This document shows, one piece after another, positions 1-25,122 of a stretch of 25,122 bases of DNA; within the stretch, counting starts at the first letter, position 1, and each line of letters opens with the position of its first letter. The stretch covers positions 1 through 25,122 of IMG/VR virus record IMGVR_UViG_3300035703_000393; one strand, written 5' to 3'. This stretch comes from a virus. The notes under the pieces are model-generated. The model worked only from the letters and a program-made list of their open reading frames with translations. It did no database searches and was not told the origin of the DNA. Position numbers and translations under genes: made by a program.

Positions 1-42
1 AATTGCGGTAACATCTAAATTTGATCCCAGAGAGGTACCTGG

Positions 43-429
43 ATGTCTGGTTTAAAAGATGCATATGATTATCGGTATAGAGGTGTTTACGGTGTCTATA
101 ACGATGCTGGTGAATTAATGTATGTTGGTTCAACATCTTGCGGCTTAAAGGTCTTGGAAGAGAACCATAGAAAGGCAAGAGAGAAGGGTTATGATATGAC
201 AAAGTTCAGAACTCTTCTTGAAGAGCATGAGTCCTGGAAGTTTGTATGGTTAGTTAAGCCACATAACTGTCAGCAGCCACATATTGAGTTCGCCGAACAG
301 ACTCTCATTCAGGCAATGAAGCCAAAGCATAATGTTGATAAGACTCCATATAAGTCATCAATCTATTATGACCGATATGCTGATGTCCTGCAGCTATATG
401 GTGAAGAGTTGGAGTACTTGAATGATTAA
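43..429 (+). CDS. GIY-YIG domain protein
   Basis: A 128-residue protein that looks like a single GIY-YIG nuclease-type domain. The first motif is GVYGVYN (residues 14-20), followed by MYVGST (26-31). An E-x2-LI-x7-N pattern appears as AEQTLIQAMKPKHN (84-97), which fits the catalytic Glu and the conserved Asn of the fold. Basic residues between the motifs (NHRKAREK, 41-48) may supply the usual Arg, but which one is unclear. No DNA-binding tail such as NUMOD repeats is visible, unlike the leftward GIY-YIG gene near 20 kb, so this is probably not a classic homing endonuclease. The ATG follows GAGAGG with good spacing. It overlaps the next gene by 8 nt, so it belongs to the rightward operon. Whether it still cuts DNA cannot be told from sequence. 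Confidence 0.75.
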   Translation: MSGLKDAYDYRYRGVYGVYNDAGELMYVGSTSCGLKVLEENHRKAREKGYDMTKFRTLLEEHESWKFVWLVKPHNCQQPHIEFAEQTLIQAMKPKHNVDKTPYKSSIYYDRYADVLQLYGEELEYLND

Positions 430-811
430 GAAGAAGATCTGGGTTACATTTCAGAAGGAAGGCATTCATTGCTATCCAGCTGCTGCCACCGACGAAAAGC
501 TGAAGGATGTATCATTCCTAGCTAGCCCTCATAGACATATGTTCCACTTTAAAGTTTATCTTGAAGTGTTCCATGACGACCGTGATGTAGAGTTTATTCT
601 CCTAAAAAGAGAATTAGAAGCCTTGTATGGTAGTGGAATTCTAAAGTTAGACTTTATGTCATGTGAAATGATTGCAGAAGAACTTCTTGCATACTTGAAG
701 AATCAGTATCCAGGAAGGGATGCTACTATCATTGTAAGTGAAGATAATGAGAATGGATGTGAGCTTGTATATGAGCGTACCATTCCACTACACTCTTTAA
801 AGGATGAATAA
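422..811 (+). CDS. QueD/6-pyruvoyl-tetrahydropterin synthase-like T-fold protein
   Basis: A 129-residue protein whose motif order follows the T-fold of QueD/PTPS enzymes. GIHCYPAA (residues 14-21) sits where the first zinc His lies. HRHMFHFKV (37-45) is a variant of the HGHxF zinc motif. DVEFILLKREL (55-65) corresponds to the V-DF-xLK segment, SCEMIAEELL (80-89) to the PTxExxA helix, and SEDNENGCELVY (106-117) to the ETxxxGxxY strand with its acidic substrate-binding residue. QueD makes 6-carboxy-tetrahydropterin on the way to preQ0, the 7-deazaguanine base. The next gene is a TGT/DpdA-like protein, which inserts such bases, so the pair makes functional sense. The catalytic Cys of true QueD is not obvious, so the reaction may differ. 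The assignment rests on motif spacing and not on a search. Confidence 0.55.
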   Translation: MIKKKIWVTFQKEGIHCYPAAATDEKLKDVSFLASPHRHMFHFKVYLEVFHDDRDVEFILLKRELEALYGSGILKLDFMSCEMIAEELLAYLKNQYPGRDATIIVSEDNENGCELVYERTIPLHSLKDE

Positions 812-812
812 T

Positions 813-1661
813 ATGACACACTTTTGCCACATTGCACCTATTGATTTTCTTGACTTGGTTAGGAATAGAGACTATCACCTCACTCTGGCTCACCTAGTTG
901 ATACTAGTGATGATTATGTCGAGTTCTATAGAAGTCAGACTTGTGTAAACATTATGGATAATAGTGCCTTCGAGATGTATAAGCAAGGTAAGCCTATGCT
1001 GACACCATCTAAGGTACTTGAGATGGCTAATAAGATTAAGGCCAACTATGTTGTCATGTCTGACTATCCTGGTGAACATTCATCTAAGACAATTCAAGCT
1101 GCTATCGATCTTGCTCCTCTATTCACAGGTAATGGATTTGGTACATTCTTTGTTCCTCAATCTAAAATTGGTGATAAAGAAGATTTAATCAATGCATTTG
1201 ATTGGGCATCAACATCTAAGTATGTTGATTATATTGGTGTATCTATTCTTGGTGTACCTAATGCATATGGTGTTGAGAAAGGCAACAAGCTTCAACGTTT
1301 TGTTGCTCGCTTTATGTTTATGCAAGAGTTGTATGACCGTGGCATTCTCCAACGTATCCGAAGAAACCATAAAAAGATTCACTTCCTTGGTATGGTTGAT
1401 GGCCCTAATGAAATTAAGTTAATGGAACCATATAGAGATTATATTGACACTTGGGATAGTAGTGCTGCTATATGGTTAGGATTGAATGGTGGAACATTTG
1501 ATCCAAGTCCAACTGGTATCTTCGATGGTAAGTTTGAGAAGGAAGTTGACTTTGACCTAAAGCAAAGTGATACACCAATTGACTTTTATCGTATGGCAAA
1601 GTATAATATGGATTACATTGATACAATTGTAACCAAATATTTGAATGATCCGGGGTATTAA
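813..1661 (+). CDS. tRNA-guanine transglycosylase-like (DpdA-type) protein
   Basis: A TIM-barrel protein of the TGT superfamily. Numbered from this ATG it has 282 residues. IMDNSAFEMY (about 47-56) matches the TGT DSGGFQ motif with its catalytic Asp. VVMSDYP (about 80-86) matches the second Asp segment. YIGVSILG (about 140-147) resembles the substrate-binding glycine strand. HFLGMVDGPNEI (about 190-201) plus IDTWDSSAA (about 211-219) match the MGVGxPxD and D-x-FDC nucleophile region. TGTs swap guanine for a 7-deazaguanine in tRNA; the phage branch DpdA does so in DNA. An upstream ATG at 804 would add three residues, but AAAGG at 799-803 lies 9 nt from 813 and touches 804, so 813 is preferred. 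The TGT zinc-binding cysteines are absent, which favours a divergent or DpdA-like member. Confidence 0.6.
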   Translation: MTHFCHIAPIDFLDLVRNRDYHLTLAHLVDTSDDYVEFYRSQTCVNIMDNSAFEMYKQGKPMLTPSKVLEMANKIKANYVVMSDYPGEHSSKTIQAAIDLAPLFTGNGFGTFFVPQSKIGDKEDLINAFDWASTSKYVDYIGVSILGVPNAYGVEKGNKLQRFVARFMFMQELYDRGILQRIRRNHKKIHFLGMVDGPNEIKLMEPYRDYIDTWDSSAAIWLGLNGGTFDPSPTGIFDGKFEKEVDFDLKQSDTPIDFYRMAKYNMDYIDTIVTKYLNDPGY

Positions 1662-1662
1662 T

Positions 1663-2001
1663 ATGGTTGAGATTAAGACTGCACCTAACGGTGATATTAG
1701 CATTGGTACACCTACTCAAGGTGGAATCAAGTATAGATTTAGAGAGGATAAGATCCTTAGCGAAGTGCTTGAGTATGTAAGTAAGACCTATCAGCAGCAT
1801 TATGTTGGTAAGGAAGAGATCCAGACTATTGATGTTTGGGATTCTCTTGGTAGTGTTGATACTACTTCTAGAGATACTGCAATCAAGTACTTGATGAGAT
1901 ATGGTAAGAAGGAAGGACACAATAAAAAGGATTTGCTAAAGGCTATCCATTATATTATCCTTTTGTATCACTTTACACAACCACAGGAAGATAAGGTATG
2001 A
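1663..2001 (+). CDS. DUF3310-like small phage protein
   Basis: A protein of about 112 residues. Its C-terminal half has the pattern of the DUF3310 / T7 gp1.7-type family: HYVG, then IQTIDVWDSL, then DTAIKYLMRYGKK, then KDLLKAIHYIILL. T7 gp1.7 is a nucleotide kinase, and many relatives are uncharacterised and lie near phage nucleotide genes. Here the next gene is a dUTPase/dCTP deaminase family member, which suits a role in dNTP supply, but no P-loop is visible and no activity should be assumed. The N-terminal 30 residues have no recognised motif. An in-frame ATG at 1645 lies inside the previous gene; the ATG one base after that gene's stop (taATATG, as at 813) is preferred. It overlaps the next gene by an ATGA junction. 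Confidence 0.6.
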   Translation: MVEIKTAPNGDISIGTPTQGGIKYRFREDKILSEVLEYVSKTYQQHYVGKEEIQTIDVWDSLGSVDTTSRDTAIKYLMRYGKKEGHNKKDLLKAIHYIILLYHFTQPQEDKV

Positions 2002-2492
2002 TGATTCATATTATGGGTGAGCATGGATCAAAGCTCACCAATGTCCATGAAGTAGATGTGCAGCCCAATGCAGTTGACTTACGTTTGGGTAAGGTCTTTA
2101 AGATCAAAAATGAAACATTTGCTCTAAGCGAAGACTATAAGGTTCATAGAGGATCTGAAGAACTTCTTCCAAACGAAGAAGGCTTCTGGACACTTGAGCC
2201 AGGAACATACGAAGTTGTAATGGAAAACATTATCGAGATTGGTGAAGGTGAAGCCGGTTGGGTAATCACTCGGTCCACTCTCAACCGTAATGGTGTGTTC
2301 CTGACTTCTGGTCTTTATGATTCTGGTTATCATGGTGTTATGGCTGGTGCAATGCATGTTACGACTGGTCCATTGACAATTCGTAAGAATACAAGAATTG
2401 GCCAGTTCCTATTATTCAAGGCCGAGAGCTTGCATAAATATAATGGTAGTTATGGTCTAAACAAAGAGCATGATAAAAAGTATGGTGTATGA
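1998..2492 (+). CDS. dUTPase / dCTP deaminase superfamily protein
   Basis: A 164-residue protein of the trimeric dUTPase/DCD fold. QPNAVDLRLG (22-31) is motif 1. RSTLNRNGV (92-100) is the phosphate-binding serine motif. LYDSGYHG (106-113) is the nucleoside-binding turn. RIGQFLLFKAE (133-143) is motif 4, and YNGSYG (148-153) is a C-terminal Gly/Tyr motif. These enzymes lower dUTP and feed dUMP to thymidylate synthase, and a thyX gene begins at the right edge of this window. DCD deaminases carry a catalytic Glu shortly after the DPG turn, within a VLE-type strand. Here that stretch reads GVMAGAMHV, without Glu, which leans towards dUTPase activity or a non-catalytic member. Substrate choice cannot be settled from sequence. 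The start overlaps the previous stop by ATGA. Confidence 0.8.
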   Translation: MMIHIMGEHGSKLTNVHEVDVQPNAVDLRLGKVFKIKNETFALSEDYKVHRGSEELLPNEEGFWTLEPGTYEVVMENIIEIGEGEAGWVITRSTLNRNGVFLTSGLYDSGYHGVMAGAMHVTTGPLTIRKNTRIGQFLLFKAESLHKYNGSYGLNKEHDKKYGV

Positions 2493-2988
2493 TTTGATTG
2501 AACATGATAGTGCAATTCTTGAAAGAGAATTGGAACTATTTGATTTTCAAAACCCTCCAGTAGACCCTTTAGAGCTTGCCAAGAATCTTCTTGAGACAAT
2601 GCGACACTATAAGGGTATCGGGTTATCAGCAAACCAGGTTGGTCTTCCATATAGAGTATTCGTTATGGAAGGTGATCCTGCTTTCGCTTGTTTCAATCCA
2701 AAGATTGTTGATGTGTCAGAAGAAACTATCTCGCTGACAGAAGGCTGTCTATCATATCCAGGCGTAGCTGTTCCAGTTAAAAGACCTGCACACATTCGTG
2801 TTAGATTCTCGGCACCAGATGGTAATACTATGACAAGAAAGTTTACCGGAATGACTGCTAGAATCTTTCTACACGAATACGATCATTTACAAGGTGTCAG
2901 CTTTCTTAGAAAGATGCATCCAATCCATAAAGAAAAGGCATTGAGACAGCTGAAGAAGTATACGAGATATTTGAAAAATAAGAGGTAA
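2470..2988 (+). CDS. def: peptide deformylase
   Basis: A 172-residue peptide deformylase, the metalloenzyme that removes the formyl group from the first Met of new proteins. All three family motifs are intact: GIGLSANQ (49-56), EGCLS (91-95, metal-binding Cys93) and HEYDH (135-139, two metal-binding His and the catalytic Glu). Length is normal for the bacterial enzyme, and the C-terminus is a basic helix. The first ATG at 2470 overlaps the upstream gene by 23 nt; a second in-frame ATG at 2482 would remove four residues. AAAGAG just before 2470 weakly favours the first. Phage deformylases are known from marine T4-like phages, where they are thought to help process phage or photosystem proteins. 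It sits in the same rightward operon as its neighbours. Confidence 0.93.
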   Translation: MIKSMVYDLIEHDSAILERELELFDFQNPPVDPLELAKNLLETMRHYKGIGLSANQVGLPYRVFVMEGDPAFACFNPKIVDVSEETISLTEGCLSYPGVAVPVKRPAHIRVRFSAPDGNTMTRKFTGMTARIFLHEYDHLQGVSFLRKMHPIHKEKALRQLKKYTRYLKNKR

Positions 2989-2993
2989 TTATA

Positions 2994-3302
2994 ATGAATG
3001 TTAAAATTATTAAGTTAGTGAATGGTGATGAGATCATTTGCGATCTTCAGGAAACGAAGACAAAGTTGAAGGTCAACAAGCCATTGTTGCTTGCCTTCCA
3101 AGAGAACCGTTTGGTATTTGTTCCATTCATGCAGTACACAACTGCAATGGAAGGATTTGAATTGCTACCAGCTAGCGTTCTATTCATCACGGATCCAGTC
3201 GATTCGTTGATTAATGACTATCAGATGGCTACAAGCCAGATCCTAACTCCACCACAAGCAGCTACATCTGGTAAGAAGAGCTTGTTGCGAGCTGTGGAGT
3301 AA
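2994..3302 (+). CDS. conserved small phage protein, possible Sm-like beta-barrel
   Basis: A 102-residue protein, not assigned to a known function. The N-terminal 60 residues alternate beta strands: VKIIKLVNGDEIICDLQ (3-19), then LKVNKPLLLAFQ (25-36), then LVFVPFM (40-46). The opening IKLVNGDEIIxDL is typical of Sm-like or similar small barrels (residue pattern L-x-NG-x-x-I). A second segment, ASVLFITDPVDSLINDYQ (60-77), ends in a helix, and the tail is rich in Ser, Ala and Lys. I recall similar proteins from T4-like marine phages as unnamed conserved genes. It follows a GAGGTAATTATA leader typical of this genome and lies between peptide deformylase and a glycosyltransferase. An RNA-binding role would be a guess. 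Confidence 0.7.
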   Translation: MNVKIIKLVNGDEIICDLQETKTKLKVNKPLLLAFQENRLVFVPFMQYTTAMEGFELLPASVLFITDPVDSLINDYQMATSQILTPPQAATSGKKSLLRAVE

Positions 3303-3308
3303 TAGACA

Positions 3309-4271
3309 ATGGAAATTAAAATTGAAATTGAAGAGTTGCGAAAGAGATCACTCTTTGTAGCAACTCCCATGTACGGTGGCCAGTGCCACGGTAACTATAC
3401 TCGCTCAATGTGTGATCTAACTGCACTTTGTGTTAAGTATGGTATCAACATGAAGGTTTACTATCTCTTTAATGAATCATTAATCACAAGAGCTCGTAAC
3501 TATTGTGCTGATGAATTTATGAGAAGCGACTTTACCCACTTGATGTTTATCGATTCGGATATCGGATTTGATCCAAACGATGTTATTACATTGTTGGCTC
3601 TTCAGTCTGATGAGTCACCATTTGACATCATTGGTGGTCCATATCCTAAGAAGTGCATCTCTTGGGAAAAGGTTGTCCAGGCTGTTAATAAGGGTGCTGC
3701 GGATGAGAATCCAAATCAACTTGAACAGTTTGTTGGTGACTATGTCTTCAATCCAGTTATTGCTAAGGATGGTCCAACTCAGATTAAATTGAGTGAGCCA
3801 GCCGAGGTGCTAGAGATTGGTACTGGCTTCATGATGATCCGTAAGAAGACATTCGAGAAGTTTAGAGAGACATATCCATATCAATCATATAAGCCAGACC
3901 ATGTCCGTACTGCTCACTTTGATGGTACGAGAGAAATCTTCGCATTCTTTGATACACCAATCGATGGTAAGAGAATGTATATGGGATCCGAGCTTCGTGC
4001 ATTCTTGGAATCTAATCCAAATGCAACACCAGATGATATTGTTAAGTTCGTAAATGATCCTAACAACACTCTTCTTCGTGAGTACTCGAAGCGATACCTA
4101 TCTGAAGATTACATGTTCTGTCAGTGGGTAAGAAATATGGATATGAAGGTTTGGTTGTGCCCATGGATGCAATTGAACCATACTGGATCTTATACGTTCG
4201 GTGGTAGCCTTGCTGCTCTAGCATCCGTTGGTGCTGCAGCTACAGCTGACATTTCTAAGATTAAGAAATAA
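3309..4271 (+). CDS. GT-A fold glycosyltransferase
   Basis: A 320-residue protein with GT-A (family 2-like) glycosyltransferase features. It starts with a beta strand and glycine loop (FVATPMYGG, 16-24). HLMFIDSDIGF (77-87) carries a DxD metal/nucleotide-sugar motif at Asp82-Asp84. EIGTGFMMIRKKTFE (about 169-183) resembles the acceptor-side GGF/GTGxMLI segment. LNHTGSYTF (289-297) places a His near the C-terminus, as in metal-dependent members. Such enzymes move a sugar from a nucleotide-sugar to an acceptor. In phages the acceptor may be DNA, a virion protein or host envelope; nothing here decides it. T4 glucosylates its DNA, but with GT-B enzymes, so this is not that gene. There is no signal peptide or membrane helix, so it acts in the cytoplasm. 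Confidence 0.75.
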   Translation: MEIKIEIEELRKRSLFVATPMYGGQCHGNYTRSMCDLTALCVKYGINMKVYYLFNESLITRARNYCADEFMRSDFTHLMFIDSDIGFDPNDVITLLALQSDESPFDIIGGPYPKKCISWEKVVQAVNKGAADENPNQLEQFVGDYVFNPVIAKDGPTQIKLSEPAEVLEIGTGFMMIRKKTFEKFRETYPYQSYKPDHVRTAHFDGTREIFAFFDTPIDGKRMYMGSELRAFLESNPNATPDDIVKFVNDPNNTLLREYSKRYLSEDYMFCQWVRNMDMKVWLCPWMQLNHTGSYTFGGSLAALASVGAAATADISKIKK

Positions 4272-4287
4272 CTGAGGTAATTATATT

Positions 4288-4536
4288 ATGGCATTTGATA
4301 AGCAGAAAGTGAAAGGTGTCCTTGTTGAAGTTTCAAACTCGATGACTCGTATTGAAGCTGAAAAGGAATTCATTAAGGATGCAATTGACGCTGCATCTAA
4401 GATTCATGAGATTCCTAAGAAGACATTAAACAAGATGGCGAGAGTGTTCCACAAAAATAACTACGCCCAAGAGTTGTCTTCCATTGAAGAATTTACTACA
4501 ATGTACGAGAACATTGTTGGTAATCTCGACAAGTAA
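4288..4536 (+). CDS. dsbA: DsbA-like double-stranded DNA-binding protein
   Basis: An 82-residue, mostly helical, charged protein resembling T4 DsbA, a small dsDNA-binding protein linked to late transcription. The match recalled from memory covers residues about 16-78: EFIKDAIDAASKIHEI lines up with the T4 ELIKDI-type helix, LNKMARVFHKNNYAQ with T4 LLALYHKDN, and EEFTTMYENIV with the T4 EEVVELYDTVF end. In T4, dsbA lies elsewhere, near genes 33 and 59. Here it sits directly upstream of the sliding clamp, which itself takes part in late transcription, so the placement is sensible. A clear GAGG leader precedes the ATG. The other candidate by position is RpbA, but the length (82 against about 129) argues against it. 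Confidence 0.65.
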   Translation: MAFDKQKVKGVLVEVSNSMTRIEAEKEFIKDAIDAASKIHEIPKKTLNKMARVFHKNNYAQELSSIEEFTTMYENIVGNLDK

Positions 4537-4554
4537 TGAAGGACCTATTATATT

Positions 4555-5232
4555 ATGAAAATTTCTACACAGACCTTACAGGTCTTAAAGAACTATGCTT
4601 CGATCAATCCCAATCTATTAGTTAAGCCTGGGAGCGTACTCAGCACAATTAGCACCAATAAAAATATCTATGCTAAGGCTAGTGTTGCCGAGACGTTCCC
4701 AGCTTCTTTTGCTATCTATGATATGCAACAGTTCTTGGGAGTGATCAGCATTTTTGATGATCCTGATTTTCAATTTGGAAATAATTCTGTAACGATTTCC
4801 TCTGGTAACAGATCCGTGGAGTACATGTATGCTTCCGAGCATATGGTTGTTGCTCCATCGGATACTGTTGCTCAGAAGATTGCTGTCACTAATCCTGAGA
4901 TTACATTTGACCTACCTGCGCAGACTTTAAGTGAGGTTATCAAGGCCACTGCTATTCTGCAGCTTGATAAGATTAATGTAGTTAGTGAGAATGGTAGTGT
5001 CAATGTTGTAGTGGCAGATCCTAAGAACCCATCATCTAACAAGTTCTCTGTTAATGTTGGTGGTACAGCAAACACAGACCTCACTATGGTATTTGCTGCT
5101 GAGGTGATGAAGTTCATCCCTGGTGAATATAAAGTTGGTATTTCATCATCTGGTATTGGCTCATTCAAGAACGAGAAGCTTGATCTAGAATACTTTGTAA
5201 TGGCTGACGTTAAGTCTAAGAAGAAGGCTTAA
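4555..5232 (+). CDS. 45: sliding clamp, DNA polymerase processivity factor (gp45)
   Basis: A 225-residue T4-type sliding clamp. The N-terminus (MKISTQTLQVLKNYASINPN) parallels T4 gp45 MKLSKDTTALLKNFATINS, and the FAIYDMQQFLGVISIF stretch (51-66) parallels T4 VAIYDLNGFLGILSL. The rest alternates strands as expected of a two-domain clamp subunit that forms a trimeric ring. Length is close to T4 gp45 (228). The clamp tethers gp43 polymerase to DNA and, in T4, also acts as the mobile activator of late promoters; two T4-type late octamers occur in this window. It is followed after 3 nt by clamp-loader subunit 44, as in T4. T4 RegA represses translation of gene 45, so the same control is likely here. 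Confidence 0.95.
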   Translation: MKISTQTLQVLKNYASINPNLLVKPGSVLSTISTNKNIYAKASVAETFPASFAIYDMQQFLGVISIFDDPDFQFGNNSVTISSGNRSVEYMYASEHMVVAPSDTVAQKIAVTNPEITFDLPAQTLSEVIKATAILQLDKINVVSENGSVNVVVADPKNPSSNKFSVNVGGTANTDLTMVFAAEVMKFIPGEYKVGISSSGIGSFKNEKLDLEYFVMADVKSKKKA

Positions 5233-5235
5233 TGT

Positions 5236-6174
5236 ATGCTAGAAGAAGTATTGTGGGTTGAAAAATACCGTCCTCGAGCTGTGGCTGATTGTATCCTACC
5301 ACAAGAGCTAAAGAAGACATTCCAAGCATTCATTGATAGTGGTACTATTCCAAATCTATTGTTAACCGGTACCCAAGGTACAGGTAAGACTACTGTTGCT
5401 CGTGCTATGTGCGAGCAGCTAGGTTGTGACTACATTGTCATTAACGGATCTATGAATGGTGGCATTGATACACTACGAAATGAGATCCAGCAGTTCGCTA
5501 GTACAATGTCATTTAGTGGTGGTAGAAAGATGGTGATCCTCGATGAGGCTGATTATCTTAATGCTCAGTCTACCCAGCCAGCTTTGAGAAACTTTATGGA
5601 AGAGTTCTCAAGGAACTGTGGATTCATTCTTACCTGTAACTTCAAGTCTAGAATTATTGAACCTTTGCATTCTAGATGCTCAATTGTAGAATTCAAGATT
5701 CCACCTAAGGAGAAGCCAGTGCTTGCTGGTGAGTTCTATAAGAGGGTGCTGAATATCCTGAATACAGAGGGTATCGAATACAATAAGAATGTAGTTGGTG
5801 AGTTGATTGCTAGACACTTCCCCGACTGGCGTAGAATCATTAACGAACTCCAGCGATATAGTGTTGCTGGTAAGATTGATTCTGGTATCCTGGTTAACCT
5901 ATCTGACGAACACTTCACTCAGTTAGTTACTATCCTAAAGGATAGACGATTCAATGATATGAGAAAGTGGGTGGCGGAGTCAAGTGATATTGATTCATCT
6001 GTTCTCTTTAGAAAGATATATGATGCATTAAGCTCAATTGCTAAACCAGCATCGATTCCACAAGCTATCTTGATCCTAGCTGACTATCAGTATAAGGCTG
6101 CGTTCGTTGCTGATCAAGAGATCAATCTAGTGGCATGCTTGAGTCAATTGATGGCTGAGGTCGAATACACATGA
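5236..6174 (+). CDS. 44: clamp loader large subunit (gp44)
   Basis: A 312-residue AAA+ ATPase of the clamp-loader family. WVEKYRPR (7-14) opens the protein as in RFC/gp44 subunits. Walker A is GTQGTGKT (45-52), Walker B is VILDEAD (100-106), sensor 1 is the TCN at 133-135, and the SRC arginine-finger motif is at 146-148. Four gp44 subunits plus one gp62 open the clamp ring and load it at primer ends. Length is close to the T4 protein (319). The ATG begins 3 nt after the clamp stop with no free-standing leader; the purine-rich end of gene 45 (AAGAAGG) must serve as ribosome site, which suggests coupled translation. Its 3' end overlaps gene 62 by ATGA. Confidence 0.97.
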   Translation: MLEEVLWVEKYRPRAVADCILPQELKKTFQAFIDSGTIPNLLLTGTQGTGKTTVARAMCEQLGCDYIVINGSMNGGIDTLRNEIQQFASTMSFSGGRKMVILDEADYLNAQSTQPALRNFMEEFSRNCGFILTCNFKSRIIEPLHSRCSIVEFKIPPKEKPVLAGEFYKRVLNILNTEGIEYNKNVVGELIARHFPDWRRIINELQRYSVAGKIDSGILVNLSDEHFTQLVTILKDRRFNDMRKWVAESSDIDSSVLFRKIYDALSSIAKPASIPQAILILADYQYKAAFVADQEINLVACLSQLMAEVEYT

Positions 6175-6563
6175 ATCCGTTCGACTTTCTGAATGCTATC
6201 AATTATACCAAGATTGATGTCATATCTACATCGGAAAATCCGGAAAAAGCCGAGAAATTATACAATCCGTATCTTGTCAACCGTGGATTGTCGTATTTCG
6301 CGGATACTGTGCTGTATTGCAATGAAATCAATGTCCGCCACCATATGGATAAAAAGCTCCAATTTGACTTCCTTCTAAATAGTATAAGGAAGAACAAAAG
6401 GTTCTCCAAATGGCACAAAGCTGAAGTGGATGAAGACGCACAAATTATTAGTAATTACTATAAGTGCAGTATTAGAAAAGCTAAGGAGATGCAATCAATA
6501 CTATCTACAGATCAGCTTAGACAATTAAAAGAAAAAATGAGTGTAGGTGGAGCGAACAGATGA
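6171..6563 (+). CDS. 62: clamp loader small subunit (gp62)
   Basis: A 130-residue protein in the gene 62 position. It carries the family segment YNPYLVNRGLSYFADTVLY (31-49), followed by NEINVRHHMDKKLQFDFLL (51-69) and KNKRFSKWHK (74-83). gp62 is the non-ATPase subunit that bridges the gp44 ATPases in the loader. T4 gp62 is 187 residues; the short form here is like those I recall from cyanophages and lacks most of the C-terminal part. The start overlaps the end of gene 44 (ATGA) and the stop overlaps the start of regA (ATGA), so all three are translationally coupled. No internal frameshift is needed to explain the short length, since the reading frame runs cleanly into regA. Confidence 0.92.
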   Translation: MNPFDFLNAINYTKIDVISTSENPEKAEKLYNPYLVNRGLSYFADTVLYCNEINVRHHMDKKLQFDFLLNSIRKNKRFSKWHKAEVDEDAQIISNYYKCSIRKAKEMQSILSTDQLRQLKEKMSVGGANR

Positions 6564-6994
6564 TTACAGTAGAAAGTTTTATTGAAGTCACTCTAAAACA
6601 AAATGATGACTTCCTAAAGGTTAAAGAGACATTAACCAGAATTGGCATTGCATCCGAAAAGAACAAGACACTATACCAGTCTTGTCATATCCTCCATAAG
6701 AAGGGAAAGTACTACATTGTACACTTCAAAGAGCTCTTTGCTCTAGACGGTAGACCTTCGTCTCTTACAGACGATGATGTGGCTCGCCGTAATACAATTG
6801 TCAACCTACTTTCCGATTGGGGTCTTGTTGCATTAGTAGATCCTGAAAAGACTAAAGAGCCAGTTGCCCCCATGAGACTAATCAAGGTCATTCCATTCAA
6901 ACAGAAGAATGAGTGGCAGTTGGTCACGAAGTACAATATTGGCAGATCGAAGAAAGGTGATGACAATGTACATGAAAGCGATGAAGCCGAATAA
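6560..6994 (+). CDS. regA: RegA translational repressor
   Basis: A 144-residue RegA. It contains near-identical stretches to T4 RegA: DDFLKVKETLTRIGIA (16-31), LYQSCHILHKKGKYYIVHFKE (38-58, central 20 shared in pattern), and FKQKNEWQLVTKYNIG (113-128). RegA binds early mRNAs over their start codons and blocks ribosomes; in T4 the targets include the clamp and clamp-loader genes and regA itself. Compared with T4 (122 residues) there are six extra N-terminal residues and an acidic C-terminal tail of about 16 residues (GRSKKGDDNVHESDEAE). In T4 gene 43 comes next; here 6.2 kb of other genes intervene. A tiny ORF starts inside its 3' end. Confidence 0.97.
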   Translation: MITVESFIEVTLKQNDDFLKVKETLTRIGIASEKNKTLYQSCHILHKKGKYYIVHFKELFALDGRPSSLTDDDVARRNTIVNLLSDWGLVALVDPEKTKEPVAPMRLIKVIPFKQKNEWQLVTKYNIGRSKKGDDNVHESDEAE

Positions 6995-7022
6995 GAAGTC
7001 AAAGGGTAAACAAAGGAGATAA
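6966..7022 (+). CDS. possible 18-residue basic microprotein
   Basis: A short frame reads MYMKAMKPNKKSKGKQRR, with 8 basic residues of 18. AAAGG at 6953-6957 lies 8 nt upstream of the ATG, a good ribosome site placed within regA. The frame ends 2 nt before the next gene's ATG, inside that gene's own AGGAG leader. It could be a real microprotein or only a coupling device that carries ribosomes from regA to the next gene. Its composition suggests nucleic-acid contact, but that is speculation. Too short to judge by codon use. Confidence 0.3.
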   Translation: MYMKAMKPNKKSKGKQRR

Positions 7023-7024
7023 AC

Positions 7025-7240
7025 ATGGGTACGTTATTAGTATTAGTTCTACTTGCTGTTGCTGGTTGGGTAATCTGGAAGCTTTATAAGAAGCCAGATC
7101 TCAATAACGATGGTGTTGTCGATGTCAAGGACGTAGTTGCCGCTGCTCAAGAAGTAGCAACTGAAGTCAAGGCTGAGGCTGCTGTTGTAGCTGAGAAGGC
7201 TGTAGAGAAGGCCAAGAAGATTCGTAAGAAGAAGGCCTAA
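7025..7240 (+). CDS. membrane-anchored EF-hand/dockerin-like microprotein
   Basis: A 71-residue protein in three parts. Residues 3-21 (TLLVLVLLAVAGWVIWKLY) form one transmembrane helix. Residues 25-36 (DLNNDGVVDVKD) form a complete EF-hand/dockerin-type calcium loop, with ligands at loop positions 1, 3, 5, 9 and 12, the Gly at 6 and a hydrophobic residue at 8. Residues 39-71 are an Ala/Val/Glu/Lys helix that becomes strongly basic (KAKKIRKKKA). No specific function is known to me. The layout implies a single-pass membrane protein with a calcium-binding site next to the membrane. AGGAG precedes the ATG. It is the last gene of the clamp-regA operon, followed by hairpins and a terminator. Confidence 0.75.
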   Translation: MGTLLVLVLLAVAGWVIWKLYKKPDLNNDGVVDVKDVVAAAQEVATEVKAEAAVVAEKAVEKAKKIRKKKA

Positions 7241-7253
7241 TCCAAGCAACATT

Positions 7254-7337
7254 GCATCTGAACGGAACTCGTTTAGATGCATGCTGTTACCCTGTAAGAA
7301 CAGGGTATATTCGTAATAAGAAATGACGCTTATTACG
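7254..7337 (+). other. three consecutive hairpins in the 3' leader/trailer
   Basis: The start of a 314-base gene-free stretch (7241-7554) holds three perfect or near-perfect hairpins in a row. The first is GCATCTGAAC (7254-7263) with GTTTAGATGC (7271-7280), 10 bp with one G-U. The second is TACCCTG (7288-7294) with CAGGGTA (7301-7307). The third is CGTAATAAG (7312-7320) with CTTATTACG (7329-7337). None has a T-run, so they are not terminators themselves. They lie directly before a terminator and could protect the 3' end of the operon mRNA, or make up a small structured RNA. Confidence 0.6.
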
Positions 7338-7345
7338 GCAAAACC

Positions 7346-7400
7346 ACGCGGATGTTGTAACTCCTTGATTCTACAGGAGTTGTAACTCCGCGTTTTTATT
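7346..7400 (+). terminator. rho-independent terminator after the clamp-regA operon
   Basis: ACGCGGA (7346-7352) pairs with TCCGCGT (7387-7393). Inside it AACTCCT (7359-7365) pairs with AGGAGTT (7375-7381). A T-rich tail follows directly (TTTTTATT, 7393-7400). The inner hairpin contains one copy of the TGTAAC/TTGATT repeat motif. Confidence 0.75.
7356..7377 (+). repeat. intergenic motif copy 1 (TGTAAC-N3-TTGATT-N4-AGG type)
   Basis: Reads TGTAAC, TCC, TTGATT, CTACAGG. First of seven copies in the window, all in gene-free gaps. It lies within the inner loop of the terminator at 7346-7400. Confidence 0.55.
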
Positions 7401-7417
7401 AGGATTTTTAAAATGTA

Positions 7418-7439
7418 TGTAACTTATTGATTCTAAAGG
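7418..7439 (+). repeat. intergenic motif copy 2
   Basis: Reads TGTAAC, TTA, TTGATT, CTAAAGG. It matches copy 1 at 18 of 22 positions and lies 10 nt upstream of the -35 box of the promoter for the gene at 7555, a position suited to an activator or repressor site. Confidence 0.6.
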
Positions 7440-7449
7440 GAATTGGCAG

Positions 7450-7478
7450 TTGACCCTACACGACCGGTAGCGTATACT
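7450..7478 (+). promoter_or_regulatory. strong sigma70-type promoter for the gene at 7555
   Basis: The -35 box TTGACC (7450-7455) and the -10 box TATACT (7473-7478) are separated by exactly 17 nt. Transcription would begin near 7485 and give a leader of about 70 nt. The leader holds a small hairpin, CCGAAC (7509-7514) with GTTCGG (7520-7525), and a GAGG ribosome site. Confidence 0.75.
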
Positions 7479-7554
7479 GCTCGCATTGGTTGGGTGGTCC
7501 AGCCGATACCGAACGAAGAGTTCGGGACAAGTTATAGATTGAGGATTATATATT

Positions 7555-7980
7555 ATGGCTTCTATTTCAATTCCTGGTAATGATGGTCAGCTGACTGTTA
7601 CGAACCTTCCGCTTAATAAGGTCGAGCGTGCTACTGTTGCCGCTGAGACGCTTGTTGCCGGTGGTTTGTCCAATACGGCTGTTCTCGCTAAGATGTCTAA
7701 GTATCAGTCAGCTGATCCGGCTGATGGTCAGGACCTCTATAGCAAGCAAGCTGCGTCTGTCAAGACTCCAGCTGCTGTGACTCAGACTGTCAAGGTTAAG
7801 GCTCCGAAGACTGTTTCGGCTGCTCCGACTGCCAAGCGTGCTCGTGCTCTCGAGATGTTCAAGGACATGACCGCTCAGGGTCTCTCGCAAGAGAAGATGC
7901 TGAAGGCTGTTCAGGACGAACTCAAGATTACTTACGCGAACACGTACTACTACTACTCGCGTGTGTTCAAGAAGGCCTAA
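7555..7980 (+). CDS. small basic protein with two similar helical halves, own promoter and terminator
   Basis: A 141-residue protein not assigned to a named family. The N-terminal half (KVERATVAAETLVAGGLSN, 22-40) and the C-terminal half (AKRARALEMFKDMTAQGLSQ, 93-112) share an RA...A-x-GLS pattern, which suggests an internal duplication. Between them is a Thr/Val/Ala/Pro/Lys linker (69-92). The end, LKITYANTYYYYSRVFKK, resembles a Tyr-rich C-terminal motif I recall in small phage proteins of unknown role; a helix-turn-helix-like DNA contact is possible. It stands alone between a strong sigma70-type promoter and a perfect terminator, with all Arg codons CGN and many C-ending codons, unlike neighbouring genes. 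This implies high, separate expression, probably early. Confidence 0.75.
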   Translation: MASISIPGNDGQLTVTNLPLNKVERATVAAETLVAGGLSNTAVLAKMSKYQSADPADGQDLYSKQAASVKTPAAVTQTVKVKAPKTVSAAPTAKRARALEMFKDMTAQGLSQEKMLKAVQDELKITYANTYYYYSRVFKKA

Positions 7981-7990
7981 GGCTAACTGT

Positions 7991-8023
7991 GGAGGCTAGC
8001 CCATGCTAGCCTCCTTTTCTTTT
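7991..8023 (+). terminator. perfect rho-independent terminator
   Basis: GGAGGCTAGC (7991-8000) pairs perfectly with GCTAGCCTCC (8005-8014) around a CCAT loop, followed by TTTTCTTTT. It lies 10 nt after the stop of the gene at 7555 and closes that single-gene unit. Confidence 0.92.
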
Positions 8024-8035
8024 CTTGAGGTAAGT

Positions 8036-8251
8036 ATGTTTCAGAAGTTCGATCCAGCACAGACACAAAAGTTCTTAGAAGAGGCTAACACAATCATCGC
8101 TACTGCTAGTGGTGTAATGGCAAACGAGGGTGACAACCTGACATCGCAAGACCTCTATGATCTGGTTGAACGAATTGAGCGGGCAAGGAATCTTCTCTTG
8201 ACCGTTGGTGACCGAAAGTACTTTATTGAACGACAACAGGAAGTAGCATAA
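8036..8251 (+). CDS. unknown small protein
   Basis: A 71-residue protein (MFQKFDPAQTQKFLEEAN...) that I do not recognise. It appears all-helical, with an acidic middle and an ERIERARNLLL stretch. The frame is open upstream to a possible start at 8003, but that ATG sits inside the terminator hairpin loop; GAGG at 8027-8030, before the ATG at 8036, makes the latter the better start. It is followed by the next gene with a TAATG overlap, so the two are co-translated. With no promoter visible between the terminator and this gene, transcription probably comes from read-through. Confidence 0.7.
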   Translation: MFQKFDPAQTQKFLEEANTIIATASGVMANEGDNLTSQDLYDLVERIERARNLLLTVGDRKYFIERQQEVA

Positions 8252-8499
8252 TGAGTAAGTTGAAACACGATCTGATTGGCGAAGACTTCAAGAAGCTTCT
8301 TGGTGAGATGGTTGCAAGTCCTAACGTCTCGTTAGAAGAAGTTAAGACGTTCTGTGTTGAGCTTATCAATAAGGGCGTGAGCAGCAGAGCAAAGAAGGAT
8401 ACATTCATTCGCGAAGTGCAGGCTGCCAAGCGAAAGGACATGGCTGCTTGGCCTGTGTATAGTTACATCCTGGCTGGTGAAGGCAACAAGGTAGGTTAA
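8251..8499 (+). CDS. unknown small protein
   Basis: An 82-residue protein that I do not recognise. It looks helical, with basic segments SRAKKD (45-50) and AAKRKD (58-63) and no Cys pair or nucleotide motif. Its ATG shares a base with the stop of the previous gene (TAATG) and its stop is 1 nt from the next ATG, so it is the middle gene of a three-gene set of unknowns that runs straight into the ANL ligase. Confidence 0.7.
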   Translation: MSKLKHDLIGEDFKKLLGEMVASPNVSLEEVKTFCVELINKGVSSRAKKDTFIREVQAAKRKDMAAWPVYSYILAGEGNKVG

Positions 8500-8500
8500 T

Positions 8501-8818
8501 ATGGTACACTATGAGTACGAGGCAAAGCATATGAGCTTCTATGAGATCAAAGAGGCGAACGGATTTGTAAGTATGTGGTCATTGTACGATGGTGTATGGG
8601 ATGTTGAAGCGCCATCTCCTTATAAAGGAAGGACAATGGCCTATGCTAACAACTGGGGCGAGCCTGTTGAAGTGACGTTGCCTGAAGGTAACCTAACTTG
8701 GCTTCAACTTTGGCAAGCTGCTGATCAATGCATTAAGCAGTCTGGTGATACTCATCATGTGTTTGTTGAAGGCTTCAGACAGAATGGTGGTGTGCTTGAA
8801 CTGATTACAGGAAGTTGA
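8501..8818 (+). CDS. unknown aromatic-rich protein
   Basis: A 105-residue protein, unassigned. It is rich in Trp and Tyr (seven Trp, for example MWSLYDGVWDVEAPSPY at 25-41 and LTWLQLWQ at 65-72) and has a TMAYANNWGEPVEVTLPEG stretch (45-63) that looks like a small beta-sandwich or barrel. No signal peptide. Its stop codon abuts the ATG of the ANL ligase with no gap, which suggests coupled expression and perhaps a shared pathway, although nothing in the protein itself points to one. Confidence 0.7.
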   Translation: MVHYEYEAKHMSFYEIKEANGFVSMWSLYDGVWDVEAPSPYKGRTMAYANNWGEPVEVTLPEGNLTWLQLWQAADQCIKQSGDTHHVFVEGFRQNGGVLELITGS

Positions 8819-10264
8819 ATGAATGATTTAATTCCTCTTAGAGCAACACATGGAATACATTCATCCTCGTCTCGGACGCCACATAAAGTGGCTATCCGAT
8901 ACGGGGATCGTTGCGTTACGTATAAAGAACTTGTCGATAGGATGAAGAGAGTATCATCTGGTGCTCTTGCATTCAATGGCAAGGTCGCAATCGTTGCTAA
9001 GAACAGTATCGAATATTTGGAAGTGTTATTTGGTGTATCAGATGTTGGTATACCAGTGGTCACTATCAATCCAAAGAACACTCAAGCAGAGGTCATAGCT
9101 GCGCTGAAGGACTCAGACACGAAAGTATTGTTTATAGATGAGAGTCTTCTGAAGGATGAATATAAAAACTACGTTGATACTATCATTACATTTGGAAGTC
9201 AATATGATAGTTGGATAAGTGGTCAGCAACCAATAGAACAATATAATGAGTTTGCTGACGATACAATCTACAACATTGTCTATACCTCAGGTACTACTGG
9301 TGCTCCAAAAGGAATTTGTATTCCTCATAGGACTCGAGCACTACTCAGTATAACAATGGCACTCGACTATAAGACGATGGGCATTGATGATACGATGTTG
9401 CTACTCGTCTCATTCTTCAATGGAGGTGGTAATGGGTCATTGCTAACAACATTGAATAATGGTGGCACTGTCATTATTGGTACACAAATGCATCCTGACT
9501 ATATCATGAGGATGGTTGAGACCTACTCTGTTACAGGATTGTTTTTGGTTCCTGCTCTGACGCATATGATTGTCAGTACACAATCATGTCACAAGTATGA
9601 TAGGAGTTCATTGAAGGTTATAATTAGTATCGCTGCTCCTTTTGATACTCCGTTAAAGAAGCAAGCTCTAGAATTCTTCAACTGTGACATTTGGGATTTG
9701 TATGGCACTACAGAGCATGGTCCTGTAACAGCATTGAAGGTTGGATCTAATATGCCAATCGATTCTGTTGGAGTTCCTATTACATTCTCAACAGTGAAGG
9801 TCGTTAACGATGAAGGCTTGGAATGTAAACCATATGAAATAGGTGAGGTGTATGGTCAGACAATAACAATGTTTCGAGGATACTTGAATGGCAAGAAAGC
9901 TGAAAGATTTGTTGCTGTGGGTGACCTAGGATATAAAGATGATGATGGATATCTGTTCCTAGTTGGTAGAAAGAATGATTTAATTATTTCAGCTGGTACA
10001 AACATCTACCCTGAAGAAGTAGAATTGATTCTTAACAAGTGTCCTGGAGTCATTGAGTCAGCTGTAATTGGTACACCAGATGATAGATGGGGTGAGATAG
10101 TAACAGTGTTTATTGTTGGTATGCCAGTAGTCGATCCAGTAATATATTGTAAAGAGAATCTTGCCAGCTATAAGATACCTAGAAAGATATTTTACATTGA
10201 TAGCATTCCTAAGAATGATGTTGGTAAAATTTTAAGAAAGAATCTACGGAAACATTATAAATAG
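8819..10264 (+). CDS. AMP-forming acyl/aryl-CoA ligase-like enzyme (ANL superfamily)
   Basis: A 481-residue adenylate-forming enzyme with every core motif of the ANL family. The P-loop-like A3 is YTSGTTGAPKG (155-165), A5 is YGTTE (295-299), A7 is VGDLGY (367-372), and A8 is GRKNDLIISAGTNIYPEEVE (383-402) with its hinge residue. A10 is PKNDVGKILRK (464-474) with the catalytic Lys470. These enzymes activate a carboxylic acid with ATP and usually load it onto CoA or a carrier protein. The chain is on the short side for fatty-acyl-CoA ligases, and the pocket cannot be read by eye, so the acid is unknown. No carrier-protein gene is seen nearby. It is intact and therefore probably active. Such a gene is rare in T4-like phages; it lies upstream of hsp20 and the plcP-agt pair. 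Confidence 0.92.
   Translation: MNDLIPLRATHGIHSSSSRTPHKVAIRYGDRCVTYKELVDRMKRVSSGALAFNGKVAIVAKNSIEYLEVLFGVSDVGIPVVTINPKNTQAEVIAALKDSDTKVLFIDESLLKDEYKNYVDTIITFGSQYDSWISGQQPIEQYNEFADDTIYNIVYTSGTTGAPKGICIPHRTRALLSITMALDYKTMGIDDTMLLLVSFFNGGGNGSLLTTLNNGGTVIIGTQMHPDYIMRMVETYSVTGLFLVPALTHMIVSTQSCHKYDRSSLKVIISIAAPFDTPLKKQALEFFNCDIWDLYGTTEHGPVTALKVGSNMPIDSVGVPITFSTVKVVNDEGLECKPYEIGEVYGQTITMFRGYLNGKKAERFVAVGDLGYKDDDGYLFLVGRKNDLIISAGTNIYPEEVELILNKCPGVIESAVIGTPDDRWGEIVTVFIVGMPVVDPVIYCKENLASYKIPRKIFYIDSIPKNDVGKILRKNLRKHYK
10256..10263 (+). promoter_or_regulatory. T4-type late promoter for hsp20
   Basis: An exact TATAAATA octamer, the T4 late promoter -10 element, overlaps the stop of the ANL ligase gene. 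It lies 64 nt upstream of the hsp20 ATG. The leader includes a GTAGG/CCTAC hairpin (about 10270-10292) and AAGGAG. Confidence 0.65.
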
Positions 10265-10327
10265 ATGTGTAGGTGCCAATATTGGGCCTACCATTAAACA
10301 TTAACTCGCTTATTAAGGAGATAATAT

Positions 10328-10813
10328 ATGACTAGACAAACTTTAAGTCTATTAGATCACATCGATCGTCAGTGGCATAACCACACAGTTGGCTTTGATA
10401 GAGCATTCAGTGTTTTACAACATGCAGCCAATGTAGCAAAGACTACAGATAACTTTCCACCCTACTCATTAGTCAAGAAAGATGAGTTCAATTATGAACT
10501 GGAGATGGCAGTAGCCGGATTCAGCGATAGCGATTTGGAGATTGTATCTTCAAAGAACCGTCTGTCTGTGGTTGGTATGAAACCAGAGAAGGATGAGAGA
10601 GAATATATTGTGAAAGGAATTGCAGGACGCAGTTTCGCTCGTGAGTTCGTTCTTGCTGATACTATTGTTGTACGTGAAGTGAATCTTGTTAATGGTATCT
10701 TGACAATTCAATTAGAGAATGTGGTACCAGAGGAGCAAAAGCCAAGGAAGATTACAATTGGAAAGAAACCAATTGAGTCCAAGGCAGAACTACTTGTTGA
10801 AGAAGACAAGTAA
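10328..10813 (+). CDS. Hsp20/IbpA-like small heat-shock protein
   Basis: A 161-residue alpha-crystallin-type chaperone of the bacterial IbpA class. The N-terminal arm carries TVGFDRAFSVLQ (20-31). The core includes FPPYSLVKKDEFNYELEMAVAGF (43-65; pattern NYPPY...Y...AVAGF), LSVVGMK (78-84), the IAGRSFAREFVLAD stretch (97-110) and NGILTIQLENVVPE (122-135). Small heat-shock proteins hold unfolding proteins for refolding. Hsp20 genes are widespread in cyanophages and related T4-like phages. This one stands as a single-gene unit: a late promoter octamer before it, a strong AAGGAG site and a terminator after it. It is therefore probably made late, perhaps to aid virion protein folding or survival of the lysing host. 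Confidence 0.93.
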   Translation: MTRQTLSLLDHIDRQWHNHTVGFDRAFSVLQHAANVAKTTDNFPPYSLVKKDEFNYELEMAVAGFSDSDLEIVSSKNRLSVVGMKPEKDEREYIVKGIAGRSFAREFVLADTIVVREVNLVNGILTIQLENVVPEEQKPRKITIGKKPIESKAELLVEEDK

Positions 10814-10820
10814 CTAATAG

Positions 10821-10850
10821 AAAGGGGGCACACCAGCCCCCTTTCCTTTA
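10821..10850 (+). terminator. rho-independent terminator after hsp20
   Basis: AAAGGGGGC (10821-10829) pairs with GCCCCCTTT (10836-10844) around ACACCA, followed by a pyrimidine tail CCTTTA. It begins 7 nt after the hsp20 stop. Confidence 0.85.
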
Positions 10851-10887
10851 TCATATATTAAATTTTTATTAATAATTACCTACCTAG

Positions 10888-10895
10888 TGTAAATA
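10888..10895 (+). promoter_or_regulatory. possible late promoter for the plcP-agt pair
   Basis: TGTAAATA, one mismatch from the TATAAATA late octamer, lies 24 nt upstream of the ATG at 10920 in the AT-rich gap that follows the hsp20 terminator. No good TTGACA/TATAAT pair is visible there, so this is the best candidate start signal for the two lipid genes. Confidence 0.35.
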
Positions 10896-10919
10896 GTACT
10901 ATAGGACTGAGGTAGTGTC

Positions 10920-11672
10920 ATGCCCAATTATAAATCGATATTCATATCTGACATTCACCTTGGCTCCAAAGGTTGCAAAGCAGATCTACTCTGTGACTTT
11001 TTAAAACACAATACAAGCGAACACTTGTATCTGGTTGGTGATATCATTGATGGGTGGAGACTAAAGAGAAAATTCTTCTGGCCTCAGTCCCACACAAATG
11101 TTATCAGAAGAATTCTGACAGCGGCTAAGAGAGATACGAAAGTTACCTATGTTGTAGGCAATCACGATGATTCGTTGAGAGATCTACTACCTTTTGATAT
11201 TCATTTTGGTAATATTGATCTTGTCAACCAATGTAGGCATAGGGGTGTTAATGGTAAAACCTATATGGTAATTCATGGTGATTTGTTTGATGGTGTGCTT
11301 AGAACAAAGCTTAGCTGGCTGTATCACATTGGTGATATTCTTTATAACATCTTGCTTGATATAAACATGATAGTAAGTAAAGTAAGAAATGTTCTTGGGC
11401 TGCCCCATTGGAGTCTTAGTGCCTACCTAAAAAATAAAACAAAGGAAGCAGTATCTTATCTTGGTGACTTTGAACAATTAATAACAGAATACTGTGCTAA
11501 GCAAAAAGCTGATGGTGTAATTTGCGGTCATATTCACAAAGCTGTTATTAAGAAGGTTGGTGATATAGAGTATATGAATGATGGTGATTGGGTAGAGAGC
11601 TGCACTGCCCTTGTAGAGCATCACGACGGACGATGGGAGATTATAAATTGGCTAGAACAAAAATCATCCTAA
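10920..11672 (+). CDS. plcP: PlcP-like phospholipase C / LpxH-family metallophosphoesterase
   Basis: A 250-residue calcineurin-type phosphoesterase. Metal motifs are all present: SDIHLG (Asp11, His13), GDIIDG (Asp41, Asp44), GNHD (80-83), IHGD (118-121) and GHIH (203-206). The surrounding text (WRLKRKFFWPQSH at 46-58, GLPHWSLSAYLK at 160-171, YMNDGDWVESCTALVEH at 218-234) follows the pattern I recall for PlcP of Sinorhizobium meliloti and marine alphaproteobacteria, proteins often mislabelled UDP-2,3-diacylglucosamine hydrolase. PlcP removes the phosphate headgroup from phosphatidylcholine, -ethanolamine and -glycerol, leaving diacylglycerol, during phosphate starvation. The next gene is an Agt-like glycosyltransferase that overlaps it by 40 nt, the same pairing seen in bacteria. 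LpxH itself is the alternative, but the pairing and C-terminal motifs favour PlcP. Confidence 0.8.
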   Translation: MPNYKSIFISDIHLGSKGCKADLLCDFLKHNTSEHLYLVGDIIDGWRLKRKFFWPQSHTNVIRRILTAAKRDTKVTYVVGNHDDSLRDLLPFDIHFGNIDLVNQCRHRGVNGKTYMVIHGDLFDGVLRTKLSWLYHIGDILYNILLDINMIVSKVRNVLGLPHWSLSAYLKNKTKEAVSYLGDFEQLITEYCAKQKADGVICGHIHKAVIKKVGDIEYMNDGDWVESCTALVEHHDGRWEIINWLEQKSS

Positions 11673-12676
11673 TCACCGATGCCTGGGAGCCTCAGGTTAA
11701 TGGTGTTGTAACAACATACAAGAACATCATCAAACATCTTCCAAAGGATGTTTCTGTGGATGTCATCCATCCGGCAATGTATGACTATCTACCGTTTACG
11801 CTCTATAAAGGTATAGAGATACCTCTTTGTTCTTTCAATATGATGTTTAATCTAATTGAACGAAGAACTAACCTATACAAAACTCAAGGCTACCACGTAT
11901 ATTATCATATTGCAACAGAAGGAGTTCTTGGGTACAAGGCAAAAAAAGTACTTGATCTATTGAAGTTACAATACACAACTGCATACCACACGAAGTTTCC
12001 AGAGTTTCTCAAATTGATGTTTGGTGTACCAACGTTTGCTACATCTTGGTACTTTAACTGGTTCCATAATAAATCAAAGGCTGTGATGTGTTCATCAGAG
12101 TCTGATTCAGCAACACATACTGATTGGAATACTGTTGTGTTAGGTAAGGGATATGCAAGTCACTTCACATTTCAAGACTCGCAATATAAGCGCGACATTG
12201 ATTTGCTTTATGTTGGAAGAGTAAGTCATGAGAAGAATATAGAGGACTTTTGTAAGATACAACTTGATGGATGGACTGAGTATGGCGCCAAGGTTACCAA
12301 AACGGTTGTAGGCGATGGTCCTGCTAGAGCCGCCCTCGAGAAGAAATACCCAGACGTTAAATTTGTAGGTTATAAGTTTGGTAAAGAGTTAGCAAGATAC
12401 TACCAGAGAAATGATGTTTGCGTATTCCCAAGCAAAGTAGATACATATGGAATTACAATCCTTGAATCAATGGCATGTGGAACTCCTGTTGCTGGCTACC
12501 CTGTAACTGGACCAATTGATCAAATTGTTAACGGTGTGAATGGTTTTGTTAATGATGATTTAGATTTTGCAGTTGGTCAATGTCTACTTCTCGATAGGGT
12601 ACAAGTAGCTAAGTCTGTTGAACACATCTCATGGGAACGGTCAGCTGAGCAGTTTGTTAAGTACGTTACCAGTTGA
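11633..12676 (+). CDS. agt: Agt-like lipid glycosyltransferase, GT4 family
   Basis: A 347-residue GT-B glycosyltransferase. ITDAWEPQVNGVVTTY (about 13-28) is the N-terminal glycine loop region. HIATEGVLG and AYHTKFPEF mark the acceptor side. LYVGRVSHEKNIEDF opens the C-terminal nucleotide-sugar domain, VVGDGPARAALEKKYPDVKFVG follows in pattern, and D270-x7-E278 (VDTYGITILES) replaces the usual E-x7-E. This sequence pattern is that of the alphaproteobacterial Agt enzymes, which add glucose or glucuronate to diacylglycerol made by PlcP, producing phosphate-free glycolipids. The start is uncertain: ATG 11633 is given, but TTG at 11648, 7 nt after GGGAGA, is a good alternative and fits the family N-terminus better. 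It ends just at the next promoter. Confidence 0.8.
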   Translation: MGDYKLARTKIILITDAWEPQVNGVVTTYKNIIKHLPKDVSVDVIHPAMYDYLPFTLYKGIEIPLCSFNMMFNLIERRTNLYKTQGYHVYYHIATEGVLGYKAKKVLDLLKLQYTTAYHTKFPEFLKLMFGVPTFATSWYFNWFHNKSKAVMCSSESDSATHTDWNTVVLGKGYASHFTFQDSQYKRDIDLLYVGRVSHEKNIEDFCKIQLDGWTEYGAKVTKTVVGDGPARAALEKKYPDVKFVGYKFGKELARYYQRNDVCVFPSKVDTYGITILESMACGTPVAGYPVTGPIDQIVNGVNGFVNDDLDFAVGQCLLLDRVQVAKSVEHISWERSAEQFVKYVTS

Positions 12677-12701
12677 CTCTTCTTTGCCTCTGAGGTATAC
12701 T
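12673..12701 (+). promoter_or_regulatory. sigma70-type promoter upstream of the small membrane genes and gene 43
   Basis: TTGACT (12673-12678), a 17-nt spacer and TATACT (12696-12701), with the same -10 box as the promoter at 7450. The -35 box overlaps the stop codon of the Agt gene. It would drive the genes at 12725 and 12876 and the DNA polymerase gene. Confidence 0.7.
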
Positions 12702-12724
12702 AAAGCCTTTAAGAGGATTTTGTT

Positions 12725-12892
12725 ATGGATAAATCTGAATTACCTATTCTTATTGTACTTTTATTGACAGGAATATTTGCTCTTGTCAATACCATCTTCC
12801 ATTGGATTCCTTACTCTGCCCCACCAGTTATCTTGATGATTGGTATTGCGCTTTATTCATTATGGGAGTACAAGTATGGCAACAAGGCGTAA
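12725..12892 (+). CDS. small two-helix membrane protein
   Basis: A 55-residue protein (MDKSELPILIVLLLTG...). Residues 7-25 (PILIVLLLTGIFALVNTIF) and 32-48 (APPVILMIGIALYSLWE) are hydrophobic and should span the membrane twice, joined by a short HWIPYS loop; the tail is charged (YKYGNKA). AGAGG lies 9 nt before the ATG and the strong promoter lies just upstream, so it is a real first gene of an operon. It overlaps the next gene by 17 nt. I do not recognise it. Its neighbour carries a Tat signal, so both products seem aimed at the host inner membrane. Confidence 0.7.
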   Translation: MDKSELPILIVLLLTGIFALVNTIFHWIPYSAPPVILMIGIALYSLWEYKYGNKA

Positions 12893-13205
12893 CTTTTTTA
12901 AGTATCTTGGTCTTGCAGGTGGCGTGGCTGGTGGGGGCGTTGTTGCCGCTGCTGCTATGTTACCAGATCCCGATAAAACAGAATGCATAAAGCAAATTGA
13001 TAGTACGATGACCAATATATCGTTCAATCAAACTTATGGTCAAAGACTTCCAGATCCAGCACCACCCGGAAACTATTTGTATGTGCATGAACCGCGATAT
13101 GTTCCTGGAACAAAAAAGAATGTTACTGTTGGAATGAATGTTGGTCCTGATGGTGAATTGTACTTGAAAGTTAATGGGAAATGGCGTAAAGTAGTCACTG
13201 AATGA
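12876..13205 (+). CDS. Tat-signal exported protein of unknown function
   Basis: A 109-residue protein. Its N-terminus, MATRRNFFKYLG, fits the twin-arginine consensus (S/T)RRxFLK, followed by a glycine/alanine-rich hydrophobic core (LAGGVAGGGVVAAAA, 13-27), as in signals for the Tat pathway, which exports folded proteins. The mature part has one Cys (TECIKQ), a LPDPAPPGNYLYVHEPRYVPG stretch (about 57-77; only part cited here as pattern) and a beta-hairpin-like end (MNVGPDGELYLKVNGKWRKV). No enzyme family is recognised. An in-frame GTG or ATG-like start further upstream would bury the signal, whereas ATG 12876 has GGAG 8 nt before it. The stop overlaps the ATG of gene 43 (ATGA). A phage-coded Tat substrate is unusual. 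Confidence 0.75.
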   Translation: MATRRNFFKYLGLAGGVAGGGVVAAAAMLPDPDKTECIKQIDSTMTNISFNQTYGQRLPDPAPPGNYLYVHEPRYVPGTKKNVTVGMNVGPDGELYLKVNGKWRKVVTE

Positions 13206-15733
13206 GTAAGTTCTATACAAATGTTAGCATCAGGGGGAATGATATTCTCCTTCGTGGTTATGAAGATGGGCGCCGTGTGCAGAGCAAGGTGGCCTATCAA
13301 CCATTCTGCTTTAAGAATTCATCTAATCCGAACGCACCGTACAAGACTATCGATGGGCAGCCTGCCGAGAAGATAGACTTCGAGACCATCAATGAGATGA
13401 TGGACTTTATGAAGATGTATGAAGGCGTTGGCGGCATGAAGCTATATGGCATGACAGCAAGAAACTCTCTTGTCTATCCATTCATCCACGAATACTATCC
13501 AGGTGATATTGATTACGATGTATCGATAATGAATATCGTTCACTTGGATATTGAGGTGGCGGCTGATGAAGGCTTCCCAAGTATTGAGGAAGCCGACAAA
13601 GAGCTAACTGCAATCACTATCAAAGTTAAAGACAACTACTACACATTTGGTTGTGGTGAATATACACCAAACCAATCCAACGTCCATTATGCTAAGTGTA
13701 AGAACGAACGTGACCTAATCATGAAGTTCTTAACGCTTTGGGATTCACCTCTGATTGATCCAGATATCGTAACTGGATGGAACGTAGAGGCGTTCGATAT
13801 TCCATATCTTGTCAACCGAATTAATAGAGTGTTTAATGATGAAGGTAAGATGGCTAAGAAGCTATCGCCTTGGAAGATTGTTGAGGATAGAGAGATCACT
13901 CCTCGTGGTTCTAATAAAGTAATCAAGGCAAAGACGCTAAGAGGTATCTCTGTACTTGACTACCTTGCACTCTATAAGAAGTTCACATACTCAGATACTG
14001 AGAGCTACTCTCTTAACCATATTGCTCACCTTGAGCTTGGTGAGAAGAAGGTTGACTATTCTGAATACGAAAGCTTGTTTGCACTATACAAACATGACTT
14101 CCAAAAGTTCATTGAGTATAATATCCACGACGTTACTCTTGTGTCGAAGCTTGATGATAAGATGAAACTTATCGATCAGGTCCTTGCTATTGCATACGAT
14201 GCTAAGGTTGATTACATCGATACCTTGCGTACAGTGCGTATGTGGGATATGATTATTCACAACTACCTAATTGATAGAAACATTGTCGTTCCTCTATCGA
14301 CAGGTGGTGATGTAGAGAAGGATGAACCAATTCAGGGTGCCTATGTTAAGGATCCTAAACCTGGTATGTACAATTATGTTGTGTCCTTTGACTTGACATC
14401 TCTGTACCCATCTTTGATCATGCAGTATAATATCTCACCTGATACTAAGACGTTGAAGGTAGACCTTACGCCAGAAGATTGTCTAGACAATACTGGTACA
14501 TTCCAGATGGCTAGAGATGAGGCTAAGGGTAGAGATCTTACACTATGTGCTAATGGCACAATGTATAGAAAGGACACTGTAGGCTTCCTATCTGCTCTGA
14601 TGGAAAAGGTCTTTGCTGATAGAAAGAAATATAAGAAGCTAATGCTTGAAGCGAAGCAGAAGTATGAGCTATCTAAAGATCCTGAAGACGAGAAGAAGTA
14701 TGTTCAGTATAACAATATGCAGATGGCTAAGAAGATCCAGCTGAATAGTTGTTATGGTGCTTTGTCTAATATCTACTTCCGTTTCTTCGATACTGATCTT
14801 GCTGAAGCCATTACGCTCTCTGGTCAGGTATCGATTCGATGGATGCAGGATAGAATGAATGAGTTCTTGAACAAGACTCTCAAAACTGATAGTGTCGATT
14901 ATGTTATTGCTGTAGATACCGATTCGTTGTATATAACTCTCGATAAGTTTGCTGAGAAGGTATACAATGGTAAGATGCCAGAGCGCGACAAGGTTGTCCG
15001 TATGTTGGATAAGGCTTGTGAGGAAGTCTTTCAGCCATTCATCGAAAAGAGTTACGAAGATCTTGGCAACCATATGTTGATCCATAGTCAGCGTATGCAG
15101 ATGAAGCGAGAGTCGATAGCTGATAAGGGTATCTGGGTTGCGAAGAAGAGATACATCCTTAATGTCTTTAACGAAGAGGGTGTCCAGTATGAGAAGCCAA
15201 AGCTAAAGATGAAAGGCATTGAGGCTGTTAAGTCCTCTACTCCTGCTGTTGTTAAGGAAGCAATTAAGAAGTCCTTGTACATCATCATGAATAGTACAAA
15301 GAGTGAATTTGATTCTTATGTTGAAGAGTTTAGAGATCAATTCAACACTCTACCATTTGAGGATGTTGCATTCCCAAGAAGCTGCCAGGACATATCAAGC
15401 CGTAGGTTTGGTGATAAGGGTATTCCGATCCACGTTCGTGGTGCGTTAGCCTACAATATTAACATAAATAAGTTAGGTCTTGATAAAAAGTACAACATGG
15501 TTAGAGATGGTGACAAGATTAAGTTCTCATACTTAAAGTCACCTAATCCAATTGGAACTAATGTGTTGTCGTCACCTGGTGCTGTGCCAAAGCAATTCAA
15601 TATTGAGCAATATATTGACTACGATACGCAATTCGATAAGTCATTTGTCGAGCCTATGAAGTCGATTGTCGAGAACATAGGTTGGACAGTTGGTGAACAG
15701 AAACAATTAACTCTAGAAGACATGTTTGGGTAA
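13202..15733 (+). CDS. 43: family B DNA polymerase (gp43)
   Basis: An 843-residue replicative polymerase, intact in one frame (T4 gp43: 898). The 3'-5' exonuclease shows HLDIEVA (Asp116, Glu118), TGWNVEAFDIPYL (191-203) and YNIHD (306-310). The polymerase domain shows DLTSLYPSL (motif A, 397-405), KIQLNSCYG (motif B, 511-519) and VDTDS (motif C, 571-575), then KKRYILNV and a KxKG-type contact (KMKGIEA). The C-terminus QLTLEDMFG is a typical clamp-binding peptide for gp45. No intein, intron or split is present, unlike some relatives. It starts in an ATGA overlap with the Tat protein and lies in the operon begun at 12673, so it is uncoupled from regA, its usual T4 neighbour. Confidence 0.98.
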   Translation: MSKFYTNVSIRGNDILLRGYEDGRRVQSKVAYQPFCFKNSSNPNAPYKTIDGQPAEKIDFETINEMMDFMKMYEGVGGMKLYGMTARNSLVYPFIHEYYPGDIDYDVSIMNIVHLDIEVAADEGFPSIEEADKELTAITIKVKDNYYTFGCGEYTPNQSNVHYAKCKNERDLIMKFLTLWDSPLIDPDIVTGWNVEAFDIPYLVNRINRVFNDEGKMAKKLSPWKIVEDREITPRGSNKVIKAKTLRGISVLDYLALYKKFTYSDTESYSLNHIAHLELGEKKVDYSEYESLFALYKHDFQKFIEYNIHDVTLVSKLDDKMKLIDQVLAIAYDAKVDYIDTLRTVRMWDMIIHNYLIDRNIVVPLSTGGDVEKDEPIQGAYVKDPKPGMYNYVVSFDLTSLYPSLIMQYNISPDTKTLKVDLTPEDCLDNTGTFQMARDEAKGRDLTLCANGTMYRKDTVGFLSALMEKVFADRKKYKKLMLEAKQKYELSKDPEDEKKYVQYNNMQMAKKIQLNSCYGALSNIYFRFFDTDLAEAITLSGQVSIRWMQDRMNEFLNKTLKTDSVDYVIAVDTDSLYITLDKFAEKVYNGKMPERDKVVRMLDKACEEVFQPFIEKSYEDLGNHMLIHSQRMQMKRESIADKGIWVAKKRYILNVFNEEGVQYEKPKLKMKGIEAVKSSTPAVVKEAIKKSLYIIMNSTKSEFDSYVEEFRDQFNTLPFEDVAFPRSCQDISSRRFGDKGIPIHVRGALAYNININKLGLDKKYNMVRDGDKIKFSYLKSPNPIGTNVLSSPGAVPKQFNIEQYIDYDTQFDKSFVEPMKSIVENIGWTVGEQKQLTLEDMFG

Positions 15734-15737
15734 AGAT

Positions 15738-16040
15738 ATGCAAAAAGGATATACATTCGACTTTGGCTTTAGCGCAGTTGATGAGGATGAGCTAAAGAAG
15801 CTAACTGGTGCCGAACAGGAAACAGAGGAGCTATCTAAGCTGCTTGATGAACAAGCAACTAATGCTGAACTGTATAGAGATACAGTAGTGCAGATTGAGC
15901 AAATGATCACTCCATTGCTTAATAACCTTATGTTGAACCCAGACAAGAACTATATCTATTGGCCAAACAGAGTTGATAAGATGAAGTTGTTTAAGTCTGA
16001 GCTAGAGAAGTTGTTCACAATAGCAAAAGATGCTTCTTGA
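15738..16040 (+). CDS. conserved small phage protein
   Basis: A 100-residue acidic, helical protein. It starts MQKGYTFDFGFSAVDEDELKK, is rich in Glu and Leu in the middle (EQETEELSKLLDEQ), and carries PLLNNLMLNPDKNYIYWPNR (about 60-79), a motif I recall from many marine T4-like phage proteins annotated as hypothetical. A TTG at 15726 would lie inside gene 43; ATG 15738, 4 nt after the polymerase stop, is the natural start. It overlaps the next gene by 11 nt. Function unknown; the repeated pairing with the membrane coiled-coil gene that follows suggests they may work together. Confidence 0.8.
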   Translation: MQKGYTFDFGFSAVDEDELKKLTGAEQETEELSKLLDEQATNAELYRDTVVQIEQMITPLLNNLMLNPDKNYIYWPNRVDKMKLFKSELEKLFTIAKDAS

Positions 16041-16863
16041 TTATCTAGTCCTAGCAGTTGCACTAATCCTATCTGGTGTTGCAGCTTACTACTCGGTAGT
16101 AGGCTTGGCAGCAATCTTTAGTGGTGCATTCTTCTCTATTGTACTAATGGGTTCTGCTCTAGAGCTCGGTAAGCTAGTTGCGGCAAGTTGGTTATATAGG
16201 AATTGGGATGAAGCACCAAAGTTCATTAAGTACTATCTAACTGTTGCTGTTGTCGTATTAATGTTCATTACATCGATGGGCATCTTTGGTTACCTATCCA
16301 AGGCTCACCTAGAAACATCAGCCACGATGACATCTGACATTAGTTCAGAACTTCAGACCCTTAATGACACAATTGAATCTAAAACAAACACAAAGGTTCT
16401 TGTTGAAAAACAAATACAAAACATTGATAATACTCTAGTCAAGTATATTGAGATGGGTTCTGTTACTAAGGGCCTACAAGAGAAGAGAAAGTTAGATGGT
16501 GAACGTAGACAGCTTGAAGATGAACGTAAGGCTGTCGAGAAAGAACTTGTAGCGCTAAAGAGCGAAAAGAATAAGCTCGAATCAGAAGTTAAGAAGATTG
16601 AAGTAGAAGTTGGTCCGTTAAAGTATATTGCGGAGTTGGTATATGGAACAGATTCCGAAAGACATTTTGATAATGCTGTTCGTTTGGTTATTATCATACT
16701 TATACTGGTCTTTGACCCTCTTGCTGTCATTCTTCTTATAGCAGCTAACTTCAAATTGACCCAAGCTAAAGAACAAACAGATAGATCAAAGCGAATTGAA
16801 GAGTTGAAAAAACTCAAGAAAAGTAGTATAGTGATTGATAAGAAATCAGTACTTAAATTATAA
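16030..16863 (+). CDS. membrane protein with central coiled coil
   Basis: A 277-residue protein. Hydrophobic segments lie at about 3-22, 24-42, 68-88 and 217-240. Between the third and fourth is a long coiled coil (about 103-194), rich in Glu and Lys with regular Leu spacing (for example KLDGERRQLEDERKAVEKEL). A charged tail follows the last helix. The SALELGKLVAASWLYRNW stretch and the FDPLAVILLIA helix are features I recall in conserved T4-like marine phage membrane proteins of unknown role. With two long domains on one side it could act as a membrane anchor or tether. It is not a holin by size or layout, though a lysis role is not excluded. Confidence 0.8.
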   Translation: MLLDYLVLAVALILSGVAAYYSVVGLAAIFSGAFFSIVLMGSALELGKLVAASWLYRNWDEAPKFIKYYLTVAVVVLMFITSMGIFGYLSKAHLETSATMTSDISSELQTLNDTIESKTNTKVLVEKQIQNIDNTLVKYIEMGSVTKGLQEKRKLDGERRQLEDERKAVEKELVALKSEKNKLESEVKKIEVEVGPLKYIAELVYGTDSERHFDNAVRLVIIILILVFDPLAVILLIAANFKLTQAKEQTDRSKRIEELKKLKKSSIVIDKKSVLKL

Positions 16864-16881
16864 TCTATACGGAGTTTCATT

Positions 16882-17211
16882 ATGCGTAAGACACAGACGG
16901 ATATCATTGTTGAGTCGGTTCTTGAGAAGGGCATCGTGTTTTTAGATGATGTTGTTAAGATTATTAAAAAGTATCAGCCTAAGGCTGTTCTCGACCATGG
17001 CCTGGCTCACGCAAGAGTTGTTAAGATCAACGAGACCCCTAGATACCTAGATGCGCTAGGCTCTACATTGTTATTGTTCAAAGTTCCAACTGGTAAGGGT
17101 GTTAGAACTGTAATTACTTCAGTTAGTGCTGTCTGTACAGCTGATGTTCCTCCATTCACAAGAGAACGTACGACAAAGAAATATAAAATTCGAAAGAAGG
17201 TAAAGGTATAA
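16882..17211 (+). CDS. unknown protein upstream of uvsX
   Basis: A 109-residue protein that I do not recognise. The N-terminal half (TDIIVESVLEKGIVFLDDVVKIIKKYQPK, about 6-34 in pattern) looks helical. The middle alternates strands (LGSTLLLFKVP, then GVRTVITSVSAVCTADVP), and the end is strongly basic (RERTTKKYKIRKKVKV), which suits binding to nucleic acid. CGGAG lies 9 nt before the ATG. Its stop is 1 nt from the ATG of uvsX, so a helper role in recombination is possible but unproven. Confidence 0.75.
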   Translation: MRKTQTDIIVESVLEKGIVFLDDVVKIIKKYQPKAVLDHGLAHARVVKINETPRYLDALGSTLLLFKVPTGKGVRTVITSVSAVCTADVPPFTRERTTKKYKIRKKVKV

Positions 17212-17212
17212 T

Positions 17213-18271
17213 ATGTCAAATTTTTTTCGTAATCTAGTTGATGAGTTGAAGGATGAAGATACTTCTATTGTTGATGATGGTGCTGGCAGCGCTGAGTACA
17301 CTGGTTGTATTGACACTGGGAGCTATATTGTCAATGCTGTTCTAAGTGGATCCATCTATGGTGGTGTCCCTAATAACAAGATCACTGCATTTGCTGGTGA
17401 GAGTGCTACTGGTAAGACTTTCTTCGTTCTAGGTATTGTTAAAAGCTTTCTAGATAAGAATCCAGAAGCTGGTGTTGTGTACTATGACACTGAAGCTGCT
17501 GTTACTAGAGACATGATGAAGTCTCGTGGTATTGATACCAAGCGTATCATTATTGCTGAACCTGATACTATTCAGAAGTTTAGAGAGCATGCTCTAAAGT
17601 TCCTTGAAGCTTATAACAAAACCGATAAGGATGCAAGACCTCCTATGATGATGGTTCTTGACTCTTTGGGTATGTTATCTACTTCTAAAGAAATGGCTGA
17701 CTCGCTCGAAGGTAATGATACAAGAGATATGACTAAGAGTCAGGTCATCAAGGCTGCATTTAGAGTATTAACGTTGAAGTGTGCTAAGGCTGGTGTACCA
17801 ATGTTGGTAACTAACCATGTGTATGCTAAGGTTGGCTCTTATGTTCCTGAGAATGAGATCTCTGGTGGTACTGGCTTGAAGTATGCTGCTTCGACCATTG
17901 CTACGTTGACGAAGAGAAAGGAAAAGGTTGACAACCAGGTAGTTGGTAACATTGTTAAGGTTAAAACCTATAAGTCAAGACTGTCAAAAGAGAACCAGCA
18001 AGTTGAGTCTCTAGTGACATATGATAAGGGTCTTGATCGTTACTATGGTCTACTAGACTTGGCTGAGAAGTATGGTATCTTTAAGAAAGTATCTACTCGA
18101 TATGAACTTCCAGATGGATCAAAGGTGTTTGGTAAGAACATTATTGAAGATCCAGAAAGATTCTATACACCTGAAGTATTGAAGTTGTTGGATGAAGCTG
18201 CCAAGAAGGAGTTTAGTTATGGAGCATCCGGATCCGAAGAATCATTTGAAATGGAGCTTGGCGAAGAGTAG
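17213..18271 (+). CDS. uvsX: UvsX, RecA-like recombinase
   Basis: A 352-residue RecA-family recombinase. Walker A is GESATGKT (62-69), Walker B is MMMVLDSLG (about 143-151), and the segment MLVTNHVYAKVGSYVPENEISGG is the L2/DNA-binding region pattern with the conserved TNH. UvsX coats single-stranded DNA and drives strand exchange, which in T4 starts most replication forks. Length is somewhat below T4 UvsX (391). The last 53 nt also encode the start of a small membrane gene with its own ribosome site. The order uvsX then 41 is as recalled from cyanophages. Confidence 0.97.
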   Translation: MSNFFRNLVDELKDEDTSIVDDGAGSAEYTGCIDTGSYIVNAVLSGSIYGGVPNNKITAFAGESATGKTFFVLGIVKSFLDKNPEAGVVYYDTEAAVTRDMMKSRGIDTKRIIIAEPDTIQKFREHALKFLEAYNKTDKDARPPMMMVLDSLGMLSTSKEMADSLEGNDTRDMTKSQVIKAAFRVLTLKCAKAGVPMLVTNHVYAKVGSYVPENEISGGTGLKYAASTIATLTKRKEKVDNQVVGNIVKVKTYKSRLSKENQQVESLVTYDKGLDRYYGLLDLAEKYGIFKKVSTRYELPDGSKVFGKNIIEDPERFYTPEVLKLLDEAAKKEFSYGASGSEESFEMELGEE

Positions 18272-18377
18272 TCTTCGTATTCTTGCTGGCGCCGTTTTAA
18301 TTGGTGAGTATGTTGTGTTAGCAGGGTTCTTGCTAATCGTTGCTGAAATTTTGGGAATTGCTGAAGAAGTTGTATGA
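18219..18377 (+). CDS. small membrane protein overlapping uvsX and 41
   Basis: A 52-residue frame (MEHPDPKNHLKWSLAK...). AAGGAG (18206-18211) lies 7 nt upstream of the ATG, a textbook ribosome site hidden in the uvsX coding region. The C-terminal 35 residues form one long hydrophobic helix (LRILAGAVLIGEYVVLAG, then FLLIVAEILGIAEEVV). Its stop overlaps the ATG of gene 41 (ATGA), as for other genuine neighbours here, and it fills the 102-nt gap between uvsX and 41. I know no function. It may tether replication proteins to the membrane or simply couple translation of 41. Confidence 0.65.
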   Translation: MEHPDPKNHLKWSLAKSSLRILAGAVLIGEYVVLAGFLLIVAEILGIAEEVV

Positions 18378-19756
18378 TTGAAAATTATATCTTGTCTGCA
18401 TTGGTTCAAGAAGAAGAGTTCTCGAGAAAGGCTCTGCCCTTCCTGAGAAAGGAATACTTCGCTGATGAAGGTCAGCAGGTTGTGTTCCAACTTGTAAAGC
18501 AATTCGTAGACAAGTATAATAAGATTCCAAACAAGGCCGTCCTTGGAGTAGATCTTGATGAAACGAAAGGCTTGAGTCAGACCACCTACACTCAAGCCAA
18601 GGAATGTATCCAGCAGATGGGTTCGAATCCAGCCGTTGACCACCAATGGCTTCTTGACAATACTGAGAAGTTCTGTCAGGATAAGGCAATCTATAATGCC
18701 ATTATGGATTCGATTAAGATCATGGATGATCAGAAGGCGCAGCAGAGTAGAGGAACAATTCCTAAGCTACTCTCCGATGCCCTATCTGTATCATTTGACC
18801 AGCATATTGGACATGACTTTATTGAAGATGCTGTTACACGTTTCGAGAACTACCATAAGAAAGAGAAGAGAATTCCTTTCGATATCGAGTTCTTAAACAA
18901 GATTACCAAGGGCGGCCTTCCTCGTAAGACTCTAAACATTATCCTAGCTGGTACTGGTGTTGGTAAGTCGTTGGCTATGTGTCATATGGCCGCGCACAAC
19001 CTATCCTCTGGCCAGAATGTTCTATACATTACGATGGAAATGGCTGAAGAGAAGATTGCTGAAAGAATCGATGCCAATCTTCTTGATGTTACGTTAGAAG
19101 AGTTGTCTGTACTTACGAAAGAAGCCTACCAGAAGAAGATGGAAAGGTTTAAGTCAAAGACAACTGGTAAGCTAATTATTAAAGAGTACCCTACTGCGTC
19201 TGCTGGTAGTGCTAACTTTAGGCATCTATTGAATGAATTGAGATTGAAGAGAAACTTCAAGCCTGATATCATCTATATTGATTACTTGAATATTTGTAGT
19301 TCATCTAGATTGAAGTCTGGTGCCAATGTCAACTCTTACACCTATGTCAAGGCCATCGCTGAAGAGCTAAGAGGCCTTGGTGTGGAGTTCGATGTACCTA
19401 TTGTATCTGCTACTCAGACGAATAGAACTGGATATACTAATAGTGATGTTGGACTAGAAGATACTTCTGAGTCGTTTGGTCTTCCTGCTACAGCTGATAT
19501 TATGATTGCTCTTATCGCTACTGAAGAGTTGGATAAGCTAAACCAGATCATGGTTAAGCAGTTGAAGAATCGTTACAGCGATCCTGGTAAGTTTAAGAGG
19601 TTTGTTGTAGGTGTAGATAAGAGCAAGATGAAGTTATATGATGTTGAGATGGGTGCTCAGCAGAACATTATGGATGCTCCTGGTTCGCACTATAGTACCG
19701 AATACGAACCTTCAAGAACTGTCGAGAAGTTCGGTAAGTTTGATTTCAGTTCCTAG
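18374..19756 (+). CDS. 41: replicative DnaB-like helicase (gp41)
   Basis: A 460-residue RecA-fold hexameric helicase. A helical N-terminal domain (1-165) precedes KGGLPRKTLNIILAGTGVGKS (179-199 in pattern), whose Walker A is GTGVGKS (193-199). YITMEMAEEKIAERI is the H1a-type Glu segment, PDIIYIDYLNI is Walker B, and SATQTNRTG is motif H3. gp41 unwinds the fork ahead of gp43 and works with the gp61 primase, which is not in this window. Length is close to T4 gp41 (475). It starts in an ATGA overlap and its last 11 nt overlap the convergent homing endonuclease gene. Confidence 0.97.
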   Translation: MIENYILSALVQEEEFSRKALPFLRKEYFADEGQQVVFQLVKQFVDKYNKIPNKAVLGVDLDETKGLSQTTYTQAKECIQQMGSNPAVDHQWLLDNTEKFCQDKAIYNAIMDSIKIMDDQKAQQSRGTIPKLLSDALSVSFDQHIGHDFIEDAVTRFENYHKKEKRIPFDIEFLNKITKGGLPRKTLNIILAGTGVGKSLAMCHMAAHNLSSGQNVLYITMEMAEEKIAERIDANLLDVTLEELSVLTKEAYQKKMERFKSKTTGKLIIKEYPTASAGSANFRHLLNELRLKRNFKPDIIYIDYLNICSSSRLKSGANVNSYTYVKAIAEELRGLGVEFDVPIVSATQTNRTGYTNSDVGLEDTSESFGLPATADIMIALIATEELDKLNQIMVKQLKNRYSDPGKFKRFVVGVDKSKMKLYDVEMGAQQNIMDAPGSHYSTEYEPSRTVEKFGKFDFSS

Positions 19757-20240
19757 AGCCGTTTTTTCCAAGTTTATTATTTGACGGTCGTCCTTTCATA
19801 GCCTCAGAAATTTTTCTTCTCGTCTCCTCTGTATGGGTGTAAGGTCTAGTTCTTGTGGTTTGACCAGCGTTTGCTGCTCTTATTTTTTCTATAGCTTCTT
19901 GTGAATGTGGTTTGCGCTTTTTGCCTAATTTCATTTCGCGTAACTTATCCCTTACATTCTGAGATAATTTACGTCCCGATGTTCCATCCCCACCATCAGT
20001 TCGATTTAGTAATATACCTGTATTGTTATCTTTACGGCCATACCAACGAATGTATCTTCGCTCAAGAGCTAGAGCACCTATCTCGGTCAAATTGGTTTCG
20101 AGGAAAACAATTCTATTAGCATCCTTAGGAACAGTGACGGAATGCATCTTATTCCATGCCCTGTTGCCCTTACCTTTACCAATATAGTAGGGGGTGCTAT
20201 TAGATGAACGAAGATATGCGTAGACGTAATAAATAGACAT
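19746..20240 (-). CDS. GIY-YIG homing endonuclease with NUMOD3 motifs
   Basis: A 164-residue protein on the reverse strand, the only leftward gene here. YYVYAYLR (4-11) and YYIGKGKGNRAW (17-28) are the GIY and YIG motifs with the catalytic Arg. LALERRYIRWYG (55-66) holds the catalytic Glu, and ILLNRTDGGDG follows with the Asn. Two NUMOD3-type DNA-binding repeats form the C-terminus (HSQEAIEKIRAANAG and HTEETRRKISEAMKG). Free-standing seg-type genes of T4 have this layout and spread by cutting phage DNA lacking them. Reverse-strand GAGGAG lies 8 nt before the ATG, and a late promoter lies 63 nt upstream. The end overlaps gene 41, which keeps its full length. Confidence 0.92.
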   Translation of the reverse strand: MSIYYVYAYLRSSNSTPYYIGKGKGNRAWNKMHSVTVPKDANRIVFLETNLTEIGALALERRYIRWYGRKDNNTGILLNRTDGGDGTSGRKLSQNVRDKLREMKLGKKRKPHSQEAIEKIRAANAGQTTRTRPYTHTEETRRKISEAMKGRPSNNKLGKNGSRN

Positions 20241-20302
20241 TGCTAGTGCTCCTCTTTAGCATTAGAGTCGGTGGATATTAGTAGTATCGCGACCGACACC
20301 TT

Positions 20303-20310
20303 TATTTATA
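20303..20310 (-). promoter_or_regulatory. T4-type late promoter for the homing endonuclease
   Basis: TATTTATA on the forward strand is TATAAATA read leftward, the exact late octamer. It lies 63 nt upstream of the endonuclease start. The leader between them can form a GTCGGT/ACCGAC hairpin. T4 homing endonuclease genes are likewise often expressed late. Confidence 0.65.
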
Positions 20311-20312
20311 AT

Positions 20313-20335
20313 CCATATAAAATCAACAAGTTACA
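20313..20335 (-). repeat. intergenic motif copy 3 (inverted)
   Basis: Reverse strand reads TGTAAC, TTG, TTGATT, TTATATGG. It lies just upstream of the leftward late promoter. Confidence 0.6.
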
Positions 20336-20338
20336 GGT

Positions 20339-20360
20339 CCTTATAAATCAAGGGGTTATA
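20339..20360 (-). repeat. intergenic motif copy 4 (inverted)
   Basis: Reverse strand reads TATAAC, CCC, TTGATT, TATAAGG. It overlaps copy 5 by four bases head to head, so both strands of the TTATAA palindrome are shared. Confidence 0.55.
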
Positions 20361-20378
20361 ACTTCCTGATTTGCAGCG
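20357..20378 (+). repeat. intergenic motif copy 5
   Basis: Reads TATAAC, TTC, CTGATT, TGCAGCG. It is the most diverged copy and ends at the -35 box of the promoter for the gene at 20415. Confidence 0.4.
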
Positions 20379-20406
20379 TTGTCTTTCCTACAGATTCACG
20401 TATAGT
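20379..20406 (+). promoter_or_regulatory. sigma70-type promoter giving a near-leaderless mRNA
   Basis: TTGTCT (20379-20384), a 16-nt spacer and TATAGT (20401-20406). Transcription would begin at about 20413, only 2 nt before the ATG at 20415, and no ribosome-binding purine run precedes that ATG. Confidence 0.6.
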
Positions 20407-20414
20407 ACCCGTAT

Positions 20415-22778
20415 ATGTTGAACACTAAGCTTAACGAAAAGTCTGCTCTTGCACGACTGCTGGCGACCGAGAACTTGTCTGTTCAGTACTCGGCCAAGTA
20501 TCCAACCGCGTTCTTCGATCTGAAGAGCCGAACAATCCACATTCCACTAATCCAGAATCTTGATGAGGACCTGCTTGACCTTTTCGAAGGCCATGAGGTT
20601 GGTCATGCTCGTGAGACTCCTGCTGAAGGATTCCATTCTGCTATTCTAGAGAATGGTGAGATCAATGAGACGTTGAAGACCTATCTCAATGTCATCGAAG
20701 ACATCCGTATCGAACGTAAGATCAAAGCTGAGTATCCTGGCCTTCGCAGATCATTTGCGAATGCCTATAAGAAACTCGTCAACATGAATTTCTTTGGCGA
20801 GAACTTGCAATCTCGAATTAGCACCATGGACTTCATCGACAAACTGAATGTCGAAGCAAAGGTTGGTGCTCATGTCCTTGTTGATTTCAATGACGATGAG
20901 AAGGCTCTTGTTGAAGAGGCCTACTCACTCGAGACTTGGGATGAGGTTGTTGCGTTTGCCAAGAAGCTGATGAAAGAGCAGGCAAACAAGAACAAGAAAG
21001 AGCAGCAGGGCAAGTCTAAGCAGGAAGGTGGCGTCAAGGGTATGGTGATTGGTGATGGCCAGACTGATGGCGAGAACCAAGAACAATCAGAATCGTCAGA
21101 AGGCAATGACGAGACGCAAACTAACGGCTCAGCAGAAAGCGAAGGAGAATCTGACGACTCCAATAGTAACGATGGCTCCGAATCTGTTGCACCTTCTCAG
21201 ACAGATAAAACTTTCCGTCAGATGGAAAATGAGTTGTTTGCTAAGGGTAAGAAGAATGATCGTTACCACCATGATGGTGGCTCGGCATCAATCACGATTG
21301 GCAAATACAAGCTTGATGAGTATGTTGTTCCTGCCAGCAAGCTGAGTCCCCTTATTGATGCTGTCGCTAGACAGATGTTCGATACCTATGTGGCCCAGCA
21401 TAACAAGGACGTATACTCTGCAGGCTCTGTTCCGTTTGCATCTTACGACCAGATGCTGAGCCACATGTATGCTGAATACCGTAACGACAATCAATCGTAT
21501 ATCAACTTCTTGATTAAGGAGTTTGAGATGCGTAAGAATGCTCGTATGTTGAATCGCGGTAAGATCTCAAAGACAGGTAAGATCGATGTCTCACGTTTGC
21601 ACAAGTATCGTCTTTCAGATGATATCTTCAAGCGAGTAATGAGCTTCCCTGAGGGCAAGAACCATGGAATGATCATGTATATGGACCTCTCTGGTTCCAT
21701 GTCAAGCGTCATCAATGGCGTGTTCAATCAGGTTCTCATTCTTTCTGAGTTCTGTAAGAAGGTTAACATCCCATTCCACGTTTATGGTTTCACGGATGCT
21801 TGTGTTTCTTTGGAATTCATTCGGGACAACATTAATCCAGAGTTTGGTACTGTTCGTAGTGATATTAAGTTTGGCGCCTACAAGATGAACGCCAACTTTC
21901 ACTTGAAGGAGTACATCTCGAGCGAACTTAATGCTCGAGACTATAAGACTGCGTTCAACAACATTCTTATGTTGAAGGCTTTCTACGATGCACATTGTAC
22001 TCTTCATAGAAGCCGTTCACGAACGTCACAAGAAGAGTATATGAAGTATAACCAAATTTACTTCTCCTTGGATCTCAAGAAGGTTGGTGAGCAGCTTTCG
22101 GCTACTCCGTTGAATGAGGCTGTTATTCTCTCACAGCAGATCAGCAACGAGTTTGTGGCGAAGCATAATATTGAGAACATGGTCAATATCTTCCTGAGTG
22201 ATGGTCAAGATGACCACTCCAATAACATTTTGTACTGGACGGATCGTAGCACTTATGGTGGCATGAATCATGGTTACGTCAATCGTGGTTGCAAGAGGCC
22301 AAGCCTCGTTACCCATCATAGTGGTACTCGTTATATTATTAGACCTGGTGAGTGTAGTGCTGGCTTCTCGACCTACCATCTTCTGAAGATGGCTCGTAAG
22401 GTCACTGGTGCTCGGTACATTGGTTACTACTTGGCCGATGACACTTTATTCCTCTATGGTGCTACTTCACACGATGTTACAGCTAACAGCAACCTCGATT
22501 GGAAGACACATCATAGCGCCTTGAAGTCTAAGTACCGTAAGAACAAGTTCTTACATTCGACGACGTATGGTTATAACGACTACTTCTACATCTCGAGCAC
22601 TGGTACGATCAATGACACTGACGATGATGATAAGTGGTTCGATTCATTGAGCAAGCGTCATAATGGTAACGTCTCTAATAAGAGCCTGACCAAAGGATTC
22701 ATCGACAAGCAGACCAAGCGTCAGCTCAATCGAATCCTTCTTGTACACTTTGGTAAGGCTCTCGCTGAGGCAGCGTAA
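20415..22778 (+). CDS. CobT-like protein with HExxH motif and vWA domain
   Basis: A 787-residue protein in three parts. The N-terminal part has HEVGH (60-64), an HExxH zinc-peptidase-type motif, followed by NVIEDIRIERK (about 97-107), which could supply the third acidic ligand. Residues about 195-265 are a low-complexity Glu/Ser/Asn/Gly linker. The C-terminal part is a von Willebrand A domain: MIMYMDLSGSMSS with the MIDAS residues Asp424, Ser426 and Ser428, and IFLSDGQDD near 592-600. CobT-type chelatase subunits have this layout, and the next gene is a CobS-like AAA+ ATPase, the usual partner. In bacteria such pairs load metal into corrin rings or act as protein-remodelling MoxR/vWA machines; no CobN is present here. 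Arg codons are mostly CGN. It has its own promoter and probably a leaderless start. Confidence 0.85.
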   Translation: MLNTKLNEKSALARLLATENLSVQYSAKYPTAFFDLKSRTIHIPLIQNLDEDLLDLFEGHEVGHARETPAEGFHSAILENGEINETLKTYLNVIEDIRIERKIKAEYPGLRRSFANAYKKLVNMNFFGENLQSRISTMDFIDKLNVEAKVGAHVLVDFNDDEKALVEEAYSLETWDEVVAFAKKLMKEQANKNKKEQQGKSKQEGGVKGMVIGDGQTDGENQEQSESSEGNDETQTNGSAESEGESDDSNSNDGSESVAPSQTDKTFRQMENELFAKGKKNDRYHHDGGSASITIGKYKLDEYVVPASKLSPLIDAVARQMFDTYVAQHNKDVYSAGSVPFASYDQMLSHMYAEYRNDNQSYINFLIKEFEMRKNARMLNRGKISKTGKIDVSRLHKYRLSDDIFKRVMSFPEGKNHGMIMYMDLSGSMSSVINGVFNQVLILSEFCKKVNIPFHVYGFTDACVSLEFIRDNINPEFGTVRSDIKFGAYKMNANFHLKEYISSELNARDYKTAFNNILMLKAFYDAHCTLHRSRSRTSQEEYMKYNQIYFSLDLKKVGEQLSATPLNEAVILSQQISNEFVAKHNIENMVNIFLSDGQDDHSNNILYWTDRSTYGGMNHGYVNRGCKRPSLVTHHSGTRYIIRPGECSAGFSTYHLLKMARKVTGARYIGYYLADDTLFLYGATSHDVTANSNLDWKTHHSALKSKYRKNKFLHSTTYGYNDYFYISSTGTINDTDDDDKWFDSLSKRHNGNVSNKSLTKGFIDKQTKRQLNRILLVHFGKALAEAA

Positions 22779-22795
22779 CTGCTTGATTTGCAAGG
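22774..22795 (+). repeat. intergenic motif copy 6
   Basis: Reads CGTAAC, TGC, TTGATT, TGCAAGG, beginning at the stop codon of the CobT-like gene. Confidence 0.55.
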
Positions 22796-22798
22796 GTA

Positions 22799-22821
22799 TG
22801 TAACATGTTGATTTATAAAGG
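22799..22821 (+). repeat. intergenic motif copy 7
   Basis: Reads TGTAAC, ATG, TTGATT, TATAAAGG. It is in direct orientation with copy 6, 25 nt further on, and lies 26 nt upstream of the -35 box of the promoter at 22848. Confidence 0.6.
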
Positions 22822-22847
22822 TATTATTGAATTGCATGAAAACCCAG

Positions 22848-22876
22848 TTGCCTAGCCCTGTAGATTGTTGGATAAT
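22848..22876 (+). promoter_or_regulatory. sigma70-type promoter for the AAA+ ATPase gene
   Basis: TTGCCT (22848-22853), a 17-nt spacer and GATAAT (22871-22876). The leader is about 23 nt, with AGAGG before the ATG at 22906. As at 12673 and 7450, CAG directly precedes the TTG of the -35 box. Confidence 0.65.
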
Positions 22877-22905
22877 GCTCCTATCGTAATAAGAGGTTAT
22901 TTGTT

Positions 22906-24333
22906 ATGTCAAAGACTGGATTCTATGACGCTAACGCCAAGCGTCAGTTTGTAGATGACCTTACTACTCGGTTTGGTCAGAATGTTACCCGCTCTCAGGT
23001 TCTTGAACTTGCTAGCGAAAAAGCATTCCCTATTCCCTATTGGTTCTTGAACGACAAGAGCCGTAATGTTGGTCGAGGCATGTATTCGACCACTGCTGTT
23101 GCTATCAAGCACCCAAAGGCTCATCTTAAAGCACCGCCACTCGATCTTGATCCATCGATGTTCGCTAACACTCAGGTCGAACCTGACCAGGCTGTTGCAA
23201 TGGTCGCTACGGTGACTCCGATCAACCGTAAGCAGAACATGACTGCTCTCACCGAGAATCTTGTTCCATCGAAGGATGCTACCTACGTCGAGTTTGGTCC
23301 CTTTGCTCGTATTGCTAAGATCATCGATTCGAAGATCTTCTATCCTGTGTTCATTACTGGCTTGTCTGGTAACGGTAAGACGTTATCGATTGAACAGGCT
23401 TGTGCCAAACTCAACCGTGAGTGCATCCGTGTTAACATTACGGAAGAAACAGACGAGGATGACCTCGTTGGTGGTAACACTCTTGTCGATGGATCAATCG
23501 TATATCGTGAAGGTCCTGTCCTAACTGCGATGCGTCGCGGTGCTGTCCTTATCCTGGACGAAGTTGACCTTAACGCTACGAAGATCATGTGTTTGCAATC
23601 GATCATGGAAGGCAAGCCCTACCATATCAAGAAGACTGGTGAGAAGGTCTTCCCTGCTATCGGCTTCAATATCTTTGCTACTGCCAACACTAAGGGTAAG
23701 GGTAGCGATGATGGTCGATTTATTGGTACTAAGGTAATGAACGAAGCGTTCCTTGAGCGCTTCCCGATTACGTTCGAGCAGGACTATCCGCCTGAGAAGG
23801 TTGAACTGAAGATCTTGAATCGCAACATGCTAAAGTTCAATTGCGAGGATGTTAAGTTCGCTGAGAACCTTGTCAAGTGGGCCAATGTTATTCGTAAGTC
23901 ATTTGCAGACGGCGCTACTAACGAGGTTATCTCGACTCGACGACTTGTCCACATCGTTAGTGCGTTTGCGATCTTCCGTAACCGTCTTGAGGCTGTTGAA
24001 CTTTGCTTGAACCGCTTTGACCATGAGACTAAGACATCGTTCTTAGATCTCTACACCAAGGTCGATGCTGAGGTTACCAAAGATACTAGTGATGAATCCC
24101 AAAGTACCAGCGATAGGAGTGGCGAAACGTTTACTGTATCCACAGATCCAACCACTGGTGACGTTACATTCACGCTATACGTTGGTTCACTTCAGAAGTC
24201 GTATAGGTTGTCACGTGAGGCATATATGAGCTCGGCGGCTACTACTGACCAGATTGAAGACAGCGTGCGAAATACCTTACGTAGGGCAATCGACGCCGAA
24301 CTCACCCAAAGCAATGATGACATTCCGTTTTAA
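22906..24333 (+). CDS. CobS/MoxR-like AAA+ ATPase
   Basis: A 475-residue AAA+ protein. Walker A is GLSGNGKT (152-159). ITEETDEDDLVGG (178-190) is the CobS/MoxR loop after strand 2. Walker B is AVLILDEVDL (213-222), and the segment IFATANTKGKG (about 247-257) is sensor 1, followed by FLERFPITFEQDYP, the MoxR-type arginine region. The N-terminal 130 residues hold a small helical domain (FVDDLTTRFGQNVTRSQVLELA) like that of CobS. CobS and CobT work together in cobalt insertion; MoxR/vWA pairs mature other protein complexes. CobS-like genes are known in cyanophages. The C-terminal 100 residues are extra, rich in Ser, Thr and Asp. Almost all Arg codons are CGN. It is separated from the CobT-like gene by a 127-nt gap with its own promoter. 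Confidence 0.88.
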   Translation: MSKTGFYDANAKRQFVDDLTTRFGQNVTRSQVLELASEKAFPIPYWFLNDKSRNVGRGMYSTTAVAIKHPKAHLKAPPLDLDPSMFANTQVEPDQAVAMVATVTPINRKQNMTALTENLVPSKDATYVEFGPFARIAKIIDSKIFYPVFITGLSGNGKTLSIEQACAKLNRECIRVNITEETDEDDLVGGNTLVDGSIVYREGPVLTAMRRGAVLILDEVDLNATKIMCLQSIMEGKPYHIKKTGEKVFPAIGFNIFATANTKGKGSDDGRFIGTKVMNEAFLERFPITFEQDYPPEKVELKILNRNMLKFNCEDVKFAENLVKWANVIRKSFADGATNEVISTRRLVHIVSAFAIFRNRLEAVELCLNRFDHETKTSFLDLYTKVDAEVTKDTSDESQSTSDRSGETFTVSTDPTTGDVTFTLYVGSLQKSYRLSREAYMSSAATTDQIEDSVRNTLRRAIDAELTQSNDDIPF

Positions 24334-24346
24334 TAGGAGATAATTT

Positions 24347-24466
24347 ATGTTCACTTATACTTTTGTATTCTTAGGTTTTCTTCTTGGCTGGATTAGTTCT
24401 GCAATCTGGGACTTCTTCCTAGACTGCCGAGAGGATTGGAGAAAGGATGATGTTCACAAGGGATAA
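24347..24466 (+). CDS. small membrane protein
   Basis: A 39-residue protein (MFTYTFVFLGFLLGWISSAI...), with one hydrophobic helix at 2-20 and a charged end (LDCREDWRKDDVHKG). TAGGAG lies 7 nt before the ATG, an excellent site, and the frame overlaps the next gene by 20 nt, as is common here. Unknown function. It is the shortest well-supported gene in the window. Confidence 0.6.
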   Translation: MFTYTFVFLGFLLGWISSAIWDFFLDCREDWRKDDVHKG

Positions 24467-24707
24467 GATTGAAGAGGCTTTGAAAGCCAACGTAGCAGAA
24501 GTTAGGTTCACTAAGTCAGATGGTACAGAGCGCATTATGAAGTGTACTCTTAGAGAAGACCTAGTTGTACCGTACACGAAAAAGACTGACCGAGTAAAAG
24601 AGGCCAACCAAGACATTGTTCCAGTCTTTGATGTCGAAAAGAACGAATGGCGTTCGTTCCGGGTTGACTCAGTTAAGTCGGTCAGCATTTGGGGAGATCA
24701 GGAATGA
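24447..24707 (+). CDS. SH3-like beta-barrel phage protein (DUF2693-like)
   Basis: An 86-residue protein. VAEVRFTKSDGTERIMKCTLRED (about 16-38 in pattern) is a strand-turn-strand unit that I recall from small phage proteins labelled SH3 beta-barrel or DUF2693. It is followed by VVPYTKKTDRVKEAN and by NEWRSFRVDSVKSVSIWG, which closes the barrel. Such proteins are common in marine T4-like phages; no function is established. Two adjacent in-frame ATGs (24447, 24450) are possible starts. Its stop codon lies inside the right arm of the terminator hairpin. Confidence 0.7.
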   Translation: MMFTRDKIEEALKANVAEVRFTKSDGTERIMKCTLREDLVVPYTKKTDRVKEANQDIVPVFDVEKNEWRSFRVDSVKSVSIWGDQE

Positions 24708-24722
24708 TCTCCCCTCCTCTTT
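24691..24722 (+). terminator. hairpin terminator overlapping the gene end
   Basis: GGGGAGATCA (24691-24700) pairs perfectly with TGATCTCCCC (24705-24714) around a GGAA tetraloop. The tail TCCTCTTT is pyrimidine-rich but has no long T-run, so termination may be partial. Confidence 0.6.
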
Positions 24723-24735
24723 GGAGATTCGTAAT

Positions 24736-24948
24736 ATGAAATACCAAGATTTGAATGAAGAAGAAATGGATAAATATGACACGGCCCTCGTTGCCATTTC
24801 AGATAAAATCCGTATAATACACACTCTTGGTTTGCAAAAACAACTTCTTGCAGACCTCTTAAACATTGTTCCAGAAGAACTAGATGTGCTCGTAGCACGC
24901 GCCAAGGAGATGGGAATTGGAAACAGCAAACAACGTAGTACGTGGTAG
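24736..24948 (+). CDS. unknown small helical protein
   Basis: A 70-residue protein (MKYQDLNEEEMDKYDT...), acidic at the front and mostly helical (LVAISDKIRIIHTLGLQKQLLADLL). No recognised domain. GGAG lies 9 nt before the ATG. A frame open from 24616 is an extension through the terminator and is not used. The last 32 nt overlap the start of thyX, which uses a ribosome site inside this gene. Confidence 0.7.
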   Translation: MKYQDLNEEEMDKYDTALVAISDKIRIIHTLGLQKQLLADLLNIVPEELDVLVARAKEMGIGNSKQRSTW

Positions 24949-25122
24949 AGGTGGAATTACAGCTACCGTCATTCAAGACTCAGTCTGCTATAGAACAGGA
25001 ACTCGAATTACAACATTCGAACTAGAGTACCCAAGATTCATTCATAGTGAGTTTATGACTCACCGATTGCTCTCCAGGAACGCTGCTTCCTCGAGAGCAA
25101 TTCCTGTTTCTAAGCTGATCAA
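24917..25122 (+). CDS. thyX: ThyX, flavin-dependent thymidylate synthase (partial, runs off the window)
   Basis: The first 68 residues of a ThyX-type enzyme, which makes dTMP from dUMP with FAD and methylene-tetrahydrofolate. Seen are VIQDSVCYRTGTRITTFEL, then YPRFIHSEFMTHRLLSRN, then AASSRAIPVSKL. THRLLSRNAASSRA stands in for the family motif RHRxxSxNExSxR, in the variant I recall from phage ThyX proteins. No ATG is available; TTG at 24917 lies 7 nt after GGAG (24906-24909) and gives METANNVVRGRGG as the N-terminus. The rest of the gene lies beyond the right edge. It uses the dUMP that the dUTPase-family gene near 2 kb would provide. Confidence 0.88.
   Translation, partial: METANNVVRGRGGITATVIQDSVCYRTGTRITTFELEYPRFIHSEFMTHRLLSRNAASSRAIPVSKLI

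Follow-up and report, generated by a model that had tools for sequence, protein, structure and literature searches.

RESULTS AND DISCUSSION

Overlapping plcP and agt genes in a T4-like phage

Do two overlapping genes carried by a phage form a module that converts host phospholipid into glycolipid, and, if so, what would the phage gain from it? The genes lie in a 25,122-base fragment of an IMG/VR virus record (hereafter the window, meaning the whole stretch of DNA analyzed), for which a preliminary description, made from the sequence alone, had claimed two overlapping genes at 10920-12676, a PlcP-like phosphoesterase with all metal motifs, an Agt-like GT4 enzyme and a T4-like phage. The open reading frames were as claimed. 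The plcP gene (10920..11672, plus strand) opens with ATG at 10920, stops at 11672 and encodes a 250-residue PlcP-type calcineurin-like phosphoesterase (Pfam Metallophos, 7e-11), and agt (11633..12676, plus strand) opens with ATG and encodes a 347-residue protein (Pfam Glyco_trans_1_4, 3e-20), a putative Agt1-type GT4 diacylglycerol glycosyltransferase. The longest mechanical frame for agt opens upstream at TTG 11588; ATG 11633 was preferred because the starts of homologues align with it, and with this start the two genes truly overlap by ~40 nt (11633-11672). The overlap measures 34-40 nt in most relatives.

The pair is bordered by genes that recur in related phages. To the left lies an Hsp20 gene (10328..10813, plus strand; PF00011, 4e-16), which is syntenic in the related loci L001-L003, L009, L035 and L042, followed by an intrinsic terminator (10820..10845, plus strand; 10-bp stem with 7 GC pairs and a T-rich tail), the sole terminator-like site between 8000 and 13500, which parts plcP-agt from Hsp20 and the upstream unit. 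To the right are a small protein whose N terminus is twin-arginine-like (12876..13205, plus strand), kept in the same position before gp43 in L009, L042, L081 and L082, and the T4-type DNA polymerase gp43 itself (13202..15733, plus strand; phrog_262, 1e-296; 49.5% identical to cyanomyoviruses). T4-like identity is supported by the replication genes of the window (gp43, the clamp gp45, the clamp loader subunits gp44 and gp62, UvsX and a gp41-type helicase) and by the T4 gp23 capsid gene present in large contigs of relatives. Farther upstream is an acyl-CoA ligase-like AMP-binding enzyme (8819..10264, plus strand; PF00501, 7e-61, and PF13193), a neighbor whose membership in the module is uncertain. 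Its AMP-binding motifs are intact; neither what it acts on nor whether it contributes to lipid remodeling is known. It is 54% identical in L001-L003, and only 37% identical to the protein encoded at the syntenic position on L009.

The phosphoesterase is of the PlcP type

Over its full length the window phosphoesterase was 47% identical to the PA3219-type protein of Pseudomonas aeruginosa, which we take to be PlcP from its operon partner (for the genetics of P. aeruginosa PlcP, see PMC8528852), 46% identical to a Sinorhizobium meliloti protein, which we take to be the characterized PlcP from its sinI/sinR-like neighbors, and 18% identical to Escherichia coli LpxH (UDP-2,3-diacylglucosamine diphosphatase), an enzyme with the same fold and metal ligands. 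The binuclear metal site is complete (D11, H13, D41, N81, H119, H204 and H206), all seven ligands being invariant from the phage to E. coli LpxH, and residues 80-83 read GNHD, as in nearly all aligned PlcPs, where LpxH has GNRD and hence an arginine that PlcP has replaced. Two curated LpxH models failed to accept the window protein (35.4 bits against a cut-off of 134, and 23.4 against 190); the same models gave 38-55 bits for characterized PlcPs and 364 and 389 bits for E. coli LpxH. LpxH was set apart from every PlcP by a very long branch of the tree, in which one clade (support 99) united the viral PlcPs, including the protein of phage Mosig and leaving that of S-SRM01 outside. Percent identity, the GNHD motif, the sub-cut-off model scores and the tree all speak against LpxH identity, and the window protein is a PlcP-type phosphoesterase; that it hydrolyzes phosphatidylethanolamine or phosphatidylglycerol is inferred from homology, motifs and tree, since lipid activity has not been shown. 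For its predicted fold (pLDDT 81) the nearest solved structure was LpxH (Foldseek E 1e-09; Z 18.5), as is expected because a PDB sequence search with PlcP returned no match at E 0.001; with no solved PlcP among the result rows, structure searches cannot separate the two families.

Database labels for these proteins vary. Two phage relatives (L103, 8001-8738, and L107, 5995-6699) carry the GenBank label UDP-2,3-diacylglucosamine hydrolase (LpxH), and the nearest PHROGs family, matched partially and weakly (2.8e-10 over 89 residues), is labeled 'DNA repair exonuclease'. One 3.7-Mb record titled plasmid pSymB (L106, CP090106.1), which holds sinI/sinR-like and plcP genes, is probably a chromosome.

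The glycosyltransferase belongs to the Agt1 group

The window glycosyltransferase (GT) shared 39% identity with P. aeruginosa Agt1, an enzyme that yields MGDG in E. coli (PMC8528852), and 34-40% with alphaproteobacterial Agt-type enzymes; its identity to Agt2 was 27% and that to an MgtA-like enzyme 25%. In a tree with broader GT4 outgroups, viral and bacterial plcP-linked Agt1 proteins shared a branch (support 97/99), with Agt2 and other GT4s falling outside it; this placement speaks against a polysaccharide-type GT4. E. coli WaaG, WaaB, WcaI and WcaC, tried as outgroups, were dropped for their saturated branches.

The SAR11 enzyme GTcp has a His-Asp dyad and the UDP-sugar motifs GRVAxEKN and FPSxTDTFG, and residues important in it have been established by mutation (PMC8231724). 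The window protein keeps the catalytic dyad (H119/D270), carries the motifs GRVSHEKN and FPSKVDTYG, and retains the mutation-tested positions G24, G97, G100, H119, R196, K201, D270, T271, G273, E278 and W334. It deviates at two GTcp positions, R163 (K172 in the window) and F258 (Y272), and both changes also occur in the active P. aeruginosa Agt1. Among the diacylglycerol-binding residues of GTcp (His104, Arg163 and Trp320; PMC8231724), the first and last are kept as H119 and W334 and the second is K172. The subclade of the window protein also has alanine at position 175, where nearly all homologues carry Asp (RGVD changed to KGYA). The predicted structure (pLDDT 90) adopts a GT-B fold, and structure searches cannot split Agt from other GT4s, there being no solved Agt among the result rows. 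We assign the protein to the Agt1-type GT4s; synthesis of MGDG or GADG, the lipid substrate and the sugar donor are all inferred, no activity having been shown. Both enzyme assignments of the preliminary description thus held, the phosphoesterase grouping apart from LpxH and the GT with Agt1 rather than with other GT4s, and the loss of catalytic residues that it had named as grounds for refutation was not found.

Conservation and selection of the pair

A scan of IMG/VR with plcP recovered 109 relatives, and 80 of these were retained; the corresponding GT scan found only 4 loci, its patterns having been built from a single sequence, so that the plcP scan gave the better view. Together with 2 loci from the GT scan and Mosig, this made 83 plcP loci, which are contigs and not independent lineages. 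The gene 3' of plcP was an agt-like GT4 in 48, pstS in 12, a GT2 in 9 and a TonB receptor in 1, with 8 unrecognised and 5 ending at the contig edge. The same adjacency is also found in bacterial lipid-remodeling operons. Between close phages, dN/dS for plcP and agt was ~0.02-0.12, against 0.10 for gp43; it was 0.2-0.27 among more distant agt alleles, where many synonymous sites were saturated. Both genes are under purifying selection comparable to that on the DNA polymerase, and recurrence of the pair across 48 viral contigs with such dN/dS values shows that its presence is not due to chance. The two gene trees were discordant, the window plcP being nearest L001 (92%) and the window agt nearest L081 (81%), a disagreement that fits cassette shuffling.

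A slot for phosphate genes in related phages

Where plcP was not followed by a GT4 gene, the recognised neighbors were identified as PBP_like_2/PstS (E 1e-38 to 1e-50), Porin_5, GT2 or a TonB receptor; pstS in this position was often accompanied by a porin gene. On L009, a 188-kb contig with T4 gp23, the order is ligase-Hsp20-pstS-porin-plcP-agt-TAT protein-gp43; on L042 it is Hsp20-plcP-pstS-porin-TAT protein-gp43; and in the window it is Hsp20-plcP-agt-TAT protein-gp43. These orders therefore describe a single genomic slot with exchangeable phosphate genes. A pstS gene lay within ~5 kb of plcP in 15 of the 83 viral loci, a minority drawn from contigs that are not all independent. This number includes Mosig EXVC030M, isolated on Pelagibacter, in which plcP is divergent from pstS. 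No pstS was found in the 25,122 nt of the window.

A GT2 gene takes the place of agt directly 3' of plcP in, among others, L010 (5912-6622), L025, L028, L062, L063, L065 and L072; it might be a non-orthologous replacement of agt, able to glycosylate diacylglycerol. Phage outer-membrane proteins (Porin_5 or TonB-dependent receptors) lie beside plcP or pstS in L042 (2344-3378), L051 (6864-8042), L010 (6766-7719), L045 (5803-8304) and L014 (6875-9325), and could conceivably raise the entry of phosphate.

Direct repeats upstream of plcP and possible PhoB control

Between the terminator and plcP, the window carries a Pho-box-like direct repeat, TATTAAA-TTTT-TATTAAT (10856..10873, plus strand), of 7-4-7 layout and 11-nt period, whose function is inferred. 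The half-sites of the known Pho box, CTGTCATN4CTGTCAT, are likewise spaced 11 nt apart (PMC8528852). When the window was scanned with the E. coli-type Pho-box consensus, the best hit (10/14, minus strand) was equaled by 12 of 60 shuffles and was not significant; predictions of such boxes in phages are known to mislead (PMC10976474). The consensus scan was replaced by a period test, in which direct repeats of every spacing from 7 to 22 nt were scored in 43 non-redundant regions preceding either viral plcP or the gene that opens its unit. Only the 11-nt period stood out strongly (z 7.36, 0/200 shuffles; runner-up 18 nt, z 3.4), and it was not enriched in 134 control upstream regions of other genes from the same loci (z -1.0). 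The motif WATTAADN4KATTAA matched the window once, at the repeat (0.04 expected), and the 188-kb L009 contig only twice, once before pstS and once before plcP; this motif was chosen after inspection, the repeat having first been spotted by eye in these sequences. Near-consensus Pho boxes occur in relatives L010 (ATGTCAT-gata-TTGTCAT), L025, L028, L058, L065 and L080, and the repeats tend to sit ~8-10 nt before a TATA-type hexamer, where one exists. Control of the module by host PhoB is probable, an inference from sequence without data on PhoB binding or regulation.

A T4 late promoter for plcP was considered and rejected, as TATAAATA occurs just once in the window, not before plcP but at 10256, where the acyl-CoA ligase gene ends. 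A one-off sequence, TGTAAATA (10888-10895), ~25 nt before plcP, resembles that promoter with one mismatch, and a TATATAAT-like box stands in a comparable position in many relatives.

Proposed function

On the basis of homology, motifs, gene order, conservation, selection, pstS linkage and the 11-nt repeat, we consider it likely (probability ~0.8) that plcP-agt is a phage phospholipid-to-glycolipid remodeling module, most probably salvaging phosphorus from host phospholipids; the lipid substrates, sugar donor, PhoB binding and phosphate benefit are inferred. In this model, metal-dependent PlcP would act on phosphatidylethanolamine or phosphatidylglycerol of the host, removing the phospho-headgroup so that diacylglycerol remains, and Agt would transfer a sugar from a UDP-sugar onto this diacylglycerol, which would keep the membrane intact and prevent diacylglycerol build-up. 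The preliminary description had phosphate itself being spared for phage DNA. That reading gains from the pstS linkage in relatives (including Mosig and the pstS-porin-plcP-agt order of L009) and from the upstream repeats, and it needs refinement: what PlcP releases is a phospho-headgroup rather than phosphate itself, which makes an additional phosphatase step necessary, and the headgroup would feed nucleotide synthesis for phage DNA only after the action of host phosphatases. As a rough estimate, with about five million phospholipids in a small Gram-negative cell and ~0.38 million phosphates needed per 188-kb genome, complete remodeling would supply at most about a dozen genomes, a useful but not limitless source. 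Against the module reading stand the absence from the window of pstS and of a significant Pho-box consensus, A175 in the GT, and the presence of pstS at only 15/83 loci.

The module would sit within a phosphate-scavenging island of T4-like phages from aquatic settings (pstS, outer-membrane porin, plcP, and agt or GT2), with expression probably answering to host PhoB. A bolder version, for and against which we see the case as evenly balanced, is that T4-like phages infecting aquatic bacteria hold a modular island in which pstS, plcP and a gene for an outer-membrane porin or TonB receptor are joined by an interchangeable glycosyltransferase gene (GT4 agt or GT2). Under the control of host PhoB, this island would turn the phospholipid of a phosphorus-starved host into the phosphorus of phage DNA during infection.

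Alternative explanations

The alternative that survives best, which we nevertheless regard as unlikely, is that the same enzymes serve another purpose, membrane remodeling acting to keep out superinfecting phage, change the surface charge or set the timing of lysis, with phosphate saving incidental. Host aminolipid content influences phage attachment in Ruegeria (PMC9938194) and glycolipids change envelope properties in P. aeruginosa (PMC8528852), but the pstS and porin genes linked to plcP and the Pho-box-like repeats point to phosphate and would be unexpected for an exclusion function. Far less credible is an LpxH-like phosphoesterase paired with a GT acting on LPS or another polysaccharide, the two editing the host surface. 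LpxH is the closest solved fold and phage relatives bear its name, but sequence identity, the GNHD motif and the LpxH model scores all speak against it, the structural match reflects only the nearest solved relative, and the GT lies in the Agt1 group. Equally remote is a role unrelated to lipids, such as nucleotide or DNA phosphodiester cleavage with glycosylation of DNA or protein, for which the PHROGs exonuclease label and the frequent modification of DNA by phage GTs could be cited, but that label rests on a partial, weak match, and the bacterial plcP-agt operon is a far closer match for the two proteins.

Relation to known systems

The proposed phosphorus-salvaging module has its closest counterpart in the bacterial PlcP-Agt operon (SAR11 HTCC7211, Erythrobacter NAP1 and P. 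aeruginosa PA3219-PA3218), with which it shares the two families, their order, their adjacency or overlap and the catalytic residues. The bacterial versions belong to the Pho regulon and are used under phosphate starvation, and in approximately two-thirds of bacterial strains plcP lies beside a gene for non-phosphorus lipid synthesis (PMC4796936), as the window plcP does with the overlapping agt. The SAR11 PlcP has been used to complement a plcP deletion strain of Phaeobacter sp. MED193 (PMC4796936). Unlike the bacterial operon, the phage pair is carried by a T4-like phage, has a PlcP from a separate viral clade and is combined in relatives with phage pstS, porin or GT2 genes. The pstS and phoA genes of cyanophages (Kyanoviridae; PMC10976474), which are under host PhoB, share with it T4-like phages, phosphate stress and, as proposed here, PhoB-type control; those genes take up or release external phosphate, whereas plcP-agt would target the phosphorus contained in the membrane lipids of the host. 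A search of open-access literature gave no report of phage plcP-agt, phage lipid remodeling or plcP as an auxiliary gene. Phage acquisition of phosphate through pstS and phoA is already known; membrane lipid as the target appears new within that literature. The gene class has been hidden so far because database entries read LpxH or 'DNA repair exonuclease'. If the reading is correct, phage mining of membrane-bound phosphorus would be a new route beyond boosted phosphate uptake, and it would tie the lipid composition of waters poor in phosphorus to infection by viruses.

Gene 120 of Mosig is a plcP relative 54% identical to that of the window; unlike the window it has no agt beside it, and it is annotated as UDP-2,3-diacylglucosamine hydrolase. 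Because this isolated pelagiphage already carries plcP beside pstS, the idea is directly testable. Three contigs assigned to bacterial MAGs, L085, L100 and L101 (Muricauda, Rickettsiales, Actinomycetota), look like misbinned phage: the bin of L085 contains T4 gp23, L101 has the gene order plcP-pstS-porin, and the plcP of L100 is almost identical to that of Mosig.
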